NCBI RefSeq assembly: GCF_002571225.1
Contig: NZ_NVEC01000019.1
Coordinates: 34,997-98,996 of the forward strand
Source of the DNA: Bacillus sp. AFS059628
GTDB taxonomy: Bacteria; Bacillota; Bacilli; Bacillales; Bacillaceae_G
Direction of reading: 5' to 3'
DNA: 64,000 nucleotides
Part shown: positions 1-64,000 of the stretch, piece by piece
Layout: each line of letters opens with the position of its first letter
How positions within the stretch are numbered: the first letter of the stretch is position 1
Made by a program: the position numbers and the translations under genes
The notes under the pieces: model-generated
What the model was told of the DNA's origin: nothing
Database searches by the model: none
The model's input: the letters and a program-made list of their open reading frames with translations, nothing else

Positions 1-85
1 CCTATTGAGACACGGTTTTAACATTGTAAGTAGCTTAGCATTGTAAATCTGCATTTTCGGGACTGAACCCCTTAATCAACTTCCA

Positions 86-177
86 ATAACGATAATTATG
101 TAAATAAGCTGTCCATATGGACAGCTTATTGTATATTTTTGCTTAGCGTGTTTTTTTCCGAAATGCTGGCGGTACCC
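86..177. repeat. Palindrome-containing repeat, copy 1
   Basis: This stretch contains the perfect palindrome AAGCTGTCCATATGGACAGCTT followed by a conserved tail (GCTTAGCGTG, T tract, CTGGCG). A second, about 80% similar copy lies at 4150-4245, with AAGCTGCCTATATGGGCAGCTT. Copy 2 sits just past the stop of the minus-strand coupling protein gene, so the palindrome may act as a terminator. The IS231-like element is inserted at the right edge of copy 1. Bases 1-85 hold nothing I can recognise. Confidence 0.6.
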
Positions 178-473
178 CATCGCTATCAAGCTAATAAAAC
201 AAAATCCCCCCTAAAATAAAAAATACGTTATTCTTTCTGTAGAATCATAGGAAAGGATAACGTATTTTTTGATTTCTTCTATTCAATGTGTACGTTAATA
301 TTTACGCATGATGTGATGACTTATATTAACCTTTTATTGCTACTAAGGTAGGAGATATACCAAAAATAGGATTATAAAGTACATTTTTCTTGAGTGGCTC
401 CAAAAGTAAAGAATCGTTGCCTTCCCTCTTAAACGGTTAACTAACCCCAATTTTTTCTATTTTGACGACATGC

Positions 474-1109
474 TCAACGCTGTGGAAAAATAAGTTTATT
501 TTCTGTTCCTAAAAGCAGCCTTTGTATATTTTCCATATGCCTGAAAATAACCATAAACGCCATTAGGAATGCAAATATATAAAAATATAAGGTATTCTCA
601 AAAACAGGAATAAATGAAATGACCGCGACAAGCAATGTAGCACATATTGTACCTAAAGAGACATAACGGGTTAAAGCTACTATTATCACAAAAAAGCCAA
701 GGCATAAAAGGGCCATAACCCAGTCAATCATAAACAGTACAGCCACTGCTGTAAGTGCTCCCTTGCCTCCTTTAAACCCAAAATATACCGGCCAGTTATG
801 CCCTATAACCACCCCTGCGCCCGCCGCTAAAAGGCTTACGCAATCTTTAGCCTCTCCCGAATAAAAGTAAACGCTAAGGAACAAGCCTATATAACAGGCA
901 ATTACCCCTTTTAATATATCTCCCGCAAGAACAAACACCGCAGCAGATTTCCCAAGTACCCTCAGAGTATTGGTAAGCCCGGCGCTTTTGCTTCCATGGC
1001 TTCTTATATCCTTGCCGTATATTTTCCCTACAATCACCGCTGTATTAAGGCTTCCTAAAAGATAACCAAAAACTAAGGCCGCAAAAATCTTTAAAATATC
1101 CATCATCAC
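474..1109 (-). CDS. plsY: PlsY-like acyl-phosphate:glycerol-3-phosphate acyltransferase
   Basis: The 211-aa polytopic membrane protein carries the three PlsY family signatures: a HGSKSAGLTN segment near residue 38 (family form GSGNxGATN), GHNWPVYFGFKGGKG near residues 103-117 (phosphate/acyl-phosphate loop), and a late MEN motif at the C terminus. PlsY makes 1-acyl-glycerol-3-phosphate from acyl-phosphate in the membrane and is normally chromosomal. Length is normal and the frame is open, so it could be active. It lies inside the IS231-like element beside fabZ and fabH fragments. Codon use looks more GC-rich than the neighbouring plasmid genes, which suggests capture from another Firmicute. 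ATG 1109 follows a GGGAGAAGAG-type RBS. Confidence 0.85.
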   Translation of the reverse strand: MMMDILKIFAALVFGYLLGSLNTAVIVGKIYGKDIRSHGSKSAGLTNTLRVLGKSAAVFVLAGDILKGVIACYIGLFLSVYFYSGEAKDCVSLLAAGAGVVIGHNWPVYFGFKGGKGALTAVAVLFMIDWVMALLCLGFFVIIVALTRYVSLGTICATLLVAVISFIPVFENTLYFYIFAFLMAFMVIFRHMENIQRLLLGTENKLIFPQR

Positions 1110-1313
1110 TCTTCTCCCTTTACATTATTCTGAATTTCTTTTTTTCTACATCAATACAGGGTTTTAGCATTGTTCTTCTCCAGAAAATTTTTCAATAAAC
1201 TTCTACTTATTTATTCATGTTAAAAGGGCATCTACAATAAGGACGCCTTGCATGACTGAATAGTTAGAAAAATGACAGATAAAAAATCCTTCTTTAGTTA
1301 CAACATTTTGGAT

Positions 1314-1415
1314 CTAAACTGCACGCTTTCCTTCTTCTACTTCAATGATCCGATCAATTAATAAAAGGGGATAACGATGGGGAGTAATTTCTTCAATTTG
1401 TTGAATATTGAGCAT
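1314..1415 (-). pseudogene. fabZ: fabZ 5' fragment (3-hydroxyacyl-ACP dehydratase)
   Basis: A 33-codon open frame starts at ATG 1415 after an AAGGAGAGA RBS. It matches the FabZ amino terminus, including [19 protein letters not shown] and the [13 protein letters not shown] segment, then meets a stop. The catalytic His and Glu regions are absent, so this is a remnant. It is divergent from the fabH fragment and in the same direction as plsY. It indicates that the passenger segment came from a fatty-acid/phospholipid gene region. Confidence 0.75.
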
Positions 1416-1486
1416 GAATGTCTCTCCTTTATACCATAGCTAGATATTTTAGTTAGTTTAATTTCCAGAAGTAAAATGTTTGAATA

Positions 1487-1516
1487 TTGACAATAATTAG
1501 TATCTAGTACTATTAT
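1487..1516 (+). promoter_or_regulatory. Promoter with FapR-type operator
   Basis: TTGACA (1487-1492) and TATTAT (1511-1516) form a sigma-A-like promoter with an 18-bp spacer. The spacer and -10 contain TTAGTATCTAGTACTAT (1497-1513), close to the published FapR palindrome TTAGTACCTRRTACTAA that controls fabH, plsX and related lipid genes in Bacillus. Its place in front of the fabH fragment fits that regulon. This is a motif match by eye only. Confidence 0.65.
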
Positions 1517-1561
1517 TTGATTATATAACTAAGTATTGAAATGGTAAAGGGGGATAAATGT

Positions 1562-2657
1562 ATGCAATCAAAAGCAAGAATTACAGCTATTGGTACCTAT
1601 GTACCTGAAAAAAAGCTGACCAATGATGATTTAGAAAAATTAGTAGATACAAATGATGCATGGATTGTACAAAGAACTGGGATGAAGATTCAGCTTGAGT
1701 ATGATTTATTAAGTGGGCAGTTCCTACATATTCATACAGGCCCAGGTAAACAACATGATCGAACCTATGGTTCTCTATGTGCCCCAACTGTGACAGCGAA
1801 TGATTTATGTATCCGTGATTTAGGTTATTTTCACTTGAAAGATCTTCAACATATACAAGATAAAAAGGCATATTATATCTCACGTATCAAATCGAATACA
1901 CGTATTTATCAAAAAAATCCCGACCCTGATTATTTTCAAGATGGCAGAATCAAGAAAGGTACAGAGTATATACAGATAGATATGGAAACGTTAATGAACT
2001 CTTTTCAACCAGGACAAACATGTGAAATATTCAACGCTTATGTAGGAATGAATGATAAAGTCTCAACTCGTGTGATTGTTCATCGACTAACCAAAGAACA
2101 ACAACAAAAACGATTACAAGATCAAGCTGTAAGAGAAAAAAAGAAAGGAATGAAGTATTCTTCTCGTAGTAAACGACTCAGTGGTATCAATGTATATATG
2201 ACAAACACCCCCTACAGATATTGTCCCGATGGGACAGGTACATGACTGGTATTCTTTGCGTTGGCAAATCGAAATTTTATTTAAAACGTGGAAGTCATTC
2301 TTTCAAATCCATCATTGTAAAAAGATAAAACCAGAACGATTGGAGTGCCATTTATATGGTCAATTGATTGCCATTCTACTCTGTTCTTCTATCATGTTTC
2401 AAATGCGCCAATTGCTCCTCATGAAGAAAAAACGAGAGCTTAGTGAGTATAAAGCAATATATATGATTAAAGATTATTTTCTTCTTCTATTCCAAACTAT
2501 TCAAAAAGACACCCAAGAGCTATCAAAGGTGTTACTTCGCCTGTTCAATCTCCTACAGCAAAACGGCCAGAAATCACATTGTTATGAGAAGAAAACAGTC
2601 TTTGATATATTAGGTGTCGTTTACAATTGTACCCTGTCTGATAATCAAGTCGCTTAA
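1562..2657 (+). pseudogene. fabH 5' fragment fused to truncated IS231 transposase
   Basis: Residues 1-42 from ATG 1562 match the amino terminus of FabH (ITAIGTYVPEKK, WIVQRTGMK). Without any stop the frame then becomes IS231-type IS4-family transposase, with CIRDLGYF (second catalytic Asp region) and YYISRIKSNTRIY. A frameshift at about 2211-2240 (near ACCCCCTACAG) throws the frame off, and the rest ([19 protein letters not shown], the YREK-type region with the catalytic Glu) continues in another frame to 2657. The first catalytic Asp domain is missing. The product cannot be a working FabH or transposase. The natural fusion probably arose from a deletion that joined the passenger genes to the transposase. 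Confidence 0.85.
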
Positions 2658-2845
2658 AGTAAAAAAAATGAAACCCGTTAGGGTTTATTTCGTATGCAAA
2701 GCTTTAAATTCCCTATACGTAGTCTTTAGAAAAAAGAAACAACCCTTATTATAATTGACATTGTATAAACTTAGCTTGATAGCGATGTGGCGGTACCCCT
2801 ATAGGTACACTTGCAAGTATATTTATAAATGTACTTATAAGTGAA

Positions 2846-3175
2846 TTATTTATATTCCTGTCTATATAATTTAAACGAATAAATAGCTCCAATGAAGAAT
2901 ACAAAGGCTTCAAACAATATAAAGATTTGACGGAAATTCTCAATATCTTTACCAACTAGAGAAATAAATATAGCATTCATTAGAATTTGAGTAGTAAACA
3001 TACGAGAAGTAATTTTTAAATAAATAGCATTTGTTCTTTCATCTTGTTTACCAATTTTTTTGTAAATAATAATAAGTGCAATTACTGAACCCAAAAATAG
3101 AAGTGCTGTAAGTCCTACAACGATATTAAAATTGGCTGTACTTTCTAACATCCATTTATTTAATAGATCAATCAT
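2846..3175 (-). CDS. Small membrane protein
   Basis: The 109-aa product has an amphipathic start and three probable membrane helices (about residues 16-38, 60-75 and 83-101) separated by a charged loop with KIGKQDERTNAIY. ATG 3175 follows AAGGAAG at good spacing. It lies downstream of an Xre regulator gene on the same strand. Pairs of a small membrane protein and an Xre regulator with membrane helices are common in Firmicutes. I cannot assign a function. Confidence 0.6.
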   Translation of the reverse strand: MIDLLNKWMLESTANFNIVVGLTALLFLGSVIALIIIYKKIGKQDERTNAIYLKITSRMFTTQILMNAIFISLVGKDIENFRQIFILFEAFVFFIGAIYSFKLYRQEYK

Positions 3176-3409
3176 TATTATCTTCCTTTCCTACATAAGA
3201 GAATATTTCGTTCTTCTTTTTCACTATAATAAAAAAAGAAAAAGGAAAACATCGAACTTTCTTACAAACATTCGTGTATTCTTACAGTTTTGTCATTTTA
3301 TAAATTTATTCATTGTCTTGCCTTTCCCTATTTTCTTTGGAAAACATAGTGAATTACGAGAAAGAACGCTACAAGATCCACTTTCGAGAACTATAATTAT
3401 GTAAACACA

Positions 3410-3442
3410 AAAGTCCTCCAGTTAAACAATCCGGAGGACTTT
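3410..3442 (-). terminator. Intrinsic terminator after Xre gene
   Basis: AAAAGTCCTCC ... GGAGGACTTTT forms an 11-bp stem with A/T tracts on both sides, just past the stop of the minus-strand regulator gene at 3458. Confidence 0.75.
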
Positions 3443-3457
3443 TAATAGTTTTCTAAG

Positions 3458-4018
3458 TTATCTTCCAAATACACTCAATCCTAAATAAATCAAACTATAA
3501 CTAATTAAAGCACTTGCAAGCATCAAACCTATTTTTAATAATTTGTCTTTTATATTCGGCTTTGCTTCACTTACAGGTTTTCCCTCTATAAAATCAACTA
3601 TTTGACGATAAGTTTTTAAATTATGCTCTTTTTTCAAGTTTTCAAGCTTCGATGATGAAAACATAAGCAAAATCGTAAGTACCACAGGTATTATAAGACC
3701 ATAATAACCAAAAAAGTAAAATACAGGTGCAATAGAAATAGGAAGCATAAACATTAATGCTAACATGATGTAACTCCACTTAAAGAAAGCTGATTTTTGA
3801 AGTTCTTCTTTCATGATCTTTACATCTCCTTTAACTAAATCATCTAGGGAGACATTAAAAAGAATACTCATCATTAATAAATTGTGAATATCTGGATAGT
3901 TTCTTTCATTTTCCCAGTTAGAAATAGACTGTCTGGAAACATGAATTTTTTCTGCTAACTTCTCTTGGGACATATTATCCCGTTTACGAAAATATTGTAT
4001 TTGTCTACCAATGTTCAT
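3458..4018 (-). CDS. Xre-family regulator with C-terminal membrane helices
   Basis: The first 60 residues are a Cro/C1 helix-turn-helix (IGRQIQYFRKRDNMSQEKLA, VSRQSISNWENERNYPD). A cytoplasmic segment follows, then membrane helices around residues 78-95, 100-118 and 160-182. This architecture is a membrane-tethered transcription regulator, frequent in Bacillus. Its target may be its own promoter or the small membrane protein gene downstream. It begins at ATG 4018 with a GGGAGATGTA-type RBS. Confidence 0.8.
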   Translation of the reverse strand: MNIGRQIQYFRKRDNMSQEKLAEKIHVSRQSISNWENERNYPDIHNLLMMSILFNVSLDDLVKGDVKIMKEELQKSAFFKWSYIMLALMFMLPISIAPVFYFFGYYGLIIPVVLTILLMFSSSKLENLKKEHNLKTYRQIVDFIEGKPVSEAKPNIKDKLLKIGLMLASALISYSLIYLGLSVFGR

Positions 4019-4149
4019 CTATACATCTCCCTTAAGTTTGAGGTTAAGTTAAAGGCTAATTAAAGACTACCAAATTTCTTTATAATAACGTGATTCTAAG
4101 GTGTAAAAATGTTTTATCATGCAATTTCCACTTTATTTTTTACTTCCTA

Positions 4150-4245
4150 CAACGATAATTATATAAATAAGCTGCCTATATGGGCAGCTTATTGTATTTA
4201 TGGCTTAGCGTGATTTTTTTCGAAAAACTGGCGATATTCCTACTA
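4150..4245. repeat. Palindrome-containing repeat, copy 2
   Basis: Second copy of the repeat at 86-177 (ACGATAATTAT, AAGCTGCC/GGCAGCTT palindrome, GGCTTAGCGTG, T tract, CTGGCG). It ends just downstream of the coupling-protein stop codon and may end that transcript. Confidence 0.55.
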
Positions 4246-4270
4246 GATTTAATTTGAGGTTTACAATCTA

Positions 4271-7200
4271 TTAATCAAAGAAATTATTCAACTCTTTACT
4301 CATAACGTTCGATGTTTTTTGCTTTGGTTTCTCGATTTTACTAAGCAGAGACTGCGAAGTGTTTTTCTTATTTTTTTGCTGAGATTTTAAGTGCCCTTGA
4401 CGTTCTTTATAACTCATAGGTTTATATTCTAATTGCTTCTCATCCTTTTTCGAATGTTCTTCTAGATTTTTTTCTAAGTTTTCTTGAACCGTAATACTAA
4501 TAGATTCGTAAACTTTTGCTACATCTTCATCTAGCTTATTTTCTTCGGTATGATTAAGCGTTTCTTCAATTGGAACTGTGTTGATTTCTACTTGTGTTTC
4601 TTCCGACTCTGTTATTGTAACGGGAAGTCCATCAGATGCGAATTCTTCAAACAGTGGTTCAGTCTCATCAGGAATCTCGGAATGAATAATGGAATCTTTA
4701 TTCCAATCTTGCTCTAACATAGTAATAGATAATTCTTTGTTTATTTCTGCTACTTCCATGTTTATTTCATAGCATTCGTCCATAGGAGGTAATTCTATAT
4801 CTATGATTTCTTCTTTATCTTCTATCACGAATGGTTCTTTTATTTCAGTGCTTATACTTTCTAAATGTGTTTCTTCTGCTATAACAGGCAGTTCATTATT
4901 TCGTTGTAGAGCTTCTATTAATCTCGATGCACGTGTATAACTAATTTTAAATGTGTCTTGTAGTACAGATATAGAGGCACTTCCCGATTCTTTCACAAAA
5001 CTTAAAACATCGTCGTATAGAATATCCTTAAAGCAGCTAGTCTCCTCTTGTACGGATCCTTGGTCTTCGCTTCCAATCCTTACTTCCTGTGGAATTGTAT
5101 TATCAGATGAATGAGTAGTATTAACACTTGTTTCTTCAAGCAAACTACTATTATTTGAAATTAATACTTTACGAGGTCCATCCCCTGTGTAAGAACTTAC
5201 AACTTGATTTTGTTCTAATTTCTCAATACATTGCATAGCCTTCATATAGCCAATCTTGAATTTTTTTTGCAGAAGAGATGACGAGACTTGTTGTGATTCA
5301 ATAATAAATTTTTTAATATCTTCATACAACTTCTTTTCAGATTCATCATCAGCATTTCCATGCTGGTTCATAGCTGCGGGATCATTAGATAAGGTTTCAT
5401 TTTGAGACTTGTGTTCCTTATAATCTTCTATCGATACAATGTGTTGCTGCTCCCCGCTTGTTTCCATGGAGTTATTCTGTTTAACCTCACCTTCTTGGAT
5501 AGGTGGTAATGGTTGTATTTGCTTCATGTTTTCTGCATCTACATGCTTCATAGGATTTGCTTTTTCAATAGATTCACTAATAAGGCGAAGACGCTCATTT
5601 TCCCAATATTCACCTGTTTTTGTATCTACTTGAATGATTGCTTGGGCAAATTCTTCCTTTGGTACAAAGTTACTTGTAATTTGTTGTACAGGTTGCACAT
5701 GATTATCTTGTACGATACGAGCAGCACAAATGAATGCACCTTGTGCCATGATATCCCCTGGTGACATAACAACTTCTTTTGTTTTCTGGTAGGTTGATCC
5801 TAATCGACTAACTGGATTCTCTTGCATAGGAGAAATACCCTGTTCGGATTCTGCCTCTTTAAATTCCTCTTTTTCACCAAACATATCAGAGAAAACTTTT
5901 GCATCATATGGTGTTACATCTCCAAATATCATTTTGTTACGGAACGAACCTAGTAAAGTAAACATGTATTGCTCTGTGAAGTCGAGAGCTAATTGCGATA
6001 GTGTTTGGCTAGCAATTGTTAGAATTACTTTATATTTACGAGATTGTGCAGGGAATTCTTTAAACGGCCGCACAACGTAATCCGGGAACTCATCGACAAT
6101 AATATGATGGTAAGGTGAGACGTTTGGTTCTCTACGGAATACCGCATTCTGCATACTAAGCAATACAAATTTTCCTAATACGTTTGAAAGGTCTGCTAAT
6201 TCCCCTTTCGCAGTATTAACAAGTAGAATGCCACCCTGCTCTAAATGGACATCAAAATCAAAATCAGATTTTCCAAATAAAACACGTCTTATTAAAACGT
6301 TAGAAGCTAAATCTTTTAAGATGTTGCGTAAACCTTTTACATATTCTTCTTCTCTGTCATAATGCATCGGTTGTCCGCGGTGTTTTCCTAATTTATAAAC
6401 CGCTGGTTCACCTTGAAAATCCATTTTTTCACGAATGGTATTATCAAACCATTCATCAATACCTTTTATAATTTTATATTCATTTTTTTGATCACGTGAA
6501 GCTGCTCCACTTTGAACAAAATCATATAACTTCTCGACCTGTACCTTTAATAGTTTATGCATACGGTGAACACGTTCTACATCGTCATACATCTCAATCA
6601 AATCGTCGAAAGTGACATCTTTTTGCGGGTTATGAAGCTTTAATAAATAGATGTGTTGTTTAAGGTGGTTACGTTGAGCTTGTTCAAAGAATGCATTGTT
6701 AGATTCAGACAAACCTTGAATAACCATTGCAAAAACCTCTGCTACTTTATCAACTGGTCCCCGCAGAATGTTTATATTTTTGGTATCAGGATTAGTTGGA
6801 TCAATGTAATAAACCGAGCTTGCTGGAATCTTATGTGCCTGTACCAATTTAAATACTTTTTGACATAAATCATTACTGGGTTCAATAACAGTGACACCAT
6901 TTAAAAATGTCCCTTTTACTTCTTCAGTATCATAATCCTTCTTTTTATAAGCAGTTTCAAACTTATTTATGAAACGCACCATCCAATGTAAATCTTGATT
7001 TATCATAGGAATAATTAAACTTGATGTTTTACCAGAACCAATTGGACCAATAATGATACCATTTAACGTTCTATCTTTCCCTTTAATCCGGACCATTTCT
7101 TTATGTTCAATATGCGGTCCAATTTCTACATCAGGATATATTTGTTCTTCTTGGCTATTAAACCATTTTTGTAACTTATGATTTTTATATTCGTATTTTT

Positions 7201-7720
7201 GTACCCACTTTAATATCTCTTCTCGGTAACGGACAATATGGCCACTATACCAAAGTGTAAATAAAATCATAAATACTGTAGGTAAAAATACAAAAATCAT
7301 AGTGAGTGTGTGAAAATTCCCTGTTAAAACATGACCTAAGGCCTCATACTCACCAAAATTTAAATGCTTTGATTTATCCGTAAGATATGGAATAACCTTT
7401 GCATGGATCGGAGCAGTTGCAAACCATAAAAATTGAATATCAACTGCAATATGAGAAGCAATCAAAATTATTAATTTCCCATTTTTCACATGCAAAGCAG
7501 GAATACGGCTGTAAAACCTAAAGCTGAACTCTCCTAATAGCAAAGAAAAGAACATTAAAACGAGCGGTATATATGTAATTTCTATAGGATAAGACGCTGG
7601 TTCAAATGCATAGTAGAGTAACTTGGTGTAGTTTACTAAACCGAATCCAAACGAAAGAATAAATCCGCTAATTAAGCCGATTGTAGTAAATAACGGTAAT
7701 CGTTGTTTAAATGTCTCCAT
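4271..7720 (-). CDS. VirD4/TraG-like coupling protein with two FtsK-gamma-like domains
   Basis: The 1149-aa protein would bring relaxase-bound plasmid DNA to the type IV secretion channel at the membrane. Four probable membrane helices lie at residues 12-34, 50-67, 82-103 and 137-158. Walker A is GPIGSGKT (225-232) and Walker B is HHIIVDEFP (about 540). RNKMIFGD and the following segment fit the TraG/VirD4 C-lobe. Beyond residue 750 it has an acidic tail containing two segments resembling the FtsK gamma winged helix: SSSLLQKKFKIGYMKAMQCI (about 810) and ISVLQDTFKISYTRASRLIE (about 912). That domain reads polar DNA motifs in FtsK/SpoIIIE. The stop is 17 bases from the next gene upstream, so these form one operon. 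Typical VirD4 proteins are 600-750 aa. Confidence 0.85.
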   Translation of the reverse strand: METFKQRLPLFTTIGLISGFILSFGFGLVNYTKLLYYAFEPASYPIEITYIPLVLMFFSLLLGEFSFRFYSRIPALHVKNGKLIILIASHIAVDIQFLWFATAPIHAKVIPYLTDKSKHLNFGEYEALGHVLTGNFHTLTMIFVFLPTVFMILFTLWYSGHIVRYREEILKWVQKYEYKNHKLQKWFNSQEEQIYPDVEIGPHIEHKEMVRIKGKDRTLNGIIIGPIGSGKTSSLIIPMINQDLHWMVRFINKFETAYKKKDYDTEEVKGTFLNGVTVIEPSNDLCQKVFKLVQAHKIPASSVYYIDPTNPDTKNINILRGPVDKVAEVFAMVIQGLSESNNAFFEQAQRNHLKQHIYLLKLHNPQKDVTFDDLIEMYDDVERVHRMHKLLKVQVEKLYDFVQSGAASRDQKNEYKIIKGIDEWFDNTIREKMDFQGEPAVYKLGKHRGQPMHYDREEEYVKGLRNILKDLASNVLIRRVLFGKSDFDFDVHLEQGGILLVNTAKGELADLSNVLGKFVLLSMQNAVFRREPNVSPYHHIIVDEFPDYVVRPFKEFPAQSRKYKVILTIASQTLSQLALDFTEQYMFTLLGSFRNKMIFGDVTPYDAKVFSDMFGEKEEFKEAESEQGISPMQENPVSRLGSTYQKTKEVVMSPGDIMAQGAFICAARIVQDNHVQPVQQITSNFVPKEEFAQAIIQVDTKTGEYWENERLRLISESIEKANPMKHVDAENMKQIQPLPPIQEGEVKQNNSMETSGEQQHIVSIEDYKEHKSQNETLSNDPAAMNQHGNADDESEKKLYEDIKKFIIESQQVSSSLLQKKFKIGYMKAMQCIEKLEQNQVVSSYTGDGPRKVLISNNSSLLEETSVNTTHSSDNTIPQEVRIGSEDQGSVQEETSCFKDILYDDVLSFVKESGSASISVLQDTFKISYTRASRLIEALQRNNELPVIAEETHLESISTEIKEPFVIEDKEEIIDIELPPMDECYEINMEVAEINKELSITMLEQDWNKDSIIHSEIPDETEPLFEEFASDGLPVTITESEETQVEINTVPIEETLNHTEENKLDEDVAKVYESISITVQENLEKNLEEHSKKDEKQLEYKPMSYKERQGHLKSQQKNKKNTSQSLLSKIEKPKQKTSNVMSKELNNFFD

Positions 7721-7737
7721 ATAGGCTCACCTACTAC

Positions 7738-8121
7738 TTACAGATATAGTTGAGCTTTATGTTTAAACTGGAATCGATTATTGAATTCTGGTTGGAATAG
7801 TTCCTTTGATTTTTCGAGAAAGAATTTTGCAGCATCTTCAGTTTGCTTTAAATATAAATCAATACTCTCTCTTTCACAGAGTTGGTTGTATTCTTCTTGA
7901 GAAAGTACCGCGATATTCACCTCAATTTTTTTATTCGTTGCCGTTTCAATTATGACATCGTACCAATAGAAATTTGGCTTCCCTGGAATTTGGATATCTT
8001 GAAGAGAAACACTAAACGTTGCTCCCTCTTCTGTTATATGATTAAGGACTAGTTCGGGGTTTTTAAATGCTTCTCTAGCAGACAGCACTCCTCCATTATT
8101 TGTTGCAAATTGTATAACCAT
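7738..8121 (-). CDS. Hypothetical protein upstream of coupling protein
   Basis: The 127-aa product is soluble, with a beta-rich first half and a helical, charged second half. I chose ATG 8121 because GAAAGGTGG lies at proper spacing upstream. A longer frame would run into the leader hairpin at 8152-8197. It is 17 bases before the coupling-protein gene, so the two are almost certainly co-transcribed and it may be an accessory factor. No recognised domain. Confidence 0.65.
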   Translation of the reverse strand: MVIQFATNNGGVLSAREAFKNPELVLNHITEEGATFSVSLQDIQIPGKPNFYWYDVIIETATNKKIEVNIAVLSQEEYNQLCERESIDLYLKQTEDAAKFFLEKSKELFQPEFNNRFQFKHKAQLYL

Positions 8122-8151
8122 TGCCTTTTTCCACCTTTCTCCATATAAAAA

Positions 8152-8197
8152 AAGGCAAGCGACACCCACTGTAAAAACAGCGTGTGTCGCTTGCCTT
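8152..8197 (-). promoter_or_regulatory. Leader terminator hairpin before 7738-8121 gene
   Basis: AAGGCAAGCGACAC pairs with GTGTCGCTTGCCTT around an inner CGCTG/CAGTG stem, and on the minus strand it is followed by a run of seven T. It lies between the gene start (8121) and the upstream region, so it would stop transcription before the operon unless bypassed. The shape (outer stem, inner stem, U tract, then RBS) matches the leader hairpins of the Tad region. Confidence 0.7.
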
Positions 8198-8311
8198 AAA
8201 TTCATATGTTCTGATTTGATTGTATTTTTGAATGTTTGTTCAAACGTTATTCTAACACCTTAAAAATTAAAAATCAATAAAATCGTATACAAGTATATAA
8301 AAAATAAACGA

Positions 8312-9604
8312 TTAGTATAATTCTACAAGTTTACGTCTTTTTGGATGAATGTTATTTGCAGTACGTGCCATAATCTGTTCATCTGCGTCGAGAGTAACAT
8401 CTTCATTCTGGAGGGATAGCAGTAATACGTTGTCATAAGTGTCCATTAAAAGTATATCTCTAGCCTTTTTACGCTTTGGATAGATCACAACAAGTGGTAC
8501 TCCCTCATCACCTTCTCTTCTAGAAAACACAACATCGTCTAATCTAGCAATCATGCGGTAATCATTTTCATTCCCAAAAATAAAGAAGAAATCCTGCATA
8601 GCATCTTTATCTCTTCTATACGTGCGTCTAAGACCACCATCTATTGTTTCTTTAAAGGTTTGAACTTTTTCAACAAATGCGTAACGCCAATCGGCATCGC
8701 CTACTGCACGTTGAGATAAAGGTAAAAGGATATCTTGTTCAAAGTTTTGATTATCATCTATTCCTAGAATGATATCTGAAATAACATCTCCAGCTTCTTT
8801 CAAAGAGCAGATGTGCATATTTAGATTTGGTAGATTCATTAAAAGTTCATGATACTCTCGCATAGAAAACAAGAGATTTTTCATACGTACGTATGGTGGT
8901 TCTCCATCTTTTGCAAGGAACATCGACTTGTCATACATAACAAAAACAACCGTTACATTCTTATCCGTTTTTTGCGCGTAATCTATGTACTTTCCTACTT
9001 TTTCAACTAAAGTAGCATTAGTTTCTTTACACATATCCATCTCAATATAAATATTTTTATTATGATATGAAATGTGTTCATCAGGAATCAAAGGTAACTG
9101 AGTCTCTTGAATTGTCATGTTTTTCTTTAGGTAATAGGAACGGATATCTAACTCATTTAATATTTCATTACTAAATGTCTTTTTAGTAATAGCTAGTAGA
9201 GTACGTACAAAAACTTCACGTGCACATAAAGTATGAAGTGTAATTACACGTGAATATCTTTTTTTAGAAACGTTTGGTGGAAGCTTTCCTATTTTTTGTA
9301 AGAATTCAATAGTTTTTTCTTTTAAAGAGAATGAAGCTCGTTTTGTTATACTATCCTCCCTTTTATCAATCTTTTTAGTTAGGACAGCACCGTATTTTGA
9401 GTATCGATCTAGCTTTGTGAATATGCTGGCTTCTGAATATTCTCTTCTCTCAAACGCACTATATAACGTTGTGATTTGTCTTGTTGTAAGAGCTCTTTTG
9501 TAATATAAAACTGTAAAAACAAATATGTCTGCTTCTTTTAGATAAAAATATTTCTGGGTACCTGCCCTTTTATATTTATACACTTTCTGCGGCACTATAT
9601 ACAC
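8312..9604 (-). CDS. Replication-relaxation family protein
   Basis: The 430-aa soluble protein starts with a winged-helix-like segment (ADIFVFTVLYYKRALTTRQI at 25-44). It has a core IYIEMDMCKETNATLVEKV (about 188-206) followed by KYIDYAQ, which matches the Replic_Relax family pattern (hydrophobic-E-x-D-x-(T), then K-x2-x-Y). Members sit beside coupling proteins and oriT in Gram-positive plasmids and integrative elements and are thought to act in plasmid nicking or relaxation. No classical HUH relaxase is visible in the window, so this may be the relaxosome component. Family assignment is by pattern and context. Confidence 0.65.
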   Translation of the reverse strand: MYIVPQKVYKYKRAGTQKYFYLKEADIFVFTVLYYKRALTTRQITTLYSAFERREYSEASIFTKLDRYSKYGAVLTKKIDKREDSITKRASFSLKEKTIEFLQKIGKLPPNVSKKRYSRVITLHTLCAREVFVRTLLAITKKTFSNEILNELDIRSYYLKKNMTIQETQLPLIPDEHISYHNKNIYIEMDMCKETNATLVEKVGKYIDYAQKTDKNVTVVFVMYDKSMFLAKDGEPPYVRMKNLLFSMREYHELLMNLPNLNMHICSLKEAGDVISDIILGIDDNQNFEQDILLPLSQRAVGDADWRYAFVEKVQTFKETIDGGLRRTYRRDKDAMQDFFFIFGNENDYRMIARLDDVVFSRREGDEGVPLVVIYPKRKKARDILLMDTYDNVLLLSLQNEDVTLDADEQIMARTANNIHPKRRKLVELY

Positions 9605-9747
9605 CCCTTATTTATAATTAAATTTAAACAAAATCAGTAGTGTTTTATATACTATTACATCTAAATATTGATTGTAAAATAAAAAAAAATGAATTTGAGA
9701 ATTTCTTTTCTAGAGATACCTATTCTTGTACCCCAGAGTTGGAGTGA

Positions 9748-9892
9748 CAATGATCTTTCAAAATCTATAGTAAATCATTAGGCTCATGGGGTTTACTAGA
9801 TTCCCCTGATTGTTAGGACGAAGTACTACTAGGTAACTAACAATTACTCAGGAAAAAGTTACTAATAAAGTGATACTATGCCGTCCTAACAC
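9748..9892. other. Paired hairpins; candidate oriT or structured RNA
   Basis: Two nested inverted repeats lie upstream of the replication-relaxation gene. The first is TAGTAAA ... TTTACTA (about 9769-9799). The second has a 10-bp outer arm TGTTAGGACG (9811-9820) matched by CGTCCTAACA (9882-9891), with an inner AGGTAACT/AGTTACT stem. No ORF covers them. Nearness to relaxosome-type and coupling genes suggests oriT, but an RNA is equally possible. The rest of 9605-10560 shows no convincing gene. Confidence 0.4.
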
Positions 9893-10566
9893 GAAGCCGA
9901 TTAAGATATTAAAATTTTGATGGATTACAATTATTCAAAAATTATAAAAGGATTTTGGGAATAAAGGGTGATTTTCTTTATTTATTATTAGATTGGATGT
10001 TTATTTTTAATACTAGTTTATCTTAGGAATTTAATTTTTAGTTTCCCTCTCTCGTGTTGAAACGGCGATTTAGTAAGAGGAAAATTAATGTTATTTCTAG
10101 CTTATCAATGGTACATTTCAAGTACATTCATAGGTTGTGTATATTAATCTAAGTTCTATAGAATTCTCATTCACTAAATTGTAAACCTATGTAATAAACT
10201 TGAGGAACCGTTTTTTTGTTTATATGAAATTGATAGAGTAAGAATGTTAGAAAGATCTAAGCAAAGTTTCAATTAGTTTAATCTATAAAGTATTTAACTA
10301 AATAACCTGTTGATTTTGTGGATATGATGTTAACAATCGTCCTTAATAAACTTTTAAGAGTTACTGAAATTGATAAGAAATCGGGTTCGTATATAGACCG
10401 CCCTTTTTTTATTACACATATATTTAGGTGAATTAGTAACACGATTAACATAACATTAACAATCTCTGATTTAACAAGAAGTGAACTGTGTAAAAGAATA
10501 AGCATTTATCAACATAAATACATGAGTGTAGTGCAAATTCTTAAAATACAGGCGTTTTTCATCATT

Positions 10567-11005
10567 TATATGCAAAGCTTATATGTAAAACTTATATATA
10601 AGCTTTGCATATGCACTTTATTATGTTTTGTTTATATATAATTGACAATTAAGGAGGTATTAGTTGTTGAAATATATAGTGTTATATATACAATGTATAT
10701 ATAAGTTGTGTATGTAAGGTGTATAAGATTATAATTAGATGATATATAGGTTTTTTGATGATAAAATAAAATCTTTTTTTATGTTTTTATTTCATGTAAT
10801 CATAATGGTAAAAAAAATATTATAAAAATGTAAATTACATGAAGTGTCAAATTGACATATCATATGTACGCTTTGTATATACGTCGCATAGAAGAGTCTA
10901 TGGGAAATATAGATTGTTTCTATTAGATGATATATAAAACTTATATAGAAAGTGTATATATACGTTTTATATAGAATGACTTGATATACGGTGTATAATG
11001 ATGTA
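10567..11005. repeat. Iteron-like array upstream of tubR (tubC-like centromere or operator)
   Basis: Repeated units of the form TATATA-(A/C)G-NTTTG/GTGT recur: an inverted pair ATGCAAAGCTTATAT/ATATAAGCTTTGCAT (10570-10611), then clusters near 10680-10728, 10862-10892 and 10930-11000, several about 11 bp apart. TubR proteins bind arrays of short repeats (tubC) immediately upstream of tubR to form the segregation complex and repress the operon. Position and periodicity fit that role, though the sequence differs from what I recall of pBtoxis tubC. Confidence 0.6.
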
Positions 11006-11050
11006 CTATGTTCCTAGGAATAATTAACCAATGTTTTAGGGGGGGACAAC

Positions 11051-11473
11051 TTGAACGAAACATTAAGTGAAAAATATCAAACAATTAAGTTTACAGATGA
11101 AGTAGTAAACATGTTTGCTGATATTCTTGAACAAGACGAGATACTATATAGTGTATTTCTATACATAGGAAACGTAGTAAATAAACAATTTCAAGAGACA
11201 AAATACATGAGGGGCATATCCATTAATGAAATAGTGGAAAATGTAGTTATAGACAGGCGAGTAAAGAAAACAAAAGGAAAATCTTATTCATTAGAGGTTG
11301 AACGTACAAATATATCAAGACGTTCAGCTGAAATAAGTGTAAGTACATTATCATCAATGTCTTTAATTTATGAAAAGACTATGCATCCATATAAATTTTT
11401 AATCTCTACTTATAGAGGACAACAAGTACTTATTGAGTTAGGGAAAAGAAAAAAAGTGAATAAGGAGAGATAA
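11051..11473 (+). CDS. tubR: TubR-like centromere-binding protein
   Basis: The 140-aa protein starts at TTG 11051 after a very strong TAGGGGGGG RBS and ends 4 bases before tubZ. The charged, helical sequence with a central basic RRVKKTKGK segment and a following ISRRSAEISVSTLSSM helix fits a small winged-helix DNA-binding protein. In pXO1 and pBtoxis, the gene immediately before tubZ encodes TubR, which binds tubC and joins the plasmid to TubZ filaments. The call rests mainly on position, size and composition. Confidence 0.75.
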   Translation: MNETLSEKYQTIKFTDEVVNMFADILEQDEILYSVFLYIGNVVNKQFQETKYMRGISINEIVENVVIDRRVKKTKGKSYSLEVERTNISRRSAEISVSTLSSMSLIYEKTMHPYKFLISTYRGQQVLIELGKRKKVNKER

Positions 11474-11477
11474 AATA

Positions 11478-12932
11478 ATGGCAAAAAACTTCTTAAAGAA
11501 TGAAGTAGCAGTTAAAATGACGATGGTTGGTTTTGGTCAAGCTGGTACTAGAATGGTAGACAAATTTGCGGAGTATAAGCATACAGATGGGACAGCAGTA
11601 TATAACTGCTTAGCACTAAATAGTAATGACGGAGATCTAGCTGAATTAAAAAATGTACCCAAAAGCAATCAGGTTTCACTTAAATTAGGTGGCTTAGGTA
11701 AAAACCCAGAGCGCGCGGTTAAAGTTCTAGATTCAAATGAGGAAGCAAAAGAAAAATTAAAAGACTTTATCACTGAACGTGTAAGGCCATCGGATGAACT
11801 TGTTCTATTTTTTGCTGGATTAGGTGGAGGAACAGGAACTTCTACAATAATTAAGGCTATTGAAGAATTTTCGGCATTTCATAACAAACCGATAATTAGG
11901 AAAGAGTTACAAAAGGTTGCACAACAATATCCAATGGCTGAGATTAAAGCAAATCAAGCAAAATTTGCAAGAATAGCCTTTGAAAATGCTATTGAGCGTA
12001 AAGATTTTATTAAAATGGGAATTGTGGTGACACTTCCTGTCCGAGCTGATGGGCCAGATGTACTACGACAAGTAAATAAATTTTCACAAGAGATTTGGAA
12101 ACTAGCGAATGACAAATCTAAAGGTGTAGCATTTGTAGTATTTGCTGATAACCAGCACTTTTATGATGAATTTAAGGAATTAAATGAAAATGAGAAAAAA
12201 GGTATTGCTAATTCCAGAGACTATGCAAATCAACGAATTAGTGAGATTATTCATGAGTTAAACACTGCTGCTAATGGTTCTGGAACTTCTGTAATACTGG
12301 ACTCTCAAGACTTTAAACGTATTTTACTAGAAAAAACGGGCTGCTTAGTAATTAATAAAGTTTCTCGTAATATGAACCAAATAGAAAATAGTCATGCGAT
12401 TATAGATATGTTCCAAGAGTCATTAAGAGGAAGTTCATTCCACCATCCAATTGATTTAATGAAAAGAAATAATGATGGTTCTGTTGAAGCATCGAAAGTA
12501 CATCATTTTGGTATGTTGGCTATTTTGGATGAGCAAAAAAACATTGATGATTCCTTTATGGATGACGCTAAAGTAGAAGTTTCAAATAATCTACCTATAA
12601 ATGGTACTGTATTTAATGGATATCTAATAAGTAAAAATGATTTCTTAGGAAGCGTGTATACGTTCTATAAAACTGATGCGTTACCATCAAGGTTATCTAA
12701 AGGGTTAGTAGAAGAATTTAATGAGTTTAAGGAAAGACAAAGTCAAATTCAATATACAAAGTCCCGAATTAGTACAATAGAGAGTATAGATGAGGATGAA
12801 GATTTAGGATTTGCGTTTGGAGATTTTATTGACATGGGGAGTGATGAAGAAGATAAAAATTCTGGGATAAATGAAGATGATGAATTAGCAGATTTTCTAG
12901 ATCCAGATAAGATGTTTGGTACAACAAAATAA
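11478..12932 (+). CDS. tubZ: TubZ/RepX tubulin-like GTPase
   Basis: The 484-aa protein carries the tubulin/FtsZ nucleotide signature AGLGGGTGTS (about residues 114-123) and the N-terminal MTMVGFGQAGTRMVDKFAE that opens the GTPase fold in TubZ. It has the usual acidic C-terminal tail (IDEDEDLGFAFGD, DEEDKNSGINEDDELADFLD) that binds TubR. TubZ forms dynamic filaments that move the plasmid and is also required for replication of pXO1 (RepX). ATG 11478 has a GGAGA RBS and follows tubR by 4 bases. Confidence 0.95.
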   Translation: MAKNFLKNEVAVKMTMVGFGQAGTRMVDKFAEYKHTDGTAVYNCLALNSNDGDLAELKNVPKSNQVSLKLGGLGKNPERAVKVLDSNEEAKEKLKDFITERVRPSDELVLFFAGLGGGTGTSTIIKAIEEFSAFHNKPIIRKELQKVAQQYPMAEIKANQAKFARIAFENAIERKDFIKMGIVVTLPVRADGPDVLRQVNKFSQEIWKLANDKSKGVAFVVFADNQHFYDEFKELNENEKKGIANSRDYANQRISEIIHELNTAANGSGTSVILDSQDFKRILLEKTGCLVINKVSRNMNQIENSHAIIDMFQESLRGSSFHHPIDLMKRNNDGSVEASKVHHFGMLAILDEQKNIDDSFMDDAKVEVSNNLPINGTVFNGYLISKNDFLGSVYTFYKTDALPSRLSKGLVEEFNEFKERQSQIQYTKSRISTIESIDEDEDLGFAFGDFIDMGSDEEDKNSGINEDDELADFLDPDKMFGTTK

Positions 12933-12933
12933 T

Positions 12934-12966
12934 AAAAAAGTCTGGATAAACATCCAGACTTTTTTA
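12934..12966. terminator. Bidirectional terminator between tubZ and tubY
   Basis: AAAAAAGTCTGGAT ... ATCCAGACTTTTTT is a 10-bp stem with A and T tracts on both sides. It can end both tubZ (plus) and the convergent tubY-like gene (minus). Confidence 0.85.
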
Positions 12967-13707
12967 TTATTCTACAGCATTCATAAGAGATTTTATATAA
13001 TCAATAATATTATCTTGTATGTACTGCTCAATGAAGAGTTGCTTTTTACTCAAATCTTCCTCTTTTTTAAACCAACCTGCTTTCCTAGTACGTTCCTCTT
13101 CAGGTTTACTATTCCACAGATTTTCTGCTTGTTTTCTTAATTCTTGTCGTGCTCTGTGCTCAATAATAAAATTATCAAGTCTATCTTGACGTTGACGCAA
13201 TTTTATCGTTTCTTCATCCTCTGGCTGTGGCAATTGTTTAAGTATACTCTCCATTCTCTCTTCATAACGAGACTCAATATGTTTTATTTTCTCTTCTAAC
13301 TGTTTAGATACCATTTTTTCGATGATTTCTGCAGTAGCCTGAAGGTTTAATTCAGTAGATACCTCATTTGATTGATTCTCTGGTGATACAGGTCTTAAAT
13401 CAAATTGGTGTGGTAAAAGGTCAATAATTGCATCTAAAGACCATTTCTCATCCCTTTTTAGTTTAATAAATAGAGCGATTTCAAGATCTAATGCATTGTA
13501 GAGTTTTTCATTGGTATTTTGAGTTCTTAACGTTTCGTGAAGTCCTTTTTCCTCTAGAATATTGAACCAATTATAAACAGTATTATGATGACGTCCAACT
13601 AGTTTAGAGAATTCAGTTATTCGCCATGCTTTTTCAAAAACATTATCAGTTAATATATCATCATCGTTAATTTGATGGTCTTGTGATTCGTTTTTTTGTT
13701 CAATCAT
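12967..13707 (-). CDS. tubY: TubY-like MerR-type regulator
   Basis: The 246-aa protein has an N-terminal MerR-like helix-turn-helix (RITEFSKLVGRHHNTVYNWF, residues about 27-46), a second DNA-contact region (FIKLKRDEKWSLDAIIDLLP), and then a long coiled coil (LEEKIKHIESRYEERMESIL to about 200) with a basic tail. TubY proteins of TubZRC systems have this plan and tune TubZ filament dynamics or operon expression. I chose ATG 13707, behind AAGGAGGTAG, over an upstream ATG at 13746. Three CTGAAATTAACATGT repeats lie just upstream of the gene and may be its own operators. Confidence 0.75.
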   Translation of the reverse strand: MIEQKNESQDHQINDDDILTDNVFEKAWRITEFSKLVGRHHNTVYNWFNILEEKGLHETLRTQNTNEKLYNALDLEIALFIKLKRDEKWSLDAIIDLLPHQFDLRPVSPENQSNEVSTELNLQATAEIIEKMVSKQLEEKIKHIESRYEERMESILKQLPQPEDEETIKLRQRQDRLDNFIIEHRARQELRKQAENLWNSKPEEERTRKAGWFKKEEDLSKKQLFIEQYIQDNIIDYIKSLMNAVE

Positions 13708-13747
13708 TGTAACTACCTCCTTAAAAATCAATGCATGAACACCCAAT

Positions 13748-13855
13748 CTGAAATTAACATGTGAACTGAAATTAACATGTTAGGCAGTATTGTGGTGATA
13801 TTCATATAAATCCCTATACACCCAGTGACTCATATGAAATCTGAAATTAACATGT
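13748..13855. repeat. CTGAAATTAACATGT repeats upstream of tubY
   Basis: Exact 15-bp copies start at 13748, 13766 and 13841, the first two 18 bp apart. They lie immediately upstream of the tubY start on the divergent side, a natural place for operator sites bound by TubY or another plasmid regulator. Confidence 0.7.
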
Positions 13856-15620
13856 TAGCATGTTCTTGTTGACAGAACATTAACTATAAATGCGAGAATA
13901 TGCTTGGTTTATTAGTGTTATTATTAACTTCAAGTATATAAATGGTAATGTGCTATCAACGAAAATCTCGATTCTTTACATTAGTGAGATCAATGATAGT
14001 TGCTATGAGATTAACAAAACACGTTACTTAATACTAATGATAAGGAAATATAGTTGTTTTGTAAACAAGTTATAAGGAGATAATCATTGATAGTGAAGAA
14101 AAAAGTAGATTTAAGCTAGGGAGTTTAAATTGTAGTGTATAATTGTTAGAAATAAAGATAATAATATTACTAAATTAGTAGTATGTTATGAGGTCAAATA
14201 TATTTAGAATATAGGATCGCCATCAACATAAATAAACTATGAGATTCAATACCCACTCCATGCTGCATGGAATATTTGAGATGGTTTTATGTGGTTACGG
14301 TAATTCTGGTGTTTTTAAACGTCCTAAAGACATCATTCATCTAATTTTAAACAACATATTCCATATTATAGTAGTGTCTTCCTGTTTAGAGGTAATTCTA
14401 ACTCAGAATTGACATTAACATGAAATCCAACATTAATATAGAAAGTATAATGAGAAAAGGAATTCACTTAGATGTCAATGTCTTGTTAACTAACCATTGA
14501 TTTAGTCCTACTTATATTTGCGGTTTTGTTTCACAATATGAAAGGATACATATTGTGTGTGAATAAAGAGTATGAAATCAACGTATCTACCAGCTATTGG
14601 ACGATACGATTAAGAAGACTTTTAACATTATCATTAACATAAGATTGACATTTTTAAAGCCCATTATACCTATTATCAAATGCATATCAACCGAAAAGAT
14701 TAAAATATTAACACTATAGTTTTAAAAGGTTTATTTATAGATGGAACTCTGTATTTCATTAGAAGTTTTATGTTTTTTAGTAATTCATGCGTTATAGTTT
14801 CAAGTTGCTGGTTCTCTGGCTATTTATAATATGTTCTACTAAGAAGTATTACTTTAAAAGGATAACAACGATATCAAATGGTAGCATGCATACAAAATAC
14901 CTAAAATATTGATATGACATTAACATTTTTCCTGCGAATTTCGATAACATGTTAATGTCGGTTGATATGTCAATGTGATTAATTTCTAAAGAAAGCCTGA
15001 ATTGTTTACATGACATTAATATCGCTTTTGATATTGTTTAGTTTTGAAAATTTGATTGAACATATATGTTTTAAGTTTTTTTGTATGAAACCACACGATC
15101 GTATTTAAGCAACTTCTTATATATAGCAATATGCTGAAAATTGTTTGATTGATAGGAGAAAACTTATTTAAATGAAGATGAGGAAAATTTGAATCTATAT
15201 TTTTAATAGGATGTTAATGATATTGAGTGAATGTGTGTACTTGCTGCTTAGAAAATATTGATATGACATTGATATTTTCTGTTAAGTTTTCGATTACATG
15301 TTAATGTCGGTTGATATATTAATGTGAGTCGATTTTATAAAACGTAATTTTGCTGTGCACATAACATTAATATGGAGAATTATATATTAATGTTATGTGA
15401 ATTCGAATTTATATAATGATTGTAAGATTTTCATGTAAAAACTCCGGATCTTTTGTAAGTAAGTTTCTGAAAATTAAGGTTATCCTAGGGGGTTCTCTAA
15501 ATGAAAGAGAGAAGAACTTAAATGCATATTATTAATTATAAAAGTTATCTATGATGCAAATCCAGTTGTTATGTAGAATTATTATGGGATTATTTTATAA
15601 AAATTAAACGTGAAGAGGTA
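13856..15620. repeat. 1.7-kb non-coding region with dispersed ACATTAACAT motifs; possible origin
   Basis: There is no credible gene here. The core GACATTAACATG or its complement CATGTTAATGTC recurs in variants near 13877, 14411, 14430, 14623-14648, 14916, 14948, 15013, 15277 and 15298, and as an inverted pair at 15360-15374/15385-15399. Two segments, 14904-14980 and 15255-15330, are diverged copies of one 70-bp unit. A long AT-rich region with dispersed short repeats, next to tubY and a DNA-binding-like protein gene, is what a replication origin or second centromere would look like. Confidence 0.55.
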
Positions 15621-15649
15621 TTGACATTTAATTTTTATAAAGATAATCT
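15621..15649 (+). promoter_or_regulatory. Sigma-A promoter for 15787 gene
   Basis: TTGACA (15621-15626), 17-bp spacer, TAATCT (15644-15649). It would start a leader of about 130 nt containing the terminator hairpin at 15715-15758. Confidence 0.7.
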
Positions 15650-15707
15650 TGTACATGAATATTAATTGCAAAAGGGTTATATACGAATAAATAAAATTGA
15701 AATTTTT

Positions 15708-15758
15708 GCTAAACGGACGCACCGAAGGCACATAACCTGCCAATGGTGTGTCTTTTTT
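15708..15758 (+). promoter_or_regulatory. Leader terminator element A
   Basis: GCTAAACGGACGCACC pairs with GGTGTGTC around an inner GGCA/TGCC hairpin whose loop is CATAACC, then a six-T tract. It lies between a good promoter and the RBS of the gene at 15787. It is nearly identical to the element at 17547-17599 and related to those at 22578, 25067 and 25956. The position implies transcription attenuation of the gene. Confidence 0.75.
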
Positions 15759-15786
15759 ATTTTTGGGAGAGGAGTAAAAGGAAACT

Positions 15787-16923
15787 ATGAATACGCACTT
15801 AAAATTTTCTGAACAAAGTCTTAATATTCATGGGGTTAAATTTTTTGATGGGCTATTAAACATCGTAAAACTAGAAAATGAAAGAAAAGAGTTACCATCT
15901 TCAGCTTTAGCTACTTACATCTTGCTTCACTTTGAATGCAATGATATAGGAATGCTACCACGTGAATTTCAAATAATGGATCTTGCTAAAAAAAGCGGGA
16001 TTCCCTACACAACAATTTATACAGGGTTTCAAGTTTGTTTGGAGCGTAGACTCGTAAAAGAAACACCTGTTGGAAATCGTACCGTATATGAAATCGTAGA
16101 TTATGCGTTGTATAACCACACTACAGCAGAAACTGCAAATATGACAGGTATATCGCTATCGTATTTCCGTATTCCATTTCACTTAATTCAAACGACTATA
16201 ATGAGTAGTCTAGTAAAGGCTCGTGATAATAGAGGTATTATATTTCTTTTAGATTTAATCAATACTTTTTCAAGAAAAGTGGGTATGGAGCATTATAAAC
16301 ATAGAATTGAGGAGTTTCAGATTACAAGAAAGATGTCTTTCTTAAAAGAGAGATTAAATCGTAATGCAAAAAAAGTAAGACAATACATAGAAATTATTAA
16401 CCCCATTGTGCAATTTACTGCAATTGATTCTAAAGAGAAGAAATCTAATGAAACAAGAATTACAAGTATAAGAAAACAGGTAAAACAAATCATCATTGAG
16501 AAGTTCAACGTTGTATTTTCTTCAAACTGCTTAATTGAGAATGATAAAAAAGAATTACATAGACCAGTAGCGAAGTGCAGAAAAGAAGCGGTGTCTCGTT
16601 TAAAACACATGGGACAGGCGTTACGAAAAAAAGATAAAGAAAATATAATGACCGCATTTAGACAAGAGATTGTTGATATCGCGATCTATTTACCAACAAA
16701 ACAAAAACAAAGTGAATTACTAATTTACGCAATGACTTATGCATTAGATCAAGTTGAAAGTTGTATGGAACAGCAAGAAATGTTCTCTATTCCAGCATTT
16801 ATGCGTGTTAAGTTTAGAGAGTCTTGGATAGGTTTTAAGGAAAAAAACTTGTCTACAGGGGAAAAACACGATGCAATGATAAATTATCATAAGAAGAATA
16901 GTGTTTATCCGGAATTCATGTGA
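15787..16923 (+). CDS. Probable winged-helix DNA-binding protein, role unknown
   Basis: The 378-aa soluble protein begins after GGGAGAGGAG. Residues about 35-105 read like a winged helix (LATYILLHF, MDLAKKSGIPYTTIYTGFQV, LERRLVKETPVGNRTVYEIV), as in plasmid replication initiators and replisome loaders. The middle is highly basic and helical (KMSFLKERLNRNAKKVRQYI) and the rest is helical. It has its own promoter and a leader terminator and borders the repeat-rich non-coding region, so a role in replication or its control is plausible. I do not recognise a named family. Confidence 0.65.
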   Translation: MNTHLKFSEQSLNIHGVKFFDGLLNIVKLENERKELPSSALATYILLHFECNDIGMLPREFQIMDLAKKSGIPYTTIYTGFQVCLERRLVKETPVGNRTVYEIVDYALYNHTTAETANMTGISLSYFRIPFHLIQTTIMSSLVKARDNRGIIFLLDLINTFSRKVGMEHYKHRIEEFQITRKMSFLKERLNRNAKKVRQYIEIINPIVQFTAIDSKEKKSNETRITSIRKQVKQIIIEKFNVVFSSNCLIENDKKELHRPVAKCRKEAVSRLKHMGQALRKKDKENIMTAFRQEIVDIAIYLPTKQKQSELLIYAMTYALDQVESCMEQQEMFSIPAFMRVKFRESWIGFKEKNLSTGEKHDAMINYHKKNSVYPEFM

Positions 16924-16942
16924 TTTTTTAAAAAATATATAT

Positions 16943-17020
16943 GGCAGCCCTTGTTAAAAATTCACATAAAAGCAAGGGTTATTTGGCATGTTCTTTACTT
17001 AGAAGACATGCTTTTTTATT
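16943..17020 (+). terminator. Two hairpins ending the 15787 transcript
   Basis: CCCTTG/CAAGGG (16947-16980) is followed by GCATGTTCTT ... GAAGACATGC (16987-17011) and TTTTTATTT. The second is a standard intrinsic terminator. From here to 17460 I see only AT-rich DNA. Confidence 0.65.
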
Positions 17021-17460
17021 TAGGGAAATATATCTATAAGCATTTTAACGAAAGCATATAATCGTTTTATGCTATGTTTCGTTACGATTCAGTTTGTTAA
17101 AAATTCGATTCAATACTTGTGGTTATCTTAATAATATTATTCTGTTCTTGTCAATTCTGAGTAATATGGTATTTAACTTCTTAATTTGTGATTACTATGA
17201 TGTAGAGATTGTATGTATTGGGGATATTACGATAGAGAATTTAGCTTAATATCAAGGAACATATGTAATACAAGGCTTTAGAGTTCTTTGCTATATCTCT
17301 TTATAATTAATAATTGAGTTTAGCTATATATAGTTCTTGTTGTTTGTATATAAAATACTTGTGATTATTTATATTTAATTACTTGTATTTTTTTAGATTA
17401 AATACATAGAAAAATAGAAAGAGGGACTAAATATAAAATCCCAAGGATTTAATTAATCTA

Positions 17461-17489
17461 TTGACTTTTAAAATTCATAGGGGTATTCT
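17461..17489 (+). promoter_or_regulatory. Sigma-A promoter for the first Tad operon
   Basis: TTGACT (17461-17466), 17-bp spacer, TATTCT (17484-17489), upstream of the leader terminator at 17547-17599 and the gene at 17634. Confidence 0.6.
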
Positions 17490-17546
17490 TATACGTGAAC
17501 GACAATTAATTAAGAGAAATATACAAATTAATAGATTTATTTTCTA

Positions 17547-17599
17547 GCTAAACGGACACACCGAAGGCACATAACCTGCCATCGGTGTGTCTTTTTTTT
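17547..17599 (+). promoter_or_regulatory. Leader terminator element B
   Basis: GCTAAACGGACACACC pairs with GGTGTGTC around GGC/GCC, with the same ACATAACCT loop as element A and an eight-T tract. Only a few bases differ from element A although the genes behind are unrelated, so the element itself appears to be under selection. Confidence 0.75.
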
Positions 17600-17633
17600 G
17601 TATAAATAACAAGAAAAGGGAGAATTTGAAACT

Positions 17634-18587
17634 ATGAACGAAATTGTGAACATGAGTAAGGAACGATTTAAAAAGTATTGTGAGGACAATGCAGCATTTG
17701 AAGAGGATATTAGTCGCATTATTAGTCACTACTTTTTATTACTAGGGAATAAGGCAAATATCTTACAGGAAAGAGAATTTAATAACGAAATTGAAGAAAA
17801 AACGTTTAAAAATAATGTGAAACGTTTTGAAACGCTATTCCCTGCAGCTGTTAAGAATGCATTTTTAAAAGGATATCAATTATGCCTTGAGTTTATACAT
17901 CATCCTGAAACACAAATTCCTGAGAATCTATATACTGATCCGAATTTTATAAAAGATATTCCTTTTGCCTTAGCAAATGCATCTGAATATGAATTGTACG
18001 AAATCATTCGTACAGATGAAACACAGGAATTTAGTGTATTTGCTATACGAACATATGAGGGAATTCGTCCATTGTTAGAACAAGTATTTTGCGAAGTTGC
18101 ATTCACTGGTGCTGAATATGCTTTTGAACATGAGCGATTGGAAAAAGGACTTGAATTAAAGAAAGGTAATAGTACCTCGTTAACCAAAGTTCCTGTAGAT
18201 CGTCTTTTCTCTATTACGCCTTCTGTTAATGGAGTTGTTGTACATGCGGAAGAACATTGCGAGATTTGGAATTTAAATTGGAATAGCAAAGTAACAATCG
18301 ATAATCCTTTTGTTGAGCTTGCTGAGGTTACATTTATTCATCAAACAAAGGATATGATTCAAAAAAATATTGAAAATGGTGTTTTATACTACAGCATTCT
18401 TTATATTGATACGCCTTTACATGAGATACAAGATCGTTTAGAAATACGAGTAAAACTAAATTCTGATTTTGGGGCTCCACGTCCAATTGAACAAGTTGAA
18501 ATGGAGTATATACTGAACGAGATTATTGGGAAGGTTCATCTTCAGGCACAGATTCCAACCGAAAACATGATTTTAATCCAACGTTAG
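17634..18587 (+). CDS. Hypothetical protein, first gene of Tad-like operon
   Basis: The 317-aa product is predicted cytoplasmic, with no signal peptide or membrane helix. The first 150 residues are helical (MSKERFKKYCEDNAAFEEDI, FPAAVKNAFLKGYQLCLEF). The last 130 look beta-rich (EIWNLNWNSKVTIDNPFVEL). It lies 19 bases before the TadZ-like gene and shares its leader, so it probably serves the same pilus or secretion machine. It starts at ATG 17634 after AAAGGGAGAA. No family recognised. Confidence 0.65.
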   Translation: MNEIVNMSKERFKKYCEDNAAFEEDISRIISHYFLLLGNKANILQEREFNNEIEEKTFKNNVKRFETLFPAAVKNAFLKGYQLCLEFIHHPETQIPENLYTDPNFIKDIPFALANASEYELYEIIRTDETQEFSVFAIRTYEGIRPLLEQVFCEVAFTGAEYAFEHERLEKGLELKKGNSTSLTKVPVDRLFSITPSVNGVVVHAEEHCEIWNLNWNSKVTIDNPFVELAEVTFIHQTKDMIQKNIENGVLYYSILYIDTPLHEIQDRLEIRVKLNSDFGAPRPIEQVEMEYILNEIIGKVHLQAQIPTENMILIQR

Positions 18588-18606
18588 AGTTTGTAGGAGG
18601 TTAGCT

Positions 18607-20106
18607 ATGGTGAAGAAAATTGTATTAGCTATTAGTGATACTGTATATACGGCATATTTACGTGAGGATTTTATTGGTGCGGGATTTGAAGTAGCTGATA
18701 GTGATGTGATGCACATCAAGTATCTAGATGAAATTCTAGATACGGAACAACCCAATATTTTATGTATTAATGACAAACGTTTAAATATTGATGCGGGACA
18801 AGAAGATAAACGGGAATTAATTATTTTACAGAAGTTAAGGGATATTCGCTTTAATCGGGATATTCGTATTGTGGTATTTACAGAGCGTGAAAATGATGAT
18901 GAGTTTTTGGCGAAACTGATTTATCTAGGTATCTATGACATTTTTAACTCTCGTAAAATTGATATTGATAATAAAGTTATCCCGCAGCTGCTACAGAAGT
19001 CGGATATTAAAAATGTAGCGGAAATTGTAGGAGCAAGTCAGGCACCCCAACAAACAAAGTTGCCTGAGGTTCCTGCTGATAAGCAAGAAGAGGAAGTATC
19101 AAGTGAAATAGAGGAAGATGGCAACAGTGAACCTGCCTCTATTTCCAACAAATTATTTAAAAACAAACAAAAGCGTAAGTCTGTCCCAGAGGAGACGCCA
19201 AAAGCACCTATTATAAAAAAACAATATAAATTGGCTTTTGAGCCGGTATATGAAAAACAAATAGGTATTGCTATTCCTAGAAGAACAATTGTTGTGGCCA
19301 GCATGAATAGAAGAAGTGGTGCTACTTTTGTTTCACATCTTTTAGCTGCTTACTTAAATGAATTACAGATTGATGTGAATTATATAGAGAATCTTTATGA
19401 TGATGGCTATACGTATCCGTTACTAAAGGGATATACGGAAGCACCAGAAAATTATCGTAGTGAATTTATGTTGCAGAGATATAAAGAGATGTTACAGAAG
19501 GAATCTGATATATTATCAATTCCAAAATGGAAGCAAGGAAAAATAAATTATATCGTAAAGAATCCTATAGTGGACCAAGAGCTAAAAATGGAAACAGAGC
19601 ATGACTTTGACCATTTTATTAAGGTTTTATTGGCAAACCAAGAAGCACCTATATCTATTGTTGATGCGGGTTACGATTGGGATAAAGATTTATACCATGA
19701 AATATGCGAAATGGCAGATTATATATTCTTTGTAGCGGAACCAGATCTGCATCAATTGCTAAAGATAGCACATCCCCTTACATCAAAAGAGAGAAAGCTC
19801 GTTTCTTACTTAGCTTTAGAGAAAACGAGAATCATTGGGAATAAGTTTTCTTCTGCCCTTTTAAAGAATGAAGTAGTAGAAGAATGTTTTGGAGAGAAGT
19901 TATTAACTGCTTTAGCGCCATATGGGATAGAAGATGTATTTGAATCTCAATTAAATAGTAGTACGTTACTATCTAGTCGGAACTATTATAAAGAGCTTGA
20001 AGGAATAATGAAGGAAATAGCAGAGTTATTGCTACCAAAACAATTGTTGAGCCAAAAGAAAAGTTCCATTTTAAGTGGTTTTCGATTTCGGAAGTCTGAA
20101 AATTAA
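18607..20106 (+). CDS. TadZ/CpaE-like receiver-ATPase protein
   Basis: The 499-aa protein has an N-terminal receiver-like domain (1-125: IVLAISDTVYTAYLREDFIG, RIVVFTERENDDEF), an acidic/Lys-rich linker (about 140-205), and a MinD/ParA-like ATPase domain. The deviant Walker A region RRTIVVASMNRRSGATFVSH (about 224-243) lacks the usual GK(S/T) lysine. ISIVDAGYDWDKDLY is the likely Walker B strand. This order is that of TadZ/CpaE, which places the Tad pilus assembly at its site. The altered P-loop suggests loss of ATP hydrolysis. ATG 18607 has a TAGGAGG RBS. Confidence 0.75.
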   Translation: MVKKIVLAISDTVYTAYLREDFIGAGFEVADSDVMHIKYLDEILDTEQPNILCINDKRLNIDAGQEDKRELIILQKLRDIRFNRDIRIVVFTERENDDEFLAKLIYLGIYDIFNSRKIDIDNKVIPQLLQKSDIKNVAEIVGASQAPQQTKLPEVPADKQEEEVSSEIEEDGNSEPASISNKLFKNKQKRKSVPEETPKAPIIKKQYKLAFEPVYEKQIGIAIPRRTIVVASMNRRSGATFVSHLLAAYLNELQIDVNYIENLYDDGYTYPLLKGYTEAPENYRSEFMLQRYKEMLQKESDILSIPKWKQGKINYIVKNPIVDQELKMETEHDFDHFIKVLLANQEAPISIVDAGYDWDKDLYHEICEMADYIFFVAEPDLHQLLKIAHPLTSKERKLVSYLALEKTRIIGNKFSSALLKNEVVEECFGEKLLTALAPYGIEDVFESQLNSSTLLSSRNYYKELEGIMKEIAELLLPKQLLSQKKSSILSGFRFRKSEN

Positions 20107-20122
20107 GGAGGTGTGAAAAGCG

Positions 20123-20572
20123 ATGCAAAAGTTTATTATAGGTGCTGCCTCATTATTATTATGTGTTGGCTGTTTATTCTTAATGACGGATATGATTATT
20201 GGCGATACAACACACGCAGATAATAAGTCTGCATTAGAACGTGCTGGAAGTACAGCGATGGATAAAGCCGTAAAAGTAGGTGTTTTACGGGCACAAGAAG
20301 AAATTGCTATTGAACCAGCAATCGCAAAGAAAGAGTTTGAAAAGTCTTATAAACAAAATGCAACATTTAAGGATCCGGCATCAAAACGAGAGTTTTCTGT
20401 ACATGCTGTACAAGAGCAACCTGCAATGATTGCGGTTGAAGGAGAAGCCGAGACTGCTAGTTATACTAAACAATTTGATGAAAAGAAAGGCAGCATTAAA
20501 AGTAACGCAAAACACATATTTATTTATGAAGCAGATTCTGACAACAAGAAAGCTGGAGGAAACGTGAAATAA
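20123..20572 (+). CDS. TadE/TadF-like pseudopilin candidate 1
   Basis: The 149-aa product has one N-terminal membrane helix (IIGAASLLLCVGCLFLMTDM, residues 4-23) and an extracellular remainder with ALERAGSTAMDKAVKVGVL immediately after it. One N-terminal helix followed by an amphipathic helix fits minor pilin-like proteins of Tad systems, and the gene sits between TadZ-like and another such protein. AAGGAGGTG precedes ATG 20123. Assignment is by topology and context. Confidence 0.6.
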   Translation: MQKFIIGAASLLLCVGCLFLMTDMIIGDTTHADNKSALERAGSTAMDKAVKVGVLRAQEEIAIEPAIAKKEFEKSYKQNATFKDPASKREFSVHAVQEQPAMIAVEGEAETASYTKQFDEKKGSIKSNAKHIFIYEADSDNKKAGGNVK

Positions 20573-20597
20573 ATAAGAAAAAGTAGGTGTGTAAGAA

Positions 20598-20993
20598 ATG
20601 CAAAATACAGTAACAACAGCGCTTTTTCTAACGCTTTCTTTATTATTGATAACCCTTATACCAGAGGGTGTACTGTATGGAATGCAGTTAATAAAGGCAC
20701 ATGATTTTGCTTCTAGTACAGTAGAGTTAGCAGAACAAACAGGTGGTTTTCAGTACACATATGAAGGAAAGAACGTAAATCTAATTCCTGATATAGAGAA
20801 GAAAATGAAAGAGCAGAATATGGATGGATGGAAATATGAATATACAAAAGACCGCGTAGATCATAATCAGCCATTGAATTTTAAGATAAAAGCTGAGCAT
20901 CACTTCTTTATTTTTAAAATGATAGGGATAGATGGTGTGAAAGCACCAATATGGGCTAACAAAGATGGAATGGGACAAATCTATTTCCGTTAA
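20598..20993 (+). CDS. TadE/TadF-like pseudopilin candidate 2
   Basis: The 131-aa product has an N-terminal helix (TTALFLTLSLLLITLIPEGV, residues 5-24) followed by MQLIKAHDFASSTVELAEQTGG. In pilin-like proteins that extended alpha-helix leads into a small globular domain. It resembles DUF4320-type proteins of Gram-positive Tad clusters as I remember them. It is the last gene before the terminator at 21021, so it closes the first Tad operon. Confidence 0.6.
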   Translation: MQNTVTTALFLTLSLLLITLIPEGVLYGMQLIKAHDFASSTVELAEQTGGFQYTYEGKNVNLIPDIEKKMKEQNMDGWKYEYTKDRVDHNQPLNFKIKAEHHFFIFKMIGIDGVKAPIWANKDGMGQIYFR

Positions 20994-21020
20994 AAATATC
21001 AATATGTATAAAAGAAGTAA

Positions 21021-21052
21021 AAAAACTATACTGGAAAGTGTAGTTTTTTTGC
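21021..21052 (+). terminator. Terminator of first Tad operon
   Basis: AAAAAACTATACT ... AGTGTAGTTTTTTT forms a stem with a T tract after the gene ending at 20993. Confidence 0.75.
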
Positions 21053-21251
21053 TAGAAATATATATTTATAAATAAATATATATAAATAATTTACGAGTCT
21101 ATTTCTATACGGTAATATTTACCATATAGAACAGCGGTTATAAAAGAATGTTAATTTATAAATTTATATGTTCAATTATCTAGATTTTATATTTAAATTC
21201 GGTACAATAAAGGAATCTATGAAAAAACTAATATATTTGGAGGAAAAAACA

Positions 21252-22493
21252 ATGGTAAACAAATTTTTAAAAACAGCAACAGCATTAACAATTATGGGAA
21301 CATCTTTATTAGGAGCAGGAGCATTTACAGCGAAAGCCGCTGATAACACAGATTCACTAAAATTCAATGATGTTCCAGCAAATCATTGGTCTACAAAAGC
21401 TATCTATGATCTAGCAAACCGTAAAGTAGTAGCAGGATACGGAAATAATATTTTTGGTTTTGGTGACAATGTCACTCGTGGACAAGTCGCTCGCATGATC
21501 TATGCATATGTAAAACCAGCAGATGCAGATGCTAGCTTCAAAAATCCATTTACAGATATTAGAGGACACATGTTTGAAAAAGAAATCAGAGCACTTGCTA
21601 AAGCAGGTCTGGTAAATGGTTATGGTGAAGGGAAATTCGGTCCAGATGATGTCTTAACTCGTGAACAAATGGCGCAAGTACTTACAAATGCTTTCAAGTT
21701 CAAATCTACTAAGACAACATCCTTTACTGACATTGATAAAAACTCTTGGGCATTAAAAGCAATTAGTGCATTAGAAGAAAATGGCGTTACTATTGGTACG
21801 GGAGGTAAAATGTATTCACCATATGCACATGTAACTCGTGAACAATATAGCCAGTTCTTATATAACTCTATTAATGCAGTAGAAAAAGAGACTAAGCCAG
21901 AAGTAAAGCCAGATCCAAAACCTGAAACAAAACCAGAGGAAAAACCAGAAGTGAAGCCAGACCCAAAACCTGAAACAAAACCAGAGGAAAAACCAGAAGA
22001 AAAGCCTGAAGAAAAACCAGATACAAATTTACCATCAAGTATAGATAAAAGTTTAGTTACAGAGGAAGTTACGTATAATCCAAACGCTATGAAAAACCCG
22101 ATTGCTCAAAAATCCATTTCTACAGAAGCACAAAATCTTATCAAGAGTGTGAATGCTAAATATGGCACTAACCTTAAGTATGCAGATTTAAACGGAACTA
22201 TTAGAATAATTGATAAAAATATGTATTTACCAGAAGGTACAATTGGGGCACAAGTCTACGTTAATGCAACTAGTGAGAATGATTTTAAAATTATTTTCTT
22301 AGATAATAACGAAGCAACTATTGAATTAGCTAAAAAGTGGACTACGATGTTAAATTCTGATTTAGTTCTAGATAAAGAAATTCAAGAAACTGTAGATGCT
22401 CAAGAAATTAATAACTACGAAAAAGGAAAATATAAGATTCGTGTAGGGCATTCTACAGCTGACCATATGATGTACATTCAAGTACGTGTATAA
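21252..22493 (+). CDS. S-layer homology (SLH) surface protein
   Basis: The 413-aa secreted protein has a signal peptide (residues 1-30, ending FTAKAA). Three SLH domains follow (about 36-80, 95-140 and 155-200), recognised by FNDVPANHWSTKAIYDLANR, FTDIRGHMFEKEIRALAKAG and FTDIDKNSWALKAISALEEN with the associated REQ/RGQ motifs. SLH domains bind pyruvylated cell-wall polysaccharide in this group. Next is a repeated Lys/Glu/Pro linker (KPEVKPDPKPETKPEEK, twice) that probably crosses the wall, and a C-terminal domain of about 150 residues that I do not recognise. I chose ATG 21252 after TTGGAGGAA. Its place inside the Tad locus suggests it anchors or presents the pilus. Confidence 0.9.
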   Translation: MVNKFLKTATALTIMGTSLLGAGAFTAKAADNTDSLKFNDVPANHWSTKAIYDLANRKVVAGYGNNIFGFGDNVTRGQVARMIYAYVKPADADASFKNPFTDIRGHMFEKEIRALAKAGLVNGYGEGKFGPDDVLTREQMAQVLTNAFKFKSTKTTSFTDIDKNSWALKAISALEENGVTIGTGGKMYSPYAHVTREQYSQFLYNSINAVEKETKPEVKPDPKPETKPEEKPEVKPDPKPETKPEEKPEEKPEEKPDTNLPSSIDKSLVTEEVTYNPNAMKNPIAQKSISTEAQNLIKSVNAKYGTNLKYADLNGTIRIIDKNMYLPEGTIGAQVYVNATSENDFKIIFLDNNEATIELAKKWTTMLNSDLVLDKEIQETVDAQEINNYEKGKYKIRVGHSTADHMMYIQVRV

Positions 22494-22577
22494 TATCATT
22501 GCAATTCAATGTTTCATTTGATATATTGAAATATGTAATATAACAATTAATGAATAAATTTGATTTATTTACGTAAA

Positions 22578-22620
22578 GGACACACCTTACGTACCTCCCA
22601 AGGTACAGGTGTGTCCTTTT
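22578..22620 (+). promoter_or_regulatory. Leader terminator element C
   Basis: GGACACACCT pairs with AGGTGTGTCC around an inner GTACCT/AGGTAC stem, then a T tract. It is 20 bases before the RBS of the gene at 22643 and about 85 bases after the SLH gene, so it could end the SLH transcript or attenuate the next gene. The stem matches elements A, B and E. Confidence 0.65.
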
Positions 22621-22642
22621 TTATGTTTAAAGGAGGGGTTTT

Positions 22643-24988
22643 ATGAAACTGAGTAAAAAAATATTATTAACCTGTTCTTCTTTTATTTTGTTATTACCAT
22701 CAGTAGCAAGCGCGGGAAATAGTGATGTACCATTTTATGATGGGAGTGAAACTACGATTTTAGTATCAGACGAATTACAATTGAAGGGAAAACTTCTTAG
22801 GTCTGGGAGTAAATATAAGCCAAAAGAGTTCGAGTATAAAGGGGATTTACATTTTCCTGCTGTGTACAATGGCTCTTTTAATTGGGGAAATTCGAGGGAG
22901 AACCTCATCCAAAATGAAGACCATTCAGAACCTTATGTGCGTATATCAAATGACGGCTATATTAACCCTTCAGTTGTAGTAGGAGATAGAATGGTAACTG
23001 AAGTGGAGAGAATTACAAATAGCATAATCACAGATAAATATTGGGGTAACTCTCAGTTTGTTTTAAAATATTTAATTCCACATAAGATTACAAATCAAGC
23101 TTCCTTTGAATCTTATGGACATTTCTATTGGATTAGGGATATTGCCTATCTTTCTGGTGGATATGCAGGGGCTGGTGGTGTAAATGATGTGAATAAGTAT
23201 AGCTTGTGGTATGTACGCACAAGTAAACCTCAAATAAAAGATTTTAAAGTTACGAGTGGGAAAAAAGATATACCCGTAACATTTACATTTAACGGTTTTG
23301 AATATGTAAGTAAAAATAAAGGATACAATGACCGAGATCCTAATGGAACAACAATAAACCCTTATCAAAAAGCTGCTGGAGAACGGAACCGAGTTAAATG
23401 GATGTTAGATGTTACAAAAGATGGCGAAACCGTGTATCATCAAGAAAATTATCTGCGCTCAAATCCGCAAAAAGATAATCAAAAACCAAATGAAGGTGAT
23501 GCAGGGCAATTTAAGTCAGAAGAATTAAGATGGCAGCCACAAATGTGTGGCCGATATACTGCGAAAATTAAAGTCCTTGATGCTGTTCAAAGGGAATCAA
23601 ATGAGAAAACTGTTGATTTCACCATAGATGGTAACTGTGGTACAGAAGTAACACCTAATCCAGATCCAGGTAATGAAGATGATTTTAAATATAAAATTGA
23701 TTTCTCTGCTGACCGAATTGAAGGAGAAACAGCAAGAGAAGGAAAGAATATAAAAACAAGAATAGATGTATCACGTGATAATTTTAAACCAGAGCGTGAC
23801 CAATATAGAGCAAACGTAAATAACAATATTAATAAGTTCCAGCAAGAAGTAAATAGTTCTGAATCCGATAGAGATAGTGCGCAGTCTAGTCTAAGTTATT
23901 GCCGTCGTAATCCAATTCATGAGGTAGATGCAGAAGGGAACCATCACTATTACGATAGAGACTGCTCTTGGGAAGAAAATAGACTGGACAGTGCAGCAAG
24001 TAGGTTAGATACAGCTAGACAGAAATTAGAAAAAGAGAAAAATAAAATTAAAAAGTTAGATGCATTAGAAACGAAATATGCAAATCCTGAAACAGTAGTC
24101 GTGCTCAAGCATAACGGACAACAAGTAGCATCACAAAAGGTAAGGTTAACTGAGGGAGAAAAGAAAACCTTGAACCTTGGCTGGCAACATAAGGGGAAAG
24201 GAACAATTCTGGCGGAAATTAACCCTGCTGGTAATCGTTTAGATATAGAAGAAACCACATACAAAAATAACCCTATTAAAACAGCTATCTATGCACCATC
24301 TCATGAAAAAGGGATGTGCGGAGTAACTAGTGTAAAAGGTGTGGTAGAAACAGTAAATGAACGTGTATCTAAAGATGATACAGTTGGAGAAATGTTCTAT
24401 GAGTCATTAAGTGGAAATATTGATAATTTAGCACCATCTAAGCTTCATGCTGGGTATGGTTTTTCTTATGAAGTAAACGGAAAATACAAAAATGATTGGA
24501 ATGCTAATTATCCAGGTGTATTTACAAAAGCAACGGCACAATATCCTTTTGCTGATGAAGGATTAAAACCTACACAAGAATTAGACATTGTTTCTAATAC
24601 TGGTTTAACATCAAAATTCCTACCTAAAAATATGTATTTGTCTGAAGTAACAGGACATGTCTTTGATAGTAAAAGACCAACTAAGTCTTTATATTGGGAT
24701 GGGAAGGAAAAAATTATTGATGGCCAACGCAAATGGTATGCGCCATTAAAAACGAAAGACGGAAAATATTCGTTCAATGTTGAAACAAACCCAGCAGGTG
24801 TGAATGAAATGAGCTTGTGCCTGACAAATGACGTGGAAATTAAAGGTGTCGCGTATGATGACTTTAAGAAGAGAAGGGTGCTTGCAGACCTTCCATTCCC
24901 TGTACAAACACCTGGATGGAACTGGGTTGGAAAAGAACACATAATTACAGACTTATCAAACTGGTACTACATGAAGAATAAAAATTAG
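22643..24988 (+). CDS. Large secreted protein with CARDB-like domain
   Basis: The 781-aa protein has a signal peptide (KILLTCSSFILLLPSVASAG, cleaved near residue 25). A beta-rich N-terminal half follows. A coiled coil lies at about 385-475 (DRDSAQSSLSYCRRN, ASRLDTARQKLEKEKNKIKK), with cysteine pairs at its ends. A CARDB-like segment (TVVVLKHNGQQVASQKVRLT, residues about 485-550, ending in an NNPI motif) comes next, then a C-terminal domain with MCGV. There is no LPXTG or SLH. It is probably displayed or exported by the neighbouring machine and could be an adhesin or pilus-associated factor; function unproven. ATG 22643 follows AAAGGAGGGG. Confidence 0.7.
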   Translation: MKLSKKILLTCSSFILLLPSVASAGNSDVPFYDGSETTILVSDELQLKGKLLRSGSKYKPKEFEYKGDLHFPAVYNGSFNWGNSRENLIQNEDHSEPYVRISNDGYINPSVVVGDRMVTEVERITNSIITDKYWGNSQFVLKYLIPHKITNQASFESYGHFYWIRDIAYLSGGYAGAGGVNDVNKYSLWYVRTSKPQIKDFKVTSGKKDIPVTFTFNGFEYVSKNKGYNDRDPNGTTINPYQKAAGERNRVKWMLDVTKDGETVYHQENYLRSNPQKDNQKPNEGDAGQFKSEELRWQPQMCGRYTAKIKVLDAVQRESNEKTVDFTIDGNCGTEVTPNPDPGNEDDFKYKIDFSADRIEGETAREGKNIKTRIDVSRDNFKPERDQYRANVNNNINKFQQEVNSSESDRDSAQSSLSYCRRNPIHEVDAEGNHHYYDRDCSWEENRLDSAASRLDTARQKLEKEKNKIKKLDALETKYANPETVVVLKHNGQQVASQKVRLTEGEKKTLNLGWQHKGKGTILAEINPAGNRLDIEETTYKNNPIKTAIYAPSHEKGMCGVTSVKGVVETVNERVSKDDTVGEMFYESLSGNIDNLAPSKLHAGYGFSYEVNGKYKNDWNANYPGVFTKATAQYPFADEGLKPTQELDIVSNTGLTSKFLPKNMYLSEVTGHVFDSKRPTKSLYWDGKEKIIDGQRKWYAPLKTKDGKYSFNVETNPAGVNEMSLCLTNDVEIKGVAYDDFKKRRVLADLPFPVQTPGWNWVGKEHIITDLSNWYYMKNKN

Positions 24989-25066
24989 TTAAATAGTATT
25001 ATATAATTAGTGGAATTGATAAAAGTATATAATCCTTCTTAAACTAGTAGCTGAATGGATAAACCA

Positions 25067-25101
25067 AAGGCACATCCCTTAATGGGGTGTGCCTTTTTTT
25101 A
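25067..25101 (+). promoter_or_regulatory. Leader terminator element D
   Basis: AAGGCACATCCC pairs with GGGGTGTGCCTT, followed by seven T, 22 bases before the small gene at 25123. GCTGAATGGAT upstream resembles the GCTAAACGGAC lead-in of elements A and B. It could equally terminate the 22643 gene. Confidence 0.6.
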
Positions 25102-25122
25102 CGTAGAAAGGGGAATTTTCGA

Positions 25123-25284
25123 ATGGATAAAAAGAAAAAACAACGTATAAAACGAACTATTTTTATTGGCGTTATCGTAATGATTATCTCGCTATATATT
25201 GGAAGTGAATTTCAGGATCGGAATGGAAAAAGCTATGCTCCTGCAAAGTATTTTGAAACAGGAACGAAATTGATTTCGTATTAA
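25123..25284 (+). CDS. Small single-helix membrane protein
   Basis: The 53-aa product has a basic start (MDKKKKQRIKR), one membrane helix (TIFIGVIVMIISLYIG, residues 12-27) and a short polar tail. ATG 25123 follows AAAGGGG at good spacing. It sits between the secreted protein and the cpaB operon and may be a small component of the Tad machine. No homology recognised. Confidence 0.55.
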   Translation: MDKKKKQRIKRTIFIGVIVMIISLYIGSEFQDRNGKSYAPAKYFETGTKLISY

Positions 25285-25400
25285 AGATATTTTGTGTTAT
25301 TTCACTAACTATAGTGGATGAATACACATGACATGTACGATAGTTGGTGTTATAATATGTGTAGAAGTATTATAAAGATAGTTTTCGCATAAACTAAATA

Positions 25401-25433
25401 AGACGAGATGCTCCAACATCTCGCCTTATGTAA
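25401..25433. terminator. Bidirectional terminator
   Basis: AAGACGAGATG pairs with CATCTCGCCTT (one G-U). It lies between the plus gene at 25123 and the minus gene at 25468 and could end either transcript. Confidence 0.65.
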
Positions 25434-25467
25434 CTGTTACCGCAAGGTGGCTAGTTGCTAAAAAAGT

Positions 25468-25659
25468 TTATTTTTTCTTAGAACCGCCCTTCACACGCTT
25501 GCAGGCATTGTGGGTGGTTCTTTTCGTTTTTTGTCGCTTTTTTTGTGTTTGTTTCCAAGACGTTGATAGGGATTTCCCTACTCGTTTTGCCACAAATACA
25601 GCGACTTCTCTAGCAATAACTTTTACAATTTCAATTGCTATCATGAAAAGAATGTCCAT
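25468..25659 (-). CDS. Small hydrophobic-cationic protein; possible type I toxin
   Basis: The 63-aa product has a hydrophobic N-terminal half (MDILFMIAIEIVKVIAREVA) and a strongly basic tail (KQTQKKRQKTKRTT, CKRVKGGSKKK). It starts at ATG 25659 after a very strong AAGGAGGTG. The mRNA would have complementary ends: GGTGGCCAGTTGC upstream of the gene pairs (12 of 13) with GCAACTAGCCACC downstream. Such end-to-end pairing and this protein plan are typical of type I toxin genes. No antitoxin RNA is proven, so a basic membrane peptide of other function is possible. Confidence 0.5.
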   Translation of the reverse strand: MDILFMIAIEIVKVIAREVAVFVAKRVGKSLSTSWKQTQKKRQKTKRTTHNACKRVKGGSKKK

Positions 25660-25863
25660 AGTGTCACCTCCTTTCTCCATAAAATAAAGGAGAAAGGAAA
25701 GCAACTGGCCACCCTGAAATATTCAGTTGCGTTATATTAATTATACCATATTTAAGGGTGGGTTAATAGCTTGAAAACATTGATGTGACAACGTTTTTAA
25801 GGGTTTTTGAGTTTTTAAATCAGAGCTTTGAAATGGTAAAATAAATATTTTTTTTAGAAATGA

Positions 25864-25892
25864 TTGACATAAAACTCTATATATCTTAATAT
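25864..25892 (+). promoter_or_regulatory. Sigma-A promoter for cpaB-tadABC operon
   Basis: TTGACA (25864-25869), 17-bp spacer, TAATAT (25887-25892). It starts a leader of about 138 nt that holds hairpin element E. Confidence 0.75.
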
Positions 25893-25948
25893 TGAAATTG
25901 TAATATTAAAGAAACCAAATCCAACATTTTCATATAGACTTTAGATTA

Positions 25949-26002
25949 GCTAAAAGGACACACCTAAGGCGCATTATGCCATAGGTGTGTCCTTTTTTTT
26001 TT
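25949..26002 (+). promoter_or_regulatory. Leader terminator element E
   Basis: GCTAAAAGGACACACCT pairs with AGGTGTGTCC around GGC/GCC, then ten T. Spacing between promoter, hairpin and start codon is close to that of element A (about 60 and 45-70 bases), which supports a common control mechanism. Confidence 0.8.
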
Positions 26003-26036
26003 GCGTTTAAAGGCTACATAAGGAGGAATACAAACA

Positions 26037-26897
26037 TTGAAGCCATCTAAGTTTCAAAAGAAGCAGATTGTTGCGGTAGGTCTAGCTGCTGCAACAGTAG
26101 CGGGTATCTATGGATACAATCATTTTGCAGTAGAAAATGCAGTAAAACCAACAAAGATTGTTGTAGCCGCAAAGGATATACCTGAGCATACAGAGATTAA
26201 AGAAGACATGTTAGTGGAACGAACATTACCTGGTGATGCCATTCCACCAAATGCATTACGTTTAAATAAAAAAGAGGTTGTAGGTAAGTGGACAAATGAT
26301 GGGCAGCCCATTACAGAAAATAGCTATCTCTTTAAAAACAAAGTAGTAAAGAAAGAAGAATTACCGGACTCTGCTATTTTAAATTTGAAAGATGGAGAAG
26401 TTGCTTTCCCGTTACTCGTTGATTTGGAAACAAGTTCAGGGAATAGTATTATCCCAAATACGTATGTGGACTTGTATTTCAAACAAGTTGTGAAAGAAGG
26501 AGACAATGAGAAGGTTGTCTTTGGTGGTCTGTTCCAACGTGTACGTGTAACGGCTGCAAAAGATAGCAATACAGAAGATGCATTTGTGCTAGAAAAGAAA
26601 GAATCAAAAGAGGAACAAGAAGGAAAACAGAAGCCAAAAGTAACACGATTATACACACTGGCTGTTTCACCTGAACAACTTCAATACTTAAATCGTGCAA
26701 AAACACTTGGAGATGTAATCCCTGTTGCAGTTGGACAAAAGGTAGAGCAAACAGGGAAGGAATTAGAACCAGCTGAAGGATTCTCAGAAATATCTGATCA
26801 AAAGAACATTTTAGACTATGTAGAGAAGCATTCGACTAATCCAATTTCTAAAAATGTAAAAGAGTATGTAGCGCAGTATCTGAACGAATCCAAGTAA
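26037..26897 (+). CDS. cpaB: CpaB/RcpC-like SAF-domain protein
   Basis: The 286-aa protein has an N-terminal membrane anchor (IVAVGLAAATVAGIYGY, residues 11-27). A SAF domain follows (IVVAAKDIPEHTEIKEDMLV, then PGDAIPPNALR, KKEVVGKW), the hallmark of CpaB/RcpC. In Gram-negative Tad systems CpaB works in the periplasm with the secretin. In this monoderm it would sit outside the membrane and may contact peptidoglycan or the pilus. It starts at TTG 26037 after AAGGAGGAAT. It is the first gene of the cpaB-tadZ-A-B-C operon. Confidence 0.85.
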   Translation: MKPSKFQKKQIVAVGLAAATVAGIYGYNHFAVENAVKPTKIVVAAKDIPEHTEIKEDMLVERTLPGDAIPPNALRLNKKEVVGKWTNDGQPITENSYLFKNKVVKKEELPDSAILNLKDGEVAFPLLVDLETSSGNSIIPNTYVDLYFKQVVKEGDNEKVVFGGLFQRVRVTAAKDSNTEDAFVLEKKESKEEQEGKQKPKVTRLYTLAVSPEQLQYLNRAKTLGDVIPVAVGQKVEQTGKELEPAEGFSEISDQKNILDYVEKHSTNPISKNVKEYVAQYLNESK

Positions 26898-26913
26898 GAA
26901 AGGGGTTATTAAG

Positions 26914-27735
26914 ATGGAGCGGCAAGTAAGAATCATTGCCTTTTATGCAACAAACGAAAATGTAGGGAAAAGCACATTAAGTATTGCGATGGCAAATGAA
27001 TTAGCTCATTTAGGGAAAAAGGTGCTTTATGTTGAAGCAGACCAAGTAAGACCAAGCTTTGCAGTTGGAACTGGTCTTAGCCACAGTAGTAAAAATATCT
27101 TAGAACTTGTAAGAAAAGAAAATGAATACAATCTCTCGCAGTATATTTGTACTAAGCAAGATTTATTAGAGAAAAAAGTGAATCCAAGGTTGATGCAAAA
27201 ATTGCACGATAAGATGGATTTTCTGGTGTTTCCATCAGGTTATAGATTAGCTCAATTCCCAGAGATTCAAAATAAAGAATTGCTTGTAACGACATTTATA
27301 GAATCACTTGTAGATACAGAATACGATTATATCATTATATCAGTACCAACTGAATTATCCGAGGTACTGAGTTATCCAATCCTATATCAATCAGATCTTG
27401 TTGTTAATGTGTTAAATGGAAATCCTCGTGGTGCGTTAGCCATTAAACGAGAATTACAGTTGATAGAAGAAGCAAAGCTAACATTACCTCAAATGATTCA
27501 TGTACTAAATATGGCAGATGAGAATTATGTAGAAGATATTGAAAAACTTTCTTCTCAAAAAATTACAGTAACAATTCCATATGACAGAGATCGTACAAGT
27601 TACGAATGGGGTATGCAATTTGGTTCCCCACAAATTAATACAAAGGTCCATCACATTATGGAAGCAGCTGGTCTTGATATTCCATCCCAGCATACATCCT
27701 CTATGAAAAAGGGTCTCTTTGGTTTACGAAATTAA
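26914..27735 (+). CDS. Second TadZ/CpaE-like MinD-type ATPase
   Basis: The 273-aa protein is a MinD/ParA-fold ATPase: FYATNENVGKSTLSIAMANE gives a P-loop with the usual GKS/T lysine (about residue 18), VLYVEADQVRPSF is the switch I/Walker A' region, and DYIIISVPTELSEVLSYP the Walker B strand. There is no receiver domain. It lies between cpaB and tadA, the place of cpaE/tadZ. Together with the protein at 18607 this locus has one ATPase with an intact P-loop and one without. Confidence 0.8.
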   Translation: MERQVRIIAFYATNENVGKSTLSIAMANELAHLGKKVLYVEADQVRPSFAVGTGLSHSSKNILELVRKENEYNLSQYICTKQDLLEKKVNPRLMQKLHDKMDFLVFPSGYRLAQFPEIQNKELLVTTFIESLVDTEYDYIIISVPTELSEVLSYPILYQSDLVVNVLNGNPRGALAIKRELQLIEEAKLTLPQMIHVLNMADENYVEDIEKLSSQKITVTIPYDRDRTSYEWGMQFGSPQINTKVHHIMEAAGLDIPSQHTSSMKKGLFGLRN

Positions 27736-27751
27736 AAGGGAGGCAAGTAGT

Positions 27752-29185
27752 ATGTGGGGCTATTTACAGGAAAAACAAGTCGCCTTAAGGCGAAATCGAG
27801 TTGATTTATATCACTTTGGTTATATGATTCGTTCCAAATCAGCTCGAAAGTTAGGAACAACTACAGCTCAACAAATTAAAGATATAACGGATGAAATTCG
27901 TGCATTTTTAGTAAAAGACCATCGTGATATTTTAAGCGAATCTTTTATGAATAAAGAGAAGAGAGCAACTGTAGAACAAATCATAAAAAGCTTTCTATTA
28001 AGCAATCAAGTCGTCATTTCCGATGTACCTTCAGAACAATTACTAAATATGGTATGTGACGATATTGTGGGATTTGGGATTATAGAACCTTTAAAAGAAG
28101 ATAAGGATGTAACTGATATTTATATCAATGGCACAAAAGAAATTATTTACGAAAAAATTGGAGAGGTAGAGTGTACATTTCCTTACCGATTTGAGACGGA
28201 AGAAGAGGTAAAGGCCTTAGCCTATAAGATGGTAAACAGTACGTCAGAGTCATTAAATACAGCAAAGCCATATGTTGACTGTGTATTTCCATATATCCGT
28301 ATCAATATTGCTTTAGATGAACTTGGGGGACTCGGAACAACAATAACGATTCGAAAGAATGCGGATCACCTTCGTGCTTCTGAAGAGCGTATGCTATCTA
28401 CTAATCAAGCGTCAAAAGTGATGTTGGACTTTTTGGCTGCAGCCGTGAAAGCTAAAATGAATATTTTAGTTGCTGGAGCTACAGGTACTGGAAAATCAGA
28501 GTTTATGAAATATCTTGCCTCTCACATTCCGAAGGGAAAGAAAAAAGAACGTACTCTTGTAGTAGAAGATAACCCTGAATTATATTTGCATCGCATTTTT
28601 CCAGAACATCATTTTGTTCCGATGCAGTGTAGGGCATCGGAAGTAGAAGAAAATGCAATCGACTTTGATAGATTGTTAACAAATGCTTTACGTCAAGGAC
28701 CAAAGCGATTAATTGTAGGGGAATCGAGGGGGAAAGAAGCTTTAAAAATGATTAACTTCTTCCAAACAGGACATCCTGGTTTCACCTCTGTCCATGCAAG
28801 AAGTGCAAAAGAAGCAGTTAGACGTTTAATGCTTATGTGCCTGCAAAGTGGTGCGAATATCGATGCTCAGTATTTATATGAATTGATTTCTCAGACATTT
28901 GATGTGATTGTCTTTTTAGAAAAGAAAGATGATGGGAATCGCTATATTACAGAGATGATTGAATTATTGGATTATCAAGATGATATACAGTTCAATCAGC
29001 TTTCTCAATTTATTCCGTCAGGAGAGGAATACGATGAAATGAATGAGAGAGTAGGAAAGATCCATGGGGATCATATCATTACAGCAAAAATATCAGCCGA
29101 AATGGAGAAGAAATTCCGTTCTTCTACTGTAAATCCGGCTCTTTATGCGCCATTCCTTTCAAAACAGGAGGTGCAGTATGCATAG
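27752..29185 (+). CDS. tadA: TadA/CpaF-type secretion ATPase
   Basis: The 477-aa hexameric ATPase of the VirB11/GspE family powers pilus assembly from the cytoplasmic side of the membrane. It shows the CpaF features: YINGTKEIIYEK, NIALDELGGLGTTITIRK, Walker A GATGTGKS (about 248-255), Asp box VVEDNPELYL, RLIVGESRGKEAL (Walker B) and the His box GHPGFTSVHA. Length is normal. I chose ATG 27752 after GGGAGG. It overlaps tadB by 8 bases, so translation is coupled. Confidence 0.92.
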   Translation: MWGYLQEKQVALRRNRVDLYHFGYMIRSKSARKLGTTTAQQIKDITDEIRAFLVKDHRDILSESFMNKEKRATVEQIIKSFLLSNQVVISDVPSEQLLNMVCDDIVGFGIIEPLKEDKDVTDIYINGTKEIIYEKIGEVECTFPYRFETEEEVKALAYKMVNSTSESLNTAKPYVDCVFPYIRINIALDELGGLGTTITIRKNADHLRASEERMLSTNQASKVMLDFLAAAVKAKMNILVAGATGTGKSEFMKYLASHIPKGKKKERTLVVEDNPELYLHRIFPEHHFVPMQCRASEVEENAIDFDRLLTNALRQGPKRLIVGESRGKEALKMINFFQTGHPGFTSVHARSAKEAVRRLMLMCLQSGANIDAQYLYELISQTFDVIVFLEKKDDGNRYITEMIELLDYQDDIQFNQLSQFIPSGEEYDEMNERVGKIHGDHIITAKISAEMEKKFRSSTVNPALYAPFLSKQEVQYA

Positions 29186-30110
29186 TTTGTTAGCCTATGG
29201 ATGCATTTTCTTAATATTTATTAGTGTGGTAATGCTTGTATTACTTTTTGCGAAGTCTAAAGGCTCTGCTCTTTCACAATTTGTACAAGAAAATGAGAAA
29301 GAAGAAAGGCGCTTGGAATTAAGAAATATTAAAGGGATACGAATGTATCTGCCACAATCTGTTATCCAAGAAGCCCAAAAGTATGAGTGGAAATTGACGA
29401 AAAGCATGTATTGGGTATATACGATTCTTTCAGGAATGAGTATAGCAGCAATATTATACTTCTCCTTTGGAAGAGATCCTTTTACACTGATTTCCGTTTT
29501 ATGTGGATTTTTAGTTCCGAGATTTCTCCTCTATCGAAGAAAAAAACGTTACTACTTGGTTGTCATTGACCGTCTTTCTATTTATATGAAGGCAGTAGCG
29601 AATGCACTTCAAATTAGTAATAACGCTAAACGTGTGCTAGTACAAGTCAAGCCAATGATGCATGAAAGCATTCAAGAAGAAATAGAAAAAGTTTCTCTTC
29701 TATTAGAAGGTGGAACCACGATGCACCGTGCATTTAGAGGATTTAATGAAACGTTTAACTTTAGAGAGTTGGTATTTTTCCATGAAATGTTGGAAGTGTG
29801 TAGCCGAGAAGGTGGAGCAAATTCGGTGCAAGTCTTACTAGATATTGCAGAAGATTTCGAAAAACAAAAGCTATACCTGGCAAGATTGCGTTCTAGTTTG
29901 TCGCAAGCACAACGTGCTTTTGCACAGAACTGCTTAATCGTCATCGCTATGCCAATTGTTATTATGTTGATGTCAAAAGAAGCATATGGATTTTTAGCAG
30001 GTTCTATGATGGGGAAGATCGCGTTAGCGATAAATATGCTGATAGTATTTTTCCTAGCAACCCGTGTAGAAAAGATTGCAAACTATAATCCAACAGAAAG
30101 AGGGGAATAA
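29178..30110 (+). CDS. tadB: TadB-like inner membrane platform protein
   Basis: The 310-aa protein has an N-terminal membrane helix, a pair around residues 85-125, the T2SSF cytoplasmic domain (YMKAVANALQISNNAKRVLV, EMLEVCSREGGANSVQVLLD) and two C-terminal helices (LIVIAMPIVIMLMSK, ALAINMLIVFFLA). TadB and TadC form the platform that passes pilin subunits to the pilus. ATG 29178 follows AGGAGGTG inside the end of tadA. Confidence 0.88.
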   Translation: MHSLLAYGCIFLIFISVVMLVLLFAKSKGSALSQFVQENEKEERRLELRNIKGIRMYLPQSVIQEAQKYEWKLTKSMYWVYTILSGMSIAAILYFSFGRDPFTLISVLCGFLVPRFLLYRRKKRYYLVVIDRLSIYMKAVANALQISNNAKRVLVQVKPMMHESIQEEIEKVSLLLEGGTTMHRAFRGFNETFNFRELVFFHEMLEVCSREGGANSVQVLLDIAEDFEKQKLYLARLRSSLSQAQRAFAQNCLIVIAMPIVIMLMSKEAYGFLAGSMMGKIALAINMLIVFFLATRVEKIANYNPTERGE

Positions 30111-30111
30111 A

Positions 30112-30978
30112 GTGGCTGCGATTTTAGCTGTAGTAGTATTCGTTGTCATGTACTGGGTATTCTCTACCTTTCTACAAGGTAAAAAAGAGAGCGGTAGCCT
30201 ACTTACAAACTATGTAGAAAATGCAAAACGAATTGAAAAAAAGAATTTAAATCAAATGATGCTCGCTCCCTTTCAGTCGTTATCACATAAGTATCTGACA
30301 GAAGAAAAGAAAGAGCAGATTCAGAAGAAATTAGAAGAAGCTGGTTTGGATACGAAACCAGAAGAGTTTTTGAAAATGAAAGTTGCGTATCCCATCATTT
30401 TCACCTCTGTTTTCTTGATATGTACGGTGTTTCATGATTACTACCTATTTAAAGTGGGAGTTTTGATTTCACCACTGCTTTATTTCTATCCTGATTATTT
30501 ATTAAAGAAAAGAATCAAGCAGGCGATAGAAGCAAGGAAATTTGAATTACCAGAGTATCTAATTCCGATGCTGCAGCTGTTAAAAACACATACAACATTA
30601 GAAGCAGTAAAAAAGGCGCAGATATATGCAGGGAGACATCTTCGACCATATGTATCTACACTTACAGCGGAATTAGAAATGTATGCGGGTTCGGATGAAC
30701 CATTTCGTAACTTTGCAGCAGCTTTAAATAGTCCAGAAGTAAATACTTTTACCATTGCGCTACAACAAGCACAAAAAACGGACAAGGTACAAAGTCTTCG
30801 TATTATGGACGCACAGATTAAAATGATGCGTGAGCTAAAACATGAGAACTATAACCGTCTTATTCAAAATAAGCCAATGGAAATGAATAAATTTAACGTT
30901 GTTGTAATTGGATGTATTGTAATTTATCCAATGGTTATTGTTATTCAATCCTTAATGCAAGGATTTGCAAGTATATAA
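30112..30978 (+). CDS. tadC: TadC-like platform protein
   Basis: The 288-aa protein resembles tadB in topology: an N-terminal helix, a central pair (about 95-135), a T2SSF-type domain (FELPEYLIPMLQLLKTHTTL, FTIALQQAQKTDKVQSLRIM) and a final helix (VVVIGCIVIYPMVIVIQS). The start is GTG 30112, one base after the tadB stop, with AGAGGGG as RBS. It is the partner of TadB in the pilus platform. Confidence 0.85.
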   Translation: MAAILAVVVFVVMYWVFSTFLQGKKESGSLLTNYVENAKRIEKKNLNQMMLAPFQSLSHKYLTEEKKEQIQKKLEEAGLDTKPEEFLKMKVAYPIIFTSVFLICTVFHDYYLFKVGVLISPLLYFYPDYLLKKRIKQAIEARKFELPEYLIPMLQLLKTHTTLEAVKKAQIYAGRHLRPYVSTLTAELEMYAGSDEPFRNFAAALNSPEVNTFTIALQQAQKTDKVQSLRIMDAQIKMMRELKHENYNRLIQNKPMEMNKFNVVVIGCIVIYPMVIVIQSLMQGFASI

Positions 30979-31020
30979 GAAGTTAATATCCCAAATTGAA
31001 TAAGCAGAGGAGCAATACAC

Positions 31021-31224
31021 ATGTTAACAAAAATGAAGAATTGGTTGAAAAATGAGGATTCACAATTATCGTCAGAAAACGGTATATTAATCGCTTTGGC
31101 GGTAATTATCGTATTAGTAATTGGCCCGTTTGTATGGAAAGCAATTCAAGGTGGTTATGATACGATCCTGGCACGATTCACAAAAGCATCAAGCAATGCC
31201 GATGTGAATTCTTGGAACAAGTAA
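31021..31224 (+). CDS. Flp-like pilin 1
   Basis: The 67-aa protein has a basic N terminus (MLTKMKNWLKNEDSQL), a hydrophobic helix (ILIALAVIIVLVIGPFVW, residues 22-39) and a short tail ending NADVNSWNK. This is the size and plan of Flp pilins processed by the nearby prepilin peptidase. The usual G-x4-E-Y cleavage region is replaced by QLSSENG: a glutamate remains but the glycine before the cut and the Tyr after Glu are absent. GCAGAGGAG precedes ATG 31021. Confidence 0.8.
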   Translation: MLTKMKNWLKNEDSQLSSENGILIALAVIIVLVIGPFVWKAIQGGYDTILARFTKASSNADVNSWNK

Positions 31225-31290
31225 TAGAAGTTTTAAATCAATGATGTTTATTACGTATAGCTCAAATAAATGGATAAGGGAGATTCAATC

Positions 31291-31494
31291 ATGTTAGGGA
31301 AAATGAAGAATTGGTTAAAAAACGAAGATTCACAGTTATCATCAGAAAACGGTATGTTGATTGCCTTGGCGGTAATTATCGTATTAGTAATTGGCCCGTT
31401 TGTATGGAAAGCAATTCAAGGTGGTTATGATACGATCTTGGCACGATTCACAAAAGCATCAAGTAATGCAGACGTGAATTCTTGGAATAAGTAA
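31291..31494 (+). CDS. Flp-like pilin 2
   Basis: A 67-aa near copy of pilin 1 (differences: LG for LT at the start, Met for Ile after ENG). About 100 bases of the central coding region are almost identical at the DNA level to pilin 1, a sign of recent duplication or gene conversion. AAGGGAG precedes ATG 31291. Confidence 0.8.
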   Translation: MLGKMKNWLKNEDSQLSSENGMLIALAVIIVLVIGPFVWKAIQGGYDTILARFTKASSNADVNSWNK

Positions 31495-31566
31495 TAAAAG
31501 ATTTAAATAGATAAGTTCTTGTTTTAGCAGATTCTTAAAATTTATATATAAAGGAGAAGAAATACA

Positions 31567-31773
31567 ATGTTAGCAAAAATGAAGAATTGGTTAAAAAATG
31601 AAGACTCACAATTATCATCAGAAAACGGTATGTTAATCGCGTTAGCGGTGATCATTGTGTTAGTAATTGGCCCGTTCGTTTGGAAAGCAATCCAAGGTGG
31701 TTATGATACAATTCTAGCTCGATTCACAAAAGCATCAAGCAATGCCGATGTAGATTCTTGGAACAAAAAATAA
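31567..31773 (+). CDS. Flp-like pilin 3
   Basis: A 68-aa copy of the same pilin, identical through the helix and differing at residues 3-4 and at the end (DVDSWNKK). More silent differences than between copies 1 and 2 show an older divergence kept under protein-level selection. AAAGGAGAAG precedes ATG 31567. Confidence 0.8.
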   Translation: MLAKMKNWLKNEDSQLSSENGMLIALAVIIVLVIGPFVWKAIQGGYDTILARFTKASSNADVDSWNKK

Positions 31774-31784
31774 ATGTAAAAATC

Positions 31785-31818
31785 AAGGGGGCTACTCTAG
31801 AAGTGGTTCCCTTTTTTA
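31785..31818 (+). promoter_or_regulatory. Hairpin between pilin 3 and prepilin peptidase
   Basis: AAGGGGGCTACT pairs imperfectly with AGTGGTTCCCTT, followed by six T. It lies after the pilins and 40 bases before the peptidase gene. It would lower peptidase expression relative to pilin, or act as a leader terminator. Confidence 0.6.
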
Positions 31819-31858
31819 GATAACAATTGTATATGGATTCAGAAAAGGAGAGAAGAGA

Positions 31859-32404
31859 ATGTCTTTGTATGTTATAGGGTTATTACTAAGTTACATGTTC
31901 CTAAATGTATTCACTGATTTGAAATATAGAAAAACGAAAAATATATGGCATTTGCTATTCTTAATTGTAGGTATAGGAATCACGTATTTTGCCGGAATAA
32001 GAACAGGGAAAGAGATTTTGATTGTACTAGCCATGGCCTTAGCATGTGGTTTGTTGTTAGAGACATTTAAATTTTCTTCACCCGGTGATACAAAAATGCT
32101 TGTGGTGGTAGCTGTATATGTTAGTAATATAGTAGAAGAATCAGCTACCCTTACTGCTATTACATTAACAGCTTTCCATTTACTATTCTTTTGGATTGCT
32201 AGTGTGTATCGATTAATTAAAATTTTAGGGTTTGTAGGAGCATTTAAAGACCAATTGGAGCATGTTGCTTCTATATTTGGGGCAAAACTACCAAAGAAAG
32301 AAATACAGCTGATACAGAGCTTTCCAGGGGCTTGTTCAATTTTATTAGGGACAATTGTGTATATTGCTTTCACTATGTATCAAAACGGAGGTATGTTAGT
32401 TTGA
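31859..32404 (+). CDS. tadV: Prepilin peptidase (TadV/CpaA, A24)
   Basis: The 181-aa polytopic protein has the two catalytic aspartates of type IV prepilin peptidases: Asp20 in NVFTDLKYRKTKN and Asp77 in SSPGDTKML (the GxGD-type motif, here PGD). The size is that of minimal TadV/CpaA enzymes without the methylase domain. It would process the three Flp-like pilins and perhaps the pseudopilins. It overlaps the next gene through a TTGA start-stop overlap. Confidence 0.85.
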   Translation: MSLYVIGLLLSYMFLNVFTDLKYRKTKNIWHLLFLIVGIGITYFAGIRTGKEILIVLAMALACGLLLETFKFSSPGDTKMLVVVAVYVSNIVEESATLTAITLTAFHLLFFWIASVYRLIKILGFVGAFKDQLEHVASIFGAKLPKKEIQLIQSFPGACSILLGTIVYIAFTMYQNGGMLV

Positions 32405-33024
32405 ACAGTAGAATCATTCATCAAAGAGAAACGTATATTTATTTCACGATATTCGCACTAGTAGGGGTACTTATTACAAATATGTTTATTAATATGGTGT
32501 TTATACTAGCGTATCCACTACTTATTGGATTAATTGTACAGGTTGTCCTGCTTCAGAAGATAAAAAAACCGTTTTATCAGAGCGGAAAAGAATTAACGGA
32601 ACAGTTAAAACTAAAAAATATATTCCTAGTAGAATCAAATATTTTAGGAGATGAAGAAGGAACTGTCTATGAGGTGCATCAAATGCCTTTTACATTCTCA
32701 AATGGGCTAATTAATAAAGAGAAGAGTTATAAGGTAGTAAAACAAGATTATGAAAGAAAAGTAAAAGAAGATTTAACAAAAATTGCAAAATGGCAAGTTA
32801 CAATAAAAGCTAGACTTGTTACGACAACCCATTTTCATTTATATACAATTTGGCAGAAAAATAGTACAGGCTATCAATTAAAAAAAATAGAGGATTGTGT
32901 TGATCCATATGCCAAGATGAATCTCATTCAATGGATTGTCGCTTCATTCTGTACGACTGGTCGTATTAAGTACGATAAGAAACCAAAAGAGTGGGCAAGC
33001 TATGAATGGATTACTTTAAGGTAA
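32401..33024 (+). CDS. Membrane protein, last gene of Tad operon
   Basis: The 207-aa product has two adjacent membrane helices near the N terminus (YIYFTIFALVGVLITNMFIN, MVFILAYPLLIGLIVQVVLL) and a basic cytoplasmic domain. I place the start at TTG 32401, which overlaps the prepilin peptidase stop as TTGA, with GGAGG eight bases upstream. A degenerate copy of its 3' part lies at 33468-33600. No family recognised. Confidence 0.65.
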   Translation: MNSRIIHQRETYIYFTIFALVGVLITNMFINMVFILAYPLLIGLIVQVVLLQKIKKPFYQSGKELTEQLKLKNIFLVESNILGDEEGTVYEVHQMPFTFSNGLINKEKSYKVVKQDYERKVKEDLTKIAKWQVTIKARLVTTTHFHLYTIWQKNSTGYQLKKIEDCVDPYAKMNLIQWIVASFCTTGRIKYDKKPKEWASYEWITLR

Positions 33025-33058
33025 ATAAAAAAGACAGAAAAACTTCTGTCTTTTTTTA
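33025..33058 (+). terminator. Terminator of the cpaB-tadV region
   Basis: AAAAAGACAGAA ... TTCTGTCTTTTTTT, directly after the stop at 33024. Confidence 0.85.
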
Positions 33059-33136
33059 TTTTGGTCTTAAAATATGAAGAGAACATGAATATATTAAACA
33101 TTGTAATAGATAAAACATTCAAAGGAGTAGATTTAA

Positions 33137-33298
33137 TTGACTGATTTACCAATGATTTTAGGAATGCTATTTTGGTTAGGATGGGCTTTATTCTGCTGTT
33201 TAGCTCTTTTTGTAGCAAAAGATGAAAATAAGTATTTAAAAAACCTCTTGTTTAGTATGTTTATGACTATGTTATTAATTAAGGTGGGAGGATATTAA
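33137..33298 (+). CDS. Small two-helix membrane protein
   Basis: The 53-aa product starts at TTG 33137 after AAAGGAGTAG. It has one helix at residues 5-27 (PMILGMLFWLGWALFCCLAL) and a second at 37-50 (NLLFSMFMTMLLIK), with a short charged loop. It is followed by a hairpin terminator (33361-33388). No function assigned. Confidence 0.55.
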   Translation: MTDLPMILGMLFWLGWALFCCLALFVAKDENKYLKNLLFSMFMTMLLIKVGGY

Positions 33299-33360
33299 TA
33301 GAGGGGGATTAAGCTCATTTTCTATTATGTCAAATTAGTAGTTTCATTTCGTTAAAAAGA

Positions 33361-33388
33361 TCTCCATATAAAAATGGAGATCTTTTTA
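33361..33388 (+). terminator. Intrinsic terminator
   Basis: AAGATCTCCAT ... ATGGAGATCTTTTT, an 11-bp stem with a T tract. Confidence 0.75.
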
Positions 33389-33467
33389 AAATGACGATGA
33401 GATATGACTCAATATCTCATGTAGGATACTCTAATTATACATTATTTCCAAAAATAGAAAAGGATTT

Positions 33468-33600
33468 GCAACAAAAACTAGACTTGTTGTGACAACCCAT
33501 TTTCGTTTATATACAATTTGGCAGAAAAATAGTATGGCTATCAATCGAAAAAAATAAAGGATTGTATTGATCCATATGAATTAGCAACGGAATCAAAAGG
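33468..33600 (+). pseudogene. Degenerate duplicate of the 3' part of the 32401 gene
   Basis: About 105 bases match 32810-32910 with scattered changes and small deletions (shared ACAACCCATTTTC, ATACAATTTGGCAGAAAAAT, TTGATCCATATG), and the frame is broken. A partial tandem duplication has decayed here. Confidence 0.8.
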
Positions 33601-33618
33601 GTACACAACGCATTTGTA

Positions 33619-34092
33619 TTAGCGAAATCCAACCTTAATCAATTCTTCATTGTTTATTTCAATTATGAATCTATATTCTGTATCTAATAGCCAGTAATAA
33701 AAACTGACTGCATCAACGTCAACTAGTGATTGGAATACTTTATCAAGATTTGTACTTACTACAGGGATCTCATAGTTATCCCATATTATAAAAATCTGTT
33801 CATCAAAATCCAGTTGATTTGCTCTAATAAGGGAAATTAGTTGTTCTTTGTTTGAAGCTATTAATTGACTGTCTATCTGTTCCCAAGCTACTCTTCCCGA
33901 TCCAGTTATAGGAAATAAGTTCATTAAAGTAGTAGCAATCTGCTGGCTTTTTTCCTGAGAGAAAATGAGAGTTTCGTTTCCTAGGGATTCAAGGCATTCA
34001 TTAAACAAAGGGTTTGTATCATTTCTGTTTTTGGTTTTCAGTTCTCTTAATTTTTTTCGTATTTTCCACTGTCTTGATGATCTATCATCCAT
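33619..34092 (-). CDS. Hypothetical protein, immunity-protein-like
   Basis: The 157-aa soluble acidic protein has a basic start (DRSSRQWKIRKKLRELKTKN) followed by a beta/alpha domain with IFIIWDNYEIPVV and YRFIIEINNEELIKVGF. Its size, single domain and lone-gene context resemble immunity proteins of polymorphic toxin systems, but I cannot name a family and no toxin is adjacent. I prefer ATG 34092, behind AAGG at normal spacing, to ATG 34101. Confidence 0.55.
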   Translation of the reverse strand: MDDRSSRQWKIRKKLRELKTKNRNDTNPLFNECLESLGNETLIFSQEKSQQIATTLMNLFPITGSGRVAWEQIDSQLIASNKEQLISLIRANQLDFDEQIFIIWDNYEIPVVSTNLDKVFQSLVDVDAVSFYYWLLDTEYRFIIEINNEELIKVGFR

Positions 34093-34247
34093 TATTAACA
34101 TTCCTTATACAATTATTTATGAATGAGTATAGCATATAAGGGAAGCCCTTATGAAAATGAATTTTTATAATATAAATTAAACAAAATCTTTATTTTATAG
34201 AAACGTGAAAAGAGCACACAGAAAATGTGTACTCATAACAATTTAAA

Positions 34248-34346
34248 TTATTTTAGGGACCATGATATATCATCAAGGGCTTTATAAATATAACTATACA
34301 TACAGTAAAAGAGATACTTTGGATTGTACTTTTCTTTCCAGTTCAT
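34248..34346 (-). CDS. Tiny protein (32 aa)
   Basis: ATG 34346 follows GAGAGGTGAT at good spacing. The product is polar and aromatic (NWKEKYNPKYLFYCMYSYIY). It is too short for a domain call. The RBS is the main support. Confidence 0.4.
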   Translation of the reverse strand: MNWKEKYNPKYLFYCMYSYIYKALDDISWSLK

Positions 34347-35053
34347 AATAATCACCTCTCATACAAATAGCTTAATTACATTATACGGTTATTACTTCAA
34401 ATGTTAAGAAAATTCGAAGCGAATTAAGGTGACTTTAAAGAAAATAGTTATTTGAAAAAAGGACCTCTCACGGAAAGCTAAGAGGCCATCAAATAGATGT
34501 TGTATGTGAAACACGTGATGTTTCAAAAAAGGATTGTAAAATAAAACGAATAAAATATACAAAATCTTTATTTAAATATAGAAGCCCTAGGATTAGGGGC
34601 TAGGGCTTCTAGTCATGGTATATCTCACACGACATTATAAAAAGAAAAGAACGTACTGAAGATAACACATGAATGTTTCATAAATGTATCAAAAAAGTGA
34701 ACAAAAACGTTATTTTAATTGTTGTAGCCCCTTGGAGGGCGCTCCAAGGGGCTAAGAATCGAGAATATTAAACTCTTGTTAATTACATAAGAACTCCCTA
34801 AGGAGTATATAAGGAATTTTAACACTTAACTAATAATTTTTGCAACTATATATTCAAATTAATATATGAATAAGCTATTTATATAAAAAAGGGCCCTTAC
34901 TACTATGTAAGAGCTCCATGAACAAAAAAAGGTCTTATATGACTCTATATAAGAATCATAATAATAGTTTAACAATTTCATGTATAGTTGTCTATATATG
35001 AATGGCGTAGTAGAACTAACAAAATGTTATTTTATTTAAAAGGGAAATGAGAA

Positions 35054-35323
35054 ATGATTGAACAGGTTAAGATCGAAGGGCAGTTATCAATATTTGATAT
35101 AGATGAAACAAAGATTAAGCTGTATGGAGTCTTGAAAGCTAATGGCTACCATTACGAGATTAGGAGTTATTACTTACACAATGATTACATGGAGGAAGTT
35201 AAGTACTTCTTTATTAGAACTATAGATGACACAATTATTGATATGTGTTTAAGCCAGTTCCCTGAAGTGTTTGCAGTATACGAGGGATTCACTGAAACGC
35301 AGATCAAGAAGATATATATATAG
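35054..35323 (+). CDS. Hypothetical protein (89 aa)
   Basis: Small acidic alpha/beta protein (IEGQLSIFDIDETKIKLYGV, DYMEEVKYFFIRTIDDTIID). It begins at ATG 35054 after AAAGGGAAATGAGAA and is preceded by the recurring promoter-like motif at 35017. Such proteins are common in phage and plasmid accessory regions. No family recognised. Confidence 0.55.
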   Translation: MIEQVKIEGQLSIFDIDETKIKLYGVLKANGYHYEIRSYYLHNDYMEEVKYFFIRTIDDTIIDMCLSQFPEVFAVYEGFTETQIKKIYI

Positions 35324-35606
35324 ATTGTAATAGTGCTATTTTATAAAAAAAGAGAAGCCCTTAATGAGGTCGCTCCTCTTAATGCCAATATACAATAACT
35401 ATTCCATTATAATGTATGGGCATAAAATATTTAATAATTATCTTCATGGTAAAAATTTCATTTTGCATGTATTTTAAATACGAAAAGAGCACCTAATAAA
35501 GTGCTCTTGTGACGAGATCATCCGCTTGTAGAGACAAACTTATTTTATATAGAAAGGAACACAGAATATTATATGTGTTTCTTGTCAATTCAGTACCTTT
35601 TTACAA

Positions 35607-35741
35607 AAAAAGAGCAGCTAGCAAAAGCTAACTGCTCCATTCAAGGAGATACAGAGAAAATTAAATGGATTTTGGCATACAGCCTATCAACATTATGGAC
35701 ATAATATTGGGTTTTATTCGAAGGAATTCATGTTTTATAAA
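35607..35741. repeat. Conserved 3' element of small-membrane-protein cassette 1
   Basis: Hairpin AGAGCAGCTAGC ... GCTAACTGCTC followed by about 100 bases ending ATTGGGTTTTATTC. It is related to 36672-36814 and 37400-37538. On the minus strand it lies directly downstream of a tiny membrane-protein gene each time and ends with a terminator-like stem and T tract. This copy is the most diverged. Confidence 0.65.
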
Positions 35742-35906
35742 TCAGATTATGATAGTCGATATTCTCCATATTGACCAGAAAAGAACCAAGAATTCTAGGA
35801 AAGTTCCAAGTGTTCTTTTCCTCGTTTTTTGAAATTCTTTTATTAAATAGCCAACAGCACAAATTGCTAGAAGAATGAAAAGAATAAGTTCTAGTGTAAC
35901 TGGCAT
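35742..35906 (-). CDS. Tiny membrane protein, cassette 1
   Basis: The 54-aa product starts at ATG 35906 after GGAGTAGAT. It has a hydrophobic helix (LELILFILLAICAVGYLI, residues 5-22), a basic loop (KEFQKTRKR) and a second hydrophobic stretch (FLEFLVLFWSIWRISTIII). The cassette layout (tiny hydrophobic protein, conserved 3' element, upstream hairpin element) is repeated at 36815 and 37539. Type I toxin or phage-type accessory membrane peptide are the main options. Confidence 0.5.
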   Translation of the reverse strand: MPVTLELILFILLAICAVGYLIKEFQKTRKRTLGTFLEFLVLFWSIWRISTIII

Positions 35907-36000
35907 TTGATCTACTCCTAACTCATTAATTAATTTATTATATAACGATTATAAGATGTTATTGTGGTTAATGGTGAAAAATTAAATAAAATTATCTCTA

Positions 36001-36066
36001 TATGAAAAAAGGCCCCGTTGTCTCCAACAGGACCTTCCCTAAAATGGCAAAGAGTAACTCTTACCT
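36001..36066. repeat. Hairpin repeat, copy 1
   Basis: AAAAAAGGCCCCGTTGTCTC to CTTACCTTACTCTT is about 93% identical to 37227-37305. Both copies lie upstream of a minus-strand tiny membrane-protein cassette. The GTTGTCTCCAACAG part is a short hairpin. Confidence 0.7.
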
Positions 36067-36429
36067 TACTCTTCTGCTATATAATACACCATATTTGACT
36101 ATTTGTGTAGAAGAATGTCGAAATATGCAATATTTCATATCGGCTATAGGCACATGAAGAAGTGAGACCGATAACTGAATAAAAACGCTATTTTATAGAA
36201 AAGGGGATTTGAATAGCGAACTTAAGCAGTATATCGTTCATAAGCTACACGCTTAAAAAATAAATATGCCCTAGCGTCGTGCATGGCTAGGGCATAAAAG
36301 TTAGTTAGTAAATATCTTCGTAATAATACTAACATATTATTTGTTCCTAATGTTAGGAATTAAGGATGTTTAAATTAAATTTCGAAAAATCTTAATAAAA
36401 ATTTCATTTTGTAGAAAAGGGGAATGGAT

Positions 36430-36675
36430 ATGGAGGATACTCTAGATCTTTTACAGGACTCAATTGATTTATTAATAAACCTTAGGGATTGGATGTATGT
36501 TGTACCAAAAATGGAAGCAAGAGGGTTTAGTGCTGACAAAGAATATTGGTTTAATTACGAAGACTTTAAGATGTTTAGAACAACAGATGAAGTCGGTATA
36601 GCTTTTAAAAATGATAAAGGGACTTTTGAACATTTTAGCTACAGTGAATTCTTATCATTTTTTGAGCGCAGATAA
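36430..36675 (+). CDS. Hypothetical protein (81 aa)
   Basis: Small acidic protein (LDLLQDSIDLLINLRDWMYV, WFNYEDFKMFRTTDEVG). AAAGGGG is one base from ATG 36424 and seven from ATG 36430, so the latter is the better start. The recurring promoter-like motif lies at 36394. Its end abuts the conserved element at 36672. No family recognised. Confidence 0.5.
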   Translation: MEDTLDLLQDSIDLLINLRDWMYVVPKMEARGFSADKEYWFNYEDFKMFRTTDEVGIAFKNDKGTFEHFSYSEFLSFFERR

Positions 36676-36814
36676 AAGAGCAGCTAGCAAAAGCAAACTG
36701 CTCATCTCCAAGGGGGAACTAGGAGAAAGGCTAAGGACTTCATTAAATGGGTTCAGGCTATCGCCTATCTATATTATTGACGGAATATTGAGTTTTATTC
36801 ACAAAGAATGACGT
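36672..36814. repeat. Conserved 3' element of cassette 2
   Basis: AGAGCAGCTAGC/GCAAACTGCTC hairpin, a second TCTCC/GGAGA hairpin, then CTTCATTAAATGGGTTC and TATCGCCTATCTATATTATT. Over 85% identical to 37400-37538, higher than the coding regions beside them. Confidence 0.75.
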
Positions 36815-37008
36815 TTAACTTAATGCATATCCAACGATCAAAGTTAGTGTTAAAAACACTGATAATAAAAGTGTTAGTAGAACTGTCGCTATGCTTCTAA
36901 GCATAGCGACCCAATTATCTATTTTAGAAAATCCTTTCATACCAGCAAAAAAAGTTCCTATTGTTAAAACTAGTAAAAAAATAAAGGATGGATAGGTAGT
37001 GAATTCAT
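36815..37008 (-). pseudogene. Tiny membrane protein, cassette 2, frameshifted
   Basis: From ATG 37008 the frame reads MNSLPIHPLFF and meets a stop. Adding one base in the seven-base homopolymer near 36976 restores a 64-aa membrane protein (VLTIGTFFAGMKGF, TVLLTLLLSVFLTLTLIVGY) that ends at 36815. The length of the segment is one base short of a multiple of three. Phase-variable slippage, true decay or a sequencing error are all possible. Confidence 0.5.
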
Positions 37009-37226
37009 AATAAACAATTTCGTTTCAGATGAGGCTATCGAACCAATTTCAAGATATAAGAGGAATAAGCCAATGCAAATAAAAGAAAAAATAAAGGACC
37101 ACAGATTAATGTTATGTTTCATTGCTTTCTCCTATGTAATTAAAATATTTACATTTGATTTTACTGGAAAATTAAAGAAAAAGATAGCGATTATAATTCG
37201 AAATAAATTTTTTAACAAAATAATCC

Positions 37227-37305
37227 TTTTACGAAAAAAAGGCCCCGTTGTCTCCAACAGGACCTTTCCTAAAATTGCAAAGAGTAACTCTTACCTTACT
37301 CTTTG
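37227..37305. repeat. Hairpin repeat, copy 2
   Basis: Second copy of 36001-36066 (GGCCCCGTTGTCTCCAACAG, GCAAAGAGTAACTC, CTTACCTTACTCTT). Confidence 0.7.
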
Positions 37306-37399
37306 TTCATATACTACAAGATTGTTAAAAGAAATCCAAGGCTCTTTATATTGAGAAATAAAGAAGAATCATTATAAAGAATTTTATATTTTTTCATAA

Positions 37400-37538
37400 A
37401 TAAAAGAGCAGCTAGCAAAAACTAACTGCTCGGCTGGTTCTCCAAGGGGGAAAGGAGAAAGGTTAGGGACTTCATTAAATGAGTTCTGGCCATCGCCTAT
37501 CTATATTATTGACGGAATATTTAGTTTTATTCAGTCGA
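37400..37538. repeat. Conserved 3' element of cassette 3
   Basis: Same order of hairpins as 36672-36814 with a four-base insertion before the TCTCCAAGGGGG hairpin; the last 60 bases (ATCGCCTATCTATATTATTG and on) are almost unchanged. Confidence 0.75.
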
Positions 37539-37715
37539 TTACGTTAAATGTTTGACGATATAGTCTTTTATTAGTAAAAAAGCTGCAAGGAGAAACATTA
37601 CGTCAATTGAGAACCAAAACATATCTTTTTGAGGTTTCTTAAACTCTGATATTAGGGAAAACATTAAAAAAAAGGCAATGGTTATTACAATAGAGAGTTT
37701 AATCATATCAGACAT
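37539..37715 (-). CDS. Tiny membrane protein, cassette 3
   Basis: The 58-aa product starts at ATG 37715 after TTAGGAGTG. It has two hydrophobic helices (IKLSIVITIAFFLMFSLISE, SIDVMFLLAAFLLIKDYIV) separated by KKPQKD. Topology matches cassette 1 although the sequence is diverged. The conserved 3' element follows directly. Confidence 0.5.
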   Translation of the reverse strand: MSDMIKLSIVITIAFFLMFSLISEFKKPQKDMFWFSIDVMFLLAAFLLIKDYIVKHLT

Positions 37716-37838
37716 TTATAGCACTCCTAACATTTAATCTTTTTTATTATATAGCTATTTCCAATGTTGAGGAATTTAAAAAGTGTTTTATGAGAATTCA
37801 AACAAAATAATCCTTTTAATAGAAAGCGAGGAATAACA

Positions 37839-38345
37839 GTGGGACAAGGTAACCGCGGAATGGCGTTTGAAAAGCTTATCAATCTATCGAATGAAATGTA
37901 TCAAAGAGAGGGAGTGGCGCTTATAAATAAGCGTCCGACTCCTGTAAAGGTATTAAAAATGGTTTATGGCCGTGTGAAGGATGGTTATTACGAATCTAAA
38001 AGTACAGTAGATTATGACGGCGTATATAAGGGCCGCGCTATAGCGTTTGAAGCGAAGTCTACAAATGAGATAAATCGATTTGATCTGAAGAACATTGCGC
38101 AGCACCAATTAGATTACTTAGATAAAGCAGAGAAGATGGGAGCGATATGTTTCTTCCTTATCGGGTTTAGTAAAGATCAGTCAGTATTCGCAGTACCGTT
38201 ATCTGTTATTCAATCTTACGTAAGGATGTCACAGTAGCCAAAAGGCAAGAAGTCGATACCAAGAGCAGACTTTGATATTTACGGATACTTAGTAGAACAG
38301 ACAGAACGAGCGCCAGTGGATTACTTACAATACGTAATAGGTTAA
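37839..38345 (+). pseudogene. recU: RecU-like Holliday junction resolvase with internal amber codon
   Basis: Codons 1-132 match RecU/phage PrfA-type resolvase: RGMAFEKLINLSNEMYQREG, KSTVDYDGVYKGRAIAFEAK (catalytic D ... E-x-K) and HQLDYLDKAEKMGAICFFLI. The frame meets TAG at 38235-38237 but continues in frame as PKGKKSIPRADFDIYGYLV and ERAPVDYLQYVIG to 38345, the normal RecU end. One nonsense change therefore separates the active-site domain from the C terminus. Readthrough would give 168 aa. It starts at GTG 37839 behind GCGAGG and the recurring promoter-like motif. Confidence 0.8.
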
Positions 38346-38447
38346 ATAGAGGGAATTGATAAAACATATTTTTTGTATTATTTAATACAAATATATATAA
38401 TTATATAGATGTTAGTATATTAACTAGTTAAAAATGGGGAAAGAATA

Positions 38448-38726
38448 ATGAAGATTAAATTTGTTGTGGTTAAAGATGAAAATTTTGACTTTACTTTATT
38501 AGAAACAAAATTGTTAAAAACTTTTAAAGAAGTGGATAATGTAGCAATAGTTGAAAAGGTTGAAGATAAAATTTTTGAAAAAGGTGATGTATCAATCCAT
38601 TTGGCGGAGATTACTATTAATGTTACAGGAAAGAATATCGGATATAGATCAGTTTCAGCTAGTATATTTATTGTTCTTGAAAGTCTATCAATAAAACTAT
38701 TCAATATTAATATTAGTATACATTAA
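38448..38726 (+). CDS. Hypothetical protein (92 aa)
   Basis: ATG 38448 follows GGGGAAAG. The beta/alpha sequence (MKIKFVVVKDENFDFTLLET, VSIHLAEITINVTGKNIG) has no membrane helix. A short hairpin with T tract (38728-38750, CATCCAATACGGGTG) follows. No family recognised. Confidence 0.5.
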   Translation: MKIKFVVVKDENFDFTLLETKLLKTFKEVDNVAIVEKVEDKIFEKGDVSIHLAEITINVTGKNIGYRSVSASIFIVLESLSIKLFNINISIH

Positions 38727-38879
38727 GCATCCAATACGGGTGCTTTTTTCTTTGTTGTATAGAAATTACACATTAAACGTGAATTTGAAAAAAATGGACA
38801 TTTAGATTAAAGGATATCTATATAAATAGGTAGAATCTAATTATTTGGTTCACATTTTAATCCAAGGGGTACAAATTCG

Positions 38880-39071
38880 ATGCGGCGTGAAAAGGATTTG
38901 TTAAAACAATGGAAGGCGGATTTACAAGCTATTCAAGAAGAGAAAAGACTGAAGAAGAAGGCTAAAAAAAAGAATAAGAAATTTAGCATTCCGGATAATA
39001 CAGCTGACTTCATGAACAGCAAGAATACTTATCATAAAGAGAACGGGGTATGGAAGCAAAGAAATAAATAA
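38880..39071 (+). CDS. Small basic protein (63 aa)
   Basis: Starts at ATG 38880 after CCAAGGGG. Highly charged and helical (LLKQWKADLQAIQEEKRLKK, KAKKKNKKFSI), ending NGVWKQRNK. It resembles small phage or plasmid proteins that may bind nucleic acid. Function unknown. Confidence 0.5.
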   Translation: MRREKDLLKQWKADLQAIQEEKRLKKKAKKKNKKFSIPDNTADFMNSKNTYHKENGVWKQRNK

Positions 39072-39088
39072 TATGAGGGTAAATAAGT

Positions 39089-39190
39089 TTGATTAAGTTT
39101 ATAGCACTTATTGTAGGTGCTACCGCAATCTGGGCGGCGTCTTGTTTGTTGTTAAGGAAAGATAAGGGGGAAATAAAAAAAGAGAGCTAA
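39089..39190 (+). CDS. Tiny membrane protein (33 aa)
   Basis: TTG 39089 follows TGAGGGT. One membrane helix (FIALIVGATAIWAASCLLL) and a charged tail. It is followed by an AGAGAGC/GCTCTCT hairpin with a T tract (39182-39202). Support is modest. Confidence 0.4.
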   Translation: MIKFIALIVGATAIWAASCLLLRKDKGEIKKES

Positions 39191-39214
39191 TGCTCTCTTT
39201 TTTGGATGTGGTAA

Positions 39215-39352
39215 TTAATCGCAGATTGGTATTCCAAGCACTCTTAGAGCTAATGCTACTTGAAGAGAAATCTCTAATCTAGCAATTTCAATACCAGCTA
39301 CTGAGAGAACTAAAAAAGGTTGTCCATTTACAAACACAACGCAACTATCCAT
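39215..39352 (-). CDS. Tiny hydrophobic protein (45 aa)
   Basis: ATG 39352 follows GAAAGGAGGC, a strong RBS. The sequence (MDSCVVFVNGQPFLVLSVAG, then EIARLEISLQVALALRVLGI) is hydrophobic without a clear single membrane span and ends PICD. It is convergent with the tiny gene at 39089. No family recognised. Confidence 0.5.
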   Translation of the reverse strand: MDSCVVFVNGQPFLVLSVAGIEIARLEISLQVALALRVLGIPICD

Positions 39353-39621
39353 GGTTACGCCTCCTTTCTAGCAATCTACTATAGTATATGGATTTAACGT
39401 TAATATGTAATAGTTAGATTAATTGATTTAATAAAATTGATAGATTAGCCCATTTAAACAAAACAAACGAACACAACGATTGAAAATGGAGAAGTGAGAT
39501 AGACTTGCAAATTAAAGAATTATTAATCTAAAATACAAAACATAGACTAGTAAACAAACTATTTCTACCTTTTAATCATAGAATATGATGAATTCTATTT
39601 TTAGAGGAGGGAATCATATCT

Positions 39622-39825
39622 ATGAGATGGAATAATAATTTTGGACATTCTCGAGATTGTAATAGCTTTTGGGATGATTTAGTATTTTGCGGATGCGGTC
39701 GTAGACATAGAAGAAACGATTTTAACGACTGTCATTGTAGACGCGACTGTGATTGTGATGAGTGTCGTCGTAGACGCAATCATGACCGCGATCGTGAGCA
39801 TAATCATGATGATCGTCGAGATTGA
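39622..39825 (+). CDS. Cys/His/Arg/Asp-rich small protein
   Basis: The 67-aa product starts at ATG 39622 after GAGGAGGG. It has nine cysteines in CGCG, CHC and CDCDEC patterns and an Arg/His/Asp tail (RRRRNHDRDREHNHDDRRD). The composition resembles small Bacillus spore-coat proteins or a metal-binding peptide. A terminator follows (39838-39870, GAGTGC/GCACTC with T tract). Confidence 0.6.
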   Translation: MRWNNNFGHSRDCNSFWDDLVFCGCGRRHRRNDFNDCHCRRDCDCDECRRRRNHDRDREHNHDDRRD

Positions 39826-40091
39826 TAAAGCCTTTTGTAAGAGTGCATATCTTAATCGCACTCTTTTTTTATTATGTTTTTATAGTGTTGAATACTTATG
39901 TAAATATGGAAAACAGATTTGATTCTTGGAATGAGGGGATCGATGTGGATATAACACATACTATAGCGAGAATAGTTGTTAATGGGAAAGATCTTCCGTT
40001 TACTTCAGTTAGAACCTCTGCTTGGATTAATGGACCTGCGAATGATTTAATTGTTACGACTAGGTAAAGAGTGAAGGAGCTGTATTGATTT

Positions 40092-40220
40092 ATGTGGTCA
40101 CGGGTGCCAGTTGTGCTAACGATGTATTTCCTTCAGGGTGCTGACGTGATGAGATTTGCTAGGGTTGCAGGGGTTGATGAAAGAGTAACGGGAGAATATA
40201 TATATCATTTTATTTGGTGA
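40092..40220 (+). CDS. Tiny protein (42 aa)
   Basis: ATG 40092 lies 11 bases after AAGGAG. The product (VVLTMYFLQGADVMRFARVA, GVDERVTGEYIYHFIW) could be a short helix-turn-helix-like peptide. The hairpin AAGAACCTGC/GCAGGTTCTT follows at 40265-40291. Weak support. Confidence 0.35.
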   Translation: MWSRVPVVLTMYFLQGADVMRFARVAGVDERVTGEYIYHFIW

Positions 40221-40367
40221 TAAGACGAACTTTACGTAGCCTATCAGCTGCTTTTTATTTAAAAAAAGAACCTGCGGGTTTGCAGGTTCTCTTGATAATG
40301 ATTTATGAAGTAAGACCCAAAAATATAATACAATGATTCAAAAATGAGTTCAAGAGTGTTTGGTAAT

Positions 40368-40589
40368 TCAACCCGCCCTATAGTCTTTGTTTTTTAGTTT
40401 CTTTCTAATATCCATAAATCCGATAATCATTATCGCCATGCATATTAACTTGAGCCAACGGAATTCCTGATGGTACATTAGTCCAGAGAAGAATTCATAG
40501 GCATATAACAAACCGACAATTGGAAATAGCCAAGTCATAAATTTCAAATCTTTTAGATGAAACTTATAATTATTAATCTTTTTCCACAT
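40368..40589 (-). CDS. Small two-helix membrane protein
   Basis: The 73-aa product starts at ATG 40589 behind TAGGAG. Two helices (MTWLFPIVGLLYAYEFFSGL, WLKLICMAIMIIGFMDI) and a C-terminal KKLKNKDYR. The neighbouring gene upstream encodes a similar protein (YEF in helix 1, MRDFKKKNYR at the end), so they are a tandem paralogous pair. Confidence 0.6.
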   Translation of the reverse strand: MWKKINNYKFHLKDLKFMTWLFPIVGLLYAYEFFSGLMYHQEFRWLKLICMAIMIIGFMDIRKKLKNKDYRAG

Positions 40590-40607
40590 ATGTATCGACT
40601 CCTATTG

Positions 40608-40805
40608 TTATGAGATTCTGTAGTTTTTCTTTTTGAAATCACGCATGTTTAGGATAAAGAATAGGAGGAAGATAACAGCTCCGATGCCATAAATCCAATA
40701 GTATGTATGCCCTGTTGTGTATCCGATATAGAATTCATAAGTAGTCCAAATTATAAGGAGTACTGAACAGACAGTAGAGATCATTAATGAGCCAAAGCTT
40801 CTCAT
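40608..40805 (-). CDS. Small two-helix membrane protein, paralogue
   Basis: The 65-aa product starts at ATG 40805 after GAGGTG. Two helices (LMISTVCSVLLIIWTTYEFY, IYGIGAVIFLLFFIL) and the tail NMRDFKKKNYRIS parallel the downstream gene, which starts 18 bases after it ends. Confidence 0.6.
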   Translation of the reverse strand: MRSFGSLMISTVCSVLLIIWTTYEFYIGYTTGHTYYWIYGIGAVIFLLFFILNMRDFKKKNYRIS

Positions 40806-41230
40806 GATTTTCACCTCAATTCAAAATGTTAGAACTTACTTGTAATTTTATATTTAAATAATAAGATTTACAAGAAGAGGGAATAAAAGAAAGAACCCGC
40901 TGGAGTTCGGGTTCTTTTCAGAAGTGATGATGTATTCTCGGCTTGAGAACTGAGAAAATACAAAAATATAGTACAACGAGTTTTAGAGAATTTCAATACT
41001 AAATTAGAGTTATTTCGGAGGAGGATGAAGGAACCAAGGTAGTGATAAAGTATATGCGTTTTTAAAAAATGAGTAGGATATCTTAAGGAAACATAAAAAT
41101 TATTGAAATTTTTGTATGAATTCATTAATATGGAATTATATTTATTGTTTAATTGATTCCGTTTATTCCCACACCTTTTTGTGTGTTGTGGTTGAGTTGT
41201 AGAAGCAAGTTGCGTCTTGTTTCATTTGTG

Positions 41231-41312
41231 AAAGGGCTTCTTTGAGCCGATTAGTGTATATAGCTTTTTTTGCTATGCACATTATTAATCGACTTGAAGA
41301 GGCCCTTTTTGT
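41231..41312 (+). promoter_or_regulatory. Long leader terminator before 41389 gene
   Basis: AAAGGGCTTCTTTGAG ... CTTGAAGAGGCCCTTT with inner CCGATTAGTG and TATAGC/GCTAT arms makes a hairpin of about 75 nt followed by T5. It stands about 75 bases before the start codon, again between upstream DNA and the RBS. The rest of 40896-41230 holds only a short GAACCCG/CGGGTTC terminator (40891-40920). Confidence 0.65.
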
Positions 41313-41388
41313 GTTGTTTTCAAGTCTGTTTGATTGGTAGTACCCATTATTACACTGGGCAAAAATTATTATCTAGGGGGATTTATTT

Positions 41389-41940
41389 ATGATTATCAGT
41401 TATGAAGTATCTTTATTTTGTTCTGCGCATCCAGATGAACTTATTCCAAGTTTACGTGCATTACGAATGAGAGTTACAAAAGAAGGAGCATTTTGGGAAC
41501 GAGATTGTTATCAGTTTTCTATTAAACCATCAAACTTGTCACAGCGAGCAGCAAAACAAGCAGGGGAAATCTATTTGTATCATGTTCATTTTAATGGATG
41601 TGTACGGGATTTCCTTTTTTTATTGGAAAGATGTTTTAGAGGGACGAGTTTTCGCTTTACTGCTATCCGTGGTTTTTTAGATGTAGAAGGTTATTCACTT
41701 AAGAAATGGAAACCAATTCTACGTAACCACCACATAAACTCTGCAGATGTAGATTGTATTTTCAAGAAAGATGATCTTGTAATGATTGTGCATCACCATG
41801 GAGGTTTAGAGGTGGTTAAGCGTGCGGAAAAAGGCGAACAATTAAAAAAAGTAAACTTTTTAGAGGTAGATAGCTGGTTACAAGCACTCAATCCGACAAA
41901 AGAGGATTTATTCTCTTTAACAGGTGTGAGTGTATCGTAA
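41389..41940 (+). CDS. Hypothetical protein before the zincin gene
   Basis: The 183-aa soluble protein starts at ATG 41389 after TAGGGGG. It contains several His and Cys residues (IVHHHGGLEVV, HVHFNGCVRDFLFLLERCF), which might bind metal, and a beta-rich N terminus (IISYEVSLFCSAHPDEL). It is in the same direction as the zincin and primase genes and may be co-transcribed. No family recognised. Confidence 0.6.
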   Translation: MIISYEVSLFCSAHPDELIPSLRALRMRVTKEGAFWERDCYQFSIKPSNLSQRAAKQAGEIYLYHVHFNGCVRDFLFLLERCFRGTSFRFTAIRGFLDVEGYSLKKWKPILRNHHINSADVDCIFKKDDLVMIVHHHGGLEVVKRAEKGEQLKKVNFLEVDSWLQALNPTKEDLFSLTGVSVS

Positions 41941-41985
41941 TGAGTGATTTACATAACTATTTGGAAGTTTACAGACAGAGGGCAT

Positions 41986-42030
41986 GACAGAAATCCGTAG
42001 TGAAAAATGACTATGAATTTCTGTCTTTTA
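41986..42030 (+). promoter_or_regulatory. Leader hairpin before zincin gene
   Basis: GACAGAAATCCGTAG pairs with CTATGAATTTCTGTC, followed by TTTTA, 23 bases before ATG 42053. A terminator between the 41389 gene and the zincin gene. Confidence 0.7.
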
Positions 42031-42052
42031 TTTTATTCAGGAGGATTTTAGT

Positions 42053-43115
42053 ATGAATTTATTTGAACTGTTTGGTTTAGAGGTAAGAGAAGACATAATG
42101 GTACAAGATGTGAGAACAGATAAACAAGCTCGCAATCGATACAGTTATGATGTAGGTGAGAAATTAGCGGGAGCAAAGAAAGAGATACGAGCTTTAAAAG
42201 AATCATTTTTAGTATCATTTTCCTTAGAAATTTTAGCTGAAATTGAAAAAGAATCGGCAGTAGAGGCACTAAATGCATTGGATCGAAACACATTGATTCC
42301 ATTTTCTTTTGAAAATGAAAAAGAAAATGATGTCCCGCCACGTGTGGCAAAGTTAAAGCAACTACTAGTGGGCAGGATAAATAAGAAACCAATTGTAGAT
42401 ACACCGGCTGCAAGGAAACTATATGTTCAGGCATGTAGAAGAATATGGCATGATTTACAGTCGGTACATACCTTAGAACAATGGGTAGATCTTGTTGTCT
42501 CTTATGGTATGGAAATGAGCAATGGTTGGTCTGCATTTAGAAAAAATAAGAATGTAACATTCACATTTAAAAGAATGGTAGAGGAATATTTTGATGAGTT
42601 TATTGATGCAGATGGTATGGAGTTATTAATATTAGGAAAGAAATTCATATCACTTTGCACAAATTCAAAAAGTATTAATTCTACGTACCTTCGTGTATCA
42701 CATGAACTAACATGGAATGATTTACTTACGAAAAAGGTTACGACCCGTAAGAAATCCGCAGCTGCTTGGAGTAGGAAACTGCCGGATACCCTGCAAAGAA
42801 AAGGGCCAGGAATAGAAATTGCTACCAAACCAGAAGACGTAGTTGCTATGTTTGGGTTAAAGGGGATGCAATTTGGTCATTATTGCACTGAACAATATGC
42901 CAAAGAGCATATTAGGCATGTATCTGAAGCGTTACATGATTTAGCTCGTATATTGGGGATTCCACCTGAGTATATAGGGTTAGGAGGACGCTTAGGACTT
43001 GCGATTGGTGCGAGAGGAAGCGGCAATGCATTAGCACATTATGAACCTTCTACCAAGGTCATTAATTTAACTCGTGATAATGGAGTCGGGGCATTGTGTC
43101 ATGAATGGGGACATG
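42053..43115 (+). CDS. Zincin-like (LPD1-type) metallopeptidase protein, exon 1
   Basis: Exon 1 encodes residues 1-354 of a protein that is 583 aa after splicing to 45818-46506. Near the end it reads VINLTRDNGVGALCHEWGH, the zinc-binding HExxH motif of the large-polyvalent-protein metallopeptidase domain, preceded by FGARGSG-like AIGARGSGNALAHYEP. The family is typical of conjugative elements and phages. The exon stops after one base of the next codon (phase 1), where intron 1 begins GTGCGAC. ATG 42053 has an AGGAGG RBS. Confidence 0.88.
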
Positions 43116-45817
43116 GTGCGACACGTTTCTCTATAAGTAGTTGAACTACGAAAAGAGAACATAAATCAGTATTTATTAAAGGTTTATGATAACTGTATTC
43201 TCGATAGATGAAATGAGAGCTGCCAACAAAAGCTTGAAGCGTCTACTCTGATACTCCTACATGCGATAAAGCGCCTATTGGCTTTATTGTATGAAGCTAG
43301 GTGAAGTCGCCTGAATAATACCCTAACATCTCCTTTACGAGTTGTGGAAAAACAAGTAGAGGTACTTGTCGTATTAGATAGGGCGGGAGGCTATAAAACG
43401 ATTATGGTTAGTAATTCCATTAAGGATAGACGAACAACTGAATGTACCCATCTATACCCATAATGTCTAGAAATGGACTTCTTGCTAAGTTCGCAAGGTC
43501 ACTTACCGATGAGTAAAAATCGTGATTATGAAAATCGGGAGCAATTATATGGTATTGCTAAAGTGGCAGGTGGAGAGGTTGGACCTAAAATCGTATGCAC
43601 AGCTAGAGGTTACGGAACGTGGAAAGTCACATACAGAAATGTTAATCGTTATAGGCGAGTGTTCTGTCACTACAGGGAAGCTAAATACTAGAAGAAATGT
43701 AGTTCAATGTGATGAGAGTAGGGGCATAGTACCGTTGAAACTATGGAAACATAGTGGAGGGATAGCCCTAAGTCAATACCAAAATAATTATTATAGTGAA
43801 TATGTTTGGAATCGAGTAAGAGTAGATAGGTGAAATCCTATAAAGGAGAGTAACAAACAAACTAATGGCAAATCGTAGTATTCAACCACAATATTATAAT
43901 TTTCAAGGGGAATTAGATGGTCTGTATGCAAAATCAAAAAATGGTGGGAACTTCAAAGATTTATATTCTTTCATTATTGATGAAAGAAATATAAAACTTG
44001 CCTTTGGTACTATTAAATCTAATCAAGGAAGTAAAACACCTGGTACTGACCAAATAACAATTAATGAATACAAAGGATTCTCAGATGATGAAATCATTCA
44101 TCTAGTCCGTGAAAAACTAATTAACTTCAAGCCTGATAGCGTAAGAAGGGTTTTCATACCCAAAGCTGATGGAAAAAGTAGACCGTTAGGAATACCAACT
44201 ATGCTTGACCGCATTATTCAACAGTGTTTCAAACAGATTCTTGAGCCGATTGTAGAAGCAAAATTTTATGAGCATAGCTATGGGTTTAGGCCTTTGAGAT
44301 CGACTCACCATGCAATCGCTCGTACCAACTTTTTAATTAATATTAATAAGCTTCACTATTGTGTAGATATTGATATAAAGGGTTTCTTCGACAATATCAA
44401 CCATAATAAGCTAATAAAACAACTATGGAATATTGGGGTAAGAGACAAGCAGGTTCTAGCAATTATTAAGAAAATGTTGAAATGTGAAATTGTGGGTGAA
44501 GGTAAAGCGGAAAAAGGAACGCCACAAGGTGGTATCCTCTCTCCTTTATTGGCCAATGTCGTACTTAACGACTTAGACCATTGGGTAGCTTCACAATGGC
44601 ATAACTTCCCAACGAATACACACTATGAAGATAACAGACCAAGATATAGGGTACAGAAGAAAACGAAACTAAAACAAGGCTTTATTGTGCGATATGCAGA
44701 TGATTTTAAAATCTTCACAAATAGCTACAATTCAGCTAAAAGATGGTTTCATGCGGCGAAAAACTACATTGAAAAGAATCTTAAGCTTGAAATCTCAGAA
44801 TCTAAATCAAAAATTACTAACCTTCGTAAAAGGAAGTCGTTATTTCTAGGAATCGAATTTAAAGCAGTTGCTAAGAAGAAAAAATTTGTGGCACAAAGCT
44901 ACATTCCTAAAGATTCAATGAAATCAATTCAAGCAAATATTAAGAAGAAAGTGAAGTCTATCCGCATTAATACGATTCCAGTAAAAGTATCTGAATTAAA
45001 TGCTTATATTCGTGGTGTGCATGACTACTTTAAAGTTGCAACACAAGTAAACAAAGGTTTTCACAAAATCACCTATCACTCTAATAGGGTTATTTATAAT
45101 AGGTTAAAAGGTAAGGTTTATTTCCATGCGGATAATGGAAGTAATAAAGGTTATAAGAAATCAGGCTACAAAACTTTTAATGTTGGTGGTATTCAAGCAA
45201 TTCCCATCGGTAACGTGTCACATTCAAGTGCTATGAATTTTTCTCAAGCCCACACCATTTACTCAGAAGAAAGTCGGGTAAAGTACGGCCACAAAGAAAA
45301 AGCAGCACATATGAAAAAGGCATTTGCTTATCTTGAAAGGAATTTTGTTCCCAACCGTAGCATTGAGTTTAATGATAACCGTATTCGTCGCTTCGCTCAA
45401 ACACAAGGAAGATGTGAAATCTCAGGTATTGAGATGGCATTCTACCCCCAAATGGTACGTTGCCATCATGTGAAAAGGCGGGCTGATGGTGGCGATGATA
45501 ATTACAGAAATCTCATTATTGTACATGAATTAGCACACAGATTGCTTCATGCTACAAGACCGAACCTTATCGAAAAACTAATGAAACAGCTTATGCTTAG
45601 TGATAAGCAGGTTGAGAAGGTAAATAAACTACGATCCAACATGAATCTATTTACTATTTAATAATACAAAAGTTATTGATGGAACGCCGTATGCGGTGAA
45701 AGTCGCACGTACGGTGTGAGGCGGGGGAAAAGTTGGAGATAACATCAAATTCTTACCTATCGTACCCGAAATGGGCAGTAGCTACCCTCTTGCTAATCGC
45801 AGGAGGATGCTACACAT
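43116..45817 (+). mobile_element. Group II intron 1 (class B-like) with 3' extension
   Basis: The intron starts GTGCG at 43116 and encodes a reverse transcriptase/maturase (43865-45661). Domain V is at about 45683-45718 (CCGTATGCGGTGAAAGTCGC). Domain VI ends CTTACCTATC at 45761, but joining there inserts 19 extra residues. Joining at 45817/45818 gives HEWGHA-LDHFLYD, exactly the family consensus HEWGHALD. The extra 56 bases fold as GTAGC(TACC)CTCTTGC/GCAGGAG...GCTAC. This matches the B. cereus intron B.c.I4, reported to splice 56 nt downstream of the predicted site. Confidence 0.85.
43865..45661 (+). CDS. ltrA: Group II intron reverse transcriptase/maturase 1
   Basis: The 598-aa intron-encoded protein has RT blocks including RVFIPKADGKSRPLGIPTML, GFFDNINHNKLIKQLW, GTPQGGILSPLLANVVLNDL and the catalytic YADD (IVRYADDFKIFT, about residues 275-286), then maturase domain X. 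It ends with an HNH nuclease (CEISGIEMAFYPQMVRCHHV ... DNYRNLIIVHE). It aids splicing and reverse-splicing mobility. The active-site residues look intact, so the intron is probably mobile. Confidence 0.93.
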   Translation: MANRSIQPQYYNFQGELDGLYAKSKNGGNFKDLYSFIIDERNIKLAFGTIKSNQGSKTPGTDQITINEYKGFSDDEIIHLVREKLINFKPDSVRRVFIPKADGKSRPLGIPTMLDRIIQQCFKQILEPIVEAKFYEHSYGFRPLRSTHHAIARTNFLININKLHYCVDIDIKGFFDNINHNKLIKQLWNIGVRDKQVLAIIKKMLKCEIVGEGKAEKGTPQGGILSPLLANVVLNDLDHWVASQWHNFPTNTHYEDNRPRYRVQKKTKLKQGFIVRYADDFKIFTNSYNSAKRWFHAAKNYIEKNLKLEISESKSKITNLRKRKSLFLGIEFKAVAKKKKFVAQSYIPKDSMKSIQANIKKKVKSIRINTIPVKVSELNAYIRGVHDYFKVATQVNKGFHKITYHSNRVIYNRLKGKVYFHADNGSNKGYKKSGYKTFNVGGIQAIPIGNVSHSSAMNFSQAHTIYSEESRVKYGHKEKAAHMKKAFAYLERNFVPNRSIEFNDNRIRRFAQTQGRCEISGIEMAFYPQMVRCHHVKRRADGGDDNYRNLIIVHELAHRLLHATRPNLIEKLMKQLMLSDKQVEKVNKLRSNMNLFTI

Positions 45818-46506
45818 CATTGGATCATTTCTTATATGATTGTAGTCATGATTTTCAAAATGGTAGCCTTGCTTTCTTATCAACTGGCAAGAGTATCGGG
45901 AATATCGTGCCTGCTATTATTAAGGAAAAGATGCAAGCTGTAGTAGATGCTTGTAAGCAAGGAAAAGTGGCTAGAGTAATCAACGTAGAAAATGCCTACA
46001 GTAGAAAATGGTATTTCTATGGTGGTGTTATCGATAGTTATGATGTGTTTAAAGGAAATATTTCAAATATTTTAGAATCACATCATGCTAGTTTGTGTAG
46101 GAAGCTTGATACTTTATCAGGAGCACCAAAGACGCGTATGGAGCGTAAAATTGAAAAAGAATTTGAGAAAACCGCACAAATGTTAGCTGCATATCATTAT
46201 AAAAAAACAGGCGAAAAACTTAGTGAAATACCCTATCAAGTGAAAGGGTCTGTATACTTTGATACAGCCATTAAGTTAGATAAGAAGAGAACTAAAAAGT
46301 ATTGGTCTACAAATCATGAGATGTTTGCTAGAGCATTTGAAGCATATGTAGAATCAGCTTTGCTAAATCAAGAACATAGAAACGATTATTTAGTTTGTGA
46401 TACATATTCTTTTGTATATCCGATAGGAGAACAAAGAGAACATCTAAATAGAGGTATAAAGAGTTTAATGGAAGTAGCTGTTCCATATATAATAAATAGT
46501 ATATAA
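45818..46506 (+). CDS. Zincin-like protein, exon 2
   Basis: Exon 2 begins with two bases that complete the codon split by intron 1 (G + CA = Ala) and continues LDHFLYDCSHDFQNG. The conserved NHEMFARAFEAYVE near the end is the third motif of this zincin family, carrying the probable third metal ligand. The open frame that runs upstream to 45733 is intron sequence, not protein. Spliced product: 583 aa. Confidence 0.85.
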
Positions 46507-46516
46507 GGAGTGGGAA

Positions 46517-47507
46517 ATGATGAATTATAACATACAAAAAGGACAATTTCGTTTAACAACTGCACATCCAAGAGGAAGTTGGTGGGAATTTTATCGTGTT
46601 CCATGTCCAATCTGTAATGGTATTGGAAACTGTATGCTGCATGTTTCACAGGAGAAAGTAGCATGTACCCGTGTGGAAAGCAAGTGGGTATACGGTAAAA
46701 ATTCAAGTAATCCAAGTTACATCCATTATCTAAATGGTAAGAAGCAATACAAATTACCAGCTGTAGATGTGGTAAAGGGACATAGTAAGCGTAGTAATGA
46801 AGAATTAGATGTATTTAATCGTAATTTAATCGAATTTTTGCCGTTAGAGGAGAATCACCATATACATTTACTGCAAGATAGAAAAATGACTGAAGAAGAA
46901 GTACAGGTACGTCAATATCGTTCTTTTTTAAAGCAACAAATTGTTTTGGAAGATGATAATACGTACACAACCATTTGGGAAAAGTTATTTAAACAAATTG
47001 GCAAAAAAGATTGTTGGAAGGGGATACCTGGCTTTTATGAAATGCAGAAAGGACAACTTTCTCTTCGTTTAATGGCAGGTTTTCCAGGAGTTATGATTCC
47101 GTTCCGAAACCAATATAATCAAATTGTTGGTTGGCAAGTACGTGTAGATGAAGTAAAGAACTCTGTTCATGTGAAATCTGGACCTACAGGTATACAAGCT
47201 GAACTAGTCCAACAGCCTAATGTTGTGAAAATAACGAAAAATGGTGATTGTATCTATGAAGGAAAACTAGAAATAGGGAAAAATAAAGAGTTATTAATCG
47301 GCGGGGAAAAAGTTGTTGTAAAGATACATAAAGGTCAAAAATACTTATGGATCTCTTCAGCAAACAAAAATGAAGGAACCGGTGCGGGAGGTAGTGAAAA
47401 TCCACTCCCTGTACATGTAGCGGTACCAAGCTCACATTTGAAACATTGGAAGTCTGGTACGCTGCACAAAACAAAATCAGTAATGATTACAGAAGGGCCG
47501 ATGAAGG
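46517..47507 (+). CDS. DUF3854/TOPRIM primase-like protein, exon 1
   Basis: Exon 1 encodes 330 residues. The N terminus has a zinc-finger-like cluster (VPCPICNGIGNC, later VACTR). The middle includes GIPGFYEMQKGQLSLRLMAG and PGVMIPFRNQYNQIVGWQVR, typical of DUF3854 proteins. The end is VMITEGPMK, the start of the TOPRIM domain (E-G-P-x-K). The exon is cut after the first base of the next codon. ATG 46517 lies behind AAGGAGTGGG, 10 bases after the zincin gene, so both form an operon. Confidence 0.8.
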
Positions 47508-50269
47508 GTGCGAAACGTTCCACTATAAATGAGTAGTCTCATGAAATGTGGGGATATATTTGTAGAATATATCTAACTATTTACTCGAATTATTAGGTGA
47601 AAGTCCTAATCATGACTAATGAACATTGTCATGACTATAATACTCCAACGTGCGATATGGACTGTAAGCTACATGGTGCGGAGCTTGGAAAAGTCGTAAT
47701 TCAAGTAACCTAAAACCTCGGTCATGGTGAAAATAATGCGGTAGTCCTTAAAAGCAGTCTATGATGAGACAACAAACCCATGTGTGAACTGTCGTGAGGA
47801 CCTTATTCTGAAAAGAATATAAAGTAAATAACTTACACTCTCTTTCATAGTGTAATGTTCTAATTAGTTGAAATGCTAGTTTGCATAGGAAAACAATTGT
47901 TCATTAAATTCCATATGATTTACCGGCAGAGAGTGGGCATCTAAGGACATGCAAATAAAGGGATAGAGTAAATGGAACGTTTGAAGGCTATGTTGGGAGA
48001 GATTACAGTCTCAATGAAATTCATAGCTGGCAGAGGTGTCATAGTAGTAATGATTGTTGTCTCAATGACGTTACTATAAGGAACCATTCCGAAGTGTAAC
48101 AGAGAGGAAAAAGCAACGGGAGCGAAGGACACCAGTCGGTAATTTAATATTTCTTAATCTATCAACGTCCAAATGAGGTTAATCCGAATAAACAGCTAAT
48201 TCATGAAATCTACTCTTCTTTAACAATGAAATAAAGAAGGTGATGTAGTGAAGGTAAACAGACGATTGATTAATTCTGAAAGCGACCTAATCAAAACACT
48301 AGAGGATTTATACTTTATGTCCAAGGAAGGTAAAAACTTTTTCAGCATCATGGAAATATTATCTAATGAAGAAGTGATCAAAACCGCCATCCACAACATA
48401 AAGAGTAATAAAGGAAGCAAGACTGCGGGGATTGATGGGAAAACTATTGATGATTTTCTACAAATGGAAACATCTAGTTTAGTAGAGCTAATCAGGAACA
48501 CTATTAATAGCTACACACCACAACCGGTAAAGCGCATCTACATTCCAAAAGGGAATATCAAATCCAGTAAGAAATCTGAAATGAGACCATTGGGTATCCC
48601 TAATATAATAGACCGCATTATTCAAGAGCTAGTGAGGATGTTCATTGAACCTATTGTAGAAGCTAAATTTTACAAGCATAGTTACGGTTTTCGTCCCTAT
48701 CGTAGTGCGGAACATGCTCTAGCCAGAATGAGAGACGTAGCACGTAGAAGTAAAACGTATTGGGTGGTTGAGGGTGATATCAGAGGTTATTTTGATAACA
48801 TTAACCATAACAAACTATTAGAAATTATGTGGAATATGGGGATTAAGGACAAAAGATTATTAGCCATAATTAAGAAAATGCTAAAAGCAGGATATATGGA
48901 TGAAGGAAGGTATTACAAAACAGATAAGGGTACGCCACAAGGGGGAATCATTAGCCCCTTACTAGCAAACATTTATCTGAACGGTTTTGACTGGTTTATA
49001 GCCAAAGAATACGAATACCATCCATACACCGATAGGTATCAATCAAGAAAAGCTGCATACCAAAAATTAAGAAAAGAAGGGCACTGTCCAACCTATCTAG
49101 TTAGATATGCAGATGACTGGGTTATATTAACAACTAGTGAAGAGAATGCAACGAAATTGTTGAAAAAAGCAGGAAAATATCTCAAACATGTACTCCATCT
49201 TGAACTGTCGAAGGAAAAGACACTTATCTCCGACCTGAGGATAAGACCTCTGACATTCCTTTCCTATAACATGAGGTTTGGAATGACAAAGGAAAATAAG
49301 GAAGCGCCGTTACTATATCCTAATATGAAAGCGGTTAGTAGGTCAGTTGAAGAGATTAAAGTTATTGTTAAAAAACTAAGGTACAGTCCAGACAACGAGT
49401 GGTTTGCTACCAACATAGAAAAAATTAACGAAAAATTGATTGGATTAAGCAACTACTTTAACAAGGGCATTAGCAAACGTACACTAGAGAAAATTGACAA
49501 TAGGCTATTCTGGGGAATTTGGAAGTCTTTTAAAAGTTACTTTAGATATGAAAAGGATACAAAGATGGCAATGAAACACTTTGTTCCTATGAATATTTTA
49601 GGAAATCGTATTAATAGACATGAAAAGTACCAAGGAAAAACTCTAGCAATAGAGATTGATGGTATCATGATTGGTATAACTAAGAGTGCCATTACGCCAG
49701 TACAATACTCCAGAAACTTTAATCAAGATATGACACCTTATACGCCTGAGGGAAGAAAACTATATGCCAAAACGATGGAAAAAGTTCCTCCTCTTGCGAG
49801 ACCAGCTACATATAAAGCAGATGAGTTATTTATAGCTCATTCAGATAAGAGTCGGGAAATTACAAACTTCGAATATATGATGAACAAAGACTATGCGTAC
49901 AATCGAGATAAAGGTAAATGTCGAGCTTGCTCATGCTACTTATATGGCAAGGCACATTGCCATCATAAAAAGAATAAATTACCCATGCATGAAATCAACA
50001 AGGTCAAGAATTTAATCTCTCTTTGCAATGAGTGTCACAAGTTGGTACACAATAGCAAACCAATTGAAGGCACAACCAAAAGAGTGAAATTGATTGAAGA
50101 GCTGAGGAAGACAATTAGAGATTAAGAAATATAGCAACGCACATCGCGAGATGTCACGTTGTACATAAGAACAAATTATCGATGGCAAGCCGTATGCGGT
50201 GAAAATCGCACGTACGGTTTAGAGTGGGGGAAAAGATGGAGATTACTTCAAAGTCTTACCTATCACTAT
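47508..50269 (+). mobile_element. Group II intron 2 (class B-like)
   Basis: It begins GTGCGAAAC at 47508, encodes a reverse transcriptase (48248-50125) and has domain V at about 50185-50220 (CCGTATGCGGTGAAAATCGC) and domain VI ending CTTACCTATC. Splicing at 50269/50270 gives EGPMK-ADLIADLL, the usual DUF3854 form. Splicing six bases earlier at 50263 gives EGPMK-ALSDLIADLL and also stays in frame, so the 3' end is uncertain by 6 nt. It lacks the long 3' extension of intron 1. Confidence 0.85.
48248..50125 (+). CDS. ltrA: Group II intron reverse transcriptase/maturase 2
   Basis: The 625-aa protein starts at GTG 48248 behind AAGAAGGTGA. RT blocks include RPLGIPNIIDRIIQELVRMF, GDIRGYFDNINHNKLLEIMW, GTPQGGIISPLLANIYLNGF and YADD (LVRYADDWVILTTS). 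Domain X and a C-terminal HNH nuclease (CRACSCYLYGKAHCHHKKNK, CNECHKLVHNSK) follow. It is related to but clearly different from the intron 1 protein, so the two introns were gained separately. Confidence 0.93.
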   Translation: MKVNRRLINSESDLIKTLEDLYFMSKEGKNFFSIMEILSNEEVIKTAIHNIKSNKGSKTAGIDGKTIDDFLQMETSSLVELIRNTINSYTPQPVKRIYIPKGNIKSSKKSEMRPLGIPNIIDRIIQELVRMFIEPIVEAKFYKHSYGFRPYRSAEHALARMRDVARRSKTYWVVEGDIRGYFDNINHNKLLEIMWNMGIKDKRLLAIIKKMLKAGYMDEGRYYKTDKGTPQGGIISPLLANIYLNGFDWFIAKEYEYHPYTDRYQSRKAAYQKLRKEGHCPTYLVRYADDWVILTTSEENATKLLKKAGKYLKHVLHLELSKEKTLISDLRIRPLTFLSYNMRFGMTKENKEAPLLYPNMKAVSRSVEEIKVIVKKLRYSPDNEWFATNIEKINEKLIGLSNYFNKGISKRTLEKIDNRLFWGIWKSFKSYFRYEKDTKMAMKHFVPMNILGNRINRHEKYQGKTLAIEIDGIMIGITKSAITPVQYSRNFNQDMTPYTPEGRKLYAKTMEKVPPLARPATYKADELFIAHSDKSREITNFEYMMNKDYAYNRDKGKCRACSCYLYGKAHCHHKKNKLPMHEINKVKNLISLCNECHKLVHNSKPIEGTTKRVKLIEELRKTIRD

Positions 50270-50595
50270 CAGATTTGATTGCCGATTTACTTCCTCAAAG
50301 ACTAAATAGAGAAGAACTAGCTAAAGTAGGGTCATCGGTTCTTGCGATTCCAGGTGTAAATGCATGGAGAATCGTTATGCCAGTATTAAAAGATATGGGC
50401 GTAGAAAATGTATATTTAGCATTTGATGCCGACTTAGTAGAGAATGAAAAAGTAAGAGCTGCTTTAATTGCTTTTGCAACAGAGTTAAAGAAAGTGGGCT
50501 ATAACGTAATTATTGCAGCATGGAACCCAGCACAAGGGAAAGGTCTGGATGATGCGATGCAAGCTTCTTTCAAACCAGTTTTCCGCACAATATAA
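50270..50595 (+). CDS. DUF3854/TOPRIM primase-like protein, exon 2
   Basis: Exon 2 completes the TOPRIM fold: VLAIPGVNAWRIVMPVLKDM, VYLAFDADLVENEKV (the DxD metal motif) and AAWNPAQGKGLDDAM. With exon 1 it makes a 438-440 aa protein. DUF3854 proteins are plasmid and phage primase/helicase-associated factors, here probably for lagging-strand priming during transfer or replication. Confidence 0.8.
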
Positions 50596-50653
50596 TAAAT
50601 CGTAACAATTTAACTAGGGGATTTTATATAAAAGAAAGGTGTGTGTTAAGTAT

Positions 50654-50815
50654 ATGGATATTATGCAACAATTAATGGACGTAGATAAAAAAGCTAGGGA
50701 ACAAGAAAGACTGGAACTCATTCAACGATTTTACAATGAAGGAGTTTCTATCACGACAATTGCAAATGCGACAAATATGTGTGAAGAGGATATTTCTTAT
50801 ATAGTAAGTAACTAG
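50654..50815 (+). CDS. Tiny HTH-like protein (53 aa)
   Basis: ATG 50654 follows AAAGGTGTG. The product (AREQERLELIQRFYNEGVSI, then TIANATNMCEEDISYIVS) matches the short C-terminal helix-turn-helix tail of Rpn-type nucleases such as the next gene (IQNMIKVGVPLEKVAEAAEL). It could be a stand-alone regulator or a remnant. Confidence 0.5.
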   Translation: MDIMQQLMDVDKKAREQERLELIQRFYNEGVSITTIANATNMCEEDISYIVSN

Positions 50816-50842
50816 TATCCATATTTGATGAGATGAATAGAG

Positions 50843-50876
50843 GAGAAAAAGATAGAATATAATTCTATCTTTTTTT
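50843..50876 (+). promoter_or_regulatory. Leader terminator before Rpn-type nuclease
   Basis: AAAAGATAGAAT/ATTCTATCTTTTTTT, a stem with T tract 45 bases before ATG 50922. Confidence 0.75.
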
Positions 50877-50921
50877 ATGCTCTTAAATACAATTTTAAAG
50901 CGAGAAAGGTAGAGGGAGAAT

Positions 50922-51809
50922 ATGAGTGTATATGTAAAAAAGAATCTAGTAAATTTACGAGTTGATTATGCTTTTAAACGTTTGTTTGGAGGAGAAGGAA
51001 ATGAAGATATATTAATTGGGTTTCTTAACGCGGTACTACAATCATCTATTGATGAAGAAATTACATCTTTGCACTTAGATGATCCGCATCTTCCAAGAGA
51101 GCAGAAGGATGATAAACTGTCTATTTTAGATTTGCGAGCTACGCTAAATAGTGGTATAAAAATTAATATAGAGATTCAAGTTCGAGACAAAAAAGATATG
51201 ATAGAGCGTTCTTTGTTCTATTGGTCAGGTATGTATTATTCTCAAATGACTCAAGGGATGAAATATACAGAATTAAGACCAACCATTTGTATTAATATAG
51301 TGGATTTCATTCTATTTCCAGAGGAGCAGGAGTTTCATAATGTTAATACAGTGATGAACAAAAAATCTAAACGTATCATTACCGAAAATATGCAGTTGCA
51401 TTTTCTTGAAATCCCAAAAGTGATTCAAGAATGGCAGGGAAAACGAATGGATCCGTGGGAAGATTCTTTAGCGCGTTGGTTACTATTATTTCCTGCGCAT
51501 GAGGATGAGAGATTAACAACAATCCTGGAGGCGATAGCAATGGAAAAAGATCCAGTTTTTAAAAAAGCGATAGAGGATTGGGAGCGTTTAAGTAGCGATA
51601 AGGATTTTTTACGCTTATATTGGGCTAGAGAAAAAGAAATAAAAGATAGAATATCTGAAATAGAAACAGCAGAAGAAAAAGGTGCAAAAGAAGCCAAAAT
51701 ACAACTAATTCAAAACATGATTAAAGTAGGTGTACCTTTAGAGAAAGTTGCAGAGGCTGCTGAATTAAGTGTCGAAGAGGTTAATGAGATTTTAAGAAAT
51801 AAAAAATAG
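50922..51809 (+). CDS. Rpn/PD-(D/E)XK family nuclease
   Basis: The 295-aa protein matches the Rpn/PDDEXK family once called transposase_31: NLRVDYAFKRLFGGEGNEDI at the start, then ILDLRATLNSGIKINIEIQV giving the D ... E-x-Q catalytic core, and LFYWSGMYYSQMTQGMKYTE. The C-terminal tail (IQLIQNMIKVGVPLEKVAEA) is a short helix-turn-helix. Rpn proteins promote DNA exchange and some act in defence. It starts at ATG 50922 after GAGGGAGAAT and ends before a terminator (51822-51865). Confidence 0.85.
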   Translation: MSVYVKKNLVNLRVDYAFKRLFGGEGNEDILIGFLNAVLQSSIDEEITSLHLDDPHLPREQKDDKLSILDLRATLNSGIKINIEIQVRDKKDMIERSLFYWSGMYYSQMTQGMKYTELRPTICINIVDFILFPEEQEFHNVNTVMNKKSKRIITENMQLHFLEIPKVIQEWQGKRMDPWEDSLARWLLLFPAHEDERLTTILEAIAMEKDPVFKKAIEDWERLSSDKDFLRLYWAREKEIKDRISEIETAEEKGAKEAKIQLIQNMIKVGVPLEKVAEAAELSVEEVNEILRNKK

Positions 51810-51821
51810 ATATAAATGATA

Positions 51822-51866
51822 AAAACAGGTAATTGTGATTAAACATGATTACCTGTTTTTTTTGAT
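51822..51866 (+). terminator. Terminator after Rpn-type nuclease
   Basis: AAAACAGGTAAT ... ATTACCTGTTTTTTTT. Confidence 0.8.
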
Positions 51867-52016
51867 TTAATGAAAGTAAGTGAATATATGGGAAGGTAGG
51901 GGGAATAGTTATGAAAATGACAAGAGGGAATATTGAATGAAGTGTGTAATTTTTACATACTTATTTATTCTGTTATTAAAAAAACATAAAGAATAGAAGG
52001 GGAAGTTATTTGTATT

Positions 52017-52205
52017 ATGAAAAAGAAAAAAGAAGCATCTTATGTACATGTGTATACGCTTAGAGACAAAAGTACAAAATCGATAAAAATAGAAACATGG
52101 CGCTCATTGAAAGAAGAAATGAATGTTTTGGGTCTTAAGGACAGTGATATTTTTCAAATTCAAATGGTATGGTACGATCCAAACAAAGAGGATAAAAATA
52201 AATGA
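52017..52205 (+). CDS. Hypothetical protein (62 aa)
   Basis: Small polar protein (SYVHVYTLRDKSTKSIKIET, GLKDSDIFQIQMVWYDPN) starting at ATG 52017 after GAAGGGGAAG. It lies before the T4SS operon promoter. No family recognised. Confidence 0.5.
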   Translation: MKKKKEASYVHVYTLRDKSTKSIKIETWRSLKEEMNVLGLKDSDIFQIQMVWYDPNKEDKNK

Positions 52206-52258
52206 AGTAAAATGGGACAGGAAAAATCCAATTTTATTTTTCAGATGTAAATAAGGGC

Positions 52259-52287
52259 TTGTATTTTAAAAATCGTATTGCTATAAT
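52259..52287 (+). promoter_or_regulatory. Promoter of the T4SS operon
   Basis: TTGTAT (52259-52264), 17-bp spacer, TATAAT (52282-52287). It gives a leader of about 145 nt with a large terminator hairpin. Confidence 0.75.
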
Positions 52288-52344
52288 ATAAACGTAATAA
52301 GATTTAACAATAAAATATAAAATTAATCAGTTCGCATATAAGAG

Positions 52345-52402
52345 AAGACCTCAATATGCGCCATGTCCTAAGGGGACGTGTGCGTGTATTGGGGTCTTTT
52401 TG
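52345..52402 (+). promoter_or_regulatory. Leader terminator of the T4SS operon
   Basis: AAGACCTCAATATGCGC pairs with GCGTGTATTGGGGTCTT around a CATGTCC/GGGACGTG inner stem, then T5. It lies between the promoter and ATG 52440, so entry of RNA polymerase into the conjugation operon appears conditional. Confidence 0.8.
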
Positions 52403-52439
52403 CGTTTTGCGAGCAAAAACACCCGGAGGTGCAGGAATT

Positions 52440-52775
52440 ATGTTGAATTGGTTGTCTGCAAAACTTATGACAACATCGGTAGGAGATTTTCTACTAGCAA
52501 AAAATAGTTTTTCGAAGGGTATTCAAGGGCACACCAGTGGGGCAGATGCTAACACTGTACAAAAAAGCATGAATACTCTTGTAACAACACTAATTGGTTT
52601 TGGTGGAATTTGGGTAGCAGCTTGCGTTGTATTTGCAGCTATTAAATTATCGGGTGCACAAGGTAAAAACCCTGAAAATCGTACACAAGCCATGATTGGT
52701 TTAGCTTGTGCGGCAATTGGAGGCTTTGTCATGATCAAAGCATACGACATCGCTGCTTGGGTTACAAAAATTTAA
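52440..52775 (+). CDS. VirB2/TrbC-like small membrane protein
   Basis: The 111-aa protein has two membrane helices (LIGFGGIWVAACVVFAAIKL and MIGLACAAIGGFVMIKAYDI) with a loop of GAQGKNPENRTQA, the plan of VirB2/TrbC pilin-like proteins. I chose ATG 52440 with CGGAGGTG upstream; a longer frame would run through the leader hairpin. It is the first gene of the T4SS operon. Confidence 0.75.
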   Translation: MLNWLSAKLMTTSVGDFLLAKNSFSKGIQGHTSGADANTVQKSMNTLVTTLIGFGGIWVAACVVFAAIKLSGAQGKNPENRTQAMIGLACAAIGGFVMIKAYDIAAWVTKI

Positions 52776-52787
52776 CATAAGAGTTTG

Positions 52788-52820
52788 TAAAAGCTCTCCT
52801 CTATTTGGGGAGAGCTTCTC
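52788..52820 (+). terminator. Hairpin between VirB2-like gene and prgI
   Basis: AAGCTCTCC/GGGGAGAGCTT stem with a weak T tract. It probably reduces, rather than blocks, transcription of the following T4SS genes, giving more of the first product. Confidence 0.6.
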
Positions 52821-52841
52821 TTATACAAGGGAGGAAACAAA

Positions 52842-53192
52842 ATGAGAAAGGTAACCGTTCCAGTTGATATGACTTCGGAACAAAAAACGTTGTTAGGCGT
52901 GCTGAGCAAACGCCAATTGATTTATCTATTAGGTGGAGGAGCATCCCTTTACTTGTATGTACCATTCTTATGGCGGCTATTTGCACCTTTTAATGCGGCA
53001 GTAGCATTTTTTATTTGCTTAATTTTAGCAATACCTACAGTAGTAGGTGTAATAACGTTTGCTTTTATTTATAAAGAAAAACAACACATGTATTTAGATA
53101 AATATTTACTGATCAAAATGCGTAGCCGTTCTGAAAAAGGCAAGTGGAGAAAAGGGTACGAGCCGATTAAATGGGTAAAGGAGAATTTATAG
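52842..53192 (+). CDS. prgI: PrgI/VirB3-like T4SS protein
   Basis: The 116-aa protein starts VTVPVDMTSEQKTLLGVLSK, the PrgI opening, followed by two membrane helices (LIYLLGGGASLYLYVPFLW, AVAFFICLILAIPTVVGVIT) and FIYKEKQHMYLDKYLLIKMR. PrgI is the VirB3-like partner of the VirB4 ATPase in Gram-positive conjugation machines. ATG 52842 has GGGAGGAAAC upstream. Confidence 0.88.
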   Translation: MRKVTVPVDMTSEQKTLLGVLSKRQLIYLLGGGASLYLYVPFLWRLFAPFNAAVAFFICLILAIPTVVGVITFAFIYKEKQHMYLDKYLLIKMRSRSEKGKWRKGYEPIKWVKENL

Positions 53193-54107
53193 ATGTTAGA
53201 AATGATATATTTTGCGATGGTAGCCATTGTAGGTTTTTTCTTTTATCGAAAAATGAATGGAAAACCGCTGTTTGGTTTTAAGAAAAAAGGAAAAAGTCAG
53301 GGCGGAGTAGAGAAACGCACTGCTGACAAAAATGGAAAGAAAAATAAAAAGAATACGACTGCTATAGAGGAAATTGATGAGGATAATGTGGATTTCTTTA
53401 GTGCTTTTGTAGAAGACATTAAGGAAGTTGAAAATCATATGATTCGTTATCATGATGACACGTTTGTCCTAATCGCGGAGGCACATCCTGTAAACTATTA
53501 TCTACTTTCCAATGCGGAACAAGAAGCGATTGATATCAAAATTGAATCGTGGTTAACCACATTAGAGTTTAATACGAAGGTATATATCCAAAGTAAGTTT
53601 GTAGATTTAACAGATCCTGTAAGGAAAATGACAGAAACAATGAAAGATGCGAAGGACCTTACACCAGAGACAGTACTTTATGGGCAAGAAGTTATTGACA
53701 ACTTAGAGTATTGGCAACGTTCGCAGCCTCGATATGAACAAAAACGATATTTAATTTACCCATACAAAGTGGATATTAGTACGATTACAGCTGATACAGA
53801 GGATGAATTGGAAGAAAAGATTGTAGATAAAGCGTTTAACGAATTATATCGCCGCTATAATGCTTCTAGAAATCTACTATCGAAAGCAAAAATTAGTGTA
53901 GAAATGTTAACGAAAGATAAATTAATAGAACTCTTATATGTATCGTTTAATCGCCGTAAAGCGGTAAAAGCACGATTCCAAGATTTAATTGAAAATGAGA
54001 ATTTCTCTTTATATTCAACAGGTGAAACAAATGAGAGAAAACTAGAGTTAATGAAGAAAGTACTAGCGGAAGAAAAAGCAGAAAAATCAAATAATGGAGT
54101 GGCGTAA
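53193..54107 (+). CDS. Membrane-anchored T4SS-associated protein, function unknown
   Basis: The 304-aa product has one N-terminal helix (IYFAMVAIVGFFFYRKM, residues 5-21), a Lys-rich linker to about 60 and a cytoplasmic domain (FVLIAEAHPVNYYLLSNAEQ, KISVEMLTKDKLIELLYVSF). It starts on the base after the prgI stop and is followed by virB4 two bases later. The place and the ALxxxF/YV-type segment suggest it takes the part of the N-terminal VirB4 domain or a channel anchor. No named family. Confidence 0.65.
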   Translation: MLEMIYFAMVAIVGFFFYRKMNGKPLFGFKKKGKSQGGVEKRTADKNGKKNKKNTTAIEEIDEDNVDFFSAFVEDIKEVENHMIRYHDDTFVLIAEAHPVNYYLLSNAEQEAIDIKIESWLTTLEFNTKVYIQSKFVDLTDPVRKMTETMKDAKDLTPETVLYGQEVIDNLEYWQRSQPRYEQKRYLIYPYKVDISTITADTEDELEEKIVDKAFNELYRRYNASRNLLSKAKISVEMLTKDKLIELLYVSFNRRKAVKARFQDLIENENFSLYSTGETNERKLELMKKVLAEEKAEKSNNGVA

Positions 54108-54109
54108 TT

Positions 54110-56209
54110 ATGAAGTTATTCGGAAAAAAGAAAAAGGAAAAGAAAAAAATAGAAGTAGAAGAGAAAGATAAATTGGAACTAGAGGAGGAAGGGTTGGAAG
54201 GTGAAGAAATACCGACGCAATTAGATAATAAAACAACTGTGTTTGATGTTATTGCTCCAGAAGGAATGAAAATTGATTCAGAAGATTATGGGGTTATTAA
54301 ACAGTCTTTAGGGAGTAATACGTTCTTCCGTCCGTTTTATATTCCACGCGATGGGTACCCACGTATGATGCAAACCAATTGGCTGAATATGTTAACTTCA
54401 GCTGGGGAAGTGGATGTCATGATTGACATTCATAAAGAGCCAAAAGCCAAAGCAATGCGATCATTAGATATGCAGCTTACTATGTTACGTTCGAATCTTT
54501 CTTTCCAACGTACACGAGGGAACATTGACCAAGAAAAAGACCTAGATGCAAAAATTCAAGATACAAACAACTTAATGGATGAAATCCAGTTCAATGAAAA
54601 CGACTCCTATATGGTGAGTACAATGGGTGTTGCGTATGCCGAATCAAAGAAAGAATTAGACGTTTTATGTGAATATATTGAAGATGAAATGCAAGCATCT
54701 CACTTTAAGATAGCAAGTACTTGGAATCGTGTGAAGAGTGGTTTGAAAGCGGTTATGCCACTAGGTGCACCAAATACGTTACAAGATACATATCGAAATA
54801 TCGATAGACGTGCTCTATGTACATTTGCACCCTTTGTCTCAGGATCCGGAAGATTTAACGGTGGTATACCAATAGGAAAGAACAAAATTACTGGACAAGT
54901 AGAATTTTTAAATTCATTCGGTAACGCAGATTATCGTCCACCAAACTATAACATTGGTGTGACAGGGATTTCAGGTTCCGGGAAAAGTTTACTTTTAAAA
55001 ATGAAGCTAGCTCGTGAAACATCACTTGCAGATACACATGCGATGATCATAGATCCAGAGGGAGAATTCGTAAAAATCACCAAACGACTAGGTGGTATTA
55101 ACTTAAATATTTCACCTGAAAGTAATATCATTATTAACCCTTGTGCAATTGCAGTAACAGAACTTCAAATTACCGATAAAGATGAAGAGCTAGAAGCGCT
55201 TGAACAATACGATAAGAAAGAACTCGTAGAGCATGATGGCGTGAAGTATGTAAGATTTGTACCTATTTTAGAGAAAATCAATGAAATACTAGGATTCTTT
55301 GACATTATTATTCGCGGACAAGATTTTGATCAACCAGGATTAAATGTATTCCAACGTACAATGTTAGAAGATGCGATTCGTGAAGTATTCAATAAACATG
55401 GCATTACCTCTCATCCTTCATCATTATATACAGATGAAGTGAAGAAAGTGGATGGACAATTAATTCAGTCTCAGGTGAGAAAGCCAGAGCCAGAGTTAAA
55501 AGAAATTTATGATGTAATAGTGGGAAACCATGGAGACGATGTGAAAGCAGAAGAGTTAATTGCTGCGATTCGTCCGTTTCTACGTGATGGCTCAAAACCA
55601 TTATTTGATGGACAAAGTAATTTTGGACGTGGTGTAGAAACACAGTTAAATGAATCACGTGTTGTTAACTTTAATATTAGTCATTTAGAAGAGGGCTTCC
55701 TAAAGCCAATCGCCTTCCACGTTATCCTGAACTATATTTGGGAGCATTGGATTAAGAGTCCAGAACACGCTATCAAACGAAAAGTGTTATATGTGGATGA
55801 GATGTGGCAGTTTATCGACTATGAACAAACTGTTAACTTCTTAGAAAAAGTAGCACGTCGTTCACGTAAAAGAAATGCCGGTATGTGTTGGGCAAGTCAG
55901 GACTTTGTTCGTATTTTAGAAAATGTGAAAGCACGTGGTATCTTGCAATCTACTTTCTCTTATTTCTTCTTAGAGCAAAATAAGATTGATAAGAAAAAAA
56001 TCCAAGAGAACTTTAACTTAACTGCTGGGGAGCTTGACATTATTCTCAACAATCCAGGGAAAGGTGAAGGGATTTTTCGCATAGGAGATAGTTCAGTTTG
56101 GATTCAAACAGATCCATCAGATAAAGAAATGATGTTCATTGAATCGAATGAAGCGGTACTACAAGAGCTTTTAAATAACATGAAGAAAGTACAAGGGTAC
56201 GCAGGATAA
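54110..56209 (+). CDS. virB4: VirB4-family T4SS ATPase
   Basis: The 699-aa ATPase has Walker A GISGSGKS (about 285-293), Walker B KVLYVDEMWQFID (about 558-570), then KVARRSRKRNAGMCWASQDF and LEQNKIDKKKIQENFNLT, all typical of VirB4/TraC. VirB4 energises pilus or channel assembly at the inner membrane. The N-terminal 35 residues are Lys/Glu-rich. It starts 2 bases after the previous stop. Confidence 0.95.
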   Translation: MKLFGKKKKEKKKIEVEEKDKLELEEEGLEGEEIPTQLDNKTTVFDVIAPEGMKIDSEDYGVIKQSLGSNTFFRPFYIPRDGYPRMMQTNWLNMLTSAGEVDVMIDIHKEPKAKAMRSLDMQLTMLRSNLSFQRTRGNIDQEKDLDAKIQDTNNLMDEIQFNENDSYMVSTMGVAYAESKKELDVLCEYIEDEMQASHFKIASTWNRVKSGLKAVMPLGAPNTLQDTYRNIDRRALCTFAPFVSGSGRFNGGIPIGKNKITGQVEFLNSFGNADYRPPNYNIGVTGISGSGKSLLLKMKLARETSLADTHAMIIDPEGEFVKITKRLGGINLNISPESNIIINPCAIAVTELQITDKDEELEALEQYDKKELVEHDGVKYVRFVPILEKINEILGFFDIIIRGQDFDQPGLNVFQRTMLEDAIREVFNKHGITSHPSSLYTDEVKKVDGQLIQSQVRKPEPELKEIYDVIVGNHGDDVKAEELIAAIRPFLRDGSKPLFDGQSNFGRGVETQLNESRVVNFNISHLEEGFLKPIAFHVILNYIWEHWIKSPEHAIKRKVLYVDEMWQFIDYEQTVNFLEKVARRSRKRNAGMCWASQDFVRILENVKARGILQSTFSYFFLEQNKIDKKKIQENFNLTAGELDIILNNPGKGEGIFRIGDSSVWIQTDPSDKEMMFIESNEAVLQELLNNMKKVQGYAG

Positions 56210-56239
56210 TAGCGTACCTTTGAAAAGGAAGGTGAAATT

Positions 56240-59200
56240 ATGCTTGAGAAAATAGTAGAGTGGGTTGGAGGGCTCATTATTCATTTGGTGAAGGCTTTTC
56301 TTAGCCCAGTGTATGCAACTTTGGATCCGCTACCGGTTTTAGTGTTTGGAGGAAAGGGAAAAGAAGGAAATGGGACAAACTTAGATTTCTTATTTTCGGG
56401 TGATTCTCTAACTAAGGTATTAGACACAGGTATGCCTGTAATGTTTAAGCTTGTTGCCTTTTGTGTCCTTGTCAGTGTAGTTATTACGGCGGCAAAATAC
56501 TCTGCAACGGCCATTAATCCAAATAATAGAACTGCATTAATAGAGTATGCGAAGGATTTGATGATCATTTCAATTTGCCTTTGGCATCTCGATTACTTTT
56601 ATACACTCATATTTGAAATTAATTCATGGGTAATAATAGAGTTCAGAGATGCTATCAATGGGGTAAGTGGAGGGGATTTTGACCCAGATAAGGGTACTAA
56701 ATTTCTAGAACCTGGATTTGGTGGGGCTGGACTTACCATTACTGAGCTGGGTTTGAAAGGTCATGAAAATGACTATATGTTTATTATATTTGGTTTGTTT
56801 GTAGAAGCTGGTCTCATCGTTTGGGCAAACTTTTACTATTTAATGCGAGCCGTGTCACTATACGTTTTAATGTTAATGGGTCCTTTAATGGTAGGTATGT
56901 GGCTATTTCCACAAAAGAAACAACAGACATTATATTGGATACGAGAATTTATAGGAGCAGTGTTCATACAAGCAATTCATGCGATTACCTTATGGCTCAT
57001 TATTTCTCTTATTGGAGCAGCAAATAGTCCGTTAATCAAATTACTTTTACTTGCCATGTTTATCCCAGTTGGTGAAATTGTGAAAAGTTTTATCGGCCTT
57101 AGTACTAATGCATCAGGTGGTATTCATAGAGCGGGTACGATGTTGGGTATGGGTGCTTTAGCAAGTGTGACCGGACTGGTTAAAGGTGTTCGTGATGACT
57201 ACCGTAATTCAAAAGTAAAACCTGATATTAAGGAGGATAAAGAAAAGATAAAAGAAGATGCTGATAACCCTAAAGATGCATTAGGAGCGAATTTAGGGAC
57301 AGATGTTGGTACAACATCTCGTGCAGCTCGTATGTTAAAAGTTGGTCAAATTGGAAGCTCAATTGGTAAAGCGGCTGGTGGATTTGCAGGTATGACAGCA
57401 GGAGCTGGTCTTGGACCAGAAGGAATGGCAATAGGGACATTGGCTGGCAGTAAAGCGGGCGGATTTACTGGTGCAGTTACTGGAAGATCTGCTGCTGCAG
57501 TCGGCGAAGGGGCTGTATCTTTAGGAAAACATATAGGTTCGAGTATAAAGAAGGGTGCGGATACGTATTCAAATCTAAATGGCGAATCGTATCCGGAACT
57601 AACCGATGAAGATATCGCTCAGGATTTAGCTACAAAAGATTTTGAAAATTGGAAAGCGGATAATCCCGATTCTGCAGTTGCGAGTCGTTTAAAACAAGCA
57701 TTCCCTGGTGCATCCGATGCAGATATTGCAAAAATGGTAGCAAAAACAAATAGTGATCAAATATCTCATTTCAAAAATCAGCGAAAACAAGATTTGCAAA
57801 ATATGAAGAACAATGCTACACCATATGGAAACGCTAGAGAATTAGTCAACGCTGCGACTAACGCATTCCAAAAAGGATATGAGGCAGACCATAAAGATGC
57901 GTTTATGAGTCAATTACCAGAAAATATGTCAGCAGAAGAGAAAGAGAAAAAATGGAATGACCATCTGAACTCAAAAGTACAAGGATTTAGAAATCATGCA
58001 GAACAGGTGGCAACAAAAGCTGGAGCAATGCCAGTTGATGCGAAAGATAAGCAAGGGAACAACCTGTTTGATAAGTCCTATGTGAATAAAGATGCTTTTG
58101 CTTCTCAACTTGCACTTGGAAAAGTTGGAAAGGCAGTTGAAGGAGTAAAAGGAGAAACTCTAGAGAGTGGCCATCAAAATATGGGACAAGTAGACTCACT
58201 TGTGGGTGCGTCCACTGCTGCGTTTAAAAAGGCATATACTGTTGATCATAAGGCTGGATTCATGAAGCAATTCCCTGCAGATGTACCACAACAAGAAAAA
58301 GAGGCTGCATGGAACAAACACTTGAGTCAAAAAGTGCAAGGATTTAAAAATCATGCACAGAAAGCTGCCGAACAAGCAGGGATTGTGCAACAAAAAGATG
58401 GGACTAGCTATGCTAATAAGGAAGCTTTCGCTTCTCAGCTATCGCAACAATTACAAAGCAATCCAAATATAAATGCAATGGGTGTATCTAGTGTATCTGG
58501 CATTCAAAAAGCGGTAAACGGTGTAAAAACACATAGTTTAGCAAATGGATATGGAAGCCAGAAACAAAAAGATGTAAGTAATGTCGGGAACTTAGTACAA
58601 GCATCTACAGAATCTTTTAAACAAGGATATGCAGCGGAGAACAAAGCAAACTTTATGAAGAACTTGTCTCCAACTATGTCTCAAATGCAAAAAGTAGAAG
58701 CTTGGCAATCTCATTTAAATGATAAAGGTAATGAATTTAAAGCAATCGCTCAGCAAGCGGCGGTACAAGCGGGTGCGATGCCTGTACAGGCAAAAGATAC
58801 GAATGGTAAGAGTCTGCATAATCAATCGTATATTAATAGAGATGCCTTTGCTTCGCAATTGACGAAAGGTTTACAAAGTCATGCTAGTCTTGGAACAGTG
58901 AGTCAACAAGTAGGTTCTGGCATTACTAGTGCGATTCAAGGTGTTCGTTCACACGGTGTTGCGACAGGTGGCGCAATCAATAAAGCTGTGTTTGCAGCTA
59001 CGCAAACGCAAGCGAGTATGGCACGTGCAGGAAATCTGTCTGTTTCTGAAATTGAACGCTCGTATGCAGATGCATCAGCTAGTGTAGCAAATATTTCGCA
59101 AAGTGCTGGCAAAATGACGATTCCAACTTCAGCAGTGGGACGTATGACACAGCAAAGTAAGATGCTTGGTGTAAGTATGATGGAAGGTGCCAAATATCTC

Positions 59201-60274
59201 GTGCATACAAAAGGAATGGAGAATGTATCAAAAGCATACTTTAATGCGTCTAGTGCTGTTAAGCAGGATGGTGGAAATGCAGTACAAAGAGTGATGAGTG
59301 GAACTGCAGCTGCCGTTCATACTTCGTTAGGAGGTAATGCAGCAGAACGCCATTACAATGTGACAAAAGGATTAAGCTATGCAGCAGGTGTAATTGGTGG
59401 TGCAGGTGCTTACCAAGCTACTGCTCGTATGGTAAGTAAACATAATCCTTATAATAAAGCAGTTCAATCAGAAGCAAAAGAAATTCAAGAGATTCAGGGA
59501 ATGGTACCAACCACAACAGATGCTACTGGAAGACAATCAGTTGCTCAAGGTGCAGTACGTCTTGTTACGACAAATAATAAATCATGGATTGAAGCGAAAG
59601 ATTCCAGTGGAATGACACAAGTTGTATCTCGTTATGGTAGTGGAGATAGTAGCATTCGTTCGGGACAAGTGGTATATCAAGATTTAAATATTTCAGACGG
59701 TCAATTAACACAGTATCGTAATGGTATGAAAGCAACGCCAGCGTATATTCAAGATTCTAGTGGCGGGAAAATTAGTATCAATCGTTCTATCAATATTAAT
59801 CCAAATCAATTAGTGGGAAATCAAAATCAAAGACCTTTACAACAGAAACCAGTATTTAGTGAACCGCCACTTACAGTAAGTCATAAGGTAGACAATGGTC
59901 ACTTCTATATGTCTGATTTAGACCAAGGTGGCTATCAAAATGTACAAATGGTTGTTGAAAGAGATCGAAGTTACATGGTTGCTACCACAACTGATGGTAC
60001 AGTGTCACGTATTTCTCCATTCGGAAAAGGAGATACGCGATTACAAGCAAACCAAAGGATTGAAAGGGCTTGTGAAGTAAAAGATAGCATTATTAAGCCG
60101 AGAGAAGAAATCCTAGTAACTCATACAAAAGACGAAATTGTACGTACAGAGACACAGCTGAATTTAACAGAACATGACCCACAAAACTTGATTCCATTTG
60201 CGCCAAACCCTCGCTTAGCACAGCGAAAAAGAAGAAATAATGAAAATGGAAAGTATGGAGTGACAAGTCTATGA
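56240..60274 (+). CDS. VirB6/TrbL-like channel protein with long repeat-bearing tail
   Basis: The 1344-aa protein has a membrane domain in residues 1-290 (for example FKLVAFCVLVSVVITAAKYS, SLYVLMLMGPLMVGMWLFPQ, LIISLIGAANS) with a VirB6/TrbL pattern, then Gly/Ala-rich helices and a very long extracellular or cytoplasmic tail. Three tandem repeats of about 120 aa begin near 528, 651 and 781 (AFQKGYEADHKDAFMSQLPE, AFKKAYTVDHKAGFMKQFPA, SFKQGYAAENKANFMKNLSP). Two related beta-rich repeats close the tail (about 1105-1165 and 1220-1290). It overlaps the lysozyme gene by 4 bases. Confidence 0.8.
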   Translation: MLEKIVEWVGGLIIHLVKAFLSPVYATLDPLPVLVFGGKGKEGNGTNLDFLFSGDSLTKVLDTGMPVMFKLVAFCVLVSVVITAAKYSATAINPNNRTALIEYAKDLMIISICLWHLDYFYTLIFEINSWVIIEFRDAINGVSGGDFDPDKGTKFLEPGFGGAGLTITELGLKGHENDYMFIIFGLFVEAGLIVWANFYYLMRAVSLYVLMLMGPLMVGMWLFPQKKQQTLYWIREFIGAVFIQAIHAITLWLIISLIGAANSPLIKLLLLAMFIPVGEIVKSFIGLSTNASGGIHRAGTMLGMGALASVTGLVKGVRDDYRNSKVKPDIKEDKEKIKEDADNPKDALGANLGTDVGTTSRAARMLKVGQIGSSIGKAAGGFAGMTAGAGLGPEGMAIGTLAGSKAGGFTGAVTGRSAAAVGEGAVSLGKHIGSSIKKGADTYSNLNGESYPELTDEDIAQDLATKDFENWKADNPDSAVASRLKQAFPGASDADIAKMVAKTNSDQISHFKNQRKQDLQNMKNNATPYGNARELVNAATNAFQKGYEADHKDAFMSQLPENMSAEEKEKKWNDHLNSKVQGFRNHAEQVATKAGAMPVDAKDKQGNNLFDKSYVNKDAFASQLALGKVGKAVEGVKGETLESGHQNMGQVDSLVGASTAAFKKAYTVDHKAGFMKQFPADVPQQEKEAAWNKHLSQKVQGFKNHAQKAAEQAGIVQQKDGTSYANKEAFASQLSQQLQSNPNINAMGVSSVSGIQKAVNGVKTHSLANGYGSQKQKDVSNVGNLVQASTESFKQGYAAENKANFMKNLSPTMSQMQKVEAWQSHLNDKGNEFKAIAQQAAVQAGAMPVQAKDTNGKSLHNQSYINRDAFASQLTKGLQSHASLGTVSQQVGSGITSAIQGVRSHGVATGGAINKAVFAATQTQASMARAGNLSVSEIERSYADASASVANISQSAGKMTIPTSAVGRMTQQSKMLGVSMMEGAKYLVHTKGMENVSKAYFNASSAVKQDGGNAVQRVMSGTAAAVHTSLGGNAAERHYNVTKGLSYAAGVIGGAGAYQATARMVSKHNPYNKAVQSEAKEIQEIQGMVPTTTDATGRQSVAQGAVRLVTTNNKSWIEAKDSSGMTQVVSRYGSGDSSIRSGQVVYQDLNISDGQLTQYRNGMKATPAYIQDSSGGKISINRSININPNQLVGNQNQRPLQQKPVFSEPPLTVSHKVDNGHFYMSDLDQGGYQNVQMVVERDRSYMVATTTDGTVSRISPFGKGDTRLQANQRIERACEVKDSIIKPREEILVTHTKDEIVRTETQLNLTEHDPQNLIPFAPNPRLAQRKRRNNENGKYGVTSL

Positions 60275-61563
60275 GTCAAAATCCTAACGATCCAAATAAT
60301 CAGAAGAAAAATAACCCTTTAAAAGATGCAACATCTCACTTTATTAAGAAAAAAGGGATGCAGGCAAGCGGGAAAATGGCAAAAATGGCAGGGAAGGCAG
60401 GAAGAGCGGCAGCGAAAGCTGCTGCCAAACTGCTAAGAGCTGGTGTAGTGAAAATTGTCGGAGCTATTGTGGGAGCAGTGGGATTGCCTGTTGCTCTCAT
60501 TATGGCTCTTATTATTACTGTATGTGTTATTTTAGCATCTTTTGTACCATTTACCGATGATGAAAGTAAAACAGAAGAACAAGTGAAAAAGTATATGGAA
60601 ATTTCAATGGCGCTAAACGTAGACTGGAAAGAGGTTGTCGCTTTTGATATGGCGCGGTATGATAACGATTTGACTGGTAAAGATCCGCATGATGCTATAT
60701 CATTTTTCTTGGATATCCAATATGAAGAATATACGGAAAAAGAGGTATGCGAGGCAGGGCCGAATGGTCCTTGTGAAAAAAAGAAAAAGGAGATGCAAAA
60801 AACTAAATCTGAAAGTTATTCCGGACCAGATGTAAAAAAGATATTGGGAGATACAGATTTTAAGAAAAAAATAGATGAAATTAATGCAAGCGGAAGTAAA
60901 AAGGTAACAGTATCTTCTCATGGTTTAGAGAAAGCGATGGAACTTGCAAAATTTAGTGAGAGTCAAAAAGATCGTGCTCGTGAGATATTAGCCGCAGGGA
61001 TGTTAGAAGGGCTATATGGACATCTTGCTCCTATTACTGGTGGATTTATTGGTGGTATGTGTGTAGGTAATGTGAGTCCTGGCGGAGAGCCTGTTAACCT
61101 TAATGCTAAAGTTACAGGATACCTTCCTAAAATTAAGGAAATGGCAGAAAAACATGGTGTTGCTCAGTATGTTGGTATTCTCGCAGCCCAAATGATGCAG
61201 GAGTCAGGGGGAGCGGGAAATGACCCAATGCAGGCTTCAGAGGGGCATTATGGAGACATGAGTCCATCTTGTATAGGTGTAAAGGGGAATGCACGTGTAG
61301 GATGTATTAAAGATCCAAACATTTCTATTGAAGCAGGCGTACAAGAATTTAAAGATGTTTTAGCAAAGGCAAATGGAGATATAGCACTTGCCTTACAGAG
61401 TTATAATTACGGTCCTGGATTCATTAGTTATGCATTAGCAAAAGGTGGATATTCAGAAGAAACAGCCATTGCGTTTTCTAGGGAGCATGCTGGTGAAAAT
61501 CCAGCAGGTTGTTCTGATCCTAATAACTTCCGAACCAAAGTTGGAGCATGTTATGGAGATTAT
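60271..61563 (+). CDS. T4SS lysozyme-like cell-wall hydrolase, exon 1
   Basis: Exon 1 encodes 431 residues: a Lys/Ala-rich start, one membrane helix (VKIVGAIVGAVGLPVALIMA, about 62-81, running on to 95) and a CwlT-type lysozyme-like domain (about 285-431). The lysozyme-like domain shows VAQYVGILAAQMMQESGG with its catalytic Glu, DPMQASEG, and ALALQSYNYGPGFISYA. Such proteins open peptidoglycan for the conjugation channel and usually also carry an NlpC/P60 domain. That part, if present, lies beyond the intron and the window. The exon ends in phase 0 after CYGDY. Confidence 0.88.
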
Positions 61564-64000
61564 GTGCGCCCATAAGGGGACAAGGAAAAACGGTGATTGC
61601 AAGCCGTTAGGTTAACCTTAAATGACCTAGTATCACTTGGTTTACCTTGGAGGGAAACTGAAGGGGGACAACAGCATGCCAAGAAAGCCGTAAGTTGGTT
61701 AAGCATCAAGCCACGACTGAACGGCGAGATATAAAGTACGAATAAGGATAAAAGCTAGACTGCTTGAACGATAGCACAAGGGAGGCTACCGTAACTAATC
61801 TCGGAAGATGCTTACAAACGAGATTTAACAGATGTCATGAGGATAGTGAATGTCATCCTACATGAATAGGGTCATCTGTTACCCGCTTCTATATGGAAGA
61901 AACGTGTGAACGTCGTATCCGAAATCGTACGTGCAAGTTCCTTGTCTACTAAATGGGGATTGCCTAAGTCAGAATGCCCAAATGGCTATTAAGGATAACT
62001 TCAAGACCCAACAGTCAAGAAGTATGGCTTATGAATATCTGATATGGCAACGGAGCCTTCATAGTAGTCAGAGCTAGGGAAAGCCTAGTACAAGGCGAAG
62101 GAAGGCAGTCTGTTAGCTTATTACCAAATTGGGGAGGTGCGAAAGGCACTATGCAATGTCCAAAAGTAGTATTAAGCAATCTGCGAAAGAAGAGTCTTGA
62201 TAAAAAGTATCAATATACAAGACTCTATCGAAATCTTTACAATCCAGATTTCTTTTTACTGGCATACAATAATCTAAGTAAAAACGATGGCGCATTAACT
62301 ATGGGAGTAGACCAAAGGTCTATTGATGGATTTTCTATGGAAGAAGTAGAACAGCTCATTGAAGTGCTAAGAAACAAGCGTTATCAACCCTATCCGTCCA
62401 AAAGAGTTTATATACCGAAGAAAAATGGTAAGAAAAGACCCTTAGGAATACCAAGCTTCTGTGACAAATTAGTGCAAGAAGTTATTCGTATGATTTTAGA
62501 AGCAATCTATGAACCGAATTTTTCCACTTCTTCACACGCGTACCGGAAAAATAAAAGTTGTCATAGCGCTCTATTAGAAATAAAGCGTACTTTTACAGGA
62601 AGTAAATGGTTCATAGAAGGAGATATTCGGGGTTTCTTTGATAACATTGAACATCATACTTTAGTGGAGATTCTGCGAAGAAAAATCTCCGATGAAAACT
62701 TCATAGAACTCATTTGGAAGTTCTTACGTGCGGGGTATTTAGACGAGTGGAAATTTCACAACACATATAGTGGAGCTCCACAGGGTGGTATTATCAGTCC
62801 GATACTCTCAAATATTTACCTTAATGAATTGGACGTATATATGGAATGTTTTAAGAACAACTTCAATCAGGGAAAGAGACGAAAGAAAAATCCTGAATAT
62901 GAAAACGTGCGAAGTAAAATGCGTAGGCTTGAGAAGAAAATTGATAATACCAATGAACATGATGATTCTGATAGTATCGAAAACTGGAAAGAAGAAGTGA
63001 AGGTACTGAAGAAAAAGCTGAAACAAATGCCTTACAGCGATCAAATGGACAATGAATATAGAAGACTTACCTATGTAAGATATGCAGATGACTTCTTGAT
63101 AGGAATTATCGGTTCAAAAGAGGATGCCCAACATGTAAAAGAAGAAATAGCAAAATTTCTCAAAGATAAGTTGAAATTGGAACTGTCCATGGAAAAAACG
63201 TTAATAACAAATGCATCAAATAAACAAGCCCAGTTTCTTGGATATGAAATCAAGATATTCAAAAGCCAAGCAATTCGTACGGATAAATTAGGTAGAAAAA
63301 TAAGATTGTTAAATGGCAAAGTCCAATTAAAAATGCCACATAAAGCATGGGTAAATAAGTTAAAAAAGTACCAAGCCATCCAAATGAGTGCCAACGGCAC
63401 TTGGAAGCCTAAACCAAGAAATTACTTTCAACGAAATGAAGACTTAGAGATTGTTTCCCAGTATAACAGTGAAATACGTGGATTGTATAACTATTATCGA
63501 CTAGCCGAGAACGTGAGTAATCATATGCATAGATTCACTTACTTCATGTTTTATTCGATGTTGAAAACATTCGCTACGAAATATAGAAAGCGTACCAAAC
63601 ATATTAGGAAAAAGTACATGAAAAATGGACGCTTTACAGTGGAATATGAAACAAAAAGAGGAATAAAACAAATCCACTTTATCGAGCGCAATTTTCCGAG
63701 AATAAACGGAATTTCTAAAGAGCAAACAGATGTTGTGCAAAATACTAGATACACAATGAGTACAACAAGGCTCTCAGACCGAATAAAAGCGGAAACGTGC
63801 GAATCATGTGGACGAAGCAATACAACCATACACATGCATCACGTTAAAAGGTTGAAAAATCTTCGGGCAAAGTCGAATAAATCATATCTCGAACAACAAA
63901 TGATAGCGAGAAATCGTAAAACAATCGCTCTTTGTAAGGAGTGTCATTTAAAAAGACACAAAGGCGAGATATAAAAATGCAGATGACAGATGGAGAGCCG
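61564..64000 (+). mobile_element. Group II intron 3, cut by the window end
   Basis: It starts GTGCGCCC at 61564, has about 590 bases of structured leader, encodes a reverse transcriptase (62151-63974), and ends in the window with GAGCCG, the first bases of domain V. Its 5' RNA and protein differ from introns 1 and 2 and look closer to the mitochondrial-like class. The 3' exon is outside the window. Confidence 0.88.
62151..63974 (+). CDS. ltrA: Group II intron reverse transcriptase/maturase 3
   Basis: The 607-aa protein shows KRVYIPKKNGKKRPLGIPSF, GDIRGFFDNIEHHTLVEILR, GAPQGGIISPILSNIYLNEL and YADD (YVRYADDFLIGII, about 305-317). A charged insertion (about 235-295) lies before the YADD block, as in mitochondrial-like intron proteins. 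Domain X and a C-terminal HNH (CESCGRSNTTIHMHHVKRL, CKECHLKRHKGE) follow. ATG 62151 has GGGGAGGTG upstream. Active-site residues are present. Confidence 0.93.
   Translation: MQCPKVVLSNLRKKSLDKKYQYTRLYRNLYNPDFFLLAYNNLSKNDGALTMGVDQRSIDGFSMEEVEQLIEVLRNKRYQPYPSKRVYIPKKNGKKRPLGIPSFCDKLVQEVIRMILEAIYEPNFSTSSHAYRKNKSCHSALLEIKRTFTGSKWFIEGDIRGFFDNIEHHTLVEILRRKISDENFIELIWKFLRAGYLDEWKFHNTYSGAPQGGIISPILSNIYLNELDVYMECFKNNFNQGKRRKKNPEYENVRSKMRRLEKKIDNTNEHDDSDSIENWKEEVKVLKKKLKQMPYSDQMDNEYRRLTYVRYADDFLIGIIGSKEDAQHVKEEIAKFLKDKLKLELSMEKTLITNASNKQAQFLGYEIKIFKSQAIRTDKLGRKIRLLNGKVQLKMPHKAWVNKLKKYQAIQMSANGTWKPKPRNYFQRNEDLEIVSQYNSEIRGLYNYYRLAENVSNHMHRFTYFMFYSMLKTFATKYRKRTKHIRKKYMKNGRFTVEYETKRGIKQIHFIERNFPRINGISKEQTDVVQNTRYTMSTTRLSDRIKAETCESCGRSNTTIHMHHVKRLKNLRAKSNKSYLEQQMIARNRKTIALCKECHLKRHKGEI

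Follow-up and report, generated by a model that had tools for sequence, protein, structure and literature searches.

A group II intron with a domain VII-type 3' extension interrupts an LPD1/HExxH plasmid gene of a Bacillus strain and probably splices beyond that extension

Group II introns with an additional domain VII were described by Tourasse et al. in 2011, whose text, in the portion available, lists seven Bacillus cereus-group introns together with B.psf.I1 and Ba.sp.I2 (PMC3261151). The published domain VII extends the 3' end by 53 to 56 (70) nt and folds into two stems: S1, which is small and conserved, and S2, which is longer and carries an invariant internal loop at a distance of 3 bp from its base, a putative tetraloop receptor according to the same paper (PMC3261151). 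Several of the listed introns interrupt plasmid genes whose products are annotated as TraG/TraD or contain a primase domain, and the hosts listed already include Alkalihalophilus pseudofirmus and a strain near B. firmus; in B.c.I4 and B.th.I6a, branching or the second step of splicing is influenced by the extension (PMC3261151, available text). In the known cases covered by the accessible part of a review, the 3' end lies beyond the canonical AY by approximately 50 to 70 nt (PMC4424553), and the function of the extra domain is called a mystery in the part available of a 2022 review (PMC9294222). Within the full-text collection searched, PMC3261151 was the only paper naming any of four such introns, and among the literature matches listed, only reviews treated domain VII introns after 2011.

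The window (the whole 64,000-nucleotide stretch of Bacillus sp. AFS059628 DNA that was analyzed) contains an intron with such an extension at positions 43116 to 45817, on the plus strand, as are its two exons and the intron parts given below. The intron begins with GTGCG and ends with ACAT, and the 3' exon starts with CATTGG at 45818. A sibling plasmid, CP045534.1 of Bacillaceae bacterium C02 (locus L001), carries the same region at approximately 96% identity without the intron, with window positions 41116 to 43115 matching L001 6003 to 8005 and positions 45814 to 47033 matching L001 8001 to 9221 with one gap (BLAST). In this empty allele, 43115 is joined to 45818 without a gap; an exonic ACAT would cost a one-base deletion in the alignment, and other join registers would add a one-base gap or a mismatch. 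The joint of 43115 to 45818 thus sets the intron at 43116 to 45817, with the segment following domain VI inside it. The C02 frame at the joint reads CHEWGHALDHFLYD, and HEWGHALDHF, which the sequence-only reading had predicted to be restored by a junction at 45817, stands in this natural intron-less allele, which bears out the 45817/45818 junction to the base. An empty site of this kind defines the inserted unit; for the splice joint it is evidence only insofar as group II introns insert by their known reverse-splicing mechanism. That the intron ends after a 3' extension was thereby confirmed at the level of sequence, and splicing at this end would be expected in the cell. Annotation that ends such introns at domain VI would misplace the 3' exon.

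The 5' exon (42053 to 43115) is an open reading frame (ORF) of an LPD1-type HExxH plasmid gene that ends inside the codon after HEWGH. It is 97% identical to the intron-less C02 protein over the aligned part, and its homologues are annotated as LPD1 domain-containing proteins. The 3' exon (45818 to 46506) encodes the LPD1 domain (PF18796, E = 6.5e-18) and is 94% identical to C02 over the aligned part. HExxH was kept in all five intact LPD1 homologues aligned, with an insertion after the motif in none of the five. The 5' exon part of the host gene had no Pfam match, and a PDB search with the host gene returned one chain at E values up to 1, an SGTA protein (E = 0.058). The insertion had been described as lying in a catalytic motif of a transfer-linked protein; the HExxH motif stands, with the zincin designation suggested by this motif only and the link to transfer resting on the gene for a TraG/AAA_10-type ATPase approximately 8 kb downstream. 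In Niallia sp. Man26, a different, conventional intron (L009, approximately 806 to 3590) was found upstream of HExxH in a gene apparently belonging to the same LPD1 family.

Group II features of the intron included the GTGCG 5' end, domains I, V, and VI, and the AT 3' end. The domain I core (43188 to 43397; RF02004, 147.9 bits, E = 8.7e-33) and domains V and VI (45682 to 45765; RF00029, 60.7 bits) both exceeded the Rfam gathering scores, and self-splicing of 43116 to 45817 is predicted. The branch-point A is probably 45759, judging from an unpaired UA in the Rfam alignment. The intron encodes a 598-aa reverse transcriptase with a YADD motif (43865 to 45661; Pfam RVT_1, E = 2.4e-38), in which a weak HNH match (E = 0.0065) fell below its cutoff and no GIIM (maturase) domain was detected with Pfam at E = 0.01. 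Pairings for EBS1/IBS1 and EBS2/IBS2 were partial and noisy, and the attempted assignments of EBS1 and EBS2 were left unused for that reason.

Domain VI in the Rfam alignment ends at 45765, with 45760 to 45763 paired, and the conventional AY end is GTAC/CC at 45765/45766 (AY at 45764 to 45765). The conventional end assumed earlier, 45760/45761, falls in the last domain VI stem and was abandoned. The distance from 45765 to 45817 is 52 nt, which is not a multiple of 3, and splicing at the proximal end would shift the reading frame, leaving 23 codons from 45768 onward before a stop, in place of the 19 foreign in-frame residues expected by the sequence-only reading. The extension of 56 to 57 nt given there is correct as 56 nt when counted from the CTATC end (45761) and shrinks to 52 nt from the conventional AY. 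The exon frame runs open through the extension (ORF 45733 to 46506), and frame alone is therefore compatible with other proximal ends; these are excluded as the intron end by the empty site, not by frame.

The extension, domain VII (45762 to 45817), was characterized by folding and by alignment with five relatives. The stretch from 45761 to 45817 had a folding energy of -23.4 kcal/mol (z = -4.26), with 0 of 200 shuffles as stable, which bears out the long stem-loop (GTAGC/GCTAC plus a further stem) proposed from the letters. Hairpin S1 (45765 to 45775, CCC-GAAAT-GGG) pairs CCC at 45765 to 45767 with GGG at 45773 to 45775, and its 5' strand contains both sides of the conventional junction, 45765/45766. 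Its 11 bases, CCCGAAATGGG, were identical in 12/12 domain VII matches, B.psf.I1 included, a conservation that is partly by construction, as some matches were found with an S1-containing pattern or model. Hairpin S2 (45778 to 45813) consists of a basal stem, GTAGC (45778 to 45782) with GCTAC (45809 to 45813), and an upper stem, CCTCTTGC (45786 to 45793) with GCAGGAGG (45799 to 45806), and has an internal loop, TAC/AT (GCTACC/GGATGC), after three basal pairs as in B.psf.I1, the putative tetraloop receptor of the literature. A 4-nt tail, ACAT (45814 to 45817), follows S2 and forms the distal boundary.

The S1 and S2 fold was present in six of six domain VII sequences. The S1/S2 pattern, taken from domain VII introns themselves, had a single match in the window and none in 100 shuffles, and model R1 scored the window extension at 74.5 bits, with the window among the sequences from which it was built. 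Covariation in S2 scored 0.340 against a shuffled mean of 0.091 (reached by 0/500 shuffles; 6 distinct sequences), and two-sided changes were seen at three of the seven pairs counted, a count reached by 28/500 shuffles. In the S2 alignment, 96.7% of cells pair, with two unpaired cells (columns 31 and 69), and sliding the partner by 1 to 3 columns lowered pairing to 33 to 40%. A correlation of S1-flanking bases in the first six sequences was rejected, since later introns break the pattern. S1, S2, and the invariant loop match the published domain VII and are shared with B.psf.I1, and the extension can keep its designation as B.c.I4-type; boundaries, structure, and comparative pairing are all read from the sequences themselves.

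The distal 3' end was found in 4/4 occupied/empty pairs examined. In addition to the window intron, these were an intron on the C02 plasmid (L001 9222 to 12064) versus the window, empty at 47033/47034; the intron of Cytobacillus pBO1 (L003 888 to 3639) versus strain CK19, ending after domain VII; and the CK19 intron (L004 890 to 3639) versus strain M7, seamless at 1890/1891. The C02 and pBO1 pairs had a one-base ambiguity in the letters, which was settled by the GTGCG start. The four pairs represent three lineages, since pBO1 and CK19 carry closely similar introns at two separate sites. For the Niallia circulans intron, a search with the 5' flank matched only its own record and gave no second empty site. 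These are natural occupied/empty pairs of domain VII introns from beyond the B. cereus group.

IIB and IIC introns recognize the 3' exon through IBS3-EBS3 pairing (PMC4424553, available text). When the first 640 nt of 12 introns were aligned, a single column was Watson-Crick complementary to the +1 base of the 3' exon in 12/12. Three added domain VII introns, with +1 bases fixed in the script before the run, fit the same column (3/3), giving a total of 15/15, and the next best column reached 11. Label shuffles equaled this column in 0/5,000 trials on 15 rows, in 2/5,000 on 13 nonredundant rows, and in 47/5,000 on 8 nonredundant domain VII rows. The column corresponds in the window to G43575, a putative EBS3 base on the strength of its behavior, with C45818 as its partner. 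The test omitted L008, for which no 5' end was found, together with the copies L011, L012, L014, and L015, and it used a roughly set 5' end for L028; for introns without a known empty site, the +1 base was placed by visual inspection, either 4 nt beyond the S2 stem or after the AY following domain VI. The proximal +1 base, C in 12/12 domain VII matches, would pair with the column in only 2/10 domain VII rows. The window is one of the two and does not discriminate, because its distal and proximal +1 bases are both C. The distal 3' splice site is tied to a one-base pairing in the 10 domain VII introns tested.

The locus is best read, with a probability of about 0.93, as a mobile domain VII (B.c.I4-type) intron just after HEWGH, with its 3' end at 45817, a fitting EBS3 base, and masking by S1. 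The intron sits in the plasmid LPD1/HExxH gene, within the codon that immediately follows HEWGH. Branching would occur at the bulged A of domain VI (45759), and the second step would use the AY lying 4 nt past S2 (45817) rather than the conventional AC at 45765. S1 pairs the bases flanking the conventional junction and should thereby mask it, and G43575 would pair at the distal end with the base that opens the 3' exon. The intron, domain VII included, comes and goes as a single unit. A hairpin over the old splice junction offers a testable proposal for the function of the extra domain.

Alternative 3' choice, with mostly distal and sometimes proximal splicing and the truncated protein serving as regulation, has a small share of the probability: both AY ends are kept and alternative 3' splicing has been reported for B.a.I2 and C.te.I1 (PMC4424553, available text), but the proximal junction is paired in S1, the proximal product would end soon after HEWGH, and EBS3 misfits the proximal base in 8/10 rows. 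Slightly less probable still is an intron that is splicing-dead and simply interrupts the gene, as the missing GIIM match at E = 0.01 might suggest; the full-length 598-aa protein with YADD, the good scores of domains I, V, VI, and VII, and two open exons with 94 to 97% identity to the intron-less allele all argue against it. Splicing at 45765/45766 with the extension left in the mRNA is very improbable, despite an AC at that end in 12/12 domain VII matches and a window G43575 that could pair with C45766 too, given empty sites that disagree as the inserted unit, the frameshift and early stop, and a putative EBS3 left unpaired with the proximal +1 base in 8/10 domain VII rows.

Exact matches to the S1/S2 pattern numbered 5 in 4 genomes of a collection of 84,980 species. 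Model R1, the filters of which miss some weak matches, matched 6/193, 1/398, 1/41, 3/397, and 3/397 genomes in five overlapping draws, corresponding to 8 distinct genomes after removal of G034, one of the six in the first draw, which was set aside as a false positive. A 28.6-bit match, L021, was discounted, with no domain V-VI-like sequence in the 240 bases inspected. In total, 12 domain VII matches were found among 28 source sequences, and the named hosts were Niallia circulans, Cytobacillus firmus, C. oceanisediminis, Bacillus sp. B1-b2, the C02 strain, and A. pseudofirmus. Model R1 detected domain VII in 0/11 relatives (L030 to L040), and viral contigs had no exact match to two S1/S2 patterns. 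In one match (L029, genome G658), the intron-protein frame is only 290 aa with an intact domain VII, possibly a decayed intron, and in another (L028 337, genome G661), a domain V-like match approximately 180 nt upstream of the intron start used suggests neighboring introns. Domains V-VI of introns on the Enterococcus plasmids listed were 88 to 90% identical, with matches stopping near the domain VI end; these introns probably lack domain VII.

Domain VII is patchily distributed on a tree of 23 intron proteins: it needs four changes, all four forced by well-supported branches, and a single clade of the 8 domain VII rows was rejected (p-AU = 3.35e-05). The tree left out another intron (L002_8486), the near copies L015_6678, L012_5561, and L004_3508, and the partial 290-aa frame L029_3269; L005, L008, L015_736, and L028_337 had no long frame and are absent from it. 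The protein of window intron 1 forms a deep branch on one side, with a best identity of 49% in the set. By tblastn, identity did not exceed approximately 50% among the 60 plasmid records listed of 360, and 1 of the 360, outside those listed, fell in the 60 to 80% band. The window intron is a new member of the domain VII group, with a protein approximately 50% identical to its closest relatives listed. Tentatively, domain VII may be a portable 3' module that was gained, lost, or exchanged several times between diverged lineages, with S1 acting as a lid on the old junction and the added module moving the 3' splice site in one step, no further change being needed. Recombination at the near-identical domains V-VI, which the 2011 paper already suggested, is one way in which such exchange could have happened (PMC3261151, available text).

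The second intron of the window (47508 to 50269) resembles the first in domains V-VI but has no domain VII, with CACTAT right at the domain VI end. Its protein groups with those of one conventional and one domain VII Niallia intron on the other side of the tree. CP045534.1 lacks intron 2 at this site, where the exons show one mismatch at +2, and an ORF running from near the 3' end of intron 2 past it matches DUF3854. Further downstream, positions 50922 to 51806 encode a PD-(D/E)XK nuclease family transposase (PDDEXK_2, E = 3.4e-61). The C02 intron at L001 9222 to 12064, the third intron of this plasmid family and located downstream of the LPD1 gene, shares domain VII with window intron 1 (90.0% identity over 110 nt of domains V-VII) but lies in a neighboring gene that is intron-free in the window, and its intron protein is diverged.

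Like the window intron, B.c.I4 of Bacillus cereus ATCC 10987 has an extension of approximately 56 nt with two hairpins, a likeness drawn from its published description; it differs in its host gene, and its splicing after the extension was shown experimentally (PMC3261151, available text). B.psf.I1 (A. pseudofirmus OF4, pBpOF4-01, locus L010) is like the window intron in the S1 sequence, in the S2 internal loop, and in an EBS3 column that fits the distal +1 base; it is unlike it in its longer S2 (70-nt extension), its primase host gene (PMC3261151, available text), and its position on the opposite side of the intron-protein tree. The two proteins share that tree, which has no class reference set, and B.psf.I1 is of the B class according to the available text of PMC3261151. 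Points that go beyond the cited texts, and that may be partly known, are the evidence for EBS3, the exact empty sites (four), the additional hosts, and the position of S1 over the old junction. The claim of a new example was overstated as to novelty, such introns being already known; with its empty site and structure, the window intron is another case alongside B.c.I4 and B.psf.I1.
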